From: Moorella glycerini
GTDB taxonomy: Bacteria > Bacillota > DSM-521 > Neomoorellales > Neomoorellaceae
Assembly (NCBI RefSeq): GCF_009735625.1
Contig: NZ_CP046244.1
Span: 3,050,909 to 3,114,908, forward strand
Length of the DNA stretch: 64,000 bases
Direction: 5' to 3'
This document shows positions 1 to 64,000 of the stretch, piece by piece; positions within the stretch are counted from its first letter, which is position 1, and the number at the start of each line of letters is the position of its first letter. The position numbers and the translations under genes were made by a program. Under the pieces are notes generated by a model that worked only from the letters and a program-made list of their open reading frames with translations, made no database searches and was not told where the DNA came from.

Positions 1-303
1 CCGTTCATGGCTGTGCAGGGCCGGCAGGATAAAGCTCCAGACCTCCCAGAGGATCACCGGTAGAGCCAGGAAGATAGCTGCCACGAAACAAATTTTTATC
101 GTGGTAAAGAAGGCCTCCCACGGGGTGATAAAGACAGGGTTGATGCCTACGGCCTTAATGGGCCGCATGATTAAAACCAGCAACTGGTCCCGGAAGCCAA
201 AATAAACAGCGATAGTTGCGATCACCAGAGCGATAATACATACCAGCAGTACCCGTCGCAAAGCTTCCAGGTGCTCCGTCAGGGTCATAGACTTATCTTC
301 CAT
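1..303 (-). CDS. tatC: Sec-independent protein translocase TatC, N-terminal part (cut by window edge)
   Basis: The reading frame begins at an ATG at 303 preceded by a good Shine-Dalgarno (GGAGGTGG, 307-315) and runs off the start of the window after 101 codons. The N-terminus MEDKSMTLTEHLEALRRVLL, with the Leu-xx-His-Leu-xx-Leu-Arg-x-Arg pattern, followed by a hydrophobic segment at about residues 18-40 and the FITPWEAFFTTIK region, is characteristic of TatC, the multispanning receptor for twin-arginine precursors in the cytoplasmic membrane. Only the first two membrane segments are visible. It is read in the same direction as menG, with about 110 bases between them. Confidence 0.93.
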   Translation of the reverse strand, partial: MEDKSMTLTEHLEALRRVLLVCIIALVIATIAVYFGFRDQLLVLIMRPIKAVGINPVFITPWEAFFTTIKICFVAAIFLALPVILWEVWSFILPALHSHER

Positions 304-416
304 CGCTCCACCTCCGTACATGAGATGTAAAAGATAGGAAGTGGGCCAGGGTAGAACCTTCTAACCCGTTGCTTGATTGGTTTAATTATAATGCAACTAT
401 CATAGCCAGGCAACCT

Positions 417-1118
417 TCATTTCTTAATACCTACGTGGACGGCGACAATACCACCTGTCAGTTCGTAATAGCGCGCTCCCTCCAGGCCCAGGTCGCGGAA
501 GTACTGCAATATTACTTCCTGGTGGGGATAGCCCTTAAGGGAGCGGGGCAGGTAGCTGTAGGGGCCATCCATTCCCACTCCCAGGCGTCCTATGAAAGGC
601 ACCAGGTGATCAAAGTACAGGTAATAAAGCTGCTGAAAAAGGGGCCGGGTGGGTTTGGCTAACTCCAGGGAAACCACCCGTCCTCCCGGCCGTACCACCC
701 GCTTCATTTCCGCCAGGCCCCGCTTGATATCAGGGAGGTTGCGCAGGCCAAAGGCAATGGTAGCGCAGTCAAAGGTATTATCTGGGAAGGGGAGGTCCAG
801 GGCATTGCCTTCTACCAGTTGCACCAGGTGGCCGGAGGGACTGGCTGCCAGGCGCCGCCGGGCCACCGCAAGCATGGCCGGGGCAAAATCCAGTCCAACT
901 ACCTGCCCGCCAGGGGCAACGGCCCGGGCCAGTTCTAAAGAGAGCATACCAGTACCACAACAGACATCCAAAGCCCTCTTCCCGGGTGCAAGGCCTGTCC
1001 GGGCTACAGTGAAGCGGCGCCACCCCCGGTCACAGTTAAAACTGAGAATCGTATTTAACAGGTCATAACGGGGAGCAATGTGGTTAAAAATGCCCCTTAC
1101 ATATTCCTCTTTAGTCAC
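417..1118 (-). CDS. menG: Demethylmenaquinone methyltransferase MenG/UbiE
   Basis: This 233-residue protein is a full-length class I SAM-dependent methyltransferase of the UbiE/MenG family. It carries the family N-terminus (VRGIFNHIAPRYDLLNTILSF), the SAM-binding glycine motif ALDVCCGTGMLSLEL near residue 50, and the signature GLRNLPDIKRGLAEMKRVVRPGG near residue 125. The expected reaction is C-methylation of demethylmenaquinone as the last step of menaquinone synthesis. Its ATG overlaps the stop of the upstream prenyl-synthase-like gene by four bases, so the two are translationally coupled; that is the usual Firmicutes pairing of menG with heptaprenyl diphosphate synthase subunits. Confidence 0.92.
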   Translation of the reverse strand: MTKEEYVRGIFNHIAPRYDLLNTILSFNCDRGWRRFTVARTGLAPGKRALDVCCGTGMLSLELARAVAPGGQVVGLDFAPAMLAVARRRLAASPSGHLVQLVEGNALDLPFPDNTFDCATIAFGLRNLPDIKRGLAEMKRVVRPGGRVVSLELAKPTRPLFQQLYYLYFDHLVPFIGRLGVGMDGPYSYLPRSLKGYPHQEVILQYFRDLGLEGARYYELTGGIVAVHVGIKK

Positions 1119-1795
1119 AGGGCCATCACCCGTTTGACAGGCAACTCATCGTTTAGTTGTATGACCAGTTGACCAAGGAGTTCCCTTACCGTTCCGGGAG
1201 CAAGTCTTTCTACGGCCTGGCTGGCTTTAAGGGTTACTGCCTGGCCATTCCACAACTTGCCTAAAAGTAAGCCTATCTCCTGCCAGGCCTGGGTTAGCCT
1301 GGCTTCGGTCTGGCCTAACTGGCTGCCCAGGCAAGTTGCCGCGGCAGCCAGGTATTCGCGGGTACGGAGCCTTTCAGGGGAAGAGACTTTTTCTTGTTGC
1401 CGGGCAGCCTCCAGGTGAATCCGGCAAATCAACTGGGAAAGGGGCGCCAGAAATTGCAGGTTACCATCGCGGCACAAGAGATCAAAAAAACGGGTGTAGA
1501 AATAATCTCCCACCAGGGTTTCCAGGGCTATCTCGTGCTTAACATTGTTATGAATCAATGAGGCCAGGAAAATAAATTGAAATACGGCAGCCAGAGAAAG
1601 GGCCCTGGGGCCGAAGTAACCCTGTGTATGGGCGCTCAAAAGAACTAGAGCAGGCAGAAAATCTTGATCAAAATGGTTCAAAACAGGCCACGTAAGCCCC
1701 GGTAACGGCCGGCCTTGCATGAGGCTTTCCTTTATCAAGCGCTGGCGCACCATTTCCAGCTCAGGTTGTAATAATTTAAACAGGGCGGTCAACAT
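1115..1795 (-). CDS. Degenerate isoprenyl synthase-like protein (possible non-catalytic heptaprenyl diphosphate synthase subunit)
   Basis: The 226-residue product resembles the N-terminal half to two thirds of trans-isoprenyl diphosphate synthases: the helix LAAVFQFIFLASLIHNNVKHE sits where catalytic enzymes have LIHDDVID, and LVGDYFYTRFFDLLC where they have a GDYLLARA motif. The Asp-rich first motif is replaced by Asn-Asn and no second DDxxD is present; the chain is about 100 residues shorter than an active enzyme. The position directly upstream of, and overlapping, menG matches hepS (component I) in Bacillus. I infer a regulatory or non-catalytic partner in menaquinone side-chain synthesis; a decayed enzyme is the alternative. 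Confidence 0.62.
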   Translation of the reverse strand: MLTALFKLLQPELEMVRQRLIKESLMQGRPLPGLTWPVLNHFDQDFLPALVLLSAHTQGYFGPRALSLAAVFQFIFLASLIHNNVKHEIALETLVGDYFYTRFFDLLCRDGNLQFLAPLSQLICRIHLEAARQQEKVSSPERLRTREYLAAAATCLGSQLGQTEARLTQAWQEIGLLLGKLWNGQAVTLKASQAVERLAPGTVRELLGQLVIQLNDELPVKRVMAL

Positions 1796-1875
1796 CCAGC
1801 CCTCCTATAAATGAAAATGCATATTCCTTTTGATATTCTATTCTTAAAAGCATATTCCTGCTGGTTATTTATCGC

Positions 1876-1919
1876 AAAAACGCCACAGGCCCTGCAAGTT
1901 TTCTCCCTGCAAGGCCTGT
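1876..1919 (-). terminator. Rho-independent terminator downstream of speD
   Basis: On the minus strand the arms ACAGGCC and GGCCTGT, with an inner TGCA pairing, enclose an A-rich loop and are followed after GGCG by TTTTT (complement of 1876-1880). It lies 55 bases after the speD stop. Confidence 0.6.
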
Positions 1920-1974
1920 CAGCTCCTACCTTTGCTACTACCTTTACTTGTAGGTAATAAAATAAATATCCCTC

Positions 1975-2352
1975 CTACAGATTTACCGCTGCCGCCCGAG
2001 GAGATTCCATGACGCCCCGTTCAATTTCGGTGGCGTGGACTTCGCCTGCCCGGAATTGCTCGGTTAAGTACCTGCAGGCATCCCAGGGATTTACCCTTTC
2101 ACCACAGGTAAAAACATCTACGGCAGCATACCCTAACTCCGGCCACGTGTGGATTGCCAGGTGCGATTCGGAGATGACCACCACGCCGCTGACACCCTGA
2201 GGGCTGAATTTATGGAAGCAGACTTCCCGGATTTCAGCACCGGCTTCTAGAGCGGCTTTGACCATGATTTCTTCGACCTTTTTGATGTCGTTTAATATCT
2301 CGAAGCTACATCCATAAACCTCAGCTAAAACATGACGGCCCAATGCGCGCAA
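1975..2352 (-). CDS. speD: S-adenosylmethionine decarboxylase proenzyme
   Basis: A 125-residue class 1B (bacterial short form) SAM decarboxylase. The proenzyme cuts itself between Glu62 and Ser63 in the motif SESHLAIHTWPELGYAAVDV, turning Ser63 into the pyruvoyl cofactor; His68 and Cys83 are the conserved processing and proton-donor residues and fall at exactly the same numbers as in the Thermotoga enzyme. It makes decarboxylated SAM, the aminopropyl donor for spermidine. The start is a TTG at 2352, chosen because a strong GGAGGAGG lies eight bases upstream. No spermidine synthase gene adjoins it here, so the partner must be elsewhere. Confidence 0.94.
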   Translation of the reverse strand: MRALGRHVLAEVYGCSFEILNDIKKVEEIMVKAALEAGAEIREVCFHKFSPQGVSGVVVISESHLAIHTWPELGYAAVDVFTCGERVNPWDACRYLTEQFRAGEVHATEIERGVMESPRAAAVNL

Positions 2353-2716
2353 TTATCATTCCTCCTCCAGGATAAAAGTGGGGCATGACCTCAATCAAAT
2401 CCAATTGTAACCTCACTCCCCCTTATTGTCAACTAAAAATCGCAGGAGATGTCGGATAAAGTTGAGGGCTTGTCTTGACTGGGGATAACAAAGCATTCTT
2501 GAAGGCAAATTCCAACTCAGAAGCGGCCTGGTACCAAACCATGCCGCTTCTCAGTCTTTTAGCCATCCAATTCCAGTAAATCGTCTTCCCCTCAATGTGA
2601 GGAAATCCCCGGGTTTAACTGTACTTAACTAACCGGAACGAACATCGCCGTACCATCTCCGTACCCACTCCGTTATATGAACGTATAAGCCATAAAGTTA
2701 CATTTAACTGTTCCGC
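2353..2716. other. Intergenic stretch speD-gnd with one strong hairpin
   Basis: No coding potential is visible. An imperfect palindrome at 2519-2551 pairs AGAAGCGGC with GCCGCTTCT, extended by TGG/CCA around a bulge, with a short T-rich tail (TCTTTT) on the plus side. As neither flanking gene is read toward it on the plus strand, it could be a relic terminator or a mobile-element fragment. The rest holds the 3' untranslated region of gnd. Confidence 0.4.
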
Positions 2717-3613
2717 TTATTTACGGGCCACGTCGTGGCCGCCGAACTCATGGCGCAGGGCGGCGATCACCTTGGTGGCAAAGCTCTCCTCCTGCTCGGA
2801 GCGGTAGCGCATCAGCAGGGCTGTCGTGATTACCGGCGCCGGTACCTTCAGCCGTAGGGCTTCCTCCACTGTCCAGAGGCCCTCACCGGAGGAATAAGCG
2901 ATATCTTTTATGTTTTCCAGGGTAGCGTCTTTGCTAAGGGCACTTTCCATGAGGTCCATAAGCCAGCCGCGGATAACGGAACCATGGCGCCAGACCCCGG
3001 CCACCGCCTTCAGATCCAGTTTGAAAGGCCCTTTAGCCAGGACTTCCATCCCCTCGCCGATGGCCTGCATCATGCCGTATTCGATGCCGTTGTGGACCAT
3101 TTTAACATAGTGGCCGCTGCCGGGCGGTCCGGTGTGCAGGTAGCCCCCGGGAACGGTTATATCCTTAAACAAAGGCTCCAGGTAAGCAAAGAGCTCATCC
3201 CCGGCCCCAACCATACAGCAGGCGCCGTAGCGGGCCCCCTCCATACCGCCGCTGGTACCGGAATCGGCGAAGCGGATTCCCTTTTCTTTTAAAAATTGAT
3301 AGCGGCGTAAAGTATCCCGGTAATGAGAATTTCCCCCGTCGACGATAATATCGCCGGGAGCAAGCAGGGGTAATAGCTGTTCTATAACTTCATCAACGGT
3401 TTTACCTGCCGGGATCATGAGCCAGATAAGGCGGGGAAGTCCCAGTTGCCCCACCAGTTCTTCCAGGCTGTAGGCCCCTTTAACCCCCCGGGCAGCAGCC
3501 TTATCCACTGTCGACCTCGTGCGGGCGTACCCTATCACTTCGTGGCCATGATCCAGCATATTGAGGGCCAGGTTGAGGCCCATTTTACCCAGGCCGATTA
3601 AACCGATTTGCAA
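2717..3613 (-). CDS. gnd: 6-phosphogluconate dehydrogenase, short (decarboxylating) type
   Basis: The 298-residue protein starts with the NAD(P)-binding fingerprint QIGLIGLGKMGLNLA and carries the family motifs IVDGGNSHYRDT and the catalytic-loop region SGTSGGMEGARYGACCMVGAG, then HTGPPGSGHYVKMVHNGIEY. It belongs to the roughly 300-residue GndA/YqeC-like branch rather than the 470-residue enteric form. It oxidatively decarboxylates 6-phosphogluconate to ribulose 5-phosphate. The start is taken as TTG at 3613 because AGGAGG sits nine bases upstream; a longer GTG reading from 3634 would translate through that ribosome-binding site. It appears to be a single-gene unit. Confidence 0.92.
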   Translation of the reverse strand: MQIGLIGLGKMGLNLALNMLDHGHEVIGYARTRSTVDKAAARGVKGAYSLEELVGQLGLPRLIWLMIPAGKTVDEVIEQLLPLLAPGDIIVDGGNSHYRDTLRRYQFLKEKGIRFADSGTSGGMEGARYGACCMVGAGDELFAYLEPLFKDITVPGGYLHTGPPGSGHYVKMVHNGIEYGMMQAIGEGMEVLAKGPFKLDLKAVAGVWRHGSVIRGWLMDLMESALSKDATLENIKDIAYSSGEGLWTVEEALRLKVPAPVITTALLMRYRSEQEESFATKVIAALRHEFGGHDVARK

Positions 3614-3759
3614 ATTAATATTCCTCCTCTGCACAGGATACGATTATTATATTTTGTATTGTCGACCCTATAAATATAGTAACGATTCTGGTGCAAGAAC
3701 CCAAAATTAAAGGGCGCGTCCCAAGTACGCAAGAGCTTTTTGAAAGTAAAAATGTTATT

Positions 3760-4065
3760 TTATGGACATAATGATCTCCTTAAAAGTATTAGTGGGACCA
3801 TTATCGCTTCCTTTTTACCTGGTTTTTGCATCAAGCAGGGACACTTAATAAATTCCAGGGAAAGGAGGATGTTGACCGGCTTGTTGGGGCTACCGTTATC
3901 CGGGCAATAAAGAGGAGCGATTTTCTTTTCGTCTATCTTGCAAAACACGTGCTCATAGTAGATAGGAGCCCAGCTTTTCTTTAGTTGAGCCGTTGTCCTG
4001 GGGTGCATTAAGGTGGTGGTATTAAATAATTCCGTTTGCAAATGCGATTTATTCTCCTTGAACAC
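3760..4065 (-). pseudogene. Truncated transposase N-terminal remnant (IS1182-like)
   Basis: The first ~75 residues contain IYYEHVFCKIDEKKIAPLYC and NKPVNILLSLEFIK, which resemble the N-terminal helical domain of IS1182-type DDE transposases (typically YxHVFxxIDEExFxxLY and G/SxPxxPVxxLLGLxxLK). Homology ends after FIK and the frame reads into unrelated sequence with an early stop, so more than three quarters of the protein is missing. No matching terminal repeats were found around it. It sits about 150 bases from the intact IS element, so this is a repeated insertion hot spot. Confidence 0.6.
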
Positions 4066-4221
4066 GACCCGGCCTCCTGGAACAAAACGTGGTTATTATT
4101 GCTTCATGTACCTTGCTATATCTTTATGATTCGCTGCGGTGGAAAATATTCCTTCTGTATCGTAGCATTTTAGGGACGTTTTTTAGGTGGTTTTGCACTG
4201 AATTCAATATTTTATTTTTGA

Positions 4222-4235
4222 CCCAACTTTGACAC
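4222..4235. repeat. IS left terminal inverted repeat
   Basis: CCCAACTTTGACAC, perfect complement of 6286-6299. Preceded by the direct repeat TTTTGA (4216-4221). Confidence 0.88.
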
Positions 4236-4304
4236 CGCCCCTTAAAAATCAAGGGGTCCATAGGGACAATTGTCACTACAACCCCTTTCTGGGGCTCTTA
4301 GTGG

Positions 4305-6119
4305 CTACCTGAAGGTTAAAATTTTAGGTGGAAGTGGAAGGCCCAAAATTTTTAACAATTCACTCTGGCTTTGTCCGGGCTGGGTGATACTATAAATCCG
4401 CTTATCAAGAAACTGCTGGTCAACAGCCTTTATCTCTTCTAATAATTCCAGGATACGGCGGCCGCTTTTATGGGCAACCTTCCAGCGGCGTAACTCTCTT
4501 TCTTGACTTTCAGGATCAGGGATTTGTTTCGCCTTAAAAATCTCATCTTCAATATATCGGCGATGTATCACCTCCAGCCATTTTTCAAAGAGATAAGCCA
4601 GCACACATATAAAGATGTGTCCCTTAACCCGACTTTCGTTGTAGTGGTAGATAGGCCTCAAGCGAATGAAGTCCTTGATATGGCGAAAGGCGGTTTCTAC
4701 CTGGAGCAGGTTTTTATAGGCGGCAATTACCTCCTCAGCTGGCAGGTCAGCATTAGTCTGGATTAAAAATTTGCCGTCCCGCAAAGCCTCTTTAGCCAGA
4801 GCCGGCTCATTAATTTCAAAGTTGAAAGACTTGCCGTCATAAGTAATATCAAAAATTGGAGCAAGGCCCTTCTTGTTAAGGATAGCAGCTGCTTTAAGCA
4901 TGACTCCTTTTGTGGTAGGCTTGCGCCCCCGCCGCGGGGTTTCCCGGGCCAGCCTGTCTTTCAGCTCTTGCAATTTTATCCTGGCTTCTTCTATCGCTTT
5001 GACCCGAAATTCATAATCCTCTTGGGCTTTGAGAGGATTGTGGCAAAGGATATAGCGAACCGGAGGCTCGAAGTTTTCCTTTTCTTCCTCTTCTCCCTCT
5101 ACCAAGTTTTCTTTAGGGGGAGCCTGTACCTGCTCTGGTGGTACTTCCACATAAAAGAGGGGGTTATCGCCGTCTATTAGCTGGTATTCTTCGAGGTTTT
5201 GGTACCTGGCCAGTAGTTCATCGCTCACTTCCCGGCCGCGTTTATGAAAGCCCAGGATATAACGGAAGTTAGCCTCCTTGAGTTCTTCTAAATTATGACT
5301 GGTCAGCATACCCCGGTCGCCCACGAAAATACAGCTCTTGATGGCAAACTTTTGCTTAAGTTGTTCGATGGCGCCAGCCACGGTTACTTTATCAGGTATA
5401 TTACCTTCAAATACCTGGTGGGCAATAGGCATGCCTTCCGGAGTCACCAGGAGGCCAATATTAATTTGCCGGCAGTCCGGCCGGTGGTCGCGGGAATAAC
5501 CGAACCTGGCCAGGGGGCAATGGGTACCTTCAAAGTAGCTGCTGGTCAAGTCGTAAAACACCAGGTTAAGCTGATAACTCAAGAGATCCGTAAGCCGGTT
5601 GTACAAGTGGCGTTCCAGATAATCCTTCATTTCTTCCAGGACGTCAAGAGTACGGTAAAAATGATGCAACTCAGGCTGTTTCTCTTCCAGTTCCGGCAGG
5701 TAAATTTGCCTTAACCATTGGGATACTCCAAGCTTGCTTTTAGGAGCGATGAGGCGGTTTAAAATCATAATCTTGGTGCATAAGGCCACATCCATCTCTA
5801 CTTGACGATTTTGGAGATAGTTTTTAAAGAAGGCGTCCAGGTCCAGTCGCTCCCAGAAAAAATTCACCACATAGGGGATACCATAATGCTTGGTGCCGAA
5901 GGTCTGGAGGTCCTTAACAGTGCCCAGCTCATCTTCCTTAAGGAATTCCCGCAGTTTATTAATAAGCCGCTGTATCTCTTCCTGGGAATACTGGTCGATG
6001 TTGCCTAAATGCCCAACCTGGCGCTGTTTTACCTTGCCTTTTTCCCGGTAGGATTCTACCAGGACCAGATAATGGTAGGTATGGCCGCCGCGCCTGGTAG
6101 TGATAATACGGGGGAACAA
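4305..6119 (-). CDS. IS1634-family (IS4 superfamily) transposase
   Basis: A 604-residue DDE transposase. The N-terminus (YHYLVLVESYREKGKVKQRQ) is the conserved opening of the IS1634 group; LVFYDLTSSYFEGTHCP (first Asp) and FVGDRGMLTSHNLEEL (second Asp) follow, and the C-terminal block YKNLLQVETAFRHIKDFIRL is the Tyr-2-Arg-3-Glu-6-Lys signature holding the catalytic Glu. The start is a TTG with GAGGTG upstream. Length is normal for the family and the frame is unbroken, so the element may still be active. It catalyses cut-and-paste movement of the surrounding inverted repeats. Confidence 0.93.
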   Translation of the reverse strand: MFPRIITTRRGGHTYHYLVLVESYREKGKVKQRQVGHLGNIDQYSQEEIQRLINKLREFLKEDELGTVKDLQTFGTKHYGIPYVVNFFWERLDLDAFFKNYLQNRQVEMDVALCTKIMILNRLIAPKSKLGVSQWLRQIYLPELEEKQPELHHFYRTLDVLEEMKDYLERHLYNRLTDLLSYQLNLVFYDLTSSYFEGTHCPLARFGYSRDHRPDCRQINIGLLVTPEGMPIAHQVFEGNIPDKVTVAGAIEQLKQKFAIKSCIFVGDRGMLTSHNLEELKEANFRYILGFHKRGREVSDELLARYQNLEEYQLIDGDNPLFYVEVPPEQVQAPPKENLVEGEEEEKENFEPPVRYILCHNPLKAQEDYEFRVKAIEEARIKLQELKDRLARETPRRGRKPTTKGVMLKAAAILNKKGLAPIFDITYDGKSFNFEINEPALAKEALRDGKFLIQTNADLPAEEVIAAYKNLLQVETAFRHIKDFIRLRPIYHYNESRVKGHIFICVLAYLFEKWLEVIHRRYIEDEIFKAKQIPDPESQERELRRWKVAHKSGRRILELLEEIKAVDQQFLDKRIYSITQPGQSQSELLKILGLPLPPKILTFR

Positions 6120-6149
6120 AGGGGCATCACCTCGGTTATCGTCATTACT

Positions 6150-6178
6150 ATTATACCAAGAGATGCCCGGCGTGAAAA
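6150..6178 (-). promoter_or_regulatory. Promoter of the IS transposase
   Basis: On the minus strand TTTTCA (6173-6178) and a perfect TATAAT (6150-6155) are separated by 17 bases, about 30 bases upstream of the transposase start. Confidence 0.6.
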
Positions 6179-6285
6179 TACTCTAAGGCAGATTTGTTTT
6201 CACTACGTTTTGCCGACTTCGGTAGAGAAAGATCGTTGATATTACTAGTCTTGGTGGTCTTTAAGCCCTTGAAATAGAAGTTTTA

Positions 6286-6299
6286 GTGTCAAAGTTGGG
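6286..6299. repeat. IS right terminal inverted repeat
   Basis: GTGTCAAAGTTGGG, perfect complement of 4222-4235, followed by TTTTGA (6300-6305), the second copy of the target duplication. Confidence 0.88.
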
Positions 6300-6311
6300 T
6301 TTTGAAAAGCA

Positions 6312-6340
6312 AAAATTTAAGCCCCGGATGGACCGGGGGC
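6312..6340 (-). terminator. Terminator after the nucleotidyltransferase/HEPN-like pair
   Basis: Minus-strand hairpin GCCCCCGG/CCGGGGC (6321-6340) followed by TTAAATTTTT. It separates the gene pair from the IS element. Confidence 0.65.
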
Positions 6341-6391
6341 ATAGAAGTAAGTAAGTATAGCCTTATCTGATGTGGTACCAACGCGGGAAGA

Positions 6392-6901
6392 CTATTTAAC
6401 AGCTATAACTTCACGCATACGCTCCAAGAATACCTGAAGATCCTGGCGCAAGGATATCAACGTTTCCGGTAGCTTCTGTACCAGCCTTTCCAACCGTTCG
6501 GCTGCCAGGTTGAAACCGTAAACGTTACGAAAAACATGGCGGAAGCCGCGGTATTCGTCCAGCAAGGCTGCTGTTTCTTTCTGGATTACATAGGGGCGTA
6601 GTTCCGGTAAATCGAGGGTCATTTGTACCAACAACTGGCGGTGCCATTCCGGATCGGCGGGCAGGCTATGGTCTATTTCTCGGGCAATGGTTTTAAAAAT
6701 GTTTTCTGCTGCTACATAGAAATCATGGAGTATTGAGCCTGTTGCCCGTAAGAAAAAGGAATCTCCAGCTGGAAAAGCTATCTTAGCGTTTTGGTTTTTG
6801 GTTATCAATCCCTTTGCCGCCAGTTCAGCCTTCAGGCGGGCCATGTTCTCCAGTTCCTGGCGTATACGGCCTTCTAAAACAAGGAATTGTTCACCGGTCA
6901 T
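6392..6901 (-). CDS. HEPN-like (HepT-type) protein, putative toxin of a nucleotidyltransferase pair
   Basis: I place the start at the ATG at 6901, whose bases overlap the TGA of the nucleotidyltransferase gene (ATGA), giving 169 residues rather than the longer reading that runs into the upstream gene. The protein is all-helical in appearance, with GSILHDFYVAAENIFKTIA and the signature DEYRGFRHVFRNVYGFNL near residues 115-132, which I associate with HepT-like/HEPN ribonuclease-type families often encoded beside a minimal nucleotidyltransferase. Tight coupling supports a two-component toxin-antitoxin or abortive-infection type pair. Which Arg/His residues act catalytically is not clear from sequence alone. 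Confidence 0.65.
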   Translation of the reverse strand: MTGEQFLVLEGRIRQELENMARLKAELAAKGLITKNQNAKIAFPAGDSFFLRATGSILHDFYVAAENIFKTIAREIDHSLPADPEWHRQLLVQMTLDLPELRPYVIQKETAALLDEYRGFRHVFRNVYGFNLAAERLERLVQKLPETLISLRQDLQVFLERMREVIAVK

Positions 6902-7260
6902 AATTCCAGTCCCCTTTTTTGGACTTCTATCAATAAACCCGGTACGGCATCCTCGGCCAGGACAATACTGGGTGGAAAAGGTGCCGTGATGGCTTCTACT
7001 TCCGACCACATACGCCAGTAAAGTTCTTTAGGTGTAAACCCTTCTACCAACAAATCAATGTCTGAATAGGGGGTAAAATACTCACTCCAGGCCAGGGAAC
7101 CATAAAGGTAGACCTTTTTAACCTGGTATTTCTCTTTTAACCAGCTGGCAGCCAGGCGAGCCTTGATTAGCGCTTCCTGGCGGCGGTTTATTGCAGCCTG
7201 CTTTTCTATTTCAGCCCGCCGCTGCCAGGCCTTCCGCATGGTACTAACGTCATCCAGCAC
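6898..7260 (-). CDS. Minimal nucleotidyltransferase (MntA-like), putative antitoxin
   Basis: A 120-residue protein with a polymerase-beta-type nucleotidyltransferase core: KKVYLYGSLAWSEYFTPYSD with Gly54-Ser55, then Asp67 and Asp69 of the SDIDLLVEG metal-binding motif. It has a charged helical N-terminal extension of about 40 residues. The likely start is a GTG at 7260 with a modest GGGGAA upstream; an ATG seven codons further in lacks a ribosome-binding site. Known relatives (MntA) AMPylate the HEPN partner encoded next to them, which would fit the overlapping downstream gene. Confidence 0.75.
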   Translation of the reverse strand: MLDDVSTMRKAWQRRAEIEKQAAINRRQEALIKARLAASWLKEKYQVKKVYLYGSLAWSEYFTPYSDIDLLVEGFTPKELYWRMWSEVEAITAPFPPSIVLAEDAVPGLLIEVQKRGLEL

Positions 7261-7379
7261 CAGGTTCCCCGCCTTTCTTACTTAAAGCTTACCAAATTTA
7301 CCTCATTAATTCTCCCGCTACCTGTATTACATTGTATCGTTACTTTTTTTACCAGTCAACGGCCATGTATTTAAGATAG

Positions 7380-7406
7380 AAAAATATAAGACGCCTTTAT
7401 GGCGTC
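7380..7406 (-). terminator. Terminator of the tRNA-Pro gene
   Basis: Minus-strand GACGCC (complement 7401-7406) and GGCGTC (7390-7395) form a hairpin followed by TTATATTTTTC, ten bases after the tRNA 3' end. Confidence 0.7.
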
Positions 7407-7415
7407 CTGTAAAAA

Positions 7416-7493
7416 TGGTCGGAGCGACTGGACTTGAACCAGCGGCCTCTACCACCCCAAGGTAGCGCTCTAGCCAAACTGAGCTACGCCCCG
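7416..7493 (-). tRNA. tRNA-Pro (anticodon GGG)
   Basis: The minus strand folds as a complete cloverleaf: acceptor CGGGGCG with CGCTCCG, D arm with TAGCTCAGTTTGGCTAGA, anticodon stem CTACC/GGTAG with loop TTGGGGT giving anticodon GGG, T arm with GGTTCAAGTCC, and an encoded CCA end (7416-7418). Confidence 0.95.
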
Positions 7494-7586
7494 TTATTCC
7501 TCTGTGCAAAGAAAAGTATATCACCTGACAAACGGCATTGTCAAGGGGCCACGGGGGCGATCCTGGCGTACCTGGGGCGAGCAAAA

Positions 7587-8054
7587 TTATTTCTTCTGCA
7601 GGACACTGTGCAGTTCGCACAGGTGGCGTCTTTCCTGGCGTAACAATTCCTCTATCATAGCCGTTTCGGTTACGGATACAAGGTTCTTTAAACCGTTAAA
7701 AAACAATAGGGAATCCTTTTCAAACTGGATGGCCAGGTTAATAGCTTCTTGATCGGTAGTAATCTGCTGGGCTAGGGTCTCGGGGTCCAGTTCCCGAGGA
7801 AAGACGCTGTTATCCACCAGGGCTTGCATATATTCAGCATACTCTCCGGGATATGATTCCGGCGGGTCATAAGGGGTGGCCCTGGCCGCCAGCCGGGTAA
7901 AATCGAGGATATGTTGCTCTTCTTCTTGGGACAGGCGGGCAAAAAGTTGCCGGAGTTCCGGCTGCCGGGCGTTTGTACCCATGGCCTGGTAAAATGCCCG
8001 GCCATTTTCTTCGATGGCCCGGGCAAACTCGAAGACTTCGCTGGCGTGGAACAT
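7587..8054 (-). CDS. Ferritin-like/rubrerythrin-type diiron protein without rubredoxin domain
   Basis: A 155-residue four-helix-bundle protein. Four Glu-containing helices supply the expected diiron ligands: AIEENGRAFY (residues ~13-22), LSQEEEQHILDF with an ExxH pair, IQFEKDSLLFFNG, and RQERRHLCEL with a second ExxH pair. The C-terminal rubredoxin module of classical rubrerythrin is absent. Such erythrin/ferritin-like proteins reduce peroxide or bind iron; the nearby two tiny rubredoxins could deliver electrons in trans. It is read in the same direction as those two genes and desulfoferrodoxin, so all four may form one oxygen-defence unit, with gaps of 25-80 bases. Confidence 0.82.
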   Translation of the reverse strand: MFHASEVFEFARAIEENGRAFYQAMGTNARQPELRQLFARLSQEEEQHILDFTRLAARATPYDPPESYPGEYAEYMQALVDNSVFPRELDPETLAQQITTDQEAINLAIQFEKDSLLFFNGLKNLVSVTETAMIEELLRQERRHLCELHSVLQKK

Positions 8055-8104
8055 AAGCGATCCCCTTTACTGGTAGCATGCTTGTTATGAAGTTATGGTA
8101 TTGC

Positions 8105-8245
8105 TTAGACGGAACCGCCGCCGCAGTCGGGAATATAGCAGTTGGCGTCCACAAAACTACAAACCGACTGGCAGGAAGGACATTTTTCCGGCGGCGCTTT
8201 GCCTTCAAAGGCATAACCGCAAACGGAACAGCGCCATTTGTTCAT
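8105..8245 (-). CDS. Rubredoxin-like small iron protein
   Basis: A 46-residue protein from the ATG at 8245, chosen because GGGAGGAAG lies just upstream; the longer reading is not supported. It contains WRCSVCGYAFEGKAPPEKCP with CxxC ... CxxC, the form of iron site found in the C-terminal domain of rubrerythrins rather than in true rubredoxins. The spacing of the two Cys pairs is only about 12 residues. Extra Cys residues follow (CSFVDANCYIPDC). Role: one-electron carrier, probably partner of the ferritin-like protein encoded next to it. Confidence 0.8.
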   Translation of the reverse strand: MNKWRCSVCGYAFEGKAPPEKCPSCQSVCSFVDANCYIPDCGGGSV

Positions 8246-8323
8246 GCCAATATACTTCCTCCCGGATCCGGGTGAGATTATTGTAGTCATTATTGTAACC
8301 AGGCTAGTTATTTTAGCATGTTT

Positions 8324-8485
8324 TCAAGCTTCAGGTTCAAACATCTCTTTGCCCGCGCTGCATACCGGGCAAACCCAGTCTTCCGGCAATGCGCTAAAGG
8401 GTGTTCCCGCAGGGATGTCGTTATCTGGATCGCCTTCGGCCGGATCGTAGACATAACCGCATACTGTGCAAACATATTTTTCCAT
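8324..8485 (-). CDS. rub: Rubredoxin
   Basis: A 53-residue open reading frame starting at ATG 8485 with AGGAGG a few bases upstream. It reads [20 protein letters not shown], then [20 protein letters not shown], i.e. the canonical CxxCGY ... CPxC rubredoxin with an acidic C-terminus. The mononuclear Fe(Cys)4 site carries electrons to desulfoferrodoxin, rubrerythrin and FprA. It lies 25 bases downstream of the desulfoferrodoxin gene, matching the rbo-rub operon known from Moorella thermoacetica. Confidence 0.95.
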
Positions 8486-8510
8486 GATTTTATACCTCCT
8501 GGATGATTAA

Positions 8511-8900
8511 TCAGTTGCCTTCTTGATTTGATTTCCAGTGGCCGTGGAGATTACAGTAGGCGCGGGCAGTAGCGCTGCTGGCTGCAGTGGCGAATACCGC
8601 TTCGGGGGCGTCGCCGGGTTCCAGGTGCTGTCGCAAGACCTGGCCGCCGGCCTGCAGTTCGATCCACTCAATATAATGCTTTTCTTCCATTGGATGGGGA
8701 ACACTGCCAACGGTCACTTTAAAACCACCATTAACTTTAGTAACTACCGGGACATGCTTTTCTTTGCTGGCGTCTACGGTGTTCTCTGCCAATAACTCCA
8801 TGGGTTTGCCGCAGCAGACCAGTGCCCCAACAGCGGGATGAAGGACCTCGACGATATTACCGCAAACATTGCACCTGTAAACCTGGCCGATTGCCGTCAT
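8511..8900 (-). CDS. dfx: Desulfoferrodoxin (rubredoxin oxidoreductase, superoxide reductase)
   Basis: A 129-residue 2Fe superoxide reductase from the ATG at 8900, which follows a strong AAAGGGGG; the upstream extension is untranslated leader. The N-terminal desulforedoxin-like domain holds [12 protein letters not shown] and [10 protein letters not shown] for centre I, and the C-terminal domain gives the five ligands of centre II: KHVPVV (His), [16 protein letters not shown] (two His) and CNLHG (Cys, His), plus the conserved Glu/Lys EK pair. It reduces superoxide to hydrogen peroxide using electrons from rubredoxin. It is divergent from the rubrerythrin operon. Confidence 0.96.
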
Positions 8901-8918
8901 AATTAAATTCCCCCTTTT

Positions 8919-8931
8919 AGTAAGGATTACT
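8919..8931. promoter_or_regulatory. Short inverted repeat in the divergent dfx-rbr control region
   Basis: AGTAA-GGA-TTACT, perfect arms, lies about 20 bases upstream of the dfx start between two divergent oxidative-stress operons. Its position suggests an operator, but it does not match the PerR or Fur consensus well. Confidence 0.3.
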
Positions 8932-9038
8932 ATTTGCAATTAATATTCGCTGTTATAGCCTTTTTTCCTGCTGGCTAAAAAATTTTTTAAAAAAGGTTCT
9001 ACCCTTTAATGCTCCTGAAATTAAACTGAATACCTGCC

Positions 9039-9067
9039 TTGACTTCCTAACTTTGGTAAGGTAAAAT
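9039..9067 (+). promoter_or_regulatory. Promoter of the rubrerythrin-fprA-hrb operon
   Basis: TTGACT (9039-9044), 17 bases, TAAAAT (9062-9067), about 30 bases upstream of the rubrerythrin start. It also shows that the longer ORF from 9066 would start inside the promoter. Confidence 0.7.
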
Positions 9068-9098
9068 GGCGTCGAAATCTTATAGAGGAGTGAGCAAT

Positions 9099-9674
9099 AT
9101 GCCCGGTCTTAAAGGTACCCGGACGGAAAAAAACCTGCTGACGGCCTTTGCCGGCGAGTCCCAGGCCCGCAACCGCTATACTTACTATGCCAGCCAGGCA
9201 AAAAAAGAAGGTTATGAGCAGATTGCAGCTATCTTTTTAGAAACTGCCGATAACGAAAAAGAACATGCCAAGCGTATCTTTAAATTCCTGGAGGGCGGCG
9301 AAGTAGAGATTAGCGCCGCTTTCCCGGCAGGTACCATCGCCACTACTTCCTTGAACCTGGCCGCCAGTGCCGACGGGGAAAATTATGAGCATACCACCAT
9401 GTATCCCGAGTTTGCCCGGGTAGCCGAAGAAGAAGGTTTCAAAGAGATAGCTGCCGTCTTCCGGGCCATTGCCCGGGCCGAGAAGGGACATGAAGACCGT
9501 TATCGCGCCCTGCTGGCTAATATAGAAAATAACCGTGTCTTTAAGCGGGATGAAAAGGTGACATGGCGCTGCCGCAACTGCGGTTATATCCATGAAGGCA
9601 CTGCCGCCCCAGAAATATGCCCGGCGTGTGCTCATCCCCAGGCGTTCTTTGAACTACAGGCGGAAAATTACTAA
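9099..9674 (+). CDS. rbr: Rubrerythrin
   Basis: 191 residues from the ATG at 9099 (AGAGGAG upstream). The diiron four-helix domain has [48 protein letters not shown] and [14 protein letters not shown], all with the expected Glu and His ligands, followed by a C-terminal rubredoxin-like domain [20 protein letters not shown]. It reduces hydrogen peroxide to water with electrons from NADH through Hrb or rubredoxin. First gene of the rubrerythrin-fprA-hrb operon. Confidence 0.96.
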
Positions 9675-9764
9675 GGGGTAGCGATAGCCTATCATCCGGG
9701 TGCACCTGGCTCCTATGCCAGGCGATGCTTGCAAAAAACAAACCGAAAGGATGATTAAGAATCC

Positions 9765-10964
9765 ATGGGCCAGCCCGTTACCATTGCGGAAGGTATTTAC
9801 TGGGTGGGGGCCATCGACTGGAACATCCGCTACTTTCATGGCCCCGCCTTTTCCACCCACCGGGGTACTACATATAATGCCTATTATATTGTCGATGAAA
9901 AAACCGCTCTGGTGGATACCGTTTACGAGCCCTTTCAAGAGGAATTGATCGCCAAACTGAAGCAGATCCAGGACCCGGTGAAAATCGATTACCTGGTGGT
10001 CAACCACACTGAAAGCGACCACGCCGGCGCCTTCCCGGCCATCATGGACCTCTGCCCCGGCGCCCACGTCCTCTGTACCCAGCGGGGTTATGAAAGTCTC
10101 AGGGATCATTACCCTCATCTTGATTTCCAGTACACCATTGTCAAAACCAGGACCAGCATCAGCCTTGGTAAACGTTCCCTGACATTTATCGAAGCGCCCA
10201 TGCTCCACTGGCCCGACAGCATGTTTACCTATGTTCCCGAAGAGGCCCTGCTCATGCCCAACGATGCCTTCGGACAGCATATTGCCTCCAGCGCCCGCTT
10301 CGATGAGCAAGTAGATGTGGGACTCATCATGGACGAGGCGGCCAAGTATTACGCCAACATCCTCATGCCCTTCAGCAGCCTGATTACCAAAAAGCTGGAA
10401 GAAATCCAAAAGATGAACCTGGCCGTTAAGACTATCGCCCCCAGCCACGGCATTATCTGGCGGCGGGATCCCCACCGGATCATTGAGGCCTATGCCCGCT
10501 GGGCTGAAGGCAAAGGTACGGCGAAAGCCGTTATTGCCTACGATACCATGTGGCTGAGTACGGAAAAGATGGCTTATGCCTTCCTGGACGGCCTGGTGGC
10601 CGGGGGCTGTGAGGTCAAGCTCTTCAAGCTCTCCGTATCCGACCGCAATGATATTATCAAAGAGATCCTCGATGCCCGCGCCGTCCTGGTGGGCTCGCCG
10701 ACCATCAATAACGACATCCTGCCGGTGGTTTCTCCCCTCCTGGATGACCTGGTGGGCTTAAGGCCAAAAAATAAAATCGGCCTGGCCTTCGGCGCTTACG
10801 GCTGGGGTGGCGGCGCCCAGAAGATCCTGGAGGAGCGCCTGAAGGCCGCCAAAATCGAGCTTTTTGCCGAGCCCGGCCCCACAGTGAAGTGGGTGCCCAA
10901 GACAGAAGACCTGCAGCGTTGCTACGAACTGGGGCGGGAAATGGCGGCCAGAATTAAGGATTAA
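9765..10964 (+). CDS. fprA: Flavodiiron protein FprA (oxygen/nitric oxide reductase)
   Basis: 399 residues. The N-terminal metallo-beta-lactamase-like domain shows the diiron ligands His81-x-Glu83-x-Asp85-His86 in NHTESDHAG, His148 (MLHWPD), Asp167 (PNDAFGQH) and His228 (SHGIIW); the C-terminal flavodoxin domain starts with [16 protein letters not shown] and ends with [12 protein letters not shown]. It reduces oxygen to water and NO to nitrous oxide, receiving electrons from Hrb. The numbering agrees with the characterised Moorella enzyme. It is 90 bases downstream of rubrerythrin and 16 bases upstream of hrb. Confidence 0.97.
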
Positions 10965-10980
10965 CAAAGGAGGGAGCATT

Positions 10981-11673
10981 TTGGACACCAAAGCCCTGCA
11001 CACCATCTCTTACGGGCTATATGTTGTTACGGCAAAAAAGGGCGACCGCTGCAACGGCCAGGTTGCCAATACCGTCTTCCAGATTTCCTCGGAACCGCCG
11101 ACGGTTGCCGTCAGCATCAACAAGCAAAACCTGACCCATGAATTTATCCAGGCCGGCCAGAGCTTTGCCGTCTCGGTCCTGGCCAGGGAGGCCCCCCTCT
11201 CCCTCATCGGCCAGTTCGGATTTAAATCCGGCCGTGAGGTAGACAAGTTTGCCGGGTTGAACTACAAGCTAACGCAAGCAGGTCTTCCTTACCTGGCCGA
11301 GCACACCCTAGCGTACCTGGAAGCTAAAGTAAATCAAACGGTTGACGCCGGTACCCACAGCATATTTATCGGCACTTTAACGGACGCCGCCGTCCTGCTC
11401 CAGGGTGAGCCCATGACCTATGCCTACTACCACCAGGTCAAGCGCGGCACGACCCCGAAAACGGCGCCGACCTTTGTTGCCTCCCGGGAGGAAGCCGGGC
11501 CAGCAGCCGCTGCTCCCAGGTACCAGTGCACTATCTGCAACTATATTTATGACCAGCAGCAGGGCGACCCGGAGCACGGCATTGCTCCGGGTACCCCCTT
11601 TGAGGACCTGCCGGGCGAATGGGCCTGCCCTATCTGCGGCGCCGGTAAAGAAGCCTTCGAGAGAATTTGCTAG
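10981..11673 (+). CDS. hrb: High-molecular-weight rubredoxin Hrb (flavin reductase-rubredoxin fusion)
   Basis: 230 residues from a TTG at 10981 with AAAGGAGG eight bases upstream. Residues 1-165 form an FMN-binding flavin-reductase-like domain ([20 protein letters not shown] ... GQSFAVSVL), then a linker rich in Ala/Pro, then a rubredoxin domain ([11 protein letters not shown] ... WACPICGAG). It passes electrons from NADH to FprA and can support NO reduction. Last gene of its operon, followed by a strong terminator. Confidence 0.96.
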
Positions 11674-11695
11674 CTGCACCCTCTGGATTAACAAA

Positions 11696-11725
11696 AGCCA
11701 TCTGTCTCACGCAGATGGCTTTTTG
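11696..11725 (+). terminator. Terminator of the rbr-fprA-hrb operon
   Basis: Perfect 9-base stem AGCCATCTG/CAGATGGCT with loop TCTCACG, followed by TTTTTG. Confidence 0.9.
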
Positions 11726-11804
11726 TTCATTTCCCAATTAGTTATCCTCATAGGCCGCCAAAAATCCTCTCTGGGAATACCAGCTTGGGTGCAAATAGTT
11801 CAAC

Positions 11805-12542
11805 TCAATAAGCATACAACGTACCATATGGCCGTTTATTGTAGGGTATCAACTTGGTAAAGGGCCGGGCCAGGATCTTTTCGGCCTCCAAGTCAAAATA
11901 ACGGGCAAAATCGCCCACAATTTCCCGCAGGCGCTTCTGGTCAGCGGCTGTAGGTGGTACTGCTTTAACTTCTTTACCCAGGTAGAAGGTATCTACCTGG
12001 CCGCGGATAAAGATCTCGCCGCCGTGCATCCCGGTGCCTACAAAATTACCCACCATGGCTTCCCCGGGTTGCAAATCCAGGCCCAGCAGGACCAGGGTAC
12101 CACCGGCCATGTACTCGCCGAAAAAGTCCCCGGCCTTGCCGCCAATGACAATCAAGGGATTTTTCTCCCGGAAGGCCTTCATGTGGATACCCACCCGGTA
12201 GCCGACATTGCCGCGGATGAAGATCCGGCCGCCGCGCATGGAGTAACCGGCTATATCGGTGGCGTTGCCGTGGATAATTACCGTGCCGTCGTTCATGGTG
12301 TTGCCCACGCCGTCCTGGGCATTACCGAAAACCTCTATTTCCAGCCCGTCCATCAGGGCCGCCAGGTTGTTACCCGGCACACCGTAAATCTCCAGCCGGG
12401 CCCGGCCCTGGACCCCGGCACCGATGTAACGCTGGCCGTTGACGTTTTTTAAAACCAGTTCCCGGCAGCCGTTATCCAGGAGGGTCCTGATAGACTCATT
12501 CAGGACTTGATAAGACAGGCCCCGGGCATTCAAGGTTTCCAT
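11805..12542 (-). CDS. Glutamate synthase GXGXG-domain subunit (GltB3 / GlxC type)
   Basis: 245 residues composed almost entirely of the right-handed beta-helix found at the C-terminus of the glutamate synthase large subunit: repeated Gly-rich turns such as NGQRYIGAGVQGRARLEIYG, GNAQDGVGNTMNDGTVIIHG and RGNVGYRVGIHMKA. Here it is a separate polypeptide, as in archaeal glutamate synthases. It is the last gene of a five-gene minus-strand group of GltS parts downstream of glnA-1. The helix has a structural and coupling role between the amidotransferase and synthase sites; it has no catalytic residues of its own. Confidence 0.9.
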   Translation of the reverse strand: METLNARGLSYQVLNESIRTLLDNGCRELVLKNVNGQRYIGAGVQGRARLEIYGVPGNNLAALMDGLEIEVFGNAQDGVGNTMNDGTVIIHGNATDIAGYSMRGGRIFIRGNVGYRVGIHMKAFREKNPLIVIGGKAGDFFGEYMAGGTLVLLGLDLQPGEAMVGNFVGTGMHGGEIFIRGQVDTFYLGKEVKAVPPTAADQKRLREIVGDFARYFDLEAEKILARPFTKLIPYNKRPYGTLYAY

Positions 12543-12557
12543 AAAATCCCCTTCACC

Positions 12558-13790
12558 TCACTCTGCCAGCTTTTGCTGCCAGATGGTTTCCGGTAAACTC
12601 AAGAGACCAAAATCTGGCCGCAGCAATGCATCTTTAAAGGACGTGACCTCAATGCCTTCTTCGAGCAACTGGCGGTAGATGCCGGCCCGGTCAATTTTAT
12701 TGATCAGCAGCGCGCCTGCCAGGCGGTTATCCTTTAAAACCAGCTTGCGGTAGACCAGGGTGGCAGGGTCTACTTCCGTCAGGAGTTCATATCCCTCACC
12801 GGTGGCGGTACTGTTACCCATGCTGATAATATGCAGCCCCAGGAAACCAAGGGTGTTATAGGGCGGTAAAGGTAGATAGGTCTCCTGTGCCCCGGCCATA
12901 TTGCGCCCGGCTATTTTCCCCTGGATGGCGGCATGGGGTAGTAAAGGCGGGTTACCGGCCACTACATCCCCGGCGGCATAAACACCGGGTAAGCCGGTGC
13001 TGAGGTCTGGTCCCACCACGACGCCGCGGTTAATGGTTACCCCGGGTAAACCCTCGAGCAGCTCGACATTGGGCCGTACGCCGATGGCAATCACCAGGAT
13101 GTCGGCCTTGAGTTCCCGGCCGGATTTAAGCTCCATGAGGAGGCGGCCATCATCCTCCTGGCGGATGCTGGTCAGGGTATCGTTTAAATAAAGATTGACA
13201 CCCTTATCCTGCAGGAAGCCGGCTATTAAGGCTCCCGCTTCCGGGTCCAGGGCCGGAGCCCAGATACGGTCGGCCAGCTCCACCAGCGTTACTTTGACGC
13301 CCCGCTGCACCAGGCTCTCCATGGCCTTGAGACCCGTCGGGCCGGCCCCCAGGATGACGGCTTCCCGCCCGGGGATGGCAGCAGCCTCCAGGCGTCGAAC
13401 GTCGTCATAGTTTATAAAGGTAAAATAGTTGGCCGGTGTTAACCCCGCAATGGGCGGCACAAAGGGCCGGCCCCCGGTGGCGAGGAGCAAACGGTCGTAG
13501 GGAAGCTTCTCACCGTTATCCAGGTGAACCTGGCAGGCTTCCGGGTCCAGTTTTACAGCCCGGCGTCCCAGGAGGACGCAGACGTTATTTTGAGCATAAA
13601 ACTCTTGCGGCCGGTAGGGCATATCCTGGTCCTGGACCCGCTTTTCCAGCCAGTAGGAAATGAGGGGCCGGCCATAGGCATAATAGTTTTCCGCCGAGAC
13701 GATGGTAATGGAGCCTTCCCGGTCATACTCCCGGATTCCTACCACCGCGTTGACGGCAGCTACGGAATGGCCGATCAGGACGTAGTTCAT
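12558..13790 (-). CDS. FAD/NAD(P)-dependent pyridine nucleotide-disulfide-type oxidoreductase
   Basis: 410 residues. FAD-binding N-terminus NYVLIGHSVAAVNAVVGIRE, a NAD(P)-binding Rossmann motif AVILGAGPTGLKAMESLVQR near residue 150, and the second FAD motif GVYAAGDVVAG near residue 270. It resembles NADH-dependent rubredoxin/nitrite reductase-type flavoproteins. Its place between the ferredoxin gene (four-base overlap) and the GXGXG subunit indicates that it supplies electrons from NAD(P)H to the split glutamate synthase, replacing the normal GltD small subunit. The electron donor preference is not visible. Confidence 0.85.
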   Translation of the reverse strand: MNYVLIGHSVAAVNAVVGIREYDREGSITIVSAENYYAYGRPLISYWLEKRVQDQDMPYRPQEFYAQNNVCVLLGRRAVKLDPEACQVHLDNGEKLPYDRLLLATGGRPFVPPIAGLTPANYFTFINYDDVRRLEAAAIPGREAVILGAGPTGLKAMESLVQRGVKVTLVELADRIWAPALDPEAGALIAGFLQDKGVNLYLNDTLTSIRQEDDGRLLMELKSGRELKADILVIAIGVRPNVELLEGLPGVTINRGVVVGPDLSTGLPGVYAAGDVVAGNPPLLPHAAIQGKIAGRNMAGAQETYLPLPPYNTLGFLGLHIISMGNSTATGEGYELLTEVDPATLVYRKLVLKDNRLAGALLINKIDRAGIYRQLLEEGIEVTSFKDALLRPDFGLLSLPETIWQQKLAE

Positions 13791-14242
13791 GCCCCTGCCC
13801 TCCTTTCCTCAAAAACAAGGGCCCGGTTGGGACAGCCGGCCACGCAGGCCGGCTCATCAGCCTCCCGGCAGAGGTCGCATTTTAAAGGCACCGGGCGGCC
13901 GTTTTTCTCCCCGGGCCGGATGGCGCCATAAGGACAGCTGGCCACACAGGTCCAGCAACCCACACATTTGTCTTCCTGGCAGTAGACAATCCCCGTCTCC
14001 GGATCTTTGACCATGGCCCCGGAGATGCAGCCGGCCACACAGCGGGGGTCATCGCAGTGACGGCACTGGACGGCTACCGAGAGGGGCAAACGCTCTTCGA
14101 CAATAACCCGCGCCGCACCCCTTAAATTCTCGCGCTTATAGGCCCGGAAAAGATCACGGCTGCGGGAATGGGCCACAATGCAGTTCACTTCGCAGAGGTG
14201 ACAGTTCATGCAGTAGGCCGGCCGGGCATACACTTTTTTCAA
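13787..14242 (-). CDS. Polyferredoxin-type 4Fe-4S protein (HycB/GltS partner)
   Basis: 151 residues with four Cys clusters: CMNCHLCEVNC at residue 11, CRHCDDPRCVAGC near 60, CVGCWTCVASCP near 92 and CDLCREADEPACVAGCP near 120, enough for four [4Fe-4S] centres in the DMSO-reductase-B/HycB arrangement. Its stop overlaps the start of the flavoprotein gene. Inferred role: wire between the flavoprotein and the FMN/Fe-S synthase subunit of glutamate synthase. Confidence 0.88.
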   Translation of the reverse strand: MKKVYARPAYCMNCHLCEVNCIVAHSRSRDLFRAYKRENLRGAARVIVEERLPLSVAVQCRHCDDPRCVAGCISGAMVKDPETGIVYCQEDKCVGCWTCVASCPYGAIRPGEKNGRPVPLKCDLCREADEPACVAGCPNRALVFEERRAGA

Positions 14243-14259
14243 TGGTGTTCCCTCCCCTG

Positions 14260-15768
14260 CTACATTGCTTCGCCGGCATGCTTGACACCCAGGAGCTTCA
14301 GTTCCACTTCGTTTAAGCCTACGCCCTGCAGGTGCAGGCGGTTGCCGCGCAGGCTCTCAATGGAGTTGATGCCCATGCCGCCCAGCATTTCTTTTATCTC
14401 GTGGGACCAGCCCCGCAGCAGGTTGTAGAGGCGTTCGGCGCCGATTTCCGGGTTCAAGCGCCGGCTGCGGTAGGGGTCCTGGGTGGCAATACCCCAGCTG
14501 CACTTGCCGGTATAGCATTTCTGGCAGAGGTGGCAGCCCAGGGCAATCAAGGCGGCGGTGGCGATGTAGACCGCATCGGCACCCAGGGCAATGGCCTTCA
14601 CCACATCGGCGCTGCTGCGGAAGCCCCCGGCAGCCACCAGGGATACTTGGTTGCGGATGCCTTCCTCGCGCAAGCGTTGGTCCACGGCGGCAATGGCCAG
14701 CTCGATGGGAATACCCACATGGTCCCGGATCATGGTAGGGGCCGCCCCGGTTCCCCCGCGAAAGCCGTCAATGGCGATGATATCGGCCCCGGCCCGGGCA
14801 ATACCGCTGGCAATGGCCGCCACGTTATGGACGGCCGAAATTTTGACGGATACCGGTTTCTGGTAACGGGTTGCTTCTTTTAAGGTAAAGATTAACTGCT
14901 TCAAGTCTTCAATGGAGTAGATATCATGATGGGGAGCCGATGACAGGGCATCGGTACCCTCCGGTATCATTCTCGTCGCGGCCACAGGCGCGGTAATCTT
15001 TTCCCCCGGCAGGTGGCCGCCGATGCCCGGTTTGGCTCCCTGGCCGATTTTAATTTCGATCACCCGCCCGGCATTCAGGTAACCGGCATGGACGCCGAAG
15101 CGGCCCGAGGCCACCTGCACCACGGCGTGATCGGCATACTGGTAGAGGTCTGCAGGCAGGCCGCCTTCACCGGTATTAAACAGGGTGCCGAATGCTTTGG
15201 CCGCCCGGGCCAGGGATTCAAAGGCTTCATGGCTGATGGACCCGTAAGACATGGCGGAAAACATGATAGGGGTTTCTATGGGTACCAGGGGTGTTTTGGT
15301 TTTATCCTTGCGTTCCTCCCTGCTTACCGGCTCGGTCCGGCTGCCCAGGTAAGTCCGCAGTTCCATTGGTTCCCTTAAAGGATCAATGGAAGGATTGGTC
15401 ACCTGGCTGGCGTTAAGGAGCAGCCGGTCGAAATAGGTAGGAAAGGGCTGGTCGTTACCCATGCCGGTGAGGAGCACCCCGCCGGTTTCCGCCTGCTTGA
15501 CAATGTTGCGCAGGTGGCCTTCCGTCCAGTGGGCATTGGGCCGCATAGGCGGCGGGTTTTTATAAATAGTCAGCGCCCCGGCCGGGCAGATGCTGACGCA
15601 GCGCTGGCAGTTGACGCAGTTGGCATCAATGGTATAGAGGCGATCGTCTTCAGCGTCATACTTTTGGGCGTCAAAGCCGCACTGGCGCACGCAGGCCAGG
15701 CATTTAATGCATTTGTTGTCATCGCGGGCGACACTGAATTCAGGCGGCATCAGGCTGAGAGTCGGCAT
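14260..15768 (-). CDS. Glutamate synthase FMN/Fe-S central subunit (archaeal type GltB2)
   Basis: 502 residues from ATG 15768, which follows GGAGGAGG; an in-frame extension upstream is not used. The N-terminus carries two [4Fe-4S] ferredoxin motifs (CIKCLACVRQC, CVNCQRCVSICP) that are absent from the normal large subunit. The FMN-binding TIM-barrel follows with SVKISAVHNVAAIASGIARA, GFRGGTGAAPTMIRDH and LVAAGGFRSSADVVKA, then the 3Fe-4S-type CHLCQKCYTGKCSWGIAT. It makes glutamate from 2-oxoglutarate and ammonia channelled from the amidotransferase. It overlaps the amidotransferase gene by 19 bases. Confidence 0.93.
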   Translation of the reverse strand: MPTLSLMPPEFSVARDDNKCIKCLACVRQCGFDAQKYDAEDDRLYTIDANCVNCQRCVSICPAGALTIYKNPPPMRPNAHWTEGHLRNIVKQAETGGVLLTGMGNDQPFPTYFDRLLLNASQVTNPSIDPLREPMELRTYLGSRTEPVSREERKDKTKTPLVPIETPIMFSAMSYGSISHEAFESLARAAKAFGTLFNTGEGGLPADLYQYADHAVVQVASGRFGVHAGYLNAGRVIEIKIGQGAKPGIGGHLPGEKITAPVAATRMIPEGTDALSSAPHHDIYSIEDLKQLIFTLKEATRYQKPVSVKISAVHNVAAIASGIARAGADIIAIDGFRGGTGAAPTMIRDHVGIPIELAIAAVDQRLREEGIRNQVSLVAAGGFRSSADVVKAIALGADAVYIATAALIALGCHLCQKCYTGKCSWGIATQDPYRSRRLNPEIGAERLYNLLRGWSHEIKEMLGGMGINSIESLRGNRLHLQGVGLNEVELKLLGVKHAGEAM

Positions 15769-16856
15769 TGGGCTTCCTCCTCCAGGCGGCCGATGACCGG
15801 CTCGCCACCCTGCGGGTACCATACCCTTTCCACGTCAGGGCAAATTTCCCGGATGGCTGCTTCCTCGCTGGCCACATACAGGGTGGCGGCGTGAGAGCCG
15901 GCTACCAGGGGCCGCAGCTTAATGCGGTCATTCAGGGCCATAATGCCGCCGCTAAAGCCGACAATGATGGAAAAGGGCCCGTTCATCAGGAGGCTACCGT
16001 AAACTACCCGCAGGCGGGTATAAAGGTCGCGTTCCGCCGCGGGCAGGCGGTCAATCTCCTGCCAGAAGGGGGCTGCCAGGACCCTGGCCGCCAGTTCCAG
16101 GGGCAGGTTATGGCGCCGGACCAGTAAATCTATGGCGTAGGCGACTACTTCAGTATCGGTCTGCAGGGTCATTTTATAACCGTACATTTCTAAAAAGCGC
16201 CGGTTGGCCCCGTAGGAAGATATCTCGCCGTTATGAACTACCGACCAATCCAGCAGGGTAAAGGGATGAGCGCCGCCCCACCAGCCGGGGGTATTGGTGG
16301 GAAAGCGGCCGTGGGCAATCCAGCTGTAGGCCTGGTACTCGTCCAGGCGGAAAAACTCGCCGATATCTTCGGGATAACCCACTCCTTTAAAGGCTCCCAT
16401 GTTTTTACCGCTGGAAACGACATAGGCGCCGTTGACGCTATCATTGATGCGCATGACCAGCCGCGTCATGAAGTCGGCCTCTGTCTCTTGGGATTCTTCA
16501 ATTTTCGACAGCCTGGGGGTTACAAAATAGCGCCATAGTAAGGGCGCTTTGCCAATGGACCGGACATGACGGGTGGGGATACGGTCTTCGGCTTCAATAT
16601 AAAAATTATCCTTTATCAACTCTTCCACCTGGTTGCGGCTCAGCTTATCCTCAAAGAGCAGGTGGAGGGCATAATAATCTTGATATTCCGGGTAAATGCC
16701 ATAGGCGGCGAAGCCGCCACCCAGGCCATTGGAGCGCTCCTGCATCAGGGCAATAGACTGGATGATGGCGCTGCCGTTAACCCGGCGGCCGTCTTTATTG
16801 ATAAAGCCGCTGATGGCGCATCCCGAAGGTATCCGGTATTCTCCCTCCCTGAGCAT
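15750..16856 (-). CDS. Class II glutamine amidotransferase subunit of glutamate synthase (GltB1)
   Basis: 368 residues from the ATG at 16856 (AAGGAGGGAG upstream); the longer ORF would begin in untranslated repeats. The N-terminal nucleophile hydrolase fold is indicated by IPSGCAISGFINKDG, HGRFPTNTPGWWGGAHPFTL and VVHNGEISSYGANRRFL and TDTEVVAYAIDLL. The candidate catalytic Cys lies at residue 13, so a short propeptide would have to be removed to expose it as N-terminus. It releases ammonia from glutamine for the synthase subunit. First gene of the split GltS, 65 bases after glnA-1. Confidence 0.9.
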   Translation of the reverse strand: MLREGEYRIPSGCAISGFINKDGRRVNGSAIIQSIALMQERSNGLGGGFAAYGIYPEYQDYYALHLLFEDKLSRNQVEELIKDNFYIEAEDRIPTRHVRSIGKAPLLWRYFVTPRLSKIEESQETEADFMTRLVMRINDSVNGAYVVSSGKNMGAFKGVGYPEDIGEFFRLDEYQAYSWIAHGRFPTNTPGWWGGAHPFTLLDWSVVHNGEISSYGANRRFLEMYGYKMTLQTDTEVVAYAIDLLVRRHNLPLELAARVLAAPFWQEIDRLPAAERDLYTRLRVVYGSLLMNGPFSIIVGFSGGIMALNDRIKLRPLVAGSHAATLYVASEEAAIREICPDVERVWYPQGGEPVIGRLEEEAQCRLSA

Positions 16857-16876
16857 CGTTGCTCCCTCCTTAAATG

Positions 16877-16918
16877 GAAGTTTAAAGTTGAAGTTTGAAG
16901 TTAGAGGTGAGAGGTGGG
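16877..16918. repeat. Degenerate heptanucleotide repeat (six units)
   Basis: Six units of seven bases (GAAGTTT, AAAGTTG, AAGTTTG, AAGTTAG, AGGTGAG, AGGTGGG) fill the gap between glnA-1 and the amidotransferase gene. A second six-unit array of the same composition occurs at 52061-52102. Confidence 0.6.
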
Positions 16919-16921
16919 ATA

Positions 16922-18256
16922 CTAAAATTTCGTCAGGTACTGGTCGATCTCCCACTGGTGTACCCTGGTACGGTACTGTTCACATTCGAGTTTCTGGGCC
17001 AGGGTCAGGCGCTCATAGATATGGGGTCCCAGGGCTTCCTTGATAACCTCATCTGCGGCCAGGGCTTCCAGGGCTTCATCAAGGCTTCCCGGCAGGACGC
17101 CGATGCCTTCCGCCTGGAGTTCGGCCGGGGTCATGGCAAAGATATTTTTATCCGTCGGCGGCGGCGGGGTCAGGCCTTTTTTAATCCCGTCCAGACCGGC
17201 CTTCAGCAGTACAGCCAGGGCCAGATAGGGGTTGCAGGAAGGATCCGGGTGCCGTACTTCAATGCGGGTGGAAGGACCGCGTTTGGCCGGCACGCGGATC
17301 AAGGGGCTGCGGTTGCGCGGCGACCAGGCGATATAGACCGGCGCTTCATAACCAGGCACCAGCCGTTTATAAGAATTGACCGTCGGGTTGGTTACGGCTG
17401 CCAGGGCACGGGCATGAGTCATGACGCCGGCGATAAACTGGTAGGCGGTCTGGCTTAGACCCAGCTTGTCCTCGGGATCGTAAAAGGCGTTCCGGCCGTC
17501 TTTTGACAGGGAGATATTAACGTGCATACCCGAACCGTTAATGCCGTAAATAGGCTTGGGCATAAAGGTGGCATGGAGGCCGTGGCGCTGGGCAATGGTC
17601 CGTACCACAAATTTAAACGTGGCAATGCGGTCAGCCGTGGTCAGGGCCTCGGCGTATTTAAAGTCAATCTCATGCTGGCCGGGGGCGACCTCGTGATGGG
17701 AGGCTTCGATTTCAAAGCCCAATTGCTCCAGGGTCAGGACCATATCCCGGCGGGCGTCTTCACCCAGGTCCACCGGGGTGAGGTCAAAGTAACCGGCCCG
17801 GTCATGGGTTTCCAGGGTCGGCCGGCCGGAGGCGTCGGTGTGGAAAAGGAAGAACTCTGCTTCCGGCCCGGCGTTCATGGTGTAACCCATGGCGGCTGCT
17901 TCGGCCGTAACCTTCTTCAGGGCACAGCGGGGACAACCGGCAAAGGGCGTGCCGTCGGGGTTATAAACGTCGCAAATGAGGCGGGCTACCGTCCCCTCAT
18001 GGGGCCGCCAGGGGAAAACAACGAAGGTGTCGGGATCGGGGCGCAGGTACATATCCGACTCTTCAATGCGCACAAAGCCTTCAATGGAAGAGCCGTCAAA
18101 CATGAGTTCATTGTTGAGGGCCTTGGGCAACTGGTCCACGGGAATGGCTACATTTTTCAATACCCCAAAAATATCGGTAAACTGGAGGCGAACAAATTTT
18201 ACCCCCCATTCCTCGGCCCGGTTTAGGACAGCCGCCCGTTTTTCCTTGTCATCCAT
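16922..18256 (-). CDS. glnA: Glutamine synthetase type I-alpha, copy 1
   Basis: 444 residues. The start is taken at the second ATG (18256) because AGGAGG lies nine bases before it. Signatures are [20 protein letters not shown] with the feedback Arg63 (Arg62 in Bacillus), [21 protein letters not shown], and [20 protein letters not shown]. No adenylylation-site Tyr motif is present ([10 protein letters not shown] in place of LYDLPPEE). It makes glutamine from glutamate, ammonia and ATP. It lies between the ANTAR regulator gene (upstream, same strand) and the glutamate synthase genes, so together they form a GS-GOGAT unit. About two thirds or more identical by eye to copy 2 at 24836-26170. Confidence 0.96.
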
Positions 18257-18308
18257 CAGCATAAACCTCCTGCTAAATTATAGAAACTGTCTACGCCAGT
18301 TTCTTTAT

Positions 18309-18368
18309 AAAAAGCGTCCTGCAAGAAAAGGGCATAAAAACCCTCTCCTTCAGGACGCCGTTGCCCTA
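18309..18368 (-). promoter_or_regulatory. Terminator-containing leader of glnA-1 with one ANTAR-type hexaloop
   Basis: Between the ANTAR gene and glnA-1 the minus strand forms TAGGGC-AACGGC-GTCCTG (18351-18368), a six-base loop with A1 and G4. Its 3' arm is also the 5' arm of a terminator GCGTCCTG ... CAGGACGC-TTTTT (18309-18358). The two are mutually exclusive. I found no clear companion hairpin upstream, unlike in the other leaders. Confidence 0.6.
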
Positions 18369-18373
18369 AAGGG

Positions 18374-18982
18374 TTAGTCCGTCTTTTTGGCCTTATTGCT
18401 GCCGCCCTGGAGTTCATGGGCGACAATAATGGCTTCGGCAATGCTTTTCATGGGTACGCAGCGGTCCATACTCTGGCGCTGCATGCGCCGGTAGGCCTCG
18501 GCTTCCGTTAATCCCATGGTATCCATGAGAATGCCCTTGGCCCGCTCAATTATTTTCCGGGCGGCCAGGGTCTCCTTCAGCTTGCTGATTTCCTGCTGCA
18601 GGCGGCTTATTTTCTGGTAATTGGCCAGGGCTGCTTCTACCGCCGGCAACAAGGTGCTCTCCTGGACCGGTTTAATTAAATAAGCAAAGATCGGAAAATC
18701 GCGCGTACGGGCAAGCAGATTGCGGTGCCAGGAAGAGGCCAGGAGGATAATCGGTGCTACTCCATCTTCCTCGATGATCCTGGCTACTTCCAGGGCATTG
18801 GTACCCTGGAGTTCGCTATCTAGAATTATCAGGCTGGGCTGCAGGGTGCGGATCATCCGCAGGGCCTGGCTGCCGTCCGGGGCTTCGCCGGCAATCAAGT
18901 AACCTTCCCGTACCAGCATGTACTTCAAGTTTTGCCGGGCAGACGGGTCGGCACTGGCGATAAAAATTTTGGGCTGTTGCAT
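18374..18982 (-). CDS. ANTAR-domain response regulator (antitermination factor)
   Basis: 202 residues: receiver domain 1-120 (IFIASADPSARQNLKYML, LIILDSEL with the phosphorylatable Asp55, LIKPVQE), a coiled-coil linker rich in Gln/Glu/Lys, and a C-terminal ANTAR RNA-binding domain with ARKIIERAKGILMDTMGLTE and AYRRMQRQSMDRCVPMKSIA. ANTAR proteins bind paired stem-loops with six-base A1/G4 loops and block terminators. Candidate targets in this window are the leaders of glnA-1, glnA-2, glnA-3 and amt. No sensor kinase gene is next to it, so its input is unknown. Confidence 0.93.
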   Translation of the reverse strand: MQQPKIFIASADPSARQNLKYMLVREGYLIAGEAPDGSQALRMIRTLQPSLIILDSELQGTNALEVARIIEEDGVAPIILLASSWHRNLLARTRDFPIFAYLIKPVQESTLLPAVEAALANYQKISRLQQEISKLKETLAARKIIERAKGILMDTMGLTEAEAYRRMQRQSMDRCVPMKSIAEAIIVAHELQGGSNKAKKTD

Positions 18983-19077
18983 AAAATTGAATCCCTGCCC
19001 CCCTCGCGCTACGCCGTTGTAGCACTTTCAAGGACCCCTTTGCCCTGCGAAATGCTTTTTCATTTGAGTATGGTACA

Positions 19078-19106
19078 ATTATAAAGGAAAAACGCTGAGT
19101 TGACAA
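19078..19106 (-). promoter_or_regulatory. Sigma-A promoter of the ANTAR regulator gene
   Basis: Minus strand TTGTCA (19101-19106), 17 bases, TATAAT (19078-19083), about 95 bases before the start codon. Confidence 0.7.
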
Positions 19107-19240
19107 TAGGTTAAACAGATGTATCCAGTATTTCAAAAAATATTTTCGCATAGTGAAAATCATGTTCTTCTTGGACCAGGCAAGTTTTGTGCCTGGGAGC
19201 ATAAGATTTAAGTAAGTTAGTATTACAGGGAGGTTAAAAC

Positions 19241-20383
19241 ATGGGCCAGGGCAAGTTAAGAAGGGTCTTCCCCGGCGGGAATACCTGTGAAGGGTTTTAT
19301 TCTTTTTATGATTACATTATCGAACCCGATGCCACCCGCATCTTCGTCGTTAAAGGCGGCCCGGGAGTGGGCAAGTCCACCTTCATGCGCAAAATCGGCG
19401 AAACCATGCTGGCTAAAGGTTATGATGTGGAATTCCACTGCTGCTCCTCCGATAACAATTCCCTGGATGCCGTGGTCATCCCGGCCATCAAAGTAGCTCT
19501 AATCGATGGTACGGCTCCCCATATAGTTGATCCCAAGAATCCCGGTGCCGTAGATGAGATTATCCACCTGGGAGACTACTGGGATGAAAGCAAGATGCGG
19601 GCCCATAAAGAGGAAATCCTTAAAGCTAACGCCCGGGTGGCGCGCTTGTTCCAGATAGCCTACAGTGCCCTCCGGGAAGCCAAGGTTATCCGCGATGAGT
19701 GGGAAAGCTATATTTCCGAGTGTATGATTGAAAGCCAGGTTAACAGGGCTGTGGCTAACTTGCTCCATACTATTTTCAGCGGTGTAGCACCACGTTATGA
19801 CCGGCCGGCCAAAGTCCGCCATCTCTTTGCCACGGCTATCACCCCCGATGGTATCATTACCGGCCACGTGGAATCCCTACTCCAGGATGTGCAGCAACTT
19901 TATACCATCTCCGGAGAACCTGGTTCCGGCGTACCACAGGTGCTGGCCCGGATCGCCGACCTGGCCCACGAAAAAGGACTGCATACTGAAATTTACCATT
20001 GCCCCTTTAATCCCCGGAATATCGATCTGGTAATCATGCCGGAAATAAAAGTGGCGGCCATGAACGTCCAGCCGCCGCATACCTACGATCCCTCGTCTTT
20101 ACCGGACCTTATGGCCATGAAACTTAACCTGTCGGCCTATATCGACCGGGATAAGCTGGGAACTTACGCCCACGAGATCAGCAGCGCCGCCTACCGCTAT
20201 CAGGCCTGCCTGGACCGGGCCGTGGCCTACATCCGCCAGGCCAAATTAACCCATGATTACATGGAAACCTTCTATATACCGGCCATGAATTTTGAGGCCA
20301 TCAACGCCAAACGCCAGGAGGTCCTGCAGCGGATTTTGAACTATGCTGCTGAATTTCCTGAAACCCTGATTAAAGCAAGTTAA
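19241..20383 (+). CDS. Conserved P-loop ATPase with internal duplication (PRK06851-like)
   Basis: 380 residues, start at ATG with GGGAGG upstream. A Walker A motif KGGPGVGKSTFM lies at residues 38-49 in a RecA-like half. A second copy of the same unit is seen at about 221-284, where the Walker A is reduced to GEPGSGVPQV and lacks Lys and Ser/Thr; the following segments (VVIPAIKVALID and LVIMPEIKVAAMN) align well. So this is a tandem duplication with one active and one dead nucleotide site. The family is conserved in spore-forming Firmicutes but has no known function. It ends with a strong terminator and looks like a single-gene unit. Confidence 0.75.
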   Translation: MGQGKLRRVFPGGNTCEGFYSFYDYIIEPDATRIFVVKGGPGVGKSTFMRKIGETMLAKGYDVEFHCCSSDNNSLDAVVIPAIKVALIDGTAPHIVDPKNPGAVDEIIHLGDYWDESKMRAHKEEILKANARVARLFQIAYSALREAKVIRDEWESYISECMIESQVNRAVANLLHTIFSGVAPRYDRPAKVRHLFATAITPDGIITGHVESLLQDVQQLYTISGEPGSGVPQVLARIADLAHEKGLHTEIYHCPFNPRNIDLVIMPEIKVAAMNVQPPHTYDPSSLPDLMAMKLNLSAYIDRDKLGTYAHEISSAAYRYQACLDRAVAYIRQAKLTHDYMETFYIPAMNFEAINAKRQEVLQRILNYAAEFPETLIKAS

Positions 20384-20390
20384 AGCTTTT

Positions 20391-20428
20391 AAAACCCTTC
20401 CTAATCTGCAGTATTAGGAAGGGTTTTT
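20391..20428 (+). terminator. Terminator of the P-loop ATPase gene
   Basis: Arms AACCCTTCCTAAT and ATTAGGAAGGGTT with loop CTGCAGT, followed by TTTTTGG. Perfect 13-base stem. Confidence 0.92.
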
Positions 20429-20432
20429 GGTA

Positions 20433-20460
20433 ACTATCCGTGGAACAAAAGCATAAGTTA
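20433..20460 (+). promoter_or_regulatory. Candidate sigma-K promoter upstream of the first glycosyltransferase
   Basis: AC (20433-20434), 17 bases, CATAAGTTA (20452-20460) fits the sporulation sigma-K consensus AC-N16/17-CATANNNTA exactly. It stands immediately after the preceding terminator and about 42 bases before the proposed start. Confidence 0.55.
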
Positions 20461-20501
20461 ACATGAGTACAAGAGATGGAAAAGAAACGGGGTGATACTC
20501 C

Positions 20502-21608
20502 CTGGACCGGCAAATAGCCATTTTTACACCCAACCTGCTGGCCTGGAATGGGCAAGAACCAGTAATCGGGGGCCTGGAAAGATACCTCCACGCCCTGGCA
20601 GAACTCCTGACAGAGATGGGTTATGAAGTTTCCTTCCATCAGAACGCCCACCGGGATTTTCAAACTACTTTCCGCGGCTGGCCGGTATATGGCTACCAGG
20701 CCGATCAGCACCATTTGCACTTAACTGTTAAACGAATGGAGGAGACTGTCCGCGGTAGAGTGCTTTATTCCTCTATTCTCCAGCAAGTCTATTACCGCCC
20801 CCGTTCTATTTGTATCTCCCACGGCGTCTGGTGGGAACTACCAGGTTACAGCCCGGCCCACGCCCGGGCTGCTTATGAAAACTATGTCGCTGCCGCCCTT
20901 ATTCAGGCCACTTTAATAATATCTTGCGACTACAACTTTCTTAACGTTGCCCGGGCCATCTACCCTAATCTGGCCGACCAGAAGGTCCGGGTAATCCCAA
21001 ACTTTGTCGATTTAAAGCAATTTTATCCTCGCGAAAAAGAACAACAGCCTAGGGTACGCGTCCTGTACCCGCGCCGGCTGGCCCCGGAACGGGGCTTTGA
21101 CCTGTTGAAAGAGGTTATCCCTCCTTTACTGGCTGAGTACCCCGACCTGGAGTTTCTCTTTGCCATTGATACAAATACCCCCCGGTACCTGGAGATTTTT
21201 CATGCCTGGCGGCAAAAGGAGGCCCATAACGGGCGTATCCTTTACTGTCATCCAGACTTTAACGCCATGCCGGAGGTTTATGCCGCTGCCGATATAGTTG
21301 TTATTCCCAGTATTTATTCGGAGGGTACCAGCTTTTCATGCCTGGAGGCCATGGCCATGGGTAAGGCCGTTATTGCCACCAATGTTGGCGGGCTCACCAA
21401 TCTGATTATCGATGGCTATAATGGCCTGTTAATCCATCCCTCCAGGGAATACCTGACCCAAGCCCTGCGCTTTTTAATTGATCACCCCCGGGAACGCCTG
21501 CGCCTCGGTGCCAATGCCGCTGCTACCGCCCGGGCCTTTGACCGTCGCCTCTGGGAAGCCCGCTGGCGCCAGTATATCAGCAGGGTTTATCCTTTGGATA
21601 AGCTGTAG
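20502..21608 (+). CDS. Glycosyltransferase family 4, copy 1 (probable CTG start)
   Basis: 368 residues if translation begins at CTG 20502. The segment before the first in-frame ATG (20616) encodes RQIAIFTPNLLAW and GGLERYLHALAELLTEMGYE, the canonical acceptor-side N-terminus of a GT4 enzyme, so the ATG start would remove essential sequence. An in-frame TGA lies at 20493-20495 and GGGGTGAT precedes CTG by five bases. C-terminal motifs are YPRRLAPERGF and SEGTSFSCLEAMAMGKAVIA (the E-x7-E nucleotide-sugar site). No signal peptide or membrane segment. Paralogue of the gene at 22979-24097; both flank the TasA-like gene. Confidence 0.85.
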   Translation: MDRQIAIFTPNLLAWNGQEPVIGGLERYLHALAELLTEMGYEVSFHQNAHRDFQTTFRGWPVYGYQADQHHLHLTVKRMEETVRGRVLYSSILQQVYYRPRSICISHGVWWELPGYSPAHARAAYENYVAAALIQATLIISCDYNFLNVARAIYPNLADQKVRVIPNFVDLKQFYPREKEQQPRVRVLYPRRLAPERGFDLLKEVIPPLLAEYPDLEFLFAIDTNTPRYLEIFHAWRQKEAHNGRILYCHPDFNAMPEVYAAADIVVIPSIYSEGTSFSCLEAMAMGKAVIATNVGGLTNLIIDGYNGLLIHPSREYLTQALRFLIDHPRERLRLGANAAATARAFDRRLWEARWRQYISRVYPLDKL

Positions 21609-21629
21609 TTCGGAGGGGAAGTAAGTTCT

Positions 21630-22331
21630 ATGCCCAAGGTTACGGCCATGATGATCGTTCGTAATGAAGCCAATCGTTATTTGGAGCGCTGCCTTAAAGC
21701 TTTGACTGACTATGTTGATGAGCTGGTCATCCTGGACGATGCCTCTACGGATGCTACTCCTGAGATCTGTTTGAGTTTCCCCATGGTTAAACTTTATTGC
21801 CGCGATACCCCCTTATTTCTTAAGGATGAAGCCCAGTTGCGCTGCGAACTCTGGCACCATACCGTAGCTACCAACCCCGAATGGATACTGGCCCTTGATG
21901 CCGATGAATTCCTGGAGACCAGGGTAGACCGGGAACTCCCTTATTTGCTAAAACAGGATCTCTTTCCAGCTATTAGCTTTCGCCTTTTTGATTGCTGGGG
22001 CAGTGAAGACTACTACCGCGTCGACGGCCTCTGGAATCCCTGGCTGCGTGGTTTTTCTATCTACCTCGTCAAGTACCAGCCCTGGCTGGATGCCGCCTGG
22101 CCATTACAAAAATTTCACTGCGGCCGCCTGCCTCTAGCCTACCGCCGCCTGCCCCACCTGGAAAGCGATCTAAGGATCAAACACCTCGGCTGGGCCAACC
22201 CGGCTGATATCCGGGCTAAATACGAGCGCGCCGTTAGCCAGGATCCGACCTTTAAATATATGCCCCGGGAACATTATGAAAGCATCCTCTGGCCAGCGGA
22301 TAAAATTCAGCTCGAAAAATGGCAGGACTAG
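21630..22331 (+). CDS. Glycosyltransferase family 2
   Basis: 233 residues, ATG with GGAGGGGAAG upstream, 21 bases after the preceding gene. N-terminus KVTAMMIVRNEANRYLERCL, then VILDDASTDATPEI and the metal-binding LALDADEFLE motif at about residue 90. The C-terminal part (LAYRRLPHLESDLRIKHLGW, then KYERAVSQDP) is like cytoplasmic GT2 enzymes that glycosylate surface proteins or coat polysaccharides. No membrane segment. Target unknown; context suggests it acts on the product of the TasA-like gene downstream. Confidence 0.85.
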   Translation: MPKVTAMMIVRNEANRYLERCLKALTDYVDELVILDDASTDATPEICLSFPMVKLYCRDTPLFLKDEAQLRCELWHHTVATNPEWILALDADEFLETRVDRELPYLLKQDLFPAISFRLFDCWGSEDYYRVDGLWNPWLRGFSIYLVKYQPWLDAAWPLQKFHCGRLPLAYRRLPHLESDLRIKHLGWANPADIRAKYERAVSQDPTFKYMPREHYESILWPADKIQLEKWQD

Positions 22332-22334
22332 ATA

Positions 22335-22362
22335 ACTTCTCCGTGCTAAGATGCATATAGTA
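22335..22362 (+). promoter_or_regulatory. Candidate sigma-K promoter upstream of the TasA-like gene
   Basis: AC (22335-22336), 17 bases, CATATAGTA (22354-22362) matches the sigma-K consensus exactly and has the same spacing as the site at 20433. Both -35 elements read TAACT. Confidence 0.55.
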
Positions 22363-22451
22363 ATACTAATCCAGAAAAAGGAAAGACCCCCTTTGTCAAT
22401 ACCCAAAAGGCATAGGGGGAAAGAGAAAAGCTTGTAAAAGGAGTGATCTGC

Positions 22452-22913
22452 ATGGCTCTAACCGCCAGCGCCACTGTTACTGGCAGTACGGCAGGAACTG
22501 CCGATGTGGCTCTAACCTTAAGCCCGACCACGGCCCTTTTTTCCCCGGCCAACCTGGTTCCCGGCCAGTCTGTCGGGTCGCCCCAGCTGCAAGTGTCAAA
22601 TACCGGTACTGTAGACGAGTATTACTTTATCTTTGCTGACTGGAAGGAAGTAAGCCCTACTACTCCCCGCGAGGCCCAGTTACTTGCCGACCGCTTAAAC
22701 ATTTATATCGAAGCCAGCCCAGCAACAGTGCTCTATAATGGCACTCTTTCCGGTCTATACAACCAGCCTTCTAGTGGCCGCCTGCTGGTTTCGCCCTATG
22801 ATGACCTGCTGACCTTCGTCGTCAGCCTGCCTAGTAATACGGGTACCATAGCCCAGAACCTGGACTTGAGCGTCGATCTGGTCTTTACGGCCCAGGCTTC
22901 CCCCCTCGCTTAA
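22452..22913 (+). CDS. TasA/camelysin-like beta-sandwich protein without signal peptide
   Basis: 153 residues from ATG 22452, which has AGGAGTGAT just upstream. The layout matches the CalY/TasA (M73) fold: ATVTGSTAGTADVALTLSPT, LVPGQSVGSPQLQVSNTG with the family PGxxV ... VxNTG turn, ADRLNIYIEASP, LYNGTLSGL and LLTFVVSLPSNTGTIAQNL. Family members are normally secreted fibre or matrix proteins cut by signal peptidase SipW. Here no signal peptide or SipW gene exists and the mature fold begins at once. The N-terminus is rich in Thr/Ser, which suits O-glycosylation by the flanking enzymes. I propose a mother-cell spore-coat protein; this is inference. Confidence 0.7.
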   Translation: MALTASATVTGSTAGTADVALTLSPTTALFSPANLVPGQSVGSPQLQVSNTGTVDEYYFIFADWKEVSPTTPREAQLLADRLNIYIEASPATVLYNGTLSGLYNQPSSGRLLVSPYDDLLTFVVSLPSNTGTIAQNLDLSVDLVFTAQASPLA

Positions 22914-22918
22914 AGCAT

Positions 22919-22943
22919 AGCCCGGCCCCGGCCGGGCTTAACT
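22919..22943 (+). terminator. Hairpin after the TasA-like gene (weak terminator)
   Basis: AGCCCGGC and GCCGGGCT with a four-base loop, followed by TAACTTT; the T run is poor, so read-through to the next gene is likely. Confidence 0.45.
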
Positions 22944-22978
22944 TTGGAGAGCTAATTGCAAGAAGGTGATAAAGAGAT

Positions 22979-24097
22979 ATGACGACTAAAAAGGTAGCTT
23001 TTTTAACGACTAACTTTTTTCACCCTACTAACGAAAGAATTATTATGGGCGGTGCGGAGCGTTACCAGGTTGACCTCTGCCGCCTGCTCCGCGAGCTAGG
23101 TTTTTATGTTGAGATCTGGCAGATAGGCAGCGGTTGGACCCAGGAATTCGATGGCGTGCGTATCCGCAGCATCCCGGTTTCTAGAAGCGAATACCATACC
23201 TTTCCCGAGCTCAGTACAGCCTTTTATGAGAATTCCATGGCCTTTGATTACGCCATTTATTTCATCCTTACCCTGGCTTACCCCATAGCCCGGGAAAAAA
23301 GCATTGCCATTAGCCACGGGATCTTTTGGGATTGGCCGGGTTTCGACCTCATGGCCGGACGCCTGGAGGACCGCCAGGAATGGTTAAGGCGGCTTGGTAT
23401 TGCCCTGATAGGCCCACAAAAATTAATCTCTGTAGATACCAACACCATTAACTTCTTCAATGCTACCCTCCCCGGCTTTTATCACAAATGGGAGTACATC
23501 CCCAATTATGTTGATACTGACCTTTTTCACCCACCTGAGGAGGTAAAAAATAGCACGGATACCATCCGTGTCCTGTTCCCCCGCCGGCTGGTTCCCGTTC
23601 GCGGGATTAATGAAACCATGCGGGCAGCAGAAAGATTGACGGCTCGCTATCCCTGGATTGAATTTCATTTTTGTGGACGCGGCCATGATGACAACGCCGA
23701 AAGGCTCATGTCCCAGTGGATTGCTACCCAGGAACGTTGCTTTTACTACTGGAAGCCCCTGGAGATGATGCCCGAGGTTTACCGCCAGGCGGATATTGTC
23801 ATCATCCCTTCACGCTCTACCGAAGGCACGAGTCTGGCCGCCCTGGAGGCCATGGCCAGCGGCCGGCCGGTAATTGCCGGCCTGGCCGGTGGCTTGAGCG
23901 ACATTATTTTGCACGGCTACAATGGTTATCTAATTAAACCGACTGTGGAAAATCTGGTGGCGGCCATCGAAGATTTGGCCCGGGATAAAGCTAAAAGGCA
24001 GATCATGGGCCAGAGGGCTCGGGAAGTGGCTCTGACTTTCAACCGTAAGATATGGGCTGAGCGTTGGGCCAGGGTCCTGGAAACAGTCTTTCGCTAA
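22979..24097 (+). CDS. Glycosyltransferase family 4, copy 2
   Basis: 372 residues, ATG with AAGGTGATAAAG upstream. GT4 hallmarks: VAFLTTNFFHPTNERIIMGG then AERYQVDLCRLLRELG at the N-terminus, FPRRLVPVRGINETM near 195, and STEGTSLAALEAMASGRPVI (E-x7-E) near 290. The two copies share the same architecture and motif spacing, and probably arose by duplication. Cytoplasmic; no signal peptide. Probably transcribed with the TasA-like gene. Confidence 0.87.
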   Translation: MTTKKVAFLTTNFFHPTNERIIMGGAERYQVDLCRLLRELGFYVEIWQIGSGWTQEFDGVRIRSIPVSRSEYHTFPELSTAFYENSMAFDYAIYFILTLAYPIAREKSIAISHGIFWDWPGFDLMAGRLEDRQEWLRRLGIALIGPQKLISVDTNTINFFNATLPGFYHKWEYIPNYVDTDLFHPPEEVKNSTDTIRVLFPRRLVPVRGINETMRAAERLTARYPWIEFHFCGRGHDDNAERLMSQWIATQERCFYYWKPLEMMPEVYRQADIVIIPSRSTEGTSLAALEAMASGRPVIAGLAGGLSDIILHGYNGYLIKPTVENLVAAIEDLARDKAKRQIMGQRAREVALTFNRKIWAERWARVLETVFR

Positions 24098-24134
24098 TTG
24101 TCTGGTTTTGGACTCACCGGGTGGGTGAAGGTAT

Positions 24135-24785
24135 GTGCCCTTTACAGCTCCTACTGTGGCCAATAAAGGTAACCGCTTCCATGTCGGTCCCAGTCCGATT
24201 ATCCTGGTAACGGTGCAGGAATGGGTGGTCTTTAATATCGTGCAATCAGCTTTGCTGTTAATTCCAGCCTGGGGAATACAGCCAGTAAGTCCGCCTGCAA
24301 ATGCGCTTGCTGCCCATGCCGGCCGGCCTTTATTACTTGAGGAACTACAGCCGGGGTATATTGAATTAGTCACTGCGGAAAGGGTGCTGGATTCGGTTTA
24401 CCTGGCCACGGAAAACTTATTCCAGTGGTCTTATAGTTCCTCCTCACCTACCCTAGGCGTGCCGGTTAAAGTTATTGCCTGCGGGGTTAAAAATATTACC
24501 GCCAGGCAGCAACTGGTGCCCATTCCCCCCGGCAGCCATGCCCTGGCTAGGGCTTTCTACAATTATGAAATTCTTGTGACCTATGCCGATGCTGCCGGCC
24601 ACACCGCTACCATTACCTTGATGTCCGGGCCCCGCTGGCAGCGGGCCTTTGTTTCCGCCGGACCGGGCCGCCTGGAGGTACAGGTCAAGGTTGCCTGTTC
24701 ACGGATTGAGATTACTACTCCCCCTGCCCCGGAACCCGGGCCGGCCTTGCCGTATAAGCCGGTCCGGGTATGGGTTTGGGGGTGA
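24135..24785 (+). CDS. Unrecognised protein next to the TasA-like/glycosyltransferase group
   Basis: 216 residues from a GTG at 24135 with GGTGAAGG upstream. I do not recognise the family. Visible traits are a hydrophobic N-terminal part (SPIILVTVQEWVVFNIV, AALLLIPAWG-like) that does not look like a signal peptide, a Ser-rich FQWSYSSSSP, beta-rich middle and C-terminal sections (ARAFYNYEILVTYADAAGHT, RLEVQVKVACSRIEI) and a Pro-rich tail. It is 37 bases after the GT4 gene and reads the same way, so it likely belongs to the same unit; a second spore-surface component is a reasonable guess. Confidence 0.6.
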   Translation: MPFTAPTVANKGNRFHVGPSPIILVTVQEWVVFNIVQSALLLIPAWGIQPVSPPANALAAHAGRPLLLEELQPGYIELVTAERVLDSVYLATENLFQWSYSSSSPTLGVPVKVIACGVKNITARQQLVPIPPGSHALARAFYNYEILVTYADAAGHTATITLMSGPRWQRAFVSAGPGRLEVQVKVACSRIEITTPPAPEPGPALPYKPVRVWVWG

Positions 24786-24835
24786 CAAACAGGGCGTGTC
24801 CCTGGTCGCGAAATTGGCGGCACCTCATGCTGATT

Positions 24836-26170
24836 TCAAAACATGGTCAAGTATTGCTCTACTTCCCACTGGTGGACCTGGACGCGGTACTCGTCCCATT
24901 CCTTTTCTTTGGCTTCGACAAAGCGTTCATAGATATGATCGCCCAGGGCTTCCCGGATTACATTATCACGGGAAAGCTCCTCCAGGGCTTCCTTGAGGTC
25001 CCCCGGCAGGCTGCCGATACCCAGGTCGCGGCGTTCGGCTGCCGTCATTTCGTAGATATTGCGCTCTACAGGCGCAGGGGGCTGGATCTGCTTCTTTATC
25101 CCGTCCAGGCCGGCTTTGAGCATGACGGCCAGGGCCAGGTAAGGATTGCAGGCCGGGTCGGGGTTGCGCAATTCTATTCTAGTTGAGGCCCCGCGCTTGG
25201 CCGGCACGCGAATCAAGGGGCTGCGATTGCGGGGGGACCAGGCAATATAGACCGGGGCCTCAAAACCTGGTACCAGGCGTTTGTAGGAATTGACCGTCGG
25301 GTTGGTAACAGCTGCCATGGCCCGGGCATGGTGCATCAGGCCGCCAATATAGTAATAGGCTGTCTGGCTTAGCTGTAAGGGATCTCCCGGATCATAAAAG
25401 GCGTTCTGCCCGTCTTTGAACAGGGACTGGTGGGTATGCATGCCCGAACCGTTAATGCCGGCTACAGGTTTGGGCATAAAGGTGGCATGCAGGCCATGGC
25501 GCTGGGCGATGGTGCGGACAACGAATTTAAAGGTAGCAATTTTATCGGCCGTGGCCAGGGCGTTATCGTATTTGAAGTCAATCTCATGCTGGCCCGGGGC
25601 AACCTCATGATGGGAAGCCTCGATTTCAAAGCCCATGGCTTCCAGGGCCAGGACCATATCCCGGCGGGCGTCTTCGCCCAGGTCAACCGGTGACAGGTCA
25701 AAGTAACCGGCCTGGTCATGGGTTTCCAAGGTGGGCTTACGGCCATCGGTATGGAACAGGAAAAATTCCGCCTCGGGGCCGGCATACATGGTATAGCCCA
25801 TAGCTTCCGCCTCAGCCAGGACTTTTTTCAGCGCTCCCCGGGGACAGCCAGCAAAGGGGGTGCCGTCAGGGTTGTAAACATCGCAGATTAACCTGGCTAC
25901 CGCCCCGTCGGCCGGCCGCCAGGGAAAGATGGCAAAGGTAGATGGGTCGGGCCGCAGGTACATATCGGATTCTTCGATGCGGACGAAACCATGGATGGAA
26001 GAGCCGTCAAACATTAATTCGCCGTCAAGGGCTTTCTCTAATTCCTTGGTTGTAATGGCAACATTCTTTAAAACACCGAAGATGTCGGTAAACTGCAGGC
26101 GGATAAAACGGACGTTAAGTTCCTTTACCCGCTGGAGAATATCCTCCCTGGTTAGTTTTTCATTTACCAT
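24836..26170 (-). CDS. glnA: Glutamine synthetase type I-alpha, copy 2
   Basis: 444 residues from ATG 26170 (CTGGAGGA upstream); the longer reading is leader RNA. It has [20 protein letters not shown] with the feedback Arg, [29 protein letters not shown] and [20 protein letters not shown], and lacks an adenylylation Tyr. It is a close paralogue of copy 1 with the same length and is separated from it by 6.5 kb. It has its own promoter and a full ANTAR-type leader, so its expression can respond to nitrogen independently of the glutamate synthase unit. Confidence 0.95.
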
Positions 26171-26206
26171 CGAAAATCCTCCAGTTAAAATTTTTCCCCC
26201 AAAAGC

Positions 26207-26281
26207 ATAAAGCCCTCTCAAGCTACTACTTTCTATAGCTTCAGAGGGCTTCTTTACCCCTTTGGGAACGCCATTGCTCCC
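26207..26281 (-). promoter_or_regulatory. ANTAR-responsive antiterminator leader of glnA-2
   Basis: Minus strand: hairpin 1 GGGAGC-AATGGC-GTTCCC (26264-26281) and hairpin 2 AGGGGT-AAAGAA-GCCCTC (26244-26261), two bases apart, each with a six-base loop having A1 and G4. Hairpin 2's 3' arm GCCCTCT is the 5' arm of a long terminator ending AGAGGGC-TTTATGCTTTT. This is the textbook ANTAR target arrangement. Confidence 0.85.
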
Positions 26282-26318
26282 GTTTTATACATTTTACCGT
26301 TCCCCGGCTTTTGAAGTT

Positions 26319-26346
26319 ATTATATCATACTAGGTAGAGCCGTCAA
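26319..26346 (-). promoter_or_regulatory. Sigma-A promoter of glnA-2
   Basis: TTGACG (26341-26346), 16 bases, TATAAT (26319-26324) on the minus strand, about 37 bases before the first antiterminator hairpin. Confidence 0.8.
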
Positions 26347-26435
26347 GTTTTTTATGATAGAATAATTACGGAGACCCGGTGATAAAAGGGATTAGCCAGG
26401 TTAACCGGGTACAACTACCACTGAGGTGAGATAAA

Positions 26436-27074
26436 ATGTTGTGGTCGCTACTCTTCCTTTTTTTATTTATCCCCATGCTGCTGGCTTCCCTTTTCCTCAA
26501 TTTAGCCGTTTTCTCCTTTGCCCGGCTGGGACTGACACCGGCAGGGGCTTTTACTTTGCTTGCAGCTTCAATCATTGGCGGGCTCATAAATATCCCTATT
26601 TCTCGTCGGCGCCTTTATATTGAACAACCCCAGTTCGGTCGCTTCCCCTTCTTTTTCTATTACCCGCCCCAGGTGAGCTACCAGCTCCTGTGCGTTAACG
26701 TCGGCGGGGCGGTGATCCCCGTTCTCTTTTCCCTCTACCTCCTGGCCACCCGGGCGCCGTTACTGCCGTCCCTGCAGGCTACCCTTATTGTTACCATTGT
26801 AGCCAAGGCTCTGGCCCGGGTAGTACCGGGAGTGGGTATTTCCATACCTACCTTTATCCCGCCCATTGCCGCCGCCCTGGCCGCCATCATCGTTTCTCCC
26901 CATAATACTGCCCCGGTGGCCTACATTGCTGGCGCCCTGGGCACCCTCCTGGGAGCCGATATTTTAAACCTCGGTGCCATCCGCAGCTTGCGCTCCCAGG
27001 TGGTCAGCATCGGCGGCGCCGGCGTCTTTGACGGCATTTTCCTGGTGGCCCTGGCCGCTTCTTTATTAAGTTAA
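26436..27074 (+). CDS. DUF1614 membrane protein, copy 1
   Basis: 212 residues, ATG with GAGGTGA upstream. It begins with a hydrophobic segment and has about six membrane spans. GGLINIPIS (residue ~47) and a C-terminal GGAGVFDGIFLVALAASLL match the DUF1614 family, also represented at 58874-59611 (GSFINIPIT, GGAGIIDVTFMAAVVAVLL). Function unknown. It lies alone between the divergent glnA-2 leader and the convergent glnA-3 gene. Confidence 0.8.
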   Translation: MLWSLLFLFLFIPMLLASLFLNLAVFSFARLGLTPAGAFTLLAASIIGGLINIPISRRRLYIEQPQFGRFPFFFYYPPQVSYQLLCVNVGGAVIPVLFSLYLLATRAPLLPSLQATLIVTIVAKALARVVPGVGISIPTFIPPIAAALAAIIVSPHNTAPVAYIAGALGTLLGADILNLGAIRSLRSQVVSIGGAGVFDGIFLVALAASLLS

Positions 27075-27104
27075 AGTACTGAGTTAAAGCTGCCTGTCGG
27101 GGAC

Positions 27105-27138
27105 AAAAAACCCTGCCCTTACTGGCACAGGGCAGGGT
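27105..27138 (-). terminator. Terminator of glnA-3
   Basis: Minus strand ACCCTGCCC/GGGCAGGGT perfect 9-base stem, followed by TTTTTTG. The stem can also end transcripts from the convergent DUF1614 gene, though the plus side lacks a T run. Confidence 0.88.
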
Positions 27139-27149
27139 GAAGACCTTGC

Positions 27150-28571
27150 CTAAATATCGTAGTACAGGACAAACTCGTAGGGATGGGGCCGGAGTTTAAT
27201 CTGGCTGATTTCCTTTTTCGTTTTGTATTCAATCCAGCTATTGATGAGGTCCTCGTCAAAGACGCCACCCTGGAGTAAAAACTCGTGGTCATTTTGCAAG
27301 GCGGCAAGGGCTTCATCCAGGGATCCGGGCAGGGAGCTTATCCTGGCTGCTTCTTCCGGCGGTAAATCGTAGATGTCTTTATCCAGGGGGTCACCCGGAT
27401 GAATCTTGTTTTTAATCCCGTCGATACCGGCCATTAACAGGGCGGCAAAGGCCAGGTAGGGGTTGCAGGAAGGATCGGGCGGCCGGTATTCGATTCTCTT
27501 GGAGTTCGGGCTGTTGGAATACATGGGAATACGGATGGCCGCGCTGCGGTTGCGCTGGGAGTAAACCAGGTTCACCGGGGCTTCAAAGCCGGGCACCAGC
27601 CGCTTGAAAGAATTGGTGGTGGGGCTGCAGAAGGCTGCCAGGGCCGGGGCGTGCTTTAACAACCCGCCGATATAGTAAAGGGCGAGTTCGCTTAGACCGG
27701 CGTAGCCGCCGGCATCAAAGAACAGCGGCCGGCCGTCCTTCCACAGGCTTTGGTGGACGTGCATCCCCGAGCCGTTATCCTGGAACACCGGCTTGGGCAT
27801 AAAGGTAGCCGTTTTGTTATGCTTGATGGCTACGTTTTTGACCACATATTTAAACATCATCAGCTGGTCGGCCATCCGGGTGAGGGGAGCGTACTGCATA
27901 TCAATTTCACCCTGGCCGGCCGTGGCTACCTCATGATGGTGGGCTTCCACGGCGATGCCCATTTCTTTGAGCAGTAACACCATTTCTGTACGCAGGTTTT
28001 GCAGGGTATCAGTAGGGGGAACCGGGAAATACCCTTCCTTGTATCGCGGCCGGTAGCCCAGGTTGGGATGGCCGTTCATTTCTGTCCCTGAGTTCCAGAA
28101 ACCCTCGATGGAGTCGAGGAAGTAATAACCGGCGTACTGGCTGTGATCAAAACGAACGTGATCGAGGATGAAAAACTCGGCCTCCGGGCCCCAGCAACTG
28201 GTATCGGCAATACCCGTTTCTTTGAGATAGGCCTCCGCCTTCTGGGCTATAAAGCGGGGATCGCGATTGTAGTTCTTGCCGGTAACCGGGTCATAGACGT
28301 TACAGATCAGGCTCAATGTCGTGATTGCGCAAAAGGGATCGATAAAGGCTGTTCCCGGGTCAGGAATGAGGATCATGTCGCTCTCATTGATGGTTTTAAA
28401 GCCGCGGATACTGGAACCGTCAAAACCCACGCCGCTGGTAAAAACCTCTTCCCCAAACTGTTCTATGGGGACCGTGAAATGCTGCCATGTGCCGGGCAGG
28501 TCGATAAATTTCAGGTCAACCATCTGGACATTGTTTTCCCTGGCCATGGTGAGGACTTCTTTTGCCGTCAT
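27150..28571 (-). CDS. glnA: Glutamine synthetase type I-beta-like
   Basis: 473 residues. It differs clearly from the other two: longer, with [33 protein letters not shown] and the C-terminal block [20 protein letters not shown], the GSI-beta adenylylation region with the Tyr retained, ending [11 protein letters not shown]. It lacks the Arg of the I-alpha feedback loop (Lys instead). Such enzymes in proteobacteria are adenylylated by GlnE; no glnE is visible here. Start ATG 28571 has only a weak Shine-Dalgarno and overlaps a small upstream frame. It has its own ANTAR-type leader and is divergent from amt. Confidence 0.93.
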
Positions 28572-28620
28572 ACTCTTGGAGAAACCCCTTTCCTTTTAAA
28601 GTTATAGCCTGGACTACCAT
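28516..28620 (-). CDS. Possible upstream leader ORF overlapping glnA-3
   Basis: From ATG 28620, six bases after a good GGGAGG, a 34-codon frame runs into the first codons of glnA-3 in another frame and stops at 28516. The sequence has no recognisable homology. The glnA-3 start by itself has a poor ribosome-binding site, so coupling is conceivable; it may equally be chance. Confidence 0.3.
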
Positions 28621-28676
28621 TTTCATCCTCCCAGGAACAAGCTATTCCTTCCACCTCCCCCTGCTTCAGGAAAAAG

Positions 28677-28777
28677 AAAAACGCCCCATGGGGGTTTTAC
28701 CCCTGGAGCGTCTTTGCTCACCTGGCATGCATCGCCGTTCGCTTTTAATTTTAGGATAAAGGACACCCTTGCCCTTT
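28677..28777 (-). promoter_or_regulatory. ANTAR-type antiterminator leader of glnA-3
   Basis: Minus strand: hairpin AAAGGGC-AAGGGT-GTCCTTT (28758-28777) directly after the promoter and hairpin GAGC-AAAGAC-GCTC (28706-28719), both six-base loops with A1 and G4. The second overlaps the 5' arm of a terminator ACGCTCCAGGGG ... GGGGCGTTTTT (28677-28711). The two hairpins are 38 bases apart, wider than in the other leaders. Confidence 0.7.
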
Positions 28778-28784
28778 GCTATTT

Positions 28785-28813
28785 AATATATACCACAACT
28801 GGATTTTTGGCAA
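28785..28813 (-). promoter_or_regulatory. Promoter of glnA-3
   Basis: TTGCCA (28808-28813), 17 bases, TATATT (28785-28790) on the minus strand; divergent from the amt promoter 38 bases away. Confidence 0.65.
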
Positions 28814-28851
28814 GCATCAATTTAACAGAAAAAGATTTCCCAATTTACCCC

Positions 28852-28879
28852 TTGACAGCCGGTGGGGTAGCGATATAAT
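28852..28879 (+). promoter_or_regulatory. Sigma-A promoter of amt-glnB
   Basis: Perfect TTGACA (28852-28857) and TATAAT (28874-28879) with 16 bases between. With both boxes ideal, control must lie mainly in the leader that follows. Confidence 0.9.
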
Positions 28880-28889
28880 TAAGTTATAA

Positions 28890-28955
28890 ATCAAGCGGTG
28901 TAGTTTGATTAAGGGGTAAAGGAGCCCCGGTATCACGAGGTACCGGGGCTTTTAC
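28890..28955 (+). promoter_or_regulatory. ANTAR-responsive antiterminator leader of amt
   Basis: Hairpin 1 ATCAAGC-GGTGTA-GTTTGAT (28890-28909; loop G4 kept but G instead of A at position 1). Three bases later hairpin 2 GGGGT-AAAGGA-GCCCC (28913-28928; A1 and G4). Its 3' arm overlaps terminator AGCCCCGGTA/TACCGGGGCT followed by TTTTACTTT (28923-28955). Starts ten bases after the -10 box. Confidence 0.85.
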
Positions 28956-28972
28956 TTTACCCCGGGAGTAAT

Positions 28973-29010
28973 GGGGCTCCGTACTGGTATTTTGAGCAGT
29001 ATGGAGCCCC
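28973..29010 (+). other. Second, alternative hairpin in the amt leader
   Basis: GGGGCTCC (28973-28980) and GGAGCCCC (29003-29010) plus TACTG/CAGTA form a long stem without a T run. The same GGAGCCCC also occurs at 28921-28928, inside hairpin 2 and the terminator, so 28973-28980 could pair with either copy and act as a further switch. Confidence 0.5.
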
Positions 29011-29098
29011 TGCTGTTAGGAGGTGATGTATCCACTTTTTCTTTGTGGGCAACGCCGTCCAAGAAATATCATTTTACCCAATAAAAGGAGGCTCCCAC

Positions 29099-30739
29099 AT
29101 GAAACACCTCAGGAATCACTATTTGAACATCAGGAAGCCTGTTCTTATCGCCTGTTTAATCCTGGCCGCCTTAATTATCCTCAGCCTGGCCCTGCCCGCC
29201 TGGGCCGGTGACCCCACCGGCGCTGCTACCGGGGGTATTGCCGACATCCCGGCGGCCCAGGCCGGCACGCCAACTTTAGAAGAAATAGCAACTGCGACAG
29301 GAAAGTTGAAGATTGGCCTTAATTTTGTCTGGACCCTCCTCGCCGGTTTCCTGGTCTTCTTCATGCAGGCCGGTTTTGCCCTGGTGGAAACAGGCTTCAC
29401 CCGGGCCAAAAACGCCGCCCATACCATGGCCATGAATCTCATGGTCTTCCTGGTCGGCGCCGTGGGCTTCTTTGTCCTGGGCTTTGGCCTCATGTTCGGC
29501 GGCCTGGGGTCCGTGGCTAACCTGGGCGGTACTCCGCCCCTGACCAATGAGTTAACAGCCGGCGGCTGGGGGTTGCTGGGGTGGAAGGGTTTTTTCTTAA
29601 ACGGTGACGCCTATGATGTGGGCGTTTTCGCCCTTTTCCTCTTCCAGATGGTCTTTATGGATACGGCCGTGACCATCCCCACCGGAGCCATGGCCGAACG
29701 GGTTAAATTCAGTGCTGTTGTCCTGGGTTCCTTCTTTATTGCCATGTTCCTCTATCCCATCTTCGGCAACTGGGTGTGGGGCGGAGGCTGGCTGGCCCAG
29801 CTGGGGAGCAAGCTGGGCCTGGGTCACGGTGCCGTGGATTTCGCCGGTTCCGGGGTAGTCCATTCCATCGGTGGCGCTGCCGGCCTGGCGGGGGCCCTCA
29901 TCCTGGGACCACGCCTGGGTAAATACCGGGACGGCAAGCCGGTGGCTATGCCCGGCCATGATATTCCCATGGCCATCCTGGGTACCATCATCCTCTTCTT
30001 CGGCTGGTTCGGCTTTAACCCCGGCAGTACCCTGTCCGGCGGCGACCTGCGCATCGCGGTAGTGGCCGTCAATACCATGATGGCCGGAGCCGTCGGTGGC
30101 CTGGCCGCCATGCTCTATACCTGGTGGCGCCAGGGTAAGCCCGATCCTTCCATGATGTGTAATGGTGTCCTGGCTGGCCTGGTGGCCATTACCGCTCCCG
30201 CGGCCTTTGTCAATGGCCCGGTAGCCTGCCTGATTGGTGCCGTAGCCGGCGTCCTGGTTGTCTGGAGCGTTTACTTCTTCGATCACGTCCTCAAGATCGA
30301 CGACCCGGTAGGAGCCATTTCCGTCCACCTGGTTAATGGTCTCTGGGGACTCCTGGCGGTAGGTCTCTTTGCCGACGGCACCTATGGCGCCGGCTGGAAC
30401 GGCGTTGGTGCTGACACCTACCTGGGAGTCGCTGGCCAGGGCGTTACCGGCCTCTTCTACGGCGATCCCGGCCAGCTGGTAGCCCAGCTAATCAATATGG
30501 CGGCAGTCTTCATCTGGGGCTTTGGCGTTTCCTATGTATTTTACAAGGTTCTCGACAAGATTATGGGTATTCGCGTCAAGCCCGAAGCTGAAGAACAGGG
30601 CCTGGACATCCCCGAAATGGGCGCCCAGGCTTACCCTGACTTTCTCCTGGCCTTTAACGACACCTACAGCCCGGGACCGGCACCTGCCAGGCAAACTGCT
30701 TACGCTCCCCGCCGGCAGGAAGTACCGGTTCGCAATTAG
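29099..30739 (+). CDS. amt: Ammonium transporter Amt
   Basis: 546 residues from ATG 29099 (AAAAGGAGG upstream). A signal peptide ends at about AWA36, followed by a 25-residue linker and eleven membrane spans. Amt motifs: FFMQAGFALVETGFTRAKNA, FMDTAVTIPTGAMAERVKF, GAVDFAGSGVVHSIGGAAGL (conserved pore His), and MCNGVLAGLVAITAPAAFV and DPVGAISVHLVNGLWG (second His). It has a C-terminal tail of about 60 residues that P-II can touch. It takes up ammonium. It forms an operon with glnB, 11 bases downstream. Confidence 0.96.
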   Translation: MKHLRNHYLNIRKPVLIACLILAALIILSLALPAWAGDPTGAATGGIADIPAAQAGTPTLEEIATATGKLKIGLNFVWTLLAGFLVFFMQAGFALVETGFTRAKNAAHTMAMNLMVFLVGAVGFFVLGFGLMFGGLGSVANLGGTPPLTNELTAGGWGLLGWKGFFLNGDAYDVGVFALFLFQMVFMDTAVTIPTGAMAERVKFSAVVLGSFFIAMFLYPIFGNWVWGGGWLAQLGSKLGLGHGAVDFAGSGVVHSIGGAAGLAGALILGPRLGKYRDGKPVAMPGHDIPMAILGTIILFFGWFGFNPGSTLSGGDLRIAVVAVNTMMAGAVGGLAAMLYTWWRQGKPDPSMMCNGVLAGLVAITAPAAFVNGPVACLIGAVAGVLVVWSVYFFDHVLKIDDPVGAISVHLVNGLWGLLAVGLFADGTYGAGWNGVGADTYLGVAGQGVTGLFYGDPGQLVAQLINMAAVFIWGFGVSYVFYKVLDKIMGIRVKPEAEEQGLDIPEMGAQAYPDFLLAFNDTYSPGPAPARQTAYAPRRQEVPVRN

Positions 30740-30750
30740 AGGGGGTCTTT

Positions 30751-31089
30751 ATGAAGAAAATTGAAGCCATTATCCGCTCCTCCCGCCTGGAAGCAGTGAA
30801 GGAAGCCCTGGGGAAATACAATATCCATGGCATGACGGTAACCCATGTCCTGGGTTGTGGTCTCCAGCGGGGCCAGACGGAGTATTACCGCGGTAATCTC
30901 TATACCATTAACCTGTTACCCAAGGTCAAGCTGGAAATTATCAGCCTGGATAACCGGGTGGAGGAAATCGTCGCGATTATTTGCCGGGAGGCCCGTACCG
31001 GTGAAATCAGCGACGGCAAGATTTTTATCTACCCGGTAGAGACTGCCATCCGCATCCGTACCGGTGAGCAAGGGGATGAGGCAATATAA
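30751..31089 (+). CDS. glnB: Nitrogen regulatory protein P-II
   Basis: 112 residues, full length. KKIEAIIRSSRLEAVKEAL at the start, T-loop GLQRGQTEYYRGNLYTINL with Tyr51 retained (the uridylylation site in proteobacteria), then PKVKLEIISL, and the C-terminal DGKIFIYPVETAIRIRTGE signature that binds ATP/2-oxoglutarate. It senses nitrogen and energy state and blocks Amt. Its pairing with amt is the usual amtB-glnK arrangement. No uridylyltransferase gene is seen in the window. Confidence 0.95.
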   Translation: MKKIEAIIRSSRLEAVKEALGKYNIHGMTVTHVLGCGLQRGQTEYYRGNLYTINLLPKVKLEIISLDNRVEEIVAIICREARTGEISDGKIFIYPVETAIRIRTGEQGDEAI

Positions 31090-31094
31090 GTTGT

Positions 31095-31136
31095 AAAAAG
31101 GGCGACGAGGGTTAACCACGCCGCCCTTTTTATTTT
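31095..31136 (+). terminator. Terminator of amt-glnB
   Basis: AAAAAGGGCG/CGCCCTTTTT stem with loop containing ACGAGGGTTAACCACGC, followed by TATTTTC. Confidence 0.88.
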
Positions 31137-31140
31137 CTTA

Positions 31141-31479
31141 TCAACCCGGCAGGCAGATCTTCTGGCCCACCTGGAGATTGTAGGGATCTATATGGGGATT
31201 TAGTTCCAGCAACTTTTCTACCGTCGTCCCGGTGGCCCGGGCAATGCTGTACAGGGTGTCGCCGGGGGCCACCTCCCAGTAAACGCCTGAAGGACAGGGC
31301 GGTTCGGGGGGCAGGCAGAGCACCTGGCCAACCTGCAGGTTGTAGGGATCAACACCCGGATTCAAGCGCAGCAGTTCGTCTACCGTGGTTCCAATCCGTA
31401 AGGCTATTAGATAAAGGGTATCCCCCGGCTCCACCCGCCAGTAACGGCCGGAAGGGCAGGGTACTTGAAACAAGCCCAC
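31141..31479 (-). CDS. Two-LysM-domain protein
   Basis: 112 residues made of two LysM repeats of about 45 residues (WRVEPGDTLYLIALRIGTTV ... NPGVDPYNLQVGQVLCLP and WEVAPGDTLYSIARATGTTV ... NPHIDPYNLQVGQKICLP), each preceded by PCPSGxYW. LysM binds N-acetylglucosamine chains. There is no signal peptide or membrane anchor, as in some spore-coat/cortex LysM proteins (SafA class), but no other link to sporulation is visible. Confidence 0.88.
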   Translation of the reverse strand: MGLFQVPCPSGRYWRVEPGDTLYLIALRIGTTVDELLRLNPGVDPYNLQVGQVLCLPPEPPCPSGVYWEVAPGDTLYSIARATGTTVEKLLELNPHIDPYNLQVGQKICLPG

Positions 31480-31547
31480 GCCTAATCACCCCTTGCAGGT
31501 TTTCTTCCTGCATCTTATGCGCGGGCTCTGAAAAAAGGTACCGGGGT

Positions 31548-32765
31548 TTATTCTTTATCCAGGCCGAAACGGCTGTGGAGGGCCTGCATGGCGCAGGCCA
31601 GGTATTCCTCGTCGATAATACAGGAAACCTTGATCTCGGAGGTACTGATCATATGAATATTAATCCCTTCCTCCGCCAGGCAGGCAAACATGTCGGCCGC
31701 CACGCCGGGATTGGTGATCATGCCGGCGCCGACAATTGACACCTTGGCCACCTTATCGTTATAGGTTACCCTGCTGGCCCCGATTTCGGCCCTTACCCTG
31801 TCGGTAACCTCCACGGCCTTGCGGAGGTCATCGCGTCCTACCGTAAAGGCTATATCGTTTATCCCATCCCGCATGGCGCTCTGGACGATCATATCGACAT
31901 TAATGCTTTCCCTGGCCAGGGCCACAAAGAGGGCCTTGGCTATCCCCGGCCGGTCGGGAACATCATGGAGGGCTATCCTGGCTACGTTACGGTCACCGGC
32001 TACGCCGCTGACCACCATTTTCTTTTCCACTTCCGTCACCTCTTTCACCAGGGTTCCTTCATTGTCGTTAAAGCTGGAGCGCACCTCTAACACTACATGA
32101 TTTAACTTGCCGAACTCCACCGAGCGGGGCTGCAACACCTGGGCGCCCAGGCTCGCCAGCTCCAGCATTTCGTCGTAGGAAATAACAGGTAGTTTCCTGG
32201 CTGCCGGAACTATACGGGGATCGGCGGTATAAACGCCGTCCACGTCGGTAAAAATCTGGCAAACATCCGCTTTCAGGGCGGCAGCTACGGCTACGGCCGT
32301 CGTGTCCGACCCTCCCCGGCCCAGGGTGGTGATCTCGTTGTCGCAGGTCATGCCCTGGAAACCGGCCACAATGACGATTTTGCCCTGGGCCAATTCCCGG
32401 CGCAGGCGGTCACAGCTCACTTCCAGGATACGGGCTTTGGTGTGGACATTGTCAGTGAGAATGCCCACCTGGGGACCCGTCAGGGAAATGACCGGTTCCC
32501 CCAGTTCATGGATGGCCATGGCCAGCAAGGCAATGGATGTCTGCTCCCCGGTGGCCAGGAGCATGTCCATCTCCCGGGCCGGGGGGTTGGGACTGATCTC
32601 GTGGGCCATGGCGATCAGGTCGTCGGTCATATCTCCCGGGGCCGAGACAATGACCACTACCTCATTGCCCGCCCGGCGGGTGTTAACCACCCGGCGGGCG
32701 ACATTTTTGACCCGTTCGGGCCCATTAACGGAAGTCCCGCCGTATTTTTGAACTATAAGTGCCAT
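31548..32765 (-). CDS. lysC: Aspartate kinase
   Basis: 405 residues: catalytic domain opening [40 protein letters not shown] and [14 protein letters not shown], and two C-terminal ACT domains ([20 protein letters not shown] near 275; [20 protein letters not shown] near 345), which is the layout of feedback-controlled monofunctional aspartokinases. It phosphorylates aspartate, the common first step to Lys, Thr and Met. Last gene of hom-thrC-thrB-lysC. Confidence 0.95.
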
Positions 32766-32836
32766 AAAGAACCTCCTCTACTGGCAGTCAGCGGCAGGAA
32801 GTCTGAAGCCGGAATTCCCGTTGCACCTGGCGATAA

Positions 32837-33727
32837 CTAAATTACCCGGGCACCGTGGCGGCACGGTGCCAGTTCCTTGACGGTACAGGCCACCCCGTGG
32901 CGGGCAAAGGCTGCTGCCATGGCCGGTCCTACCTCAGGCTTACGGCCACGGCAAAAGGCAATTACCGATGGCCCGGAACCGCTTAAAGCAACCGCAAGTG
33001 CCCCGGCCTCCCGGGCGGCGCCAAAAACCTCATTCATTCCCGGCACCAGGGGTAGGCGGTAGGGCTGGTGCAGTTTATCTTCCATCATTTTTCCCATTAA
33101 CTCCAGGTCACCGGCCTGGACGGCGGCCAGGAGGAGACCCACCCGGCTGAGGTTAAAGACGGCATCGCTCAAAGCCACCCTGGCCGGCAGGACACCCCGG
33201 GATACCCTGGTGGACAGGGTAAACTGGGGAATGGCTACCACGGTTATTAACCCTGCCGGTGGTTCCAGGCGGCGACAGTAGACCTTATCCCCGTCCCTGG
33301 CGGCTACCACCAGGCCGCCTAAAATGGCCGGGGCAACATTATCGGGGTGCCCTTCCAGATCCGCAGCCAGGTTTACCAGTTCGTCCTGGCTTAATGGTTC
33401 ACCCAGAAGGGCATTGGCCCCGACCAACCCTCCAGCCAGGGCCGCCGCGCTGGAGCCCAGGCCCCGGGCAACAGGAATGCTATTATACATGGCTATTTTC
33501 AAATTAACCGCCGGACGCCCGGCCCGGGCAAAGACGGCCAGGGCGGCCCGGTAAGCGATATTTTCCGGTCCCCGGGGTATGGTTGCTTCGCCTTCACCGG
33601 TCACGGTAATCTCCAGGGCAGGAGCTGCTTCGATTAGCAGTTCATCGTAAAGGTCCAGGGCCATCCCCAGGGTGTCAAACCCCGGCCCCAGGTTGGCGGT
33701 AGTAGCCGGCACCCTTACCAGTGGCAT
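32837..33727 (-). CDS. thrB: Homoserine kinase
   Basis: 296-residue GHMP kinase: VRVPATTANLGPGFDTLGMA at the start, phosphate loop IPVARGLGSSAAALAGGLVG near residue 83, and AVALSGSGPSVIAF near 250. It phosphorylates homoserine with ATP for threonine synthesis. 76 bases after thrC and 71 bases before lysC. Confidence 0.95.
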   Translation of the reverse strand: MPLVRVPATTANLGPGFDTLGMALDLYDELLIEAAPALEITVTGEGEATIPRGPENIAYRAALAVFARAGRPAVNLKIAMYNSIPVARGLGSSAAALAGGLVGANALLGEPLSQDELVNLAADLEGHPDNVAPAILGGLVVAARDGDKVYCRRLEPPAGLITVVAIPQFTLSTRVSRGVLPARVALSDAVFNLSRVGLLLAAVQAGDLELMGKMMEDKLHQPYRLPLVPGMNEVFGAAREAGALAVALSGSGPSVIAFCRGRKPEVGPAMAAAFARHGVACTVKELAPCRHGARVI

Positions 33728-33803
33728 AACTTATCCAACCTTCATTTCGCCATCTCCAGGGCAGACCCTTTAAGCTGCCCTGCTCTTTGATATGGCTGTT
33801 TGC

Positions 33804-34850
33804 TTACAATACCATTTCTAATACCCTGGCTTCCTCAGGCGGCAGGGATATGGGCTCGGCCACCTGCTTGATGGCTATATTAGGATCCTTCAGCCCGTGA
33901 CCGGTCAGGACGCAGACGACCCGGTCGCCGGGGTGGAAATAACCCTTTTTAACATACTTGATTACCCCGGCCAGGGAAGCGGCCGAAGCCGGCTCGGCAA
34001 AGATGCCTTCGGCCGTAGCCAGCAGGCGCTGGGCCGCCAGGATTTCTTCATCGCTGACACAGTCAATAAAGCCCCCGGATTCTTTCGCCGCCCGGACGGC
34101 CGGCTGCCAGCTGGCCGGGTTACCAATGCGGATAGCCGTGGCCACCGTTTCCGGGTTGGGCACCACTTCGCCGCGCACTATCGGGGCCGCGCCTTCGGCC
34201 TGGAAGCCAATCATCTTTGGCAAATAATGGCTGCGACTGGCCTGGTAATACTCGTTAAAACCTTTCCAGTAAGCGGTAATATTGCCGGCGTTGCCTACGG
34301 GTATGGCCAGGTAATCCGGCGCCTCGCCAAGCCAATCACAAACCTCAAAGGCGGCCGTTTTCTGGCCTTCAATGCGGAAAGGGTTAAGAGAATTGACCAA
34401 GGTAATAGGATGTTTGGCCGTAATCCGGCGTACCAGGTCCAGGGCGTCGTCGAAATTACCCTGGATGGCAATTACCCTGGCGCCATAAAAAAGGGCCTGG
34501 GCCAGTTTCCCCAGGGCGATGTTGCCTTCCGGGATAAGAACGCTGCACTTTAAGCCACAACGGGCGGCATAGGCAGCAGCCGAAGCCGACGTATTGCCCG
34601 TTGAGGCACACATAATGGCCTTCGACCCGGCCTCCATGGCTTTGGCCACCGCCATGACCATGCCCCGGTCCTTAAAGGAACCGGTGGGGTTAAGCCCTTC
34701 ATACTTGAAATAGAGTTTTATACCCAGCTCCCGGGAAAGATTCCCGGCGGCTATCAGGGGGGTGTTGCCCTCCTGTAAAGTAATCAAGGGAGTTGCCTCC
34801 GTCACCGGCAGGAACTCCCGGTAAGCGCGAATAACTCCCGGCCAGCTCAA
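33804..34850 (-). CDS. thrC: Threonine synthase
   Basis: 348-residue PLP enzyme. [18 protein letters not shown] holds the Schiff-base Lys near residue 60; [20 protein letters not shown] and [20 protein letters not shown] follow. This is the short bacterial type of threonine synthase. Its ATG overlaps the stop of hom by four bases. Confidence 0.95.
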
Positions 34851-36145
34851 CCACCTTCTCCTCCTTCTACTCGCACCACACAGGCTATTTCTTTAACAAC
34901 CGGCAAACCGGTTAAGATGCGCAGGGCATCCTGCAGGTTTTGCTCCCGGACACGGTGGGTAATGAGGACCAGTTCGGCCAGTTCCCCCAGCATGCGCTCC
35001 TGGATGACCGAAGCCAAGCTGACTTCCCGCTCGCCAAAGACGCCGGCAATACTGGCCAGCACCCCCGGCCGGTCGACAACTATCAACCGTAAGTAATACT
35101 TAGTAATAATGGCTCCCATGGGTTTCAGGGGTTTATCATAAAAACAGGTACAGGATATGCGGCCGCGGGTCTGGTGCTGGATGTTGCGGGCTGCTTCCAT
35201 AATATCGCCCACCACGGCGCTGGCCGTAGGCATGGAACCGGCACCCCGGCCGTAAAACATGGTTTCCCCTACGGCATCGCCTTCCACGAAAATGGCATTA
35301 AAAACATCGCTGACTGCCGCCAGGGGATGGTTTAAGGGTACCAGGGCCGGGTGGACCCGTACTTCTATTCCTTCTTCGTCCTCCCGGGCAATTCCTAAGA
35401 GCTTGACGGCATAACCCAGGTCGGCAGCGTAACTAATGTCCTGGGCCGTGAGATTGCTGATTCCCTCCCGGTAAACGTCCGGGTAAGTAATGCGGGTACC
35501 AAAGGCGATGGAAGCCAGGATGGCCATTTTACGGGCGGCATCCTCACCTTCAATGTCGGCAGCAGGATCAGCTTCGGCATAACCCAGGGACTGGGCTTCC
35601 TGGAGGACTTCTGCAAAATCCCGCCCTTCCCGGCTCATCTTGGTGAGGATATAATTGGTGGTCCCGTTGACGATGCCCATGACCTGGCGGATACGGTTAC
35701 CGGCCAGGCATTCCTTCAAGGGGCGGATAATGGGAATACCCCCACCCACACTGGCCTCAAAGAAAAGGTCAACCCCGCTGGCCTCAGCGGCATCAAAAAG
35801 CTCCTTGCCGTAAAGGGCGAGGAGATCCTTGTTGGCCGTTACCACGCTTTTACCCCGGCTGATAGCCTTGAGGATGTATTCCCGGGCCGCGCCGGTACCC
35901 CCCATCACTTCGACTATAATGGGAATATCCGGGTCAGCCAGGATCGTATCCGGCTCGGTAGTAAGCAAGTCGGGACTAACTTCTACCTGGCGGGATCGAT
36001 GCCTATCCCGTACCAGGATGCGACTGACTTTTAGAGGCCGGCCCAGCTTCTGGGCGATGGCGGCACCGTTCTGCTGCAGCAGCCGGACCACGCCGCTGCC
36101 CACGGTCCCCAGGCCCAGGAGGCCGATATTTATTGGTCCTGACAC
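34847..36145 (-). CDS. hom: Homoserine dehydrogenase
   Basis: 432 residues. NAD(P)-binding [20 protein letters not shown], catalytic block [20 protein letters not shown] with [19 protein letters not shown], and a C-terminal ACT domain from about residue 350 ([20 protein letters not shown]). The start is GTG with GAGGAGTG upstream. It reduces aspartate semialdehyde to homoserine, the precursor of both threonine and methionine. First gene of its own promoter unit. Confidence 0.95.
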
Positions 36146-36170
36146 ACCCTCACACTCCTCGTACCTTTCA

Positions 36171-36199
36171 ATTTTACCTTATCCCTCCCTGTTGGGCAA
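36171..36199 (-). promoter_or_regulatory. Internal promoter for hom-thrC-thrB-lysC
   Basis: TTGCCC (36194-36199), 17 bases, TAAAAT (36171-36176) in the 61-base gap between metX and hom. Confidence 0.55.
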
Positions 36200-36206
36200 T
36201 ACTTTT

Positions 36207-37331
36207 TTATCCAGACAGGTCGGGGCGTAACTCAGCCAGGTAAGGTTTAATAATAGCTTCCAGCTGTTTAAATTCAATAAGAAAAGCGTCATGACCATAG
36301 GGAGAATTGAGTTCCCGGTACCGGGCGCGGCCACCGCCGGCCTTAATTAACCGGACAATCTCTTTCACCTGGTAGGGTGGGAAGAGAAAGTCACTGGCTA
36401 TACCTATCCCCAGGCAGGAGCAGGGAAAATCCTGCCATACTTCGGCATAATTTCCCCGCCGGTGACTGACATCATGGAGATCAATAGCTTTGGTCAGGTA
36501 GAGATAGGCATTGGCGTCAAAACGCTGGACCAGCTTTCTTCCCTGGTAAGCCAGGTAGCTTTCCACTTCAAACTGGCCCTCGAGCCGGTAGTATTTTCCC
36601 GGGTCCACCACGGTCCGGCCGAATTTCATGGTCCAGGAAGGGTCACTCTTATAAGTAATGGTCCCGATCCGCCGGGCCAGGGCCAGTCCCCGCCGGGGAC
36701 CCGGGGTACCGTAATAATCGCCGCCCTGCCAGTCCGGGTCGGCGTAGATGGCTTCGCGCTGGACATTGTTGAAGGCTATTTGCATGGGGGTGGTCCGGCC
36801 GCCGGTGGCAATGGGAATAATGGCGCCGACCATTTCCGGGTAAAGGAAGCCCCATTCCAGCACCTGCATGCCGCCCATGGAACCGCCGATGGCCGCTACC
36901 AGGTGCCTGACGCCCAGGTAATCCAGCAGTATTTTCTGGGCCCGCACCATGTCGCGAATGGTAATTATTGGGAAATCCAGGCCATAGGACCTGCCGCTGG
37001 CCGGGTTTATGCTGGCCGGTCCTGTAGTCCCATAACAGCTGCCCAGGACATTGGCGCAGACCACGAAATAACGCCGGGTGTCCAGGGCCCTGCCCGGCCC
37101 CACCAGGGGGTCCCACCAGCCGGGCAGCCGGTCGTCCGGGGAATGGCGGCCGGCAATATGGGCGCTGCCGGTAAGGGCATGGAGGACCAGGATGGCGTTA
37201 TCCCCGGCAGCATTCAACTCGCCATAGGTTTCATAGGCTATGGTAAGGGGGCCTAAACGGGCCCCGCTTTCTAGCTGCAGGCTTCCCGGCCAGTGGTAAA
37301 ACCGGGTGGCAACAATACCGACATCGCCCAT
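36207..37331 (-). CDS. metX: Homoserine O-acetyltransferase (MetX family)
   Basis: 374 residues, alpha/beta-hydrolase fold. ALTGSAHIAG, the nucleophile elbow AAIGGSMGGMQVLEWGFLYP with the catalytic Ser, and SPYGHDAFLIEF with Asp-His at the C-terminus are the hallmarks. It acylates homoserine; acetyl versus succinyl use cannot be told from sequence. One base separates its start from the metY stop, so both belong to the SAM-riboswitch unit. Confidence 0.93.
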   Translation of the reverse strand: MGDVGIVATRFYHWPGSLQLESGARLGPLTIAYETYGELNAAGDNAILVLHALTGSAHIAGRHSPDDRLPGWWDPLVGPGRALDTRRYFVVCANVLGSCYGTTGPASINPASGRSYGLDFPIITIRDMVRAQKILLDYLGVRHLVAAIGGSMGGMQVLEWGFLYPEMVGAIIPIATGGRTTPMQIAFNNVQREAIYADPDWQGGDYYGTPGPRRGLALARRIGTITYKSDPSWTMKFGRTVVDPGKYYRLEGQFEVESYLAYQGRKLVQRFDANAYLYLTKAIDLHDVSHRRGNYAEVWQDFPCSCLGIGIASDFLFPPYQVKEIVRLIKAGGGRARYRELNSPYGHDAFLIEFKQLEAIIKPYLAELRPDLSG

Positions 37332-37332
37332 A

Positions 37333-38637
<1,305 letters not shown>

Positions 38638-38663
38638 TTATAATTAGCCGGCTGCGGGGGAAT

Positions 38664-38822
38664 AAAAAAGCCTCTCCGATAAGAAGAGGCAGGAGCTTGC
38701 TTACCCCCCTTATCTCTCAGGGCAAATGCCCTGCAGGAATTGGCACCTGTCGCCCCCGGAAAACCGGGATAGCGGGTTGCCGGGCTTCATCGGGCCAGTC
38801 CCTCCACCACTCTTGATAAGAG
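38664..38822 (-). promoter_or_regulatory. SAM-I (S-box) riboswitch with terminator
   Basis: On the minus strand CTCTTATCAAGAGTGGTGGA, GGGACTGGCCCGATGAAGCC, CGGCAACC, GGTGCCAATTCCTGC and GAGAGATAAG reproduce the S-box core (aptamer 38709-38822). A terminator GCCTCTTCTTATCGGAGAGGC followed by TTTTTT lies at 38664-38690. High SAM should stop transcription into metY-metX. Confidence 0.96.
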
Positions 38823-38861
38823 TTTTTACTTCCTGTATTCAATTAAGCCAGCTTGATATAA

Positions 38862-38890
38862 ACTATAAACCCTGTTGCAACTGGTGTCAA
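38862..38890 (-). promoter_or_regulatory. Promoter of the metY-metX unit
   Basis: TTGACA (38885-38890), 17 bases, TATAGT (38862-38867), about 40 bases upstream of the riboswitch core. Confidence 0.78.
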
Positions 38891-38954
38891 GGGCATTTTC
38901 ATTTTCCCGGGTTATATTTTCCTGGGACGGAAGAACCCAAAGACCATTTAGATT

Positions 38955-38984
38955 AAATTATATTTAAGCGGGGCCTCCGGCCCC
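38955..38984 (-). terminator. Terminator-like hairpin downstream of the FadR-type regulator
   Basis: GGGGCC/GGCCCC with loop GGA on the minus strand followed by an AT-rich tail (GCTTAAATATAATTTAAT). It lies 70 bases after the gene end. Confidence 0.5.
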
Positions 38985-39054
38985 TCTCCACTTTCTCGCC
39001 GCTTCCACTCCGTTTTTTGAACTATTGTAAAGTAAAGTAATACTAAATCTCTCC

Positions 39055-39798
39055 TTATCCCTGGCGCCAGGCGGCAACAACCTGCTCCTCGACGTCTTCC
39101 AGGTGCCGTAACATGGCTGCCGCAGCCTCATCGCCATTACGGTTGATTAAAGCTTTTACTATCTCATAGTGTTCATCAACCGAGCGTTCGCCGCGGCCGG
39201 GAATGGCCAGGCTGCGCGAGCGGCTGTCGGCCAGGAGATCGAGCATGCTGTGCATCAAGCGCACCAGGACGGTATTGCCGGTGGCCTGGGCCAGGCGGTA
39301 ATGGAAATTGCTGTCATGCCCGGCCAGGAGGGAGAGGCGGCCGCTGCGCAGGCGTCCCAGCTGTTCCCTGGTGGTGGTAACCATGCCGGCCAGTTCCTGG
39401 ATATCAGCCTGGCTGGCCCTTTCTGCCACCCAGCGGGCCGCCTGGGGCTCCAGGACTTTACGCACTTCAAATAAATGCAAAACGGTATCCCTGTTCACCG
39501 GCAGGTGGCTGGCAAACTGCTTTAAGTATTCATCGGGATCCTGCTCGCTGATAAAGGCCCCCTGGCCGTGACGGATGCTTACCAGGCCCTCGGCAGCCAG
39601 CATTTTTAAGGCTTCCCGGACGGAAGTCCGGCTCACCCCCAGCATTTCCGCCAGTTCCCGCTCGGCGGGCAGGCGGTCGCCAGGCTTCATCCGCCCCTCG
39701 AAGATGCTCTTTTTGATTTCATCTACCACCCGGTGATAAACGCTTTTGGGATTGCGGTTAATGGGCTGGAAAAGTTTTTCCGTTGAATTATCGCTCAA
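39055..39798 (-). CDS. FadR-family (GntR) transcriptional regulator
   Basis: 247 residues. Winged helix-turn-helix at 20-90 (KPGDRLPAERELAEMLGVSR, TSVREALKMLAAEGLVSIRH), followed by an all-helical FCD ligand domain (EVRKVLEPQAARWVAERA, HDSNFHYRLAQATGNTVLVR with metal-binding His). It is divergent from the D-aminoacylase gene. FCD regulators usually bind organic acids or amino-acid-related ligands; the likely targets are its own promoter and the neighbour. Confidence 0.92.
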   Translation of the reverse strand: MSDNSTEKLFQPINRNPKSVYHRVVDEIKKSIFEGRMKPGDRLPAERELAEMLGVSRTSVREALKMLAAEGLVSIRHGQGAFISEQDPDEYLKQFASHLPVNRDTVLHLFEVRKVLEPQAARWVAERASQADIQELAGMVTTTREQLGRLRSGRLSLLAGHDSNFHYRLAQATGNTVLVRLMHSMLDLLADSRSRSLAIPGRGERSVDEHYEIVKALINRNGDEAAAAMLRHLEDVEEQVVAAWRQG

Positions 39799-39843
39799 TG
39801 GTTATCGCTCCTGTACCTGGGACAAGTGGTCTTACCTCTATAA

Positions 39844-39872
39844 ATTGTACCATAGCCCGGGGTAGCAGTAAA
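39844..39872 (-). promoter_or_regulatory. Promoter of the FadR-type regulator gene
   Basis: TTTACT (39867-39872), 17 bases, TACAAT (39844-39849) on the minus strand. The -35 box is part of the left arm of the inverted repeat. Confidence 0.55.
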
Positions 39873-39935
39873 TATCCAGTTGCCCGGCTTCTAAACCAGG
39901 TTTAACTAACTTGTACGTCCAAGTATTTACTGCTA
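39863..39935. repeat. 12-base inverted repeat spanning the divergent control region
   Basis: TAGCAGTAAATA (39863-39874) and TATTTACTGCTA (39924-39935), perfect, 49 bases apart. Inside lies a smaller palindrome ACTTG-TACGTC-CAAGT (39909-39924). The arms cover the -35 of one promoter and the spacer/-10 border of the other. Confidence 0.8.
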
Positions 39936-39939
39936 GAAT
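39911..39939 (+). promoter_or_regulatory. Promoter of the D-aminoacylase gene
   Basis: TTGTAC (39911-39916), 17 bases, TAGAAT (39934-39939). The -35 lies in the palindrome ACTTGTACGTCCAAGT, so a regulator bound there would block it. Confidence 0.55.
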
Positions 39940-39988
39940 GGATAGAGATAACTGGTGGATGGGATGAAAGCCTGCTTAAGGAGATGGC

Positions 39989-41605
39989 TTGCGTGTGTTT
40001 TCTTTGCTGATTAAGGGCGGCACGGTGGTTGATGGTACCGGTCGCCCTCCTTTTCGGGCCGATGTAGGTTTGCAAGGAGCAAAGATTGCCGCCCTGGGCC
40101 GGTTGGATGGCACACCCGCCGGGAAGGTCATTGACGCTGCCGGCCTGGTAGTTGCCCCCGGCTTTATTGATTTTCACAGCCACGCTGACGCCGAACTCCT
40201 ACGGGACCCGGAGGCCCGGGCCAAGCTGGTCCAGGGAGTCACCACCGAGGTCATCGGCAATTGCGGCATGTCCCTCGTTCCCGGCCACCAGGAGAGTCTG
40301 CCCCTGCTGGCCGCCTATGCCGGCCCGGTACTGGGAGAGATTCCACCCGGTTTCCATGCTGCCGGGGTAAAAGATTACTTATCCCATCTAACCCGCCAGG
40401 GCATGGCTGTTAATGTAGCTACCTTCGCCGGTCACGGTTCTATCCGCCTGGCGGTCATGGGTATGGCCGACCGCCAGGCCGGTAAGGCGGAGATGGACTT
40501 CATGGCGGCCCTTCTCGAACAGGCCATGAAGGAAGGGGCCATGGGTCTGTCCAGCGGTCTACTCTACCCGCCGGGATGCTATGCCCCGACAGAGGAGCTA
40601 ATCGCCCTCTGCCGGGTAGCCCGCCGGTACGGGGGCATTTATGTCAGCCACATCCGTAACGAATCGGACGGTGTCCTGGAGGCTATTGAGGAAGCCCTGG
40701 AAATCGGCCGGGAGGCCGGCATTCCCGTCCATATCTCTCACCTTAAAGCCTGCGGTCCCTGTAACTGGCCGAAAATACCCCGGGCCCTGGCCCTGCTGGC
40801 GGCAGCCCGGGAGCAAGGGCAGGACGTCACCTGGGACGCCTACCCCTACATCGCCGGTTCGACTACAGCCGCCTCCCTCCTACCCCCCTGGGCCGTTGCC
40901 GGGGGTGCGGCCGCCCTCAGGGAACGCCTGGAATCTCCGGATACCCGCCGGGAAATAAAAAAGGCCTGGCAGGAAGGCCTGCCGGGCTGGGATAATATGG
41001 TCAAATCCTTAGGCTATGATCGGTTGGTAATCAACGCAGTATCCCACAGGGAGAATGCGGATTGCGTAGGTCTAACCCTGGCCGAGATTGGCGCCAGGCG
41101 CCGTTGCGATCCGGCTGACGCCCTCCTGGACCTGCTGTGGACCGAAGGCGGCAGCCTGGCCATCGAAACCTATCACGCCTGCGAGGAAACCCTGGACATG
41201 ATTCTGCGCCACCCGGTGACGACCATCGGCAGCGATGGCATCTATTCCGGCGACCAGACTCATCCCCGCCTGTACGGCACCTTTGTGCGGGTTCTGGGCC
41301 GCTATGTGCGGGAACGCCGGCTCCTTACCCTGGAAGAGGCCGTGGCCAAAATGACATCCCGTCCGGCGGCCAGGCTCGGCCTGCGGGGGCGGGGGCGGGT
41401 AACTACGGGCTTTTATGCCGACCTGGTCCTCTTCGACCCGGAGACTGTCGCCGACCGGGCCACATTCCAGGAACCGGCCCAGACGCCGGCCGGTATCGCG
41501 GCGGTTATCGTTAACGGCCGGGTGGCCTACCAGGACGGCCGGTTTACCGGTGAACTGGCGGGATTTACTCTAACTAGCAGTAACACTGCTGGTGCTTATG
41601 TTTAA
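39989..41605 (+). CDS. N-acyl-D-amino-acid deacylase (D-aminoacylase, amidohydrolase superfamily)
   Basis: 538 residues from TTG 39989 with AAGGAG upstream. Metal site motifs: GFIDFHSHADAELLRDP (His63, His65), GVTTEVIGNCGMSL with the bridging-type Cys92, GGIYVSHIRNESDG, IPVHISHLKACG and TTIGSDGIYSGD with the catalytic Asp. This fits the D-aminoacylase/N-acyl-D-glutamate deacylase subgroup; substrate side chain is unknown. The C-terminal ten residues look untidy. It is a single gene with its own control region and a relic of a transposase behind it. Confidence 0.9.
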   Translation: MRVFSLLIKGGTVVDGTGRPPFRADVGLQGAKIAALGRLDGTPAGKVIDAAGLVVAPGFIDFHSHADAELLRDPEARAKLVQGVTTEVIGNCGMSLVPGHQESLPLLAAYAGPVLGEIPPGFHAAGVKDYLSHLTRQGMAVNVATFAGHGSIRLAVMGMADRQAGKAEMDFMAALLEQAMKEGAMGLSSGLLYPPGCYAPTEELIALCRVARRYGGIYVSHIRNESDGVLEAIEEALEIGREAGIPVHISHLKACGPCNWPKIPRALALLAAAREQGQDVTWDAYPYIAGSTTAASLLPPWAVAGGAAALRERLESPDTRREIKKAWQEGLPGWDNMVKSLGYDRLVINAVSHRENADCVGLTLAEIGARRRCDPADALLDLLWTEGGSLAIETYHACEETLDMILRHPVTTIGSDGIYSGDQTHPRLYGTFVRVLGRYVRERRLLTLEEAVAKMTSRPAARLGLRGRGRVTTGFYADLVLFDPETVADRATFQEPAQTPAGIAAVIVNGRVAYQDGRFTGELAGFTLTSSNTAGAYV

Positions 41606-41636
41606 TACCTATAACCCACACCGTATCGTTGTCTAT

Positions 41637-41760
41637 ATCAAGCATCTACTTTTGCGGGAGAGGACCGCTTTTTCTATATCCTCTCGATAATTGACTACCA
41701 TGTTGGGTTGGCCTGTGAAGCCAGAGATGCCGTCTTTACCCTCAAGGAAGCCCTATGGTG
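41637..41760 (+). pseudogene. Fragment of an IS3-type integrase-core transposase
   Basis: One frame reads GEDRFFYILSIIDYHVGLAC then EARDAVFTLKEALW and a stop, resembling the rve-domain section found in IS3-type transposases (GEDRFFYLxSIIDVxDRxIVDYHIGL). About seven residues are missing after SIID, and the preceding IYFCG is in another frame. It is a decayed remnant of ~40 codons. Confidence 0.5.
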
Positions 41761-41792
41761 ACGGCGATTAAAATGGTTATCAAGGTACCAAT

Positions 41793-43346
41793 TTAAAGCG
41801 CCAGAAAATCTGGAAATACTTGTTTGAGTTGTTGATATAATCGATTATAAATCATAAAAGCCTTATCATAAATTTCTTTATATCTTTTATCTGGCCTACA
41901 TACTTTGCCTTCTAGGGCAGTAGCCTTTTTTACCCCCTCTTGATAATCCTTATAAATCCCAGCAGCTATTCCTCCCAGCATAGCAGCTCCCAGTACAGCA
42001 GTTTCATGATAGCTAACGGCCAGGATTTCTTTACCAGTAATATCGGCTCGTAGTTGCGCCCAAATGTCATTTTTAACACCTTTTCCAACTACTTTAATTC
42101 TGTCGATGGGTTTGCCCAGTATTTTTTCGGCAATGGCTAAATTCTGGCGTAAGCCATAGCACCCGGCTTCCAGCACCGCCCGGATCAGGTCGGACCTGGT
42201 AGTGGCCAGATTTAAGCCAACGAAAGCGCCGCGGGCCAGTGGGTCCCAGATGGGGCTACGCTCCCCTGATAAGTAGGGCAAAAAGATAACTCCCCCGGCA
42301 CCTGGCCTGGATTGGGCCGCCTCGCTACACAGGATATCATAGGCATCCTGGCCGCTGGCCTCCGCTACATATTTCTCTACCTGACCAAGCTGGTCCCTTA
42401 CCCAGCGGAAAGCCGCCCCCGGCGTCGACATGGCCCCCATGTTCAGCCAGCGGCCAGGGACAACGTGGCAGCGGTTGAGAAAGCGGTCATCAAACTTGGG
42501 GTCGTCAGTACACAAGGATAAAACATCGGAAGTCCCCGCCGTTTCAAAAATCTGTCCCGTTTCCGTTACCCCCAGGGCCAGGCCGGAGCAGGCCGTATCT
42601 GCCCCGCCCATAGCTACAGGGATGCCCTCCGGCAGGTCAAGGGCTGTTGCAGCCTCGGAGCGCAAAGAGCCCAGCTTCTCGGTTGAAGGTATAATTGGTG
42701 GCAGCTTGTGCATAGAAAGCTCATAAGCCCGGCATAATTCATGGGACCAGTCGAGTTTCGTCCCGGTGGTAAACAGGCCGGTAAGGGAAGCATTGGAGGG
42801 GTCGATACCCGTTTTCCCCGTTAACAGCAGTCCCAGGTAGGTGTTACCGTGGCCGAAAAAGGCTGTACTTTTATAAACCTCCGGTTCATGTTTCTTTAAC
42901 CATAACATGGAAGTAGCAGAAATAGTCCCGGCAGCTATGCGGTTGCCGGTAAGGCGCACCGCTTCCGGCATGGCAACCTGCTGCTCCATCCACCCGGCTT
43001 GCTCCCGGGAACGGGTATCCATATACAAAATTGCTGGCCGCAGGACCTGCCCTTTAGCGTCAAAGGCAATCAGCGCCGGGCACATGGTGCTTAAACCCAC
43101 GGCGGCAATCTGTTCCTTCCTGATCCCATTTTTAGTATAGAGGGCATGGATAACCGTGGCTATTTTTTCCAGCCACTGCCGTGGCCAGACCTCGGCCCAG
43201 CCGGGTTGAGGGTAATCAATAGAAATCGCCTCACACTGGAATCCGCGTAAAAGCCCTTCTGGCGTAAAGGTAGCAACTTTGACGCTGCTACCTCCCACAT
43301 CTATGCCCAGTAAAAGGCTGTCTTCCTGCCTTACCATGGTAATCAC
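41793..43346 (-). CDS. FGGY-family carbohydrate kinase (xylulokinase-like)
   Basis: 517 residues. Two actin-like domains: LLLGIDVGGSSVKVATFTPE at the N-terminus, MGGADTACSGLALGVTETGQ near 245, and the FGGY signature VIFLPYLSGERSPIWDPLAR near 350 with VGKGVKNDIWAQLRADITGK. Closest in type to xylulokinases and related sugar/polyol kinases; the substrate cannot be assigned. Last gene of the DeoR-TRAP-dehydrogenase-aldolase-kinase run, 64 bases after the aldolase. Confidence 0.88.
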   Translation of the reverse strand: MITMVRQEDSLLLGIDVGGSSVKVATFTPEGLLRGFQCEAISIDYPQPGWAEVWPRQWLEKIATVIHALYTKNGIRKEQIAAVGLSTMCPALIAFDAKGQVLRPAILYMDTRSREQAGWMEQQVAMPEAVRLTGNRIAAGTISATSMLWLKKHEPEVYKSTAFFGHGNTYLGLLLTGKTGIDPSNASLTGLFTTGTKLDWSHELCRAYELSMHKLPPIIPSTEKLGSLRSEAATALDLPEGIPVAMGGADTACSGLALGVTETGQIFETAGTSDVLSLCTDDPKFDDRFLNRCHVVPGRWLNMGAMSTPGAAFRWVRDQLGQVEKYVAEASGQDAYDILCSEAAQSRPGAGGVIFLPYLSGERSPIWDPLARGAFVGLNLATTRSDLIRAVLEAGCYGLRQNLAIAEKILGKPIDRIKVVGKGVKNDIWAQLRADITGKEILAVSYHETAVLGAAMLGGIAAGIYKDYQEGVKKATALEGKVCRPDKRYKEIYDKAFMIYNRLYQQLKQVFPDFLAL

Positions 43347-43410
43347 CGCTTTAGTTTAATCAAGGCCGGCCAGAAAAATGCTTTTCCTGGCCGGGTTAAG
43401 ATACTTTTCC

Positions 43411-44220
43411 CTAGCAGGTGGCTGCTTCCAGAATCTGCATGGCTTCTGCTGGCGTCCCATTGCCGTGAATTATCGCCTTCAGGGCCTGGACCATGGCGGT
43501 GGGGTCGGCATATTGCCAGACATTGCGGCCGTAGGTTACCCCGGCTGCCCCGGCCTGGATGGCGTCCCGTGTGGTAGCAAAGAGGTCTTCCGGGTTATCC
43601 ATCTTGGGCCCGCCGGCTACTACTACTTTCGCCGGGCAGGCTTCCACTACTTTAGCGAATGTCTCCATGGAACCTGTATACCAGGTCTTGACGACATCGA
43701 CACCCAATTCTGCCCCTAGCCGGGCGCAGTAAGCAATGGTTTCCGGCAAATAACGTTGGTCGTCGGCAATTAACGGACCGGCCGGGTAGATATGGGCGAT
43801 AACAGGCAGGCCGGCGCTGGCCGCTTCTTTCGTTAAGAGACCCAGGTGACGCAACATTTCCGGCTGGCGCTCTTCACCCAGGATAACTCCCATGGAGATG
43901 GCATCAGCCCCTAGCCGAATGGCCTCTTCCACATCGGCGTACCAGGCATCATAGGTCTTATGGTAAGGAGAAAAGCCGGTTGATTTCATAATCAGACTTA
44001 CCTTACCGGCGTGAGGAGGAAAAAATTTTTCCGCAATGCCCTTGTTCAGGGTCACGGCATCGACGCCGCCGGCTACAACTGCGGCAATCTTTTCTCCTAC
44101 CTTTTCGATGCCGGGCAATACGCCCCGGTTAACACCGTGATCGAAGGCTACTGTAAACAGACGGCCCGACTGCTGGTTAAACAACCTGGCCAGGCGGACC
44201 TCTTTACCTAAAAACGGCAT
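43411..44220 (-). CDS. Class I (DhnA/LsrF-type) aldolase
   Basis: 269 residues. LFTVAFDHGVNRGVLPGIEK, ADAISMGVILG and GVDVVKTWYTGSMETFAKVV with the Schiff-base Lys near residue 173, then KVVVAGGPKMDNPEDLF. It belongs to the DeoC/FbaB aldolase family of fructose-bisphosphate aldolase IA, LsrF and related enzymes. With the kinase next to it the expected role is cleavage or thiolysis of a phosphorylated ketose or similar intermediate. Start ATG at 44220. Confidence 0.85.
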   Translation of the reverse strand: MPFLGKEVRLARLFNQQSGRLFTVAFDHGVNRGVLPGIEKVGEKIAAVVAGGVDAVTLNKGIAEKFFPPHAGKVSLIMKSTGFSPYHKTYDAWYADVEEAIRLGADAISMGVILGEERQPEMLRHLGLLTKEAASAGLPVIAHIYPAGPLIADDQRYLPETIAYCARLGAELGVDVVKTWYTGSMETFAKVVEACPAKVVVAGGPKMDNPEDLFATTRDAIQAGAAGVTYGRNVWQYADPTAMVQALKAIIHGNGTPAEAMQILEAATC

Positions 44221-44226
44221 ACAAAA

Positions 44227-45279
44227 CTACCTCCCTGATTGTGATGGATAAATTACTACCTTCTCTCCTTCGCCGGCGAAGGCTACGGCAAAGGCTTGGT
44301 CGGCCTCCCTTAAAGGAAAACGGTGGGAAATTAAAGATGAGGCGGCAATTTTGCCGGTTACAATTAAATTTAGGGCCTCGTAGAAATCCTGCCGCGTAGA
44401 GGCGCTGGTACCGCTAAGCCTTAGCTCGTTGTAATGAATCAGGTTAGCATCTATACTGCTGGTTGCCCCTTCCGGCATACCGGCAAAGAAATTGAGGTGG
44501 CCGCCTTTACGCAGGAGGCGCAAAGTATCATTTACCAGGGCCGGGACCCCGATAGCCAGGATGACTATGTCGGCACCCAGGCCGTTAGTGCAATTTTTAA
44601 CGATCTCCAGCAGATTTTCCCGCCCGGGATCGATGACCACGTCAGCCCCTGCTGCCAGGGCCCGTTCCCGCCGGTTGGGTAATAATTCGCTGACTATGAT
44701 TTGCGCCGCCCCGGCCGCCCTGGCCAGCATGATGTGCATCAGTCCGATCGGCCCGGCACCGATAATGACCACATTAGAGTTTAGCCTTACTCTGGCTTTG
44801 CGCTGCCCGTTCAAGCAGCAGGAGAGGGGTTCCGCCAGGGCCGCCGCTTCCAGGGGCACACCAGGGTCTATTTTTACTATGTTGCCGGCATCCAGGACTA
44901 CCGCGGGGATACAAACCAGTTCCGCAAAACCACCGTTAAATTCATAGCCAATGGCCACCCGGTTTAAGCAGACATTCTCCTGCCCGTTAACGCAATAAGC
45001 GCAGTTGCGGCAGGGGATGATAGGGGCAACAGCCACATGATCCCCGGGGGCAAAATTTGTAACCCCCTCGCCGACATCTACTACGGTGCCGGCAAATTCG
45101 TGGCCTATAATGGAAGGGTAATGCACCCCCCTTGTTTTGGTACCCTTGACAATACGTAAATCAGTACCGCAAATGGCGCAGGCTTCGACTTTAACCAGTA
45201 GCTCGCCGGCACCAATTATAGGGTCATTCACATGTTCCACACGCAGGTCGTTGGGACCGTGTAAAACAGCTGCCAACAA
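44227..45279 (-). CDS. Zinc-dependent medium-chain alcohol/polyol dehydrogenase
   Basis: 350 residues. Catalytic zinc site CAICGTDLRIVKG and GHEFAGTVVDVGEGVTNFAP; structural zinc CRNCAYCVNGQENVC with four Cys; Rossmann motif VIIGAGPIGLMHIMLARAAG. Similar to sorbitol/threonine/L-iditol dehydrogenases. It probably oxidises the imported polyol or sugar acid to a keto form before phosphorylation. Seven bases separate its end from the start of the aldolase gene. Confidence 0.92.
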   Translation of the reverse strand: MLAAVLHGPNDLRVEHVNDPIIGAGELLVKVEACAICGTDLRIVKGTKTRGVHYPSIIGHEFAGTVVDVGEGVTNFAPGDHVAVAPIIPCRNCAYCVNGQENVCLNRVAIGYEFNGGFAELVCIPAVVLDAGNIVKIDPGVPLEAAALAEPLSCCLNGQRKARVRLNSNVVIIGAGPIGLMHIMLARAAGAAQIIVSELLPNRRERALAAGADVVIDPGRENLLEIVKNCTNGLGADIVILAIGVPALVNDTLRLLRKGGHLNFFAGMPEGATSSIDANLIHYNELRLSGTSASTRQDFYEALNLIVTGKIAASSLISHRFPLREADQAFAVAFAGEGEKVVIYPSQSGR

Positions 45280-45323
45280 TTGGGGTCACTCCTCTGCTGC
45301 GATTTAAGCTACCATGCATTGCT

Positions 45324-46373
45324 TTAGCGTAATACCATTTCTTGGGCCACCTCCACCAGTATTGCCATCCGTTCGGCCGTGGTTTCCGGGGCCATTCCCC
45401 CGGCCGTTGACAGCCAGAGGCCGCCGCCGGGACCGGCTGTACGGATTATTTCTCTGCACTTCTGGCGCAGCTCTTCTTCTGGCGCCTGGATCAGTTCTTT
45501 AATGGGATGGATATTGCCCATAACGCATTTCCCCATGACCTTCTTGGTGGCTACCAGGTCATGGGCAGCGCCTACATGAACGACGTTGGCCGGGATCTCC
45601 CGCACCAGGTCCATTAAATGGGGATAATTATTTTCATTGTGGTAGACCTTGATCTCAGCGTCGCCGACAAAGGCAAATACCTCGTAGAGATAAGGGTGAA
45701 CAAATTCGGCGTACATCTGGTGGGAAAGCATCCCCGGAAAATGATCCCACAGGCAGAGGCGTTTAGCCGGGCCGACAATCTCCATCTGGGCCGCCAGGTA
45801 GGATTTAATAAAATTCGTTACCTTGCGTAAAAGCTGGTGCACCAGTTCGGGATAATCGAACATGGCAAAGGAGATCTTATCATAGCCGACCATCAGGGCG
45901 GCTATTTCTCCCGGTCCGCCACAGAAGAGGTGCCCATCCAGGAAACCATGTTTTTGCCTGGGTTCTGCCGGAACGTTTTTTAAGAAATAGCGCAGGTAAG
46001 CCAGTACCTGGGAGGTATAATCCGCTTGGCGGGGGTCCGGTACCTGCAGTTTCTCGACTTTCCTGATGTCCTCCAGGGCCGGCTGGCGGACCTGGGGAGG
46101 AGCAGTGGCCGGAAATTCGATCTGCGCTCCCAGGGCGCCCAGCTCCGGGATCGTCCCCAGGTCCGGCCACAAGCCGGGCACCGTAAAGACATCCGGGAAA
46201 CGCTCATAGAAATACATCTGGGCATTCAGCATTTTATCGGGGTCGGCGTAATACTCGTTATCGGGTATGCCGGCAAAGGGGGCATAGGTCTGGCCGACAA
46301 CCCAGAGGACGACGGGTACGTGGGCAGCTTCTTCGAAGTTAATTGCTTTTAGCGCAGCCTGGTAACTGTTCAA
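45324..46373 (-). CDS. Uroporphyrinogen decarboxylase-superfamily protein, zinc motif altered
   Basis: 349 residues with the UroD/MtaA/CmuA TIM-barrel outline: KAINFEEAAHVPVVLW at the start, LCLWDHFPGMLSHQMYAEFV near 207-225, and GLWLSTAGGMAPETTAERM near 318. In corrinoid methyltransferases of this superfamily zinc is held by a His-x-Cys; here the site reads KVYHNENNY (His245-Asn-Glu-Asn), lacking that Cys. Neither a corrinoid protein nor heme genes are nearby. The reaction in this sugar-type operon is unknown; demethylation of a methylated substrate or a lyase role are possibilities. Confidence 0.78.
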   Translation of the reverse strand: MNSYQAALKAINFEEAAHVPVVLWVVGQTYAPFAGIPDNEYYADPDKMLNAQMYFYERFPDVFTVPGLWPDLGTIPELGALGAQIEFPATAPPQVRQPALEDIRKVEKLQVPDPRQADYTSQVLAYLRYFLKNVPAEPRQKHGFLDGHLFCGGPGEIAALMVGYDKISFAMFDYPELVHQLLRKVTNFIKSYLAAQMEIVGPAKRLCLWDHFPGMLSHQMYAEFVHPYLYEVFAFVGDAEIKVYHNENNYPHLMDLVREIPANVVHVGAAHDLVATKKVMGKCVMGNIHPIKELIQAPEEELRQKCREIIRTAGPGGGLWLSTAGGMAPETTAERMAILVEVAQEMVLR

Positions 46374-46388
46374 AGCGAAACACCTCGT

Positions 46389-47663
46389 TTAACGCATCAA
46401 TGATGGTACCCACAGGACTAGCTGCGGTATAAAGGCCGCCAGGAGCAGGGTGGCGAAGCATACAGCTAAAAACGGTAACAGGAAACGGCAGGTTTCGGCG
46501 AAGGAGCATTTAGCAATGGCCGTGGTAATGTACAGGATAACGGCTACCGGCGGTGTTAAGCCCGCGAAGACTAAAGCGATGGAAACCACGACGCCGAAAT
46601 GGACCGGGTCAAAGCCGAGTTGCGCCGCCACCGGAAAGAGTACCGGTACCAGCAAGATAGCCGAGGCGACGGTTTCAACCAGCATACCCACCGCGATAAC
46701 AAAGGCTAACAGCAGGAGATACACTACATAGCGGTTGCTGCTGATAGCGGTAAAAAAGCCGACAACGTGTTCGGAAAAACGCTCTGAGGCCAGGAGCCAG
46801 GAGGCTACCGATGCCGCGCCGACGATAATCAGGATGACCGCGGAAGAAAGACCGGCGCGCAGCAGGATGTGGGGCACATCTTTAAATTTAATATCCCGGT
46901 AGATAAAAAGCCCAACAATGAAGGCGTAAACAACGGCCACCGCTCCAGCCTCAGTAGGAGTAAAGATGCCAAAGACGATGCCCCCCAGGATAATTAAAGG
47001 TAAAATCAGTGCCCAACCTGCTTCTATGCTTGCCTTGAAAACACGCTTTAGTGAAAAGGCATGTTCGGCACCCAGGCCGTTTTTCAGGGCATAGAGGTAG
47101 GCTACCAGGGCCAGTCCGGTCGCCATAATCAGGCCAGGGACAAGACCGCCCATAAAAAGGGAGGCGATGGAAAGGCCGGTAATGGAGCCGTAAATAATCA
47201 TGACGATGCTCGGGGGGATTATGGGCCCCAGGGAACCTGCTGCTGCCTGCAGGGAAGCGGCAAAGCCAGGCCGATACCCCTTTTTAATCATGGGCGGGAT
47301 CATTATCGAACCGATAGCCGCCGTATCCGCAGCCGCCGATCCCGATATGCCGGCAAAAATAGTGCTGGCTACCACGTCGACTATCCCCAGGCCGCCCCGC
47401 AAATGACCGACGACAGCTGTCGCGAAATTCACCAGCCTGCGGGACATGGTGCCGGTGCTCATTACTTCCCCGGCCAGGATAAAGAAGGGAATTGCCATCA
47501 AGGAGAAGGAATCAATATTCACCATCATGCGCTGGGGGATAACTGTCAGCGGCAGGTGGCCATTACTCAATAAGGCTGCCAGGCTACCCAGCCCAAGGGA
47601 AAAGGCCACCGGAACACCGATAAAGATTAGTGCTAAAGCTACGGTAATAATTATAGGCGTCAA
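46389..47663 (-). CDS. dctM: TRAP transporter large membrane subunit
   Basis: 424 residues, about twelve hydrophobic spans. Family landmarks are VPVAFSLGLGSLAALL, SLMAIPFFILAGEVMSTGTM, VASTIFAGISGSAAADTAAI with the conserved ASTIFAAISGSS-like loop, and FTPTEAGAVAVVYA. It forms the ion-coupled channel with DctQ. The ATG overlaps the dctQ stop by four bases. Confidence 0.94.
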   Translation of the reverse strand: MTPIIITVALALIFIGVPVAFSLGLGSLAALLSNGHLPLTVIPQRMMVNIDSFSLMAIPFFILAGEVMSTGTMSRRLVNFATAVVGHLRGGLGIVDVVASTIFAGISGSAAADTAAIGSIMIPPMIKKGYRPGFAASLQAAAGSLGPIIPPSIVMIIYGSITGLSIASLFMGGLVPGLIMATGLALVAYLYALKNGLGAEHAFSLKRVFKASIEAGWALILPLIILGGIVFGIFTPTEAGAVAVVYAFIVGLFIYRDIKFKDVPHILLRAGLSSAVILIIVGAASVASWLLASERFSEHVVGFFTAISSNRYVVYLLLLAFVIAVGMLVETVASAILLVPVLFPVAAQLGFDPVHFGVVVSIALVFAGLTPPVAVILYITTAIAKCSFAETCRFLLPFLAVCFATLLLAAFIPQLVLWVPSLMR

Positions 47664-48172
47664 CTTTTATACACCTCCTCCCGGGTAACTGGTGCTAACA
47701 GGTTGCGTAAGCCTTGCAGGCAACCGTCCAGGGCAAACCAGGTTAAAAAGAGACTGCCTAAGGGAATGGCCAGGTACACATAACCCATAGGGATCCGCAT
47801 GGCTGGAGATGGCTGGTTCATGGCGATGCTTGTCAGCTTAAAGCCATAATTCACCAGAGTTATGGCGAAAATGGCTACGCACAGTTCGATGATTGCTTCC
47901 GTGAAAATTTTTATTTTACCCGGGAGGCGATTAAAGATTATATCCACGCCCATATGCATTTTCCTGACCAGGGCTACCGGGGCTGCCATAAACACCACCC
48001 ATATGAAGAGATACCGGGTGAGTTCCTCCGACCAGGTAAGCGAATTGTTTAAGACATAGCGGAATATTACTTGGAGGAAGGCGGAGGCAATGGCAGTACC
48101 CACGCAGATTATAATCAGGTACTCCAGAACCTTAATAACGAAATGCTTTAACTGGTTATATAGTTTGGCCAT
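47660..48172 (-). CDS. dctQ: TRAP transporter small membrane subunit
   Basis: 170 residues with four membrane spans (about 14-38, 50-70, 90-110, 130-150) and the DctQ pattern FRYVLNNSLTWSEELTRYLF with WVVFMAAPVALVRKMHMGVD. It is the partner of DctM; it overlaps dctM by four bases. Confidence 0.92.
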   Translation of the reverse strand: MAKLYNQLKHFVIKVLEYLIIICVGTAIASAFLQVIFRYVLNNSLTWSEELTRYLFIWVVFMAAPVALVRKMHMGVDIIFNRLPGKIKIFTEAIIELCVAIFAITLVNYGFKLTSIAMNQPSPAMRIPMGYVYLAIPLGSLFLTWFALDGCLQGLRNLLAPVTREEVYKS

Positions 48173-48207
48173 AATTTATTCTCCCGATTTTATTATTTTT
48201 TCGGGTT

Positions 48208-48236
48208 GTCAGGGGGTTACGGTAATAACCCCCTGA
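48208..48236. other. Strong hairpin between dctP and dctQ
   Basis: GTCAGGGGGTTA/TAACCCCCTGAC perfect 12-base stem. The T run is on the plus side only, so for the minus-strand operon it is better seen as a 3' stabilising structure giving more of the solute-binding protein than of the membrane subunits. A weaker CCCGA/TCGGG hairpin follows at 48183-48205. Confidence 0.6.
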
Positions 48237-48256
48237 CTTTTTATGAAAACTTAGTC

Positions 48257-49309
48257 CTACTTCACTTCTTGAATCTGTTTTAAGAGTTGCTCGATACCGT
48301 ATTTTTTGCCCAATTGTTCATAAACCGGCTTTACAGCTGCAATTAAGGGGGTACGGTCGATGTTGACGACTTCCATCTTATTCTGTTTCATTACTTCAAT
48401 AGCCTTATCGTCGCCCTTACGAATGAGATCGCGTTGGATCTTGGCACTTTCCGTGGCCGCTTCCTGGATAGCCCTCTGAATATCCGCCGGTAACTGGTCC
48501 CACTTATTCTTGGCGATTAAGACAATGCCGCCTTCCCAGATATGGTTGGTTAAACTTAGATATTTAGTAACCTCGTACAATTTTATTTGATTGGCAACTT
48601 GGGGATTATTTTCATAGCCGTCGACGACTTTTGTCTGCAGCGAGGTATAGAGTTCGCCCCAGGGGATAGGCGTCGGGTTGGCTCCCAGGGCCTTGAAAGT
48701 TTCGGTGTAGACCTCCCCGGCTGGAATGCGTATTTTTACGCCTCTAAAATCTTCCAGGGATTTAATAGGTTTTTCCCGCGTGGCTACGTCACGGAATCCC
48801 TGAGCATAGATAGCTAGGGCTTTCATGCCTTTACTCTGCAATTTTTCCAGGGCCGGGTTTAATATGCCGGACCCCATCACCTTCTCAACATGGTCATAAT
48901 CCCGGAAAATAAAGGGCATGACTATGGCCGACAACTCGGGGTTATAGTTGGTCATGACCCCGATGGAGGTTATAGCCATGTCCACGGTGCCCAGGTTCAA
49001 GCCTTCGGTGACGTCCCGTTCGTCGCCGAGTTTCCCTTGATCAAACACCTGTATTTCTACTTTGCCATTTGTTTTTTGTCGAACTAAATCAACAAATTTG
49101 GCTACCCCCAGCCCATAGCCCTGGTCGGGCATCTGGTTATGTGCCAATCGCAAAACGATTTTATCGCTGCTGGTTTGTTTATTATTATCACTTGCTTTTT
49201 GATCGCTTACTTGCTTGCCACCACCACAAGCAGCCACTAGCAGGGTTACTATCACCATCAAAGCCAAAAATACGAACTTTTTGAAATAACCTTTACTAAA
49301 CTTCCTCAA
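48257..49309 (-). CDS. dctP: TRAP transporter solute-binding lipoprotein
   Basis: 350 residues from TTG 49309 (AAAGGAGG upstream). Signal peptide KFVFLALMVIVTLLVAACGG with lipobox VAAC (Cys28), then a charged Lys/Ser/Asp linker. Mature part has LRLAHNQMPDQGYGLGVAKF, FDQGKLGDERDVTEGLNLGT, and the ligand Arg motif GVKIRIPAGEVYTETFKALG with ANPTPIPWGELYTSLQTKVV. This is the DctP class that binds carboxylate-bearing substrates through that Arg, so the imported compound is probably a sugar acid or similar. Confidence 0.94.
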   Translation of the reverse strand: MRKFSKGYFKKFVFLALMVIVTLLVAACGGGKQVSDQKASDNNKQTSSDKIVLRLAHNQMPDQGYGLGVAKFVDLVRQKTNGKVEIQVFDQGKLGDERDVTEGLNLGTVDMAITSIGVMTNYNPELSAIVMPFIFRDYDHVEKVMGSGILNPALEKLQSKGMKALAIYAQGFRDVATREKPIKSLEDFRGVKIRIPAGEVYTETFKALGANPTPIPWGELYTSLQTKVVDGYENNPQVANQIKLYEVTKYLSLTNHIWEGGIVLIAKNKWDQLPADIQRAIQEAATESAKIQRDLIRKGDDKAIEVMKQNKMEVVNIDRTPLIAAVKPVYEQLGKKYGIEQLLKQIQEVK

Positions 49310-49398
49310 TGCTGAATCCTCCTTTTAATTTAATTTGTTTCTACCTTCTACTTTGTAAAATAATATCTCTGCTTATTGATAAATTCGCATCACTCCCT

Positions 49399-50187
49399 TC
49401 AAGCCACCATAACCTCAACCCCTGCTGCATCAAATTCTTTCAGTATGCTTTTATCAGCCTCCTTATCGGTAACTATAGTAGATATTTTTTCAATAGGAAT
49501 AATAGGAATGACCGCCATCGATCCAATCTTGCTACTGTCTACCAGAACAATTGTCCTGCTGCTAATCTCAGCCATAGCTTTTTTAATACCAGCAGTCATC
49601 AGGTTGTTGTTCATTAAGCCGTCAGCTACTGTTAATCCCCCTCCGGCTAGAAAAGCTTTGTCGGCCCTGAGCTGGTACAGGGCTTTTTCTGTTAGGGGGC
49701 CTACGACGGAGATTGTTCGCGGGTCATAAATCCCCCCCAAGAGAATTACGGTAATTTCAGGGCAATTACGCAATTCATCCATTACATTAATAGCATTAGT
49801 TATCACAGTAAGGGGAGTAATATTTTTAATATGGCGGGCCAGCTCTATTACGGTAGTGCCCGTATCAAGAATAATGGTATCGCACGGCTTCACCAAGGTA
49901 GCTGCCAGCTTGCCGATAGCCTGTTTTTGTTGCACCATCCTTTCGGCGCGGAACTCATAGGCGGTTTCAAAGGGGGTATGAAAAGTATTGAACGTTGTAG
50001 CCATCTGCGAACCGGGCAAAATAGCCCCTCCGCGAGTTTTTACCAGTAATCCCTTTGCCTCTAAATTGGCCAAGTCACGCCGCACGGTAGCTAAAGACAC
50101 ACCCAGGGCTGCTGCTATATCGGCAACTTCTATAGCACCTTGTGTCTTGAGGGTATCGAGAATGAACATCTCTCGTTTTGATTGCAT
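49399..50187 (-). CDS. DeoR-family transcriptional regulator
   Basis: 262 residues. N-terminal HTH MQSKREMFILDTLKTQGAIE with VADIAAALGVSLATVRRDLA and the DeoR signature (VRRDLxxLExxGLLxxTRGGA); C-terminal sugar-phosphate-sensing domain DTIILDTGTTVIELARHI, KAFLAGGGLTVADGLMN. It heads the TRAP/catabolic operon, so its inducer is likely the phosphorylated intermediate. Confidence 0.93.
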   Translation of the reverse strand: MQSKREMFILDTLKTQGAIEVADIAAALGVSLATVRRDLANLEAKGLLVKTRGGAILPGSQMATTFNTFHTPFETAYEFRAERMVQQKQAIGKLAATLVKPCDTIILDTGTTVIELARHIKNITPLTVITNAINVMDELRNCPEITVILLGGIYDPRTISVVGPLTEKALYQLRADKAFLAGGGLTVADGLMNNNLMTAGIKKAMAEISSRTIVLVDSSKIGSMAVIPIIPIEKISTIVTDKEADKSILKEFDAAGVEVMVA

Positions 50188-50364
50188 AAGCTCCTCCCTT
50201 GACCTTGCCCCGACAGGATGTCACGTATTTAGATTTATTGCTTCTTATTGATTGCTTATTTTATATTCTACATTTTTTAGATGATTCCTTCTGCGCGTTT
50301 CTATTTTATATAAAAATTATTTTGCGTTATTTTGATCCTTTTTGCACTAACGTCTCAACTTGAA
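50188..50364. other. AT-rich control region upstream of the DeoR-type gene
   Basis: Much more AT-rich than its surroundings, with GCAAT-type repeats (minus strand AAGCAATCAATAAGAAGCAAT) and two CAAAATAA copies. Several weak -10-like stretches occur, none with a convincing -35. Probably holds the DeoR operators and promoter. Confidence 0.45.
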
Positions 50365-50393
50365 CAAAAAAATAATCCGGGGCGTTGCCCCGG
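50365..50393 (-). terminator. Terminator of spoIVA
   Basis: CCGGGGC-AAC-GCCCCGG on the minus strand followed by ATTATTTTTTTG. Confidence 0.9.
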
Positions 50394-50411
50394 TTACCGT
50401 TAGCCACCTGG

Positions 50412-51890
50412 CTAAATTATAATGCAGATCAGCCCGCCGCCGCCGTCGTTGACAATGCGTTCTACCGTTTCCTGGAGTTTTACCTGGGCGCTTTCCGGCA
50501 TGCGGTAGAGTTTACTCTGGATACCTTCCCGCACCAGTTCGCTTAAGGACTTGCCGAAAACATTGGTCTGCCAGATCTTCTGGGGATTATCTTCAAACTC
50601 CTCCATGATATATTTGACCAGGTCCTCGCATTGCTTTTCGGTACCGATGAGGGGCGTTACCTCGGTGGTGATGTCGGCGCGGATGAAGTGGTAAGATGGG
50701 GCTGTGGCCTTTAGCCGCACGCCGGAACGCCCGCCCTGCTTGATAAGTTCCGGCTCGGCCAGTTCCATTTCTTCTTCGGTGGGCGTCACGACGCCGTAGC
50801 CGGTGTTGCGGACTTCCTGGATACCATAGGCGATTTTATCCCATTCCTTCTTAATGCCGGCCAGTTCGCGCATCCAGCGCAGGATATCCTGGTCACCGCT
50901 GATGTCCAGGCCGCTGACTTCCCGCAGGATCTGGTAGAAGAGCCCTTCCCTCATTGCCAGGTCAATGTGGGCGGTACCGGTGCCCAGGTCCATGTCCTTC
51001 AGGGCTACCCGGCAAACATATTCATTTTCGTTAAGCCTGTCTATAGCGCCATTGATATCCCGCAGGCGCCGGACCTCCCCCACTGCTTCCCGGACGGCAT
51101 TTTCCAGCTGCTGCCGCAGCCAGTGGTCGCCTGCCAGTTCATCCACCCAGCGAGGCAGGTTGACGTTGACCTCGGCCACCGGGAATTCATAGAGGGCCTC
51201 TTCCATGATATGCAGGATGTCCTCTTCGCTTAAATGCAGGCAGTCCACCGGGAGGACCGGGACATCATAGGCGGACTCCAGTTCCCCGGCCAGGGTAATT
51301 GTGTCCTCGGCCAGGGGATGGACGGAATTGAGCAGGACGACAAAGGGCTTACCTAAATCCTTGAGTTCCCAGATGACCCGTTCCTCGGCATCGACGTAAT
51401 CTTGCCGGGGAATCTCCGTAATACTGCCATCGGTGGTGACAACTATACCAATAGTGGCGTGGTCGGTGATCACCTTGCGCGTTCCTGTTTCCGCTGCTTC
51501 CTGGAAGGGGACCGACTCTTCAAACCAGGGCGTCCGCACCATCCTGGGCCCCTCGCCGTCCTCATAGCCCAGGGCGCCGGGTACGGTATAGCCGACGCAG
51601 TCGACCAGCCGTACGCGCATCTTCAACCCTTCCCGGATGGTAATCTCCACCGCTTCATTGGGAATAAATTTGGGTTCGGTGGTCATGATCATGCGCCCGG
51701 CACCGCTCTGGGGCAATTCATCCCTGGCCCGGTCCCGCTCATTGGGATTTTTGATGTTCGGCAACACCAGCTTTTCCATGAATTGAGTGATAAAAGTTGA
51801 CTTGCCGCTGCGTACCGGCCCCATGACACCGAGATAAATATCACCGCCGGTACGTTCGGCTATATCCCGGAAAATATCCCGCTTTTCCAC
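50412..51890 (-). CDS. spoIVA: Stage IV sporulation protein A (coat morphogenetic ATPase)
   Basis: 492 residues, full length. Walker A GPVRSGKSTF at residues 25-34 in a GTPase-like fold (translation-factor class), the Sporulation_IV_A middle region (GVVTPTEEEMELAEPELIKQ), and a C-terminal AQVKLQETVERIVNDGGGGL tail rich in Gly. It polymerises on the outer forespore membrane using ATP and anchors the coat. Made in the mother cell. Monocistronic with its own terminator and a sigma-E-like promoter upstream. Confidence 0.96.
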   Translation of the reverse strand: MEKRDIFRDIAERTGGDIYLGVMGPVRSGKSTFITQFMEKLVLPNIKNPNERDRARDELPQSGAGRMIMTTEPKFIPNEAVEITIREGLKMRVRLVDCVGYTVPGALGYEDGEGPRMVRTPWFEESVPFQEAAETGTRKVITDHATIGIVVTTDGSITEIPRQDYVDAEERVIWELKDLGKPFVVLLNSVHPLAEDTITLAGELESAYDVPVLPVDCLHLSEEDILHIMEEALYEFPVAEVNVNLPRWVDELAGDHWLRQQLENAVREAVGEVRRLRDINGAIDRLNENEYVCRVALKDMDLGTGTAHIDLAMREGLFYQILREVSGLDISGDQDILRWMRELAGIKKEWDKIAYGIQEVRNTGYGVVTPTEEEMELAEPELIKQGGRSGVRLKATAPSYHFIRADITTEVTPLIGTEKQCEDLVKYIMEEFEDNPQKIWQTNVFGKSLSELVREGIQSKLYRMPESAQVKLQETVERIVNDGGGGLICIII

Positions 51891-51956
51891 CCCGTATTCT
51901 CCCTCCCCAGGCCATTTAGTTTACCGTTCAGCCCGACTGGCATGTTTTAACAATAC

Positions 51957-51986
51957 ATCTATATGATTTGGTAGCCAGAATATGAC
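51957..51986 (-). promoter_or_regulatory. Sigma-E-like promoter of spoIVA
   Basis: Minus strand GTCATATT (51979-51986), 13 bases, CATATAGAT (51957-51965), close to the sigma-E consensus (ATATT and CATA-CA-T with 13-14 bases). spoIVA is a classical sigma-E gene in Bacillus. Confidence 0.6.
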
Positions 51987-52060
51987 CCGCAATCATTTTT
52001 AGGGGTCAATCTTTTACAGATCTATGCACCCGGGGACAAGAAAAGAACCTGCGATGAATA

Positions 52061-52102
52061 GAAGTTGGAGGCGGGAAATCAGAGGTGGGAAACTGGCGGG
52101 AA
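52061..52102. repeat. Degenerate heptanucleotide repeat (six units), second copy
   Basis: GAAGTTG, GAGGCGG, GAAATCA, GAGGTGG, GAAACTG, GCGGGAA: six seven-base units, same length and purine-rich style as 16877-16918. It lies in the gap between gpsA and spoIVA. Confidence 0.55.
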
Positions 52103-52184
52103 CTGGGTGCGCCAGCTCCGGGTTTGAAATATACCCTATTGCTATTTTAATCTCCGGTTGGCATCACATTGGCGGCGCCGGGGT

Positions 52185-53192
52185 CTACCAGATGCCTGTT
52201 TCGACTTCATGAGTGCGCGGTCGTTCCATAAGGGCGGCGACGCACTCCCGGACTGGTTTACCTTCATAGAGAACCTGGTAAATCTCTTCGGTGATAGGCA
52301 TGCGGATCTGGTACTGACGGGCGAGGTCGCGGGCTGCCGCCGTAGTCCGCACACCTTCGACTACCATGCCCATGCCGGACAGGATTTCGGCCAGGGCCTT
52401 GCCCTCCCCCAGCTGCATCCCGGCACGGCGGTTGCGGCTGTACATGCTGGTACAGGTGACAATCAAATCGCCAATACCACTTAAACCGGCAAAAGTCATG
52501 GCTTTTCCCCCCAGGGCTACCCCCAGGCGGGCAATTTCCACCATGCCCCTGGTCATGAGGGCCGCCCGGGCATTATCCCCCAGGCCCAGGCCATCGGCAA
52601 TTCCTGTGGCCAGGGCAATAATATTTTTTAAAGCGCCGCCAAATTCAACCCCTGTCACGTCGGGATTGGTATAAACCCGGAAGGTAGGGTCCATAAAAAT
52701 ATCCTGGACATATTCAGCTACCTGCCGGTCGGCGGCAGCGACGACTACCGTCGTGGGCAGGCCGCGGCCGACTTCTTCGGCATGGCTGGGGCCGGAGAGC
52801 ACCGCCACCTGCTCCAGGCCTTCTTCGGCCAGGACTTCTGATAAACGTTTTTTTGTGTCCAGCTCCAGCCCTTTCGCAGTATTGACGACTATTATTCCCG
52901 GGGACAAAAAAGGTTTTAGCTGCCGGGCTGTTAAACGGACGGCATGGGAGGGAACGCTGAGAACTACCAGGTCTACCTCCCTGGTGGCTAATTCCAGATC
53001 GGTCGTCGGCCTGATTCCGGCGGGTAATTTGACCCCCGGCAAATATGCTTTATTTTCTCTCACTTCTTCCAGTTCAACCACCAGTTCCTGGCGCCTGGCC
53101 CAGAGGTTAACCAGGAAGCCCTTCCGGGCCAGTAAAACGGCCAGGGCCGTTCCCCAGCTGCCGGCACCAATGACGGCAATACTTCCGGTCAA
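52185..53192 (-). CDS. gpsA: Glycerol-3-phosphate dehydrogenase [NAD(P)+]
   Basis: 335 residues. IAVIGAGSWGTALAVLLARK at the start, VNTAKGLELDTKKRLSEVL near 115, LSGPSHAEEVGRGLPTTVVV near 135, ALKNIIALATGIADGLGLGD with catalytic Lys near 185. It makes sn-glycerol 3-phosphate for phospholipids. Its start abuts the plsY stop. Confidence 0.96.
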   Translation of the reverse strand: MTGSIAVIGAGSWGTALAVLLARKGFLVNLWARRQELVVELEEVRENKAYLPGVKLPAGIRPTTDLELATREVDLVVLSVPSHAVRLTARQLKPFLSPGIIVVNTAKGLELDTKKRLSEVLAEEGLEQVAVLSGPSHAEEVGRGLPTTVVVAAADRQVAEYVQDIFMDPTFRVYTNPDVTGVEFGGALKNIIALATGIADGLGLGDNARAALMTRGMVEIARLGVALGGKAMTFAGLSGIGDLIVTCTSMYSRNRRAGMQLGEGKALAEILSGMGMVVEGVRTTAAARDLARQYQIRMPITEEIYQVLYEGKPVRECVAALMERPRTHEVETGIW

Positions 53193-53777
53193 TTAACTTC
53201 GCTCCCCCAGTTTATGTTCGGTCCCGGCCAGCAGGCGTTTAATATTGGGCCGGTGGCGGTAAATAACCAGTGTTGCCCCGGCAAAGGCAAAAAGGATATA
53301 GGGCCAGGGACGGTGAAAAAAGAGCATGAGAAAAGGGGCTACGGCAGCAGCCAAAATTGACCCCAGGGAGACATAGCGAGTAAAAACTACGATTACCACC
53401 CAGAGCAATGCGGCCCAGAAGATGACAGGCGGCGCCATGGCCAGCACCGCACCGGCAGTCGTAGCTACCCCCCTTCCTCCTTGAAATTCCAGGAAAACAG
53501 ACCAGTTATGGCCAATAATGGCCACCAGGGCCGTTATGGCTGCCAGCCAGGGGCCACCCATGGCCTGGCCCAACCAGACAGCCAGCATGCCTTTCAGGGC
53601 ATCAACTGCCAGTACCAGCAGGCCTGGAAAAGTACCCATGGTTCTTAAAGCGTTAGTGGCGCCGACATTGCCACTGCCCCGTCGCCGGATATCAAAACCG
53701 TACACATAACGTCCCACCACGTAAGCCGTGGGAATAGAACCGATAAGATAAGCCAGTACCAGGGCCAGCAGCCACAT
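53193..53777 (-). CDS. plsY: Glycerol-3-phosphate acyltransferase PlsY
   Basis: 194 residues with five membrane spans. The three PlsY motifs are visible: YLIGSIPTAYVVGRYVYGFD then RRGSGNVGATNALR (motif 1), the central GHNWSVFLEFQGGRGVATTA (motif 2) and a C-terminal IYRHRPNIKRLLAGTEHKLG (motif 3). It acylates glycerol 3-phosphate from acyl-phosphate, the step after GpsA. Confidence 0.96.
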   Translation of the reverse strand: MWLLALVLAYLIGSIPTAYVVGRYVYGFDIRRRGSGNVGATNALRTMGTFPGLLVLAVDALKGMLAVWLGQAMGGPWLAAITALVAIIGHNWSVFLEFQGGRGVATTAGAVLAMAPPVIFWAALLWVVIVVFTRYVSLGSILAAAVAPFLMLFFHRPWPYILFAFAGATLVIYRHRPNIKRLLAGTEHKLGERS

Positions 53778-53800
53778 ATTTTCCCCTCCGTTTTTTTAAA

Positions 53801-55117
53801 TTATTGCCCTTTGCTGTGCCGGAATAATAAACGCAGCGGCGTGCCCTCAAAACCAAAGGCCTGCCGGAGCTGGTTCTCCAAATAGCGCTGGTAGGAAAAA
53901 TGGACATCTTCCGGACGGTTGCAAAAGAAGATAAAGGTCGGCGGTTTGACTTTGACCTGGGTGGCGTAAAAGATTTTAACCGCCTGGCCCTTTACCGCCG
54001 GCGGTGGCGTGAGCATGACCGCTTCTCGCACTATGGAATTTAATGTTCCTGTAGCCACACGACGGCTGGCCTCTGCTCCCACAGCATCAAGGGCGGGTAA
54101 AATCCGGGCAACCCGTTGCCCTGTCAGGGCCGAAATAAAAAGGATAGGAGCATAGGACATAAAACTTAACTCCTGGCGGATCATCTCCTCATAACGGGCC
54201 ATTGTTTTATCATCCCTGGGCACTAAATCCCACTTGTTTACTATTATTATAGAGGCTTTGCCCTGTTCATGGCCATAGCCGGCAATTTTTTTATCCTGTT
54301 CGGTAACGCCTTCGGTACCGTCCAGGACTACCAGGACTACGTCGGCCCGTTCCACCGCCTTCAGGGCCCGCAAAACGCTGTAATGCTCGGTGGGATCGGC
54401 GATGCGGCTCTTGCGGCGCATGCCGGCGGTATCAATAAGGATGTACTCCCTTTCGCCCTGGCGAATATATGTATCTATGGCATCCCTGGTAGTGCCCGGC
54501 AGATCGCTGACGATGAGCCGTTCTTCGCCCAGGAGGCGGTTGACGATGGAAGACTTACCTACATTGGGCCGCCCCACCACGGCTACTTTTAAAGCCGTGC
54601 CCTCTTCTTCTACGGGGGCTGCCGGTAATAGGTCAACTACCCTGTCCAGGAGATCGCCGACATTCAAACCGTGAATGGCAGAAACAGGCAAAGGATCTCC
54701 CAGGCCCAGGCGATAAAATTCGTGGGTCAGAGATGGATCGCTGAAGTCTTCGACCTTATTGGCCACCAGGATTACCGGCCGCCCGGAGCGGCGTAATAGC
54801 TCTGCCACCTCTTCATCGTCGGCGGTCAGGCCGGTCCTGGTATCAACAACAAAGAGGATAACATCAGCTTCCGCCAGGGCCTGTTCAGCCTGGCGCCTTA
54901 CCTGGGCCACCAGGGGATCATCCGGCCTGGCAGCAATGCCCCCCGTATCTACCAGGGTAAACTGGCGCCCTCGCCATTCGGCGTCGCGGTAAAGGCGGTC
55001 CCTGGTTACACCGGGGGTGTCTTCAACAATAGCTACCCGGGCGCCGGTGAGGCGATTGAAAAGGGTTGACTTGCCGACATTGGGCCGGCCGACAATGGCT
55101 ACTACCGGTTTAGGCAA
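53801..55117 (-). CDS. der: Ribosome-assembly GTPase Der (EngA)
   Basis: 438 residues with two GTPase domains in tandem: [20 protein letters not shown] at residue 5 and [20 protein letters not shown] at 178; NKVED (first G4) and NKWDLVPRD (second G4), and a C-terminal KH-like domain. It acts on the 50S subunit. Overlaps the DUF512 gene by eight bases. Confidence 0.97.
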
Positions 55118-56462
55118 AAAGAATACCTCCGCATGGAGTTAATAATCCCTCTACCAGGCCGCGACCTGTGGCCGGAATTACCTGCACTTCTACCCCTAAC
55201 TCCCTGGCCAGCGTCCCTGGCGTCAGGTCATCCAGGAAAACCGGGGCGTCCCTTTTTAGCATGACGTCGGGGATGAGAATAACTCCTTCTTTTTCCCGGG
55301 CCCAGGGGGCGGCTTCGTTTAAGCCCCTTAATAGATCCCGGCCGGTCAGGAGGCCGGCCACCGTCACCTGCGGGCCAAAGAAAAGGTTGGTTACCGGGAT
55401 TACCCTGGCCTCCAGGTTGCCGGCCTTTGCCGTGACCTCCTGGACGAGCCCTGCCAGGAGGGGAGCCGCCAGGGTACCGCTGGCTATTACCACCCGGCGG
55501 CGCTGGATTTCAGGCCGTTTGAGGTTAGCCAGGGCAGCTGCAAAATCATCCAGGAAAAGGCGCGTGAGGCCAACGCCGTTTTCCGTCTGGGGAAAGTCGT
55601 CATAGTAAGAAGCCGGGGGGAACGGGAGATTGGCCAGCAGGTAGAGTTCATCGGCCCCGTAGACCAGGCCACGCGCAAAGCGGCGGCGAAACTCAGCCTG
55701 CCAGCCGGCAATCCGGTTTACTATTGCTGCAGCCGCCTCCGGTGTCACCCGTCGCAAAGGAAATAAATTTTCCCGCCGGGAAGTCAAACCCACCGGCACT
55801 ACAGCAATAGATTGTACCGCGGGATAAAGGCTGCTGAGGTCCTTTACCGTCTGCTCTAACTCCGGGCCGTCATTGAACCCCGGGCAGAGAACAATCTGGG
55901 TATGCATCTGGATGCCGGCAGCAGCCAGCTTCTTCAGCTGCACCATGATTTCCCCGCCCCGTTGATTGCCTAAAAGCCTGCGTCTTAACTGCGGATTGGT
56001 GGTATGGACGGAAATATAGAGGGGGCTGAGGTGCCAGCGGAAGATATATTCCCAATCCCGGGGTTTTAAGTTGGTCAGGGTAATAAAATTGCCGTGGAGA
56101 AAGGAATAACGGTAGTCGTCATCTTTGATATAAAGACCGGGCCGGAGGCCCCGGGGCATCTGATCGACAAAGCAAAAAAGGCATTTATTACTGCAATGGC
56201 GCAGGCCATCAAAGGTCGGTGCGGCAAATTCCAGCCCCAGGTCCTCGTCGTAGTCCTTTTCGATTTCCACCAGCCATCTCTCGCCCCCGGGTTTTTCAAT
56301 CTCCACCTCCAGGCTTTCACCGGCGCAAAGGTAACGGTAGACAATCAGGTCGGGCACCGGTTCCCCGTTGATGGCCACCAGCACATCGCCGGCATTGATT
56401 CCTAGCTCGGCGGCTATGCTGCCCGGCCGGACGGTTGCTATTACTGCCCTTTGTTCAGGCAA
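55110..56462 (-). CDS. DUF512 radical-SAM-like protein with PDZ N-terminus
   Basis: 450 residues from TTG 56462, placed 11 bases after CAGGAG. The longer frame to 56564 would start at the -35 box of the promoter, so it is rejected. Residues ~1-70 form a PDZ-like domain ([20 protein letters not shown]), then [20 protein letters not shown] with the Cys-x3-Cys-x2-Cys radical SAM iron-sulfur site, [20 protein letters not shown], and a DUF512 C-terminal part. Usually encoded next to der. The substrate is unknown. Confidence 0.88.
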
Positions 56463-56535
56463 GCAGATGTCATCTCCTGACTTCACTGCGCAGGTCCCGG
56501 CTGTGGTACCCACGGCCTGCGTTTTTTTCGCCTTA

Positions 56536-56564
56536 ATTATCCAATATTTTACCCCGGCCGTCAA
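56536..56564 (-). promoter_or_regulatory. Sigma-A promoter for the DUF512-der-plsY-gpsA unit
   Basis: TTGACG (56559-56564), 17 bases, GATAAT (56536-56541). The transcript would begin with a leader able to form a CGCAGG ... CCTGCG hairpin before the TTG start. Confidence 0.65.
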
Positions 56565-56586
56565 GTTTTGACTTGGAGCTGTGGTT

Positions 56587-57075
56587 TTACACCTGGATAC
56601 AGGTCGTGGTACCGGACTTAACGTTATTGCGCTCTTGTTGGCGAGCCCTCTTAACCAGGTTAACCAGGACGGGGTAGTCTCGCCCTAGGCTCCACTGCAG
56701 CAGCAGCCGTCCCAACCAGGCCAGGCGGGAATAACGCCGGCAAAAAGCGCCCACCCGCCATAAAAAGGAAACCTGGGGAGAAACGTCTAGCCACAGCACC
56801 TCACTCTGGTCCCGGCCCAGGGCTACCAGGAAAGTCTCTATAGCCCGCCGGGCTGCCTCGCCGTCATGGCCGACGGCCGCAGTATAAAGGGCATGACCTG
56901 CTGGCGTATGACCTATATGACGCATGCCGCCTTCCCCTTCAGGGGCGTCAAAGTGAGGCAATTTTTTTAACTCCTCCCAGGCCGGGAACTGGCCAGGATT
57001 TAAGAAACCCGCATGCAGGGCAGCGGCGATCACTGCGGCATGGGTACCGCTAAAACAGGCATAAACGATAATCAC
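56587..57075 (-). CDS. DUF3189 family protein, copy 2
   Basis: 162 residues. It begins MIIVYACFSGTHAAVIAAAL, with a SGTHAAV loop in place of the GGSHSSV of the paralogue, followed by LPHFDAPEGEGGMRHIGHT and a C-terminal region rich in Arg. Family of unknown function found in spore-forming Clostridia. The start overlaps the stop of copy 1 by four bases. Fast divergence of the second copy suggests specialisation. Confidence 0.8.
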   Translation of the reverse strand: MIIVYACFSGTHAAVIAAALHAGFLNPGQFPAWEELKKLPHFDAPEGEGGMRHIGHTPAGHALYTAAVGHDGEAARRAIETFLVALGRDQSEVLWLDVSPQVSFLWRVGAFCRRYSRLAWLGRLLLQWSLGRDYPVLVNLVKRARQQERNNVKSGTTTCIQV

Positions 57076-57629
57076 TGTAACGGGCCTTTCCGGGTTAATT
57101 CATGTTTTTCCCGCCAGAGCATACCTGGTGACGCAGGTGCAGGTATCCACAGGTGCTGATTCTGTTCTACAAACTCCACCAGCCTGGTGAAGGCACACCT
57201 GGTACCCCACACTACCACCGGACGTCCTGGAGCAGTCAGGCCAAGACGGCGGGAAGTAAAACCGCCCAGCCGCATTAATAGATTTACCAGCGGGGACGTA
57301 TTTAGAAGTAGAATTTCTTGCCGCGGTACCCCCAGAACGCCGGCCAGGTCATAGAGTAGAGCTTCGAACCTGCTGCCCAGGTTTTTTTTGCCGGCGGCGT
57401 ATACCTTGTTACCATAAATATCGGTACCCATAAATTTCAGTTCACCCTCTTCTCCCCGGCTGCGGCCATCAAAATACGGCAGGGCCAGGAGTTCCGCTGC
57501 CGTAGGTATCCTGTCGCGGGGCAAAAGCCCCAGGTGAATGGCTGCTGCCGTAACCGAAGAATGGGAGCCGCCAAAACAATGGTAGATAACTAACTTTTTA
57601 TTCCTTTTGCCAGTCGGCCCGTTCATCAT
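57072..57629 (-). CDS. DUF3189 family protein, copy 1
   Basis: 185 residues. KLVIYHCFGGSHSSVTAAAI, then HLGLLPRDRIPTAAELLALP and PYFDGRSRGEEGELKFMGTD give the DUF3189 layout with a phosphate-loop-like GGSHSS turn. The start at ATG 57629 lies 32 bases inside spoIIP with GGAG upstream. Position after spoIIP hints at a sporulation or cell-wall role; no function known. Confidence 0.82.
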   Translation of the reverse strand: MMNGPTGKRNKKLVIYHCFGGSHSSVTAAAIHLGLLPRDRIPTAAELLALPYFDGRSRGEEGELKFMGTDIYGNKVYAAGKKNLGSRFEALLYDLAGVLGVPRQEILLLNTSPLVNLLMRLGGFTSRRLGLTAPGRPVVVWGTRCAFTRLVEFVEQNQHLWIPAPASPGMLWREKHELTRKGPLQ

Positions 57630-58893
57630 TGGGCGTTGACTCCGCAGCAGGTTTCTTGTCCAGCTTCACTATTTCCTTCTGGTTGCCGGGTCCCTGTCCG
57701 GCTTCCCTGGTCAGCAAAGGCCGCCTTGACCGCCGCCATCCCAGTAAATTGACCCACTCTATCGAAGTAAACTGCTTAAGTCGGGCCACGGCCTTTTCCC
57801 AGCTGCCGGCAGAAATAATCAGGAAGGCAGCGCCACCAAGGACGAAAGCCAGGATGACAAACAGGACGCCCTTCCAGTCGGCGGCCGTGCTGGGAGTCCG
57901 GGCGGCCGTGGGCCGGGCCGCCACCCCCAGGACGGGCGGCACGACGTCGGCAAAGAGAGTTGTCCCCCGTTCGGCTTCAGCCAGGGTGTTGGTGTGGGTA
58001 CCCACTTCCAGGAGCATGGCCCGGGGTGACAGGTCCTGGTTATAACTGCCGGCACCGATAAAAATCCCCCTGATCAAGCCCGGGTACCTGGCATCGGCGG
58101 CTGCCTTAAGCCGCTTGGCAAAATCCAGGTTGGCGCTCATATTCTGATTTTCCCGGCCGACGACCAGACGAATCATCGTTACATCCTGGCCGTTAATGGT
58201 GCGGCGATAAAAGGTGGGGTCAGGCACGCCGTCCCGGTGCAGGTCAAAAATGGCTGCCGCTCCTTTTTGCAGGAGACCCATGGCCGTACGGCGGGAACGC
58301 CGGTAGGCCGCGTCGTCATGGGGGGCATGGGAGGTCTGGTCATGGTACACCGTTAGGCCCAGGCTGCGCAGGCGATTGGCAAAGGCCGTACCCACTTGCA
58401 GGACACCGCCGCTGCCGGGTATACTCTCCGCGCCCTGCGTAGGTACATAAGATTCGTCATCGTGGGAATGGTAAACGCCGATTACCTGGTTGCCGCCGGC
58501 CTGAACCGGGACAGCCGTTCTGGCCGGAACAGCAATCGTTTCTTCACCTTGGGAAAGTTGCTCTATACCTATTTCCCGGCAGACGGCCCTGTTGCCTTCC
58601 ACGCGAATTACCTTATAACGGCGGTTGTCGGCGGCAATATACTCATCGTTAAGGTAAACCCGGCGGGCCATCATATCCAGCATCCGGCCCTGTTCGTCAA
58701 CTAAAACGGAATACTGGCCTTCGGTATGGGCCTGGCTTATCAGCAGGTTTTTCAGGCTGAAAACCCTGGTGGCAGCTCCCTGCCGGCTTTCCTGGAAGGT
58801 AAGGATACCCATCAGAGCTAAGGCAGAAATAAGCAGGATTAATCTACTCCAAAATCTACCAGGTCGCCTTAATTTATTCACCCTGTTCACCAC
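57598..58893 (-). CDS. spoIIP: Stage II sporulation protein P (peptidoglycan hydrolase)
   Basis: 431 residues. N-terminal membrane anchor at about 15-35, then the SpoIIP catalytic domain with IGVYHSHDDESYVPTQGAES (metal and catalytic His), FDLHRDGVPDPTFYRRTING and LLEVGTHTNTLAEAERGTTL. It works with SpoIID and SpoIIM during engulfment, splitting glycan and peptide bonds. Unusually, a second membrane segment (VLFVILAFVLGGAAFLIISA) near 345 precedes a basic, disordered C-terminal tail of about 60 residues. Start GTG, overlapping the DUF1614 gene. Confidence 0.93.
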   Translation of the reverse strand: MVNRVNKLRRPGRFWSRLILLISALALMGILTFQESRQGAATRVFSLKNLLISQAHTEGQYSVLVDEQGRMLDMMARRVYLNDEYIAADNRRYKVIRVEGNRAVCREIGIEQLSQGEETIAVPARTAVPVQAGGNQVIGVYHSHDDESYVPTQGAESIPGSGGVLQVGTAFANRLRSLGLTVYHDQTSHAPHDDAAYRRSRRTAMGLLQKGAAAIFDLHRDGVPDPTFYRRTINGQDVTMIRLVVGRENQNMSANLDFAKRLKAAADARYPGLIRGIFIGAGSYNQDLSPRAMLLEVGTHTNTLAEAERGTTLFADVVPPVLGVAARPTAARTPSTAADWKGVLFVILAFVLGGAAFLIISAGSWEKAVARLKQFTSIEWVNLLGWRRSRRPLLTREAGQGPGNQKEIVKLDKKPAAESTPNDERADWQKE

Positions 58894-59611
58894 CGTTATC
58901 CTTTTTGTTGTCCGGGAAAGGTTTTAACGCAGTTCCCTTCAAACCAGCCAGCAGGGAACGCGGGCGTTCGGAAGCCTCCGGTCCACCCTGGATTCTTTCG
59001 CGCGCTTCGCCGATTAATTCCGCCAGGAGTACGGCCACGACGGCGGCCATAAAAGTAACATCGATTATGCCGGCACCGCCGAAGGCTACCGTTCCCCTTA
59101 GACCCCGGCTGAGGTAGAAAAAGAGGTCGACGACATCCAGTAAAAGCACTCCCAGGATGGCGCCTACAAAGGCGGCCCGGCGGGAGCGGCCTACCAGGTA
59201 GGCTACTACACCGGCGATGAGGGGATAATAGTAAAGGGGGTCCAGGAGGCTTAAGCCCGTCACATTCCAGGCTTCCCGGCCCCGGGTCAGGAGGCTGATG
59301 CCAGAAAGTACGGCGGCGGTAATTACTGCTCCCAGCAAAGCCCGCCCCACTTCCCGGGCGGTTCCGGCCCGGTACAGGACATAAATGGCCAGGCCCAGGG
59401 GTATCAGGCCACCACCCACATTAACAGAAGTAACTACTCGCCCGCTGGTTATCGGGATATTAATAAAGCTCCCAGCGATCATAGCGATAATAAGGGCCAG
59501 GGCCACCCGGTCGCTTAAATAAAGGCGGTCCAGGACCCGGTGGGCCAGGCCGAAATAAACCAGGACAAAGACGATGACTAACAGTAAAACACCGGTAGTA
59601 TATCCCGTCAT
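58874..59611 (-). CDS. DUF1614 membrane protein, copy 2
   Basis: 245 residues with about seven membrane spans. MIAGSFINIPITSGRVVTSV near 40 and the C-terminal GGAGIIDVTFMAAVVAVLLA are the DUF1614 marks shared with 26436-27074. It overlaps spoIIP by 20 bases, so it is probably cotranscribed. Its function is unknown; linkage to spoIIP suggests a membrane role in sporulation. Confidence 0.8.
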   Translation of the reverse strand: MTGYTTGVLLLVIVFVLVYFGLAHRVLDRLYLSDRVALALIIAMIAGSFINIPITSGRVVTSVNVGGGLIPLGLAIYVLYRAGTAREVGRALLGAVITAAVLSGISLLTRGREAWNVTGLSLLDPLYYYPLIAGVVAYLVGRSRRAAFVGAILGVLLLDVVDLFFYLSRGLRGTVAFGGAGIIDVTFMAAVVAVLLAELIGEARERIQGGPEASERPRSLLAGLKGTALKPFPDNKKDNGGEQGE

Positions 59612-59676
59612 GATTAATCACCTTCCAGGGTTAGATTTCCCCGTAAGGTAAGAAATATACCGGGACCGGCCGGGAG

Positions 59677-59710
59677 AAAAAAAATCCACCGTCAATAATG
59701 GACGGTGGAT
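59677..59710 (-). terminator. Terminator downstream of fni
   Basis: ATCCACCGTC/GACGGTGGAT, 10-base perfect stem on the minus strand followed by eight T. It closes the ispH-S1/fni unit. Confidence 0.92.
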
Positions 59711-59784
59711 CTGGTGGTTAAATAGGCCCCGCATTGCTCAGAAGGACCACAGAGAGTTCAGTACCCAGAGATAATGCCTGCTCC

Positions 59785-60822
59785 CTACCGGCGCTGGATA
59801 CCCTCCAGCCAGGCTTTGGTCTTCCCGGTAATGACCAGAGGTTTAGTTGCCAGTTCCGCCGGGGTGGGGCAGCCGGTTAAAAGGCAAATGCGTTTTAAAT
59901 CTTCCTGCCAGCTGAAAATCTCCTGGACCAGGGTCTCTTCACCCTGGTCCAGGAGAATTTTCAGGAAATGCCCGGCCGCACCAACAATTTTCGCCCCCAG
60001 GGCCAGGGCCCGGGCGGCATCCAGGGCACTCCGGATACCGCCGGTGGCCACAATCTCCACCGGCAGGCCCAGTTCCTTAATTTCCAGGATACTGACTGCC
60101 GTGGGCAGGCCCCAATGGTTAAGGGCCGTTACCTGGCGGTCCCGGCGTTTGTTTTCAATAGCGGCAAAATCAGTCCCGCCGCGGCCGCCCACATCCAGGA
60201 TACGGACGCCAGCATGATATAACTGTAAAGCTGCTTCCCGAGACAGGCCAAAGCCTACTTCTTTAGCAATAACGGGTACGTCCAGGAAGTTTACCATATC
60301 CTTTATATTATCCAGCCAGCCCCGGAAGGAACGGTCGCCCTCCGGCATGACCAGTTCCTGGGCGGCGTTGAGGTGTACCTGTAAACCGTCGGCAGCGATC
60401 ATAGCTACCGCTTCCCGGGCAACGTCCGGGGAATTACCGGCCCCCAGATTGGCCAGGATTAAGCCTTCCGGATTTTCCCGGCGGGTAATGGCGAAACTTT
60501 CGACCCAGGCTTTATTTTCTATGGCTGCCTTCTGGGAACCCACGGCCAGGGCAATGCCGGTTCGCCGGGCCACCCTGGCCAGGGCGGCGTTAATGGCCTT
60601 TGTTTCGGGAGGGCCGCCCGTAAGGGCGTTAATAATAAAAGGGGCGGCCAGGGTTTTCCCCAGCCACCGGCAGCTAAGATCAATATCCGTCCAGTCGAGT
60701 TGCGGCAGGGCCTGGTGGATTAAATGGACATCCTCCAGGCCGCTGGTGCCGTTACAGTCTTGCTGGAAGAAACGCAGGTGTTCCAGCTTGCGCTGGCCCC
60801 TCCCCGCGATCGTCTCTGGCAT
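59785..60822 (-). CDS. fni: Type 2 isopentenyl diphosphate isomerase
   Basis: 345 residues, FMN TIM-barrel. RGQRKLEHLRF at the N-terminus, FIINALTGGPPETKAINAAL, LQVHLNAAQELVMPEGDR, VIAKEVGFGLSREAALQLYH and DVGGRGGTDFAAIENKRR with the Gly-rich FMN site. Interconverts IPP and DMAPP. It follows ispH-S1 by 18 bases; IspH makes both isomers, so Fni balances their ratio. Confidence 0.95.
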   Translation of the reverse strand: MPETIAGRGQRKLEHLRFFQQDCNGTSGLEDVHLIHQALPQLDWTDIDLSCRWLGKTLAAPFIINALTGGPPETKAINAALARVARRTGIALAVGSQKAAIENKAWVESFAITRRENPEGLILANLGAGNSPDVAREAVAMIAADGLQVHLNAAQELVMPEGDRSFRGWLDNIKDMVNFLDVPVIAKEVGFGLSREAALQLYHAGVRILDVGGRGGTDFAAIENKRRDRQVTALNHWGLPTAVSILEIKELGLPVEIVATGGIRSALDAARALALGAKIVGAAGHFLKILLDQGEETLVQEIFSWQEDLKRICLLTGCPTPAELATKPLVITGKTKAWLEGIQRR

Positions 60823-60840
60823 CCCCTTACGCCTCGCGTT

Positions 60841-63042
60841 TCATTTTGCCTCTTCAAAAAGCTCCCCAAACAGGTCACCCAGTTTAACGCCGCTGTCCTC
60901 CTGGTTTTCGCGGGCTTTTTCTTCCTGTTTGGGCTGCTTCCTGGCCTTGTCCCGGAGAGCCTGGCGGAGGCTCAGGCTCATGCGATGGGCTTCCTGGTCT
61001 ACCCCCAGGACTTTCACCGGGATGACCTCCCCTGCGTTCACCACATCCTCGGGTTTTTCCACGTGCCGGTCGGCCAGCTGGGAGATATGCACCAGGCCCT
61101 CAATACCCGGTTCGACTTCCACAAAGGCGCCAAAGGGGGCCAGGCGTAAAACTTTACCTTCCACAACCGTTCCCACCGGGTAACGCTCGGCGGCCGTATC
61201 CCACGGATTGGGCAGGAGTTGTTTGCAACCCAGGGAAACTTTGCCTTCTTCCCTGTCGATACCCAGGATTTTTACTTCGATTTCCTGGCCTTCCGTCAGC
61301 ACATCCCGGGGGTGCTCCACCCGGCCCCAGGAAATTTCTGAGACGTGGAGGAGGCCATCAACACCGCCCAGGTCGACAAAGGCGCCAAAGTTGGTCAACC
61401 GCCGGACTACGCCTTTACGGACCTGGCCTACCTCCAGGCTGTCCCAGGTAGCCTGGCGTTGTTTTTCATACTCTTCTTCCAGGATGGCCTTCCGGGAAAG
61501 GACGACTTTATTCTTGCTGCGGTCCAGTTCGATAACCCGCAGGCGTAAAGTTTTACCCAGGTAGGCGTTTAAATCTTCAACGTAACCCCTTTCTATGAGG
61601 GAAGCGGGGACAAAGCCCCTGACGCCTACATCGACCAGTAAGCCGCCTTTAACGACTTCGATAACTTCACCCTGGAGTTCAGCGCCGCTGGCCAGGTATT
61701 CCTCCAGCTTCTCCCAGGCAGCCCGGCGGTCGGCGCGGCGCTTGGATAAAACGGGATGGCCTTCCTCATCTTCGGGCTTTACAACCATGACATTGATGGT
61801 ATCGCCCACGGCTACTACTTCACGGGGGTCGCTGATATTACGGTGCGAGAGTTCGTTTAGAGGAATAATCCCCTCGCACTTACCCCCTACATCCACCAGG
61901 ACTTCATTATCGTTGACCTGGACTACTGTACCCGTGACAATGCTGCCCCGGCGTAGTTCAGGCATTTTAGCTTCCATTTGTTGCATTTCATTTTTCTGTT
62001 CTTCTTGCTGTTCTCCGGGAGCGGCAGGTTCCTCAATTGCTGGTTCCACCGGGCCGGCTACGGCTCCTGCTGCTACCGCGGTGTCCTCTGCCTCCGCAGT
62101 TGGAACGTCAGGACTGGCTTCCGGTTTCACCTCAACCTCGTTATTTTCCCCGGCCGGCGCGAAGCCGGCCCCTTCCGGTGCCTTTACCGGTTCCTTTTCG
62201 TCTTCTGGAACCATTACCTTTTCCTGTTCAGCCAGCATTACTACTACCTCCTCAATAATCCACGCTGGGGTCGAAGCGCCACCTGTGACCCCGACCCTCC
62301 GGGCATTTATAAACCACTGGCGACACAACTCCCCGGCCCTTTCCACGTGGTAGGTCGGCGTCCCCGTAGCCCGGCAGAGTTCTGCCAGGTGCCGGGTATT
62401 GGCACTCTCCTTACCGCCGACTACCACCATTACGTCTACCTGGCGCGCAAGGTTAACTGCTGCTTCCTGGCGCTGGCGGGTAGCCTGGCAAACGGTATTG
62501 TGTACTACCAGAGTATCCGTATTGGAACTTAAAGCAGCGGCAACTTCCTCCAGCCTCTCCTCCGGCTGGGTGGTCTGGGCTAAAACCGCCCGCCGGGGGT
62601 GAAAGGGCAGGTTTGCTGCTGCTTCTTTATGGGGAACTACTACCGCCCCTGGACCGGCCCAGCCGAGCAACCCTTTAACCTCGGGGTGTCCAGGATCACC
62701 TACAATTATTACCTGGTAACCTTCACCAGCCAGTTTCCTGGCCAGGTGCTGGGCCCGGGCCACGTAGGGGCAGGTAGCGTCGATAATCTCCAGGCCCTTT
62801 TCCCGGGCCGCGGCTAAAATTTCCGGCGTCACGCCGTGGGAACGAATTAATACCCGGCCGCTATCTACTTCTTCCAGGGAATTTACGGGGTGGACACCTT
62901 CCCTGGCCAACTGTTCCACTACCTGCCGGTTATGGATTAGGGCCCCCAGGGAGACGACTGGTTTGGGAGCCTCCCTGGCTTGTTTTACGGCCCGCGTGAC
63001 GCCAAAACAAAAGCCTGCATAATCAGCCACAATCACATCCAC
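60841..63042 (-). CDS. ispH: IspH (HMBPP reductase) fused to four S1 RNA-binding domains
   Basis: 733 residues. Residues 1-280 are IspH (LytB): VADYAGFCFGVTRAVKQARE with Cys12, IIDATCPYVARAQHLARKL and VVHNTVCQATRQRQEAAVNL give the three [4Fe-4S] Cys. After an acidic, Ala/Pro/Glu-rich linker (~285-350) there are four S1 repeats: GSIVTGTVVQVNDNEVLVDV, GEVIEVVKGGLLVDVGVRGF, VRKGVVRRLTNFGAFVDLGG and EGKVLRLAPFGAFVEVEPGI. The C-terminal part stands in for ribosomal protein S1. Such fusions are known in Clostridia. Isoprenoid synthesis and translation are thus tied in one polypeptide. Confidence 0.95.
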   Translation of the reverse strand: MDVIVADYAGFCFGVTRAVKQAREAPKPVVSLGALIHNRQVVEQLAREGVHPVNSLEEVDSGRVLIRSHGVTPEILAAAREKGLEIIDATCPYVARAQHLARKLAGEGYQVIIVGDPGHPEVKGLLGWAGPGAVVVPHKEAAANLPFHPRRAVLAQTTQPEERLEEVAAALSSNTDTLVVHNTVCQATRQRQEAAVNLARQVDVMVVVGGKESANTRHLAELCRATGTPTYHVERAGELCRQWFINARRVGVTGGASTPAWIIEEVVVMLAEQEKVMVPEDEKEPVKAPEGAGFAPAGENNEVEVKPEASPDVPTAEAEDTAVAAGAVAGPVEPAIEEPAAPGEQQEEQKNEMQQMEAKMPELRRGSIVTGTVVQVNDNEVLVDVGGKCEGIIPLNELSHRNISDPREVVAVGDTINVMVVKPEDEEGHPVLSKRRADRRAAWEKLEEYLASGAELQGEVIEVVKGGLLVDVGVRGFVPASLIERGYVEDLNAYLGKTLRLRVIELDRSKNKVVLSRKAILEEEYEKQRQATWDSLEVGQVRKGVVRRLTNFGAFVDLGGVDGLLHVSEISWGRVEHPRDVLTEGQEIEVKILGIDREEGKVSLGCKQLLPNPWDTAAERYPVGTVVEGKVLRLAPFGAFVEVEPGIEGLVHISQLADRHVEKPEDVVNAGEVIPVKVLGVDQEAHRMSLSLRQALRDKARKQPKQEEKARENQEDSGVKLGDLFGELFEEAK

Positions 63043-63106
63043 TAAAGCTCTTCTCCTGGATCAGGGCTAAAATTTAGTTTGCTAATTCCAGCCAAACATT
63101 ATTTAC

Positions 63107-63132
63107 ATTTCGCGAAAAAGAGGCAAAATCCT
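63107..63132 (-). promoter_or_regulatory. Sigma-H-like promoter upstream of ispH-S1
   Basis: Minus strand AGGATTT (63126-63132), 14 bases, GAAAT (63107-63111), resembling the sigma-H pattern AGGA-T ... GAAT. A sigma-A reading TTGCCT-17-AATAAT overlaps it, so the assignment is open. Confidence 0.35.
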
Positions 63133-63142
63133 GCCTGTCATT

Positions 63143-63166
63143 AAAAAAAGCCGGCCTTAAGCCAGC
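63143..63166 (-). terminator. Terminator of the cmk-plsC unit
   Basis: GCTGGC/GCCGGC stem overlapping the plsC stop codon, loop TTAAG, followed by TTTTTTT. Confidence 0.8.
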
Positions 63167-63825
63167 ATTTTGGCTACTGCCTGGTAAGCGGCAACCGTCA
63201 GGTCCTGGACTTGTTGGGGTGTACTTGGACCTGCAGTCTCAAATTTTAAAGGCCGGCCGATGATCACTTTAATCCTGCCGCCACGAAAGACTCTATTGGT
63301 ATTTTTTACGGCCACCGGCAGTAAGGGGGCACCGGTTTTCAAGGCCAGCAGGGCGGCGCCATGCTGGAAAGGAAGTAGCCGGCCGTCCTTGCTGCGGGTG
63401 CCTTCGGGAAACATGCCGAGGACCTGGCCGTCCTGGAGGACCTCCAGGGCTGCTTTTAAGGCCGCCCGGTCGGAACGCCCCCGGCGGACGGGGAAGGCGT
63501 GCAGCCCCTTGATAATCCAGTTAACTACGGGAATATGGAAAAGTTCTTCCTTGGCCATAAAGCGCACCGTCCGGGGGGCAGCCACGCCGACTGCCACCGG
63601 GTCCAGGTAGGAAATATGATTAGCAATGACAATAACCGGTCCCTCAAGGGGAAAGTTTTCCCGTCCCTGAACTTCCCAGCGGCAGAAGAAACGCAAGAAG
63701 AGATAACAGACAAATTTAGCGAACTGGTAAAACACCTGGAGGATCCTCCGAAAATAGGGTTCTGCCAGAAATGGTACCTTCTGGTGGGGACATATCCCCA
63801 TCCTAACAGCCAGACAAATTTTCAT
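63157..63825 (-). CDS. plsC: 1-acyl-sn-glycerol-3-phosphate acyltransferase PlsC
   Basis: 222 residues. Catalytic IVIANHISYLDPVAVGVAAP holds HxxxxD near residue 70-78; MFPEGTRSKDGRLLPFQHGA is the glycerol phosphate-binding motif near 138. The N-terminal stretch of ~35 residues includes an amphipathic/hydrophobic helix. It makes phosphatidic acid. Start ATG overlaps the cmk stop (ATGA), although a second ATG eight codons in is possible. Confidence 0.93.
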   Translation of the reverse strand: MKICLAVRMGICPHQKVPFLAEPYFRRILQVFYQFAKFVCYLFLRFFCRWEVQGRENFPLEGPVIVIANHISYLDPVAVGVAAPRTVRFMAKEELFHIPVVNWIIKGLHAFPVRRGRSDRAALKAALEVLQDGQVLGMFPEGTRSKDGRLLPFQHGAALLALKTGAPLLPVAVKNTNRVFRGGRIKVIIGRPLKFETAGPSTPQQVQDLTVAAYQAVAKMLA

Positions 63826-64000
63826 CGTTCGCTGGCGGTGGCATTAACCCCACGATGGGCCTGGATTAGATCCAGCATTTTAGCCACTACTTCTGCAGCT
63901 TTCATATTAGTGGTATCAATGATCACGGCGTCGGGCGCTGGCTGCAAGGGGTCAACTTCACGCTGGCTATCCTGGGCATCCCGCCGGCGGATTTCTTCCT
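63822..64000 (-). CDS. cmk: Cytidylate kinase, C-terminal end (cut by window edge)
   Basis: The last 59 codons are in the window: EEIRRRDAQDSQREVDPLQP, then APDAVIIDTTNMKAAEVVAK and a stop overlapping plsC. The (R)RDxxDSxRxxxPLxxAxDA-IDTT signature marks the LID and last helix of CMP kinase. cmk-plsC-ispH-S1 is a conserved order in Clostridia. Confidence 0.9.
   Translation of the reverse strand, partial: EEIRRRDAQDSQREVDPLQPAPDAVIIDTTNMKAAEVVAKMLDLIQAHRGVNATASER

Follow-up and report, generated by a model that had tools for sequence, protein, structure and literature searches.

Five consecutive genes of Moorella glycerini (NZ_CP046244.1), all on the + strand and arranged in the order GT4a, GT2, TasL (TasA-like), GT4b, and UNK, are interpreted, with a probability of roughly 60%, as a late-sporulation module by which the mother cell equips the spore surface with a glycosylated TasA-like structure; we infer the expression, the glycosylation and its sugar, and the filaments. 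Judged from the sequence, this structure is probably a fibre built by donor-strand exchange, which a SPOCS-like protein would anchor to the coat. The analysis covered a window of 64 kb, the term referring to the whole stretch of DNA. A preliminary description had read the genes as a late-sporulation locus for a spore-surface glycoprotein, an interpretation supported by the comparisons below, and had named no known system of this composition; the open-access literature searched likewise did not describe such a module. Moorella, a thermophilic spore-former, would thereby have a type of spore coating not described before.

Organization and distribution of the module

The five consecutive + strand genes of the preliminary description were all recovered as open reading frames, and Pfam agreed with the claimed set of two family-4 and one family-2 glycosyltransferases. 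The glycosyltransferases and the TasA-like protein had also been described as soluble and signal-less, in line with a hydropathy scan of the module proteins, which detected neither a signal peptide-like N-terminus nor a clear membrane segment. The five genes keep together as a unit within Moorella, and also where the genomic surroundings are unrelated. The nitrogen-assimilation island, given earlier as its setting, surrounds it in just the four closest species and does not belong to the unit; a link to nitrogen assimilation was rejected because the module is placed elsewhere in other Moorella.

TasL was found in 53 of 398 genomes of the phylum and co-occurs with GT4b in 15 families. Among 51 loci, TasL adjoins GT4b in 40 and is accompanied by both GT4b and the UNK/SPOCS protein in 39, and thus the proposed search for conserved neighbourhoods gave a positive answer: the core of the module recurs in at least 15 bacterial families. 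Solo TasL genes without glycosyltransferases are present in families f18, f53, f56, and f104, indicating that glycosylation is not obligatory for TasL; solo TasL genes adjoining zinc-ribbon genes also exist. One Moorella genome (G004) carries sigK and is devoid of TasL. Beside the module, a protein resembling, by eye, UDP-GlcNAc 2-epimerase was seen in locus L109 and a polysaccharide pyruvyl transferase in locus L099. No relatives of the module were detected in viral contigs.

Predicted sigma-K promoters and association with sporulation

The intrinsic terminator of the upstream PRK06851-type gene (20391 to 20427, + strand; 15-bp stem, -19.6 kcal/mol, z -5.2) directly precedes the first sigma-K-type site, and GT4a therefore needs its own promoter. 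Two AC-N17 sites with identical spacing had been claimed, one before GT4a and one before TasL, and both are exact. The GT4a site (20433 to 20460, + strand; ACTATCCGTGGAACAAAAGCATAAGTTA) is a strict match to AC-N17-CATAAGTTA, and the TasL site (22335 to 22362, + strand; ACTTCTCCGTGCTAAGATGCATATAGTA) a strict match to AC-N17-CATATAGTA; both read AC-N17-CATANNNTA, with G preceding CATA. Compared with the sigma-K consensus (PMC3416734), the motif that defines membership (AC/CACM at -35, GCATANNNTA at -10) is present exactly at both sites and is conserved in orthologs. The gene yabG in the same genome has the same site, 35 nt ahead of the gene.

Within the window, the strict pattern occurs three times on the + strand and not at all on the - strand, for an expectation of 0.7 per strand under a Markov model; two matches fall within the 340 bp that lie between genes in the module, for which P is about 7e-6, a post-hoc figure. 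Genome-wide, the strict pattern gave 55 matches versus 70 for the reversed control, that is, no enrichment, and weight was therefore placed on the conservation of the sites. Each of the 10 Moorella orthologs read has a sigma-K site upstream of TasL, and at the position of the GT4a promoter a strict site recurs in six more Moorella orthologs and a degenerate one in two. Among 30 representatives with less than 80% identity, 12 have the site before TasL (shuffle mean 0.27, maximum 3 in 1000), while of 319 control ORFs nine have one upstream, several of these nine being glycosyltransferase or spore-type genes. The sites are thus conserved in orthologous loci, the surrounding DNA having diverged. 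Lineages f39, f92, and most of f50 have no recognisable site before TasL. Control by sigma-E was rejected, as no ATA -35 site was found in any TasL upstream region examined.

Confinement of the gene group to sporulators was tested through sigK, which is carried by 51 of the 53 TasL-positive genomes versus 277 of 398 overall (Fisher P 6e-7). Of the two exceptions, one has sigK in two pieces and the other only a marginal TasL match. Of the three refuting conditions named beforehand, two were examined, namely missing sites in orthologous loci and occurrence in non-sporulating species, and both outcomes favour the preliminary reading. Altogether, predicted transcription of the module by sigma-K from two promoters is supported.

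Glycosyltransferases of the module

GT4a (20502 to 21608, + strand) is a soluble family-4 glycosyltransferase (PF00534, E 3.8e-22), the start of which is most likely the CTG at 20502; ORF finders place it at 20616. GT2 (21630 to 22331, + strand) is a soluble family-2 enzyme (PF13704, E 6.9e-10), and GT4b (22979 to 24097, + strand) a second soluble family-4 enzyme (PF00534, E 2.8e-29) and the enzyme partner of TasL that is kept most widely. The EX7E motif of the GT4 enzymes and the DxD motif of GT2 are present in every ortholog examined, and by these catalytic motifs all three enzymes look intact. In one lineage GT2 and GT4b are fused into a protein of 670-683 aa, encoded between TasL and the SPOCS-type gene.

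GT2 is closest to cytoplasmic protein glycosyltransferases, its nearest solved relatives being the protein or peptide glycosyltransferases GmaR (E 5.7e-7) and SunS-type (E 4.2e-6). Those of GT4b are MshA-type, PimB', and TarM, whose acceptors are small molecules or wall teichoic acid. The GT4b relatives would suit an arrangement in which the glycosyltransferases make a free or coat-attached spore polysaccharide, with TasL as only a scaffold or a bystander. In B. subtilis, the making of spore polysaccharide is attributed to sps/cge-type genes, and the sugar-modifying genes beside L109 and L099 point in the same direction. This arrangement is nevertheless improbable, because no flippase, polymerase, or carrier-lipid enzyme was found conserved in the module neighbourhoods, GT2 has GmaR and SunS as its nearest solved relatives, and the constant partners are TasL and SPOCS proteins.

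TasL, UNK, and the shared leader

TasL (22452 to 22913, + strand; 153 aa) most likely starts at ATG 22452 rather than GTG 22443. Moorella TasL itself has no Pfam match, and PF12389 is matched by 13 of 35 members of the TasL family (best 9.1e-5). Its designation as TasA-like agrees with profile comparison by hhalign against secreted TasA-type proteins (96.4%, E 1.4e-9), the homology extending over the length of TasL. The AF2 model (pLDDT 34) was unusable for the jellyroll fold, and the fold of TasL therefore rests on profiles. The SipW-cleaved signal peptide and any hydrophobic N-terminus are absent from TasL: its chain begins at the mature N-terminus, residue 3 aligning directly after the signal peptide of the secreted proteins and MALTASATVTG standing where mature TasA has its N-terminus. 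A hairpin without T tract follows the gene (22919 to 22938, + strand; -16.6 kcal/mol, z -1.7) and is perhaps an attenuator or mRNA stabiliser.

UNK (24135 to 24785, + strand; AF2 model pLDDT 73) is a beta-rich protein of 216 aa with the leader MPFTxxxxNKxN. Moorella UNK gave no Pfam match, and its model gave nothing at E <0.001 in a Foldseek search of the PDB; a PDB sequence search with the TasL and UNK profiles yielded nothing credible, and neither family matched the ENA subunit domains DUF3992/DUF4183 in Pfam. By hhalign, UNK matches its counterparts in other families (94.1%), and these match SPOCS (97.2%, E 4.6e-11), with PF12673 found in six of 11. On profile evidence the counterparts prove to be SPOCS (SipL-type coat) proteins, which strengthens the spore-surface reading; Moorella UNK compared directly with SPOCS scored 0.5%, the link running only through the intermediate family. 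In seven loci a gene for a four-SPOCS-domain protein lies directly downstream.

An operation of the module as a vegetative biofilm-matrix or cell-surface system of the tapA-sipW-tasA kind would explain the homology of TasL to TasA, but is highly improbable: TasL lacks a signal peptide, and no SipW-like gene was seen next to it, and the sigma-K sites, the co-occurrence with sigK, and the SPOCS partners also speak against it.

An N-terminal FT...N..N leader is common to the TasL and UNK/SPOCS families and corresponds to the TasA donor strand. Its strict form FT..N..N was found in 15 of 27 UNK/SPOCS proteins versus none of 596 background ORFs. Homology of TasL and UNK over the whole length was rejected, as only the 13-residue leader aligns. 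In TasA the donor strand is the mature N-terminus, and TapA carries a copy of it (PMC9674648). The regulatory, homology, and neighbourhood evidence would fit equally well with a sigma-K-controlled coat glycoprotein that forms no filament, TasL being a globular component of the coat or exosporium that the glycosyltransferases decorate and the SPOCS-like protein a second coat component, and the solo TasL genes beside zinc-ribbon genes agree with it; such an organization is rather unlikely, however, since a leader that matches the mature N-terminus of TasA and is reused on the SPOCS protein fits donor-strand assembly specifically.

Proposed mechanism and comparison with known systems

For the glycosylated fibre, the following order of events is proposed. 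Lacking a signal peptide, TasL should be produced in the cytosol of the mother cell, the site of coat assembly, and remain there. In this compartment GT2 (GmaR/SunS-like) and GT4b, assisted by GT4a as an accessory enzyme, would add a short glycan directly to TasL or UNK, and neither export nor a lipid carrier would be involved. TasL would then polymerise through donor-strand exchange as TasA does, with the FT...N..N leader as donor strand, and UNK, SPOCS-like and with the same leader, would supply the first donor strand and dock the fibre to the coat, a role parallel to that proposed for TapA with TasA. Tentatively, the module may represent a phylum-wide, unrecognised class of endospore appendage, in which a TasA paralogue without signal peptide has been redeployed within the mother cell, receives its glycans in the cytosol from a GT2-GT4 pair dedicated to it, and polymerises by donor-strand exchange, starting from a SPOCS-domain coat anchor with its own copy of that strand.

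If true, TasA-type proteins would serve at a second site, within the mother cell, and the module would make cytosolic glycosylation of coat proteins directly testable. To our knowledge, very little has been charted of the spore surfaces of anaerobic thermophiles and syntrophs, and a conserved module with defined parts offers a first handle on the outer layers of such spores. Spore proteomics data in which TasL could be sought are already published, as LC-MS/MS data for M. thermoacetica (PXD029621, PMC8745062).

The TasA/TapA fibres of Bacillus subtilis and camelysin (PF12389) resemble TasL in homology, leader, and a partner with a copy of the strand, but the TasL module is without signal peptide or SipW, includes three glycosyltransferases and a SPOCS-like partner, and, unlike the biofilm operon, has sigma-K-type promoters. 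In Clostridioides difficile spores, SgtA puts O-GlcNAc on Thr of BclA3 (PMC7157674); there, too, a glycosyltransferase gene adjoins that of a spore-surface protein, whereas BclA3 is collagen-like and served by one glycosyltransferase, with no TasA-like or SPOCS partner. CotSA, a GT4-type coat protein detected in spores of M. thermoacetica (moth_1365, PMC8745062), is likened to the module enzymes by type alone, as a glycosyltransferase-type protein in spores. SipL acts with SpoIVA in coat assembly (PMC8265636) and shares the SPOCS domain with the UNK counterparts, which differ in being single-domain, in the FT..N..N leader, and in being tied to glycosyltransferases and TasL. F-ENA are spore-attached protein fibres, one clostridial form of which has putative O-glycans (PMC11952670). 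The proposed TasL fibre would likewise be attached to the spore, but F-ENA have the C3-symmetric DUF4183 fold, are placed by their authors outside the donor-strand exchanged fibres, and have no reported glycosyltransferase module.

Organization and conservation of the gene cassette

The five plus-strand genes, GT4a, GT2, TasL (153-aa TasA/camelysin-like protein), GT4b, and UNK (216-aa protein), located at 20502-24785, are bordered on the 5′ side by an intrinsic terminator (20391-20427; -19.6 kcal/mol) and on the 3′ side by a convergent glutamine synthetase gene. The glutamine-synthetase neighbourhood hosts the cassette in the closest species; M. thermoacetica and other Moorella carry it at different genomic places, and G055 (a genome of the phylum set) and several MAGs in unrelated surroundings, with gene set and order unchanged. 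By TasL profile search, a total of 53 TasL-positive genomes were identified among 398 in the phylum. Among the 51 TasL loci fetched, GT4b adjoins TasL in 40, GT4b plus UNK or its counterpart accompanies TasL in 39 (15 families), and GT4a, an accessory member, is present in 15. A single lineage has a GT2-GT4b fusion protein of 670-683 aa. Judged from this conserved neighbourhood, the five genes form a genuine unit, as the preliminary description had proposed.

An enlarged version of the module is found at L106 (10936-16932, minus strand), where TasL is present in two copies alongside a carboxypeptidase-regulatory-like protein and three large GT2 proteins, one of which contains TPR repeats. Upstream of the module and outside the conserved unit lies a PRK06851-type ATPase gene (19241-20383), with a near-consensus CATAAGAT -10 near 19181.

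Sigma-K sites and co-occurrence with sigK

The two sigma-K sites proposed before GT4a (20433-20460) and TasL (22335-22362) were both found to be exact. The strict pattern (AC-N17 plus a fixed -10) is on its own weak evidence, the genome-wide count being 55 vs 70 for the reversed control, but the site is conserved where expected, and thus conservation, not count, carries the sigma-K case. All Moorella orthologs carry the site before TasL despite differing flanking DNA and ATG spacing, the latter separating the orthologs into one clade at about -117 and another at about -62. Conservation in orthologous loci also held at greater distance: among 30 representatives with less than 80% identity, 12 TasL upstreams contain the site (shuffle mean 0.27, maximum 3 in 1000 shuffles), vs 1/30 for the reverse-complement control of the same representatives and 9/319 before other ORFs (these hits include GT genes of the module itself and a cysteine-rich spore-type gene). 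Several further TasL upstreams have the site with one mismatch. The -35 of the module sites is ACC-like, matching the B. subtilis sigma-K consensus, KCACM/GCATANNNTA (PMC3416734). No sigma-E -35 was found among the TasL upstream regions examined. In the same genome yabG (PF05582, E 4.7e-111), a sigma-K-class gene in B. subtilis, has a sigma-K site 35 nt upstream. In C. difficile, yabG is reported to be expressed under mother-cell sigma factors (PMC10681294). A third strict AC-N17-CATANNNTA match is located at 48151 (plus strand).

The proposed link to sporulation is supported by sigK, detected above the curated cut-off (put into practice as E about 1e-89) in 51 of the 53 TasL genomes vs 277/398 overall (Fisher P 6e-7). 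Of the two exceptions, G012 has sigK in two fragments (contigs C11 and C69) with a break near residue 110, the pattern expected of a skin-type interruption; in G308, the TasL match is marginal. The sigK of M. glycerini itself (G000:C1:1-624) is cut off by the contig start; together with the G012 break, this may point to a skin-type element interrupting the sigK gene in Moorellaceae.

Near the cassette, L048 encodes a cysteine-rich 209-aa protein (6231-6857; IDCIEVLKVYDQC ... LVPTYGFC) that has no Pfam family and looks like a clostridial spore-surface protein; a separate strict sigma-K site precedes its gene at -72. L025 also encodes a protein of this kind close to the cassette (9114-9719, minus strand).

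Protein products

TasL was aligned with secreted TasA/camelysin-type proteins from the same phylum over residues 3-149 (hhalign 96.4%, E 1.4e-9), in agreement with the TasA-like identity first suggested. Residue 3 is placed right after the signal peptide (...GGATFA-LFTDEATNSNNTFAAGT), indicating that TasL is TasA-like with Met replacing the signal peptide. PF12389 was weakly matched by 13 of 35 TasL members; in these alignments, profile positions 26-34 correspond to TasL residues 2-10. A TasL subfamily lacking GTs is followed by a small two-zinc-ribbon protein (L051, L083, L084, L086, L089, L094; families f18 and f56), and a gene of this type lies upstream in L099. The TasL frame interrupted in the Moorella sp. 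UBA4076 MAG (L028/L046), with an ambiguous base close by, is probably an assembly fault.

No database match was found for Moorella UNK. The same-position gene in other families encodes proteins of 150-190 aa with the leader of UNK, aligning to Moorella UNK at 94.1% and to SPOCS (SipL-type coat domain) at 97.2% (E 4.6e-11; controls <1%) by hhalign; PF12673 was matched by 6 of 11. By homology, these counterparts are SPOCS-domain proteins, and in seven loci a four-SPOCS-domain gene lies directly 3′. The leader, F[TS]-x3-6-[NG]-x1-2-N, is present in 15/27 UNK/SPOCS proteins vs 0/596 background ORFs.

The EX7E motif was identified in every GT4a and GT4b examined, and the DxD motif in every GT2. Among proteins of solved structure, GT2 is nearest to GmaR (E 5.7e-7), followed by SunS-type enzymes (E 4.2e-6); both belong to the cytoplasmic glycosyltransferases that modify proteins or peptides, and the likeness is limited to the first 95 residues of GT2. 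Across the loci compared, no gene for a carrier-lipid enzyme, flippase, or polymerase is conserved with the module. GT4a has no in-frame ATG/GTG/TTG near the ribosome site (20490-20505); three species share ACTCCCTG with a CTG start, and M. mulderi has one C fewer, making an in-frame GTG possible.

Proposed mechanism and comparison with known systems

Alongside the unit, homologies, sites, and co-occurrence, as established by sequence tests, the following scheme is proposed. In the mother cell, sigma-K would activate GT4a-GT2 and TasL-GT4b-UNK at a late stage, and a hairpin 3′ of TasL, weak by its score (z -1.7), might raise TasL levels over those of GT4b. TasL, the presumed target, would be glycosylated in the cytosol and assemble on the coat; the assembly is probably a donor-strand fibre, which a SPOCS-like anchor may start.

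As the preliminary description had stated for this composition, no published account of the module was found in the open-access literature; subscription papers were outside the scope, and absence is no proof. In the M. thermoacetica spore proteome (1018 proteins; raw data PXD029621), discussion is confined to orthologues of known spore proteins (PMC8745062). The TasA donor strand is the mature N-terminus, residues 28-38, and TapA is a proposed TasA partner with a copy of this strand (PMC9674648). TasL is a homologous chain, but with Met where TasA has its signal peptide, and the UNK/SPOCS proteins would resemble TapA as putative TasL partners bearing a donor-strand-like leader. TasA fibres, SgtA-BclA3, ENAs, and SipL are each known singly; their combination is not among the described systems.
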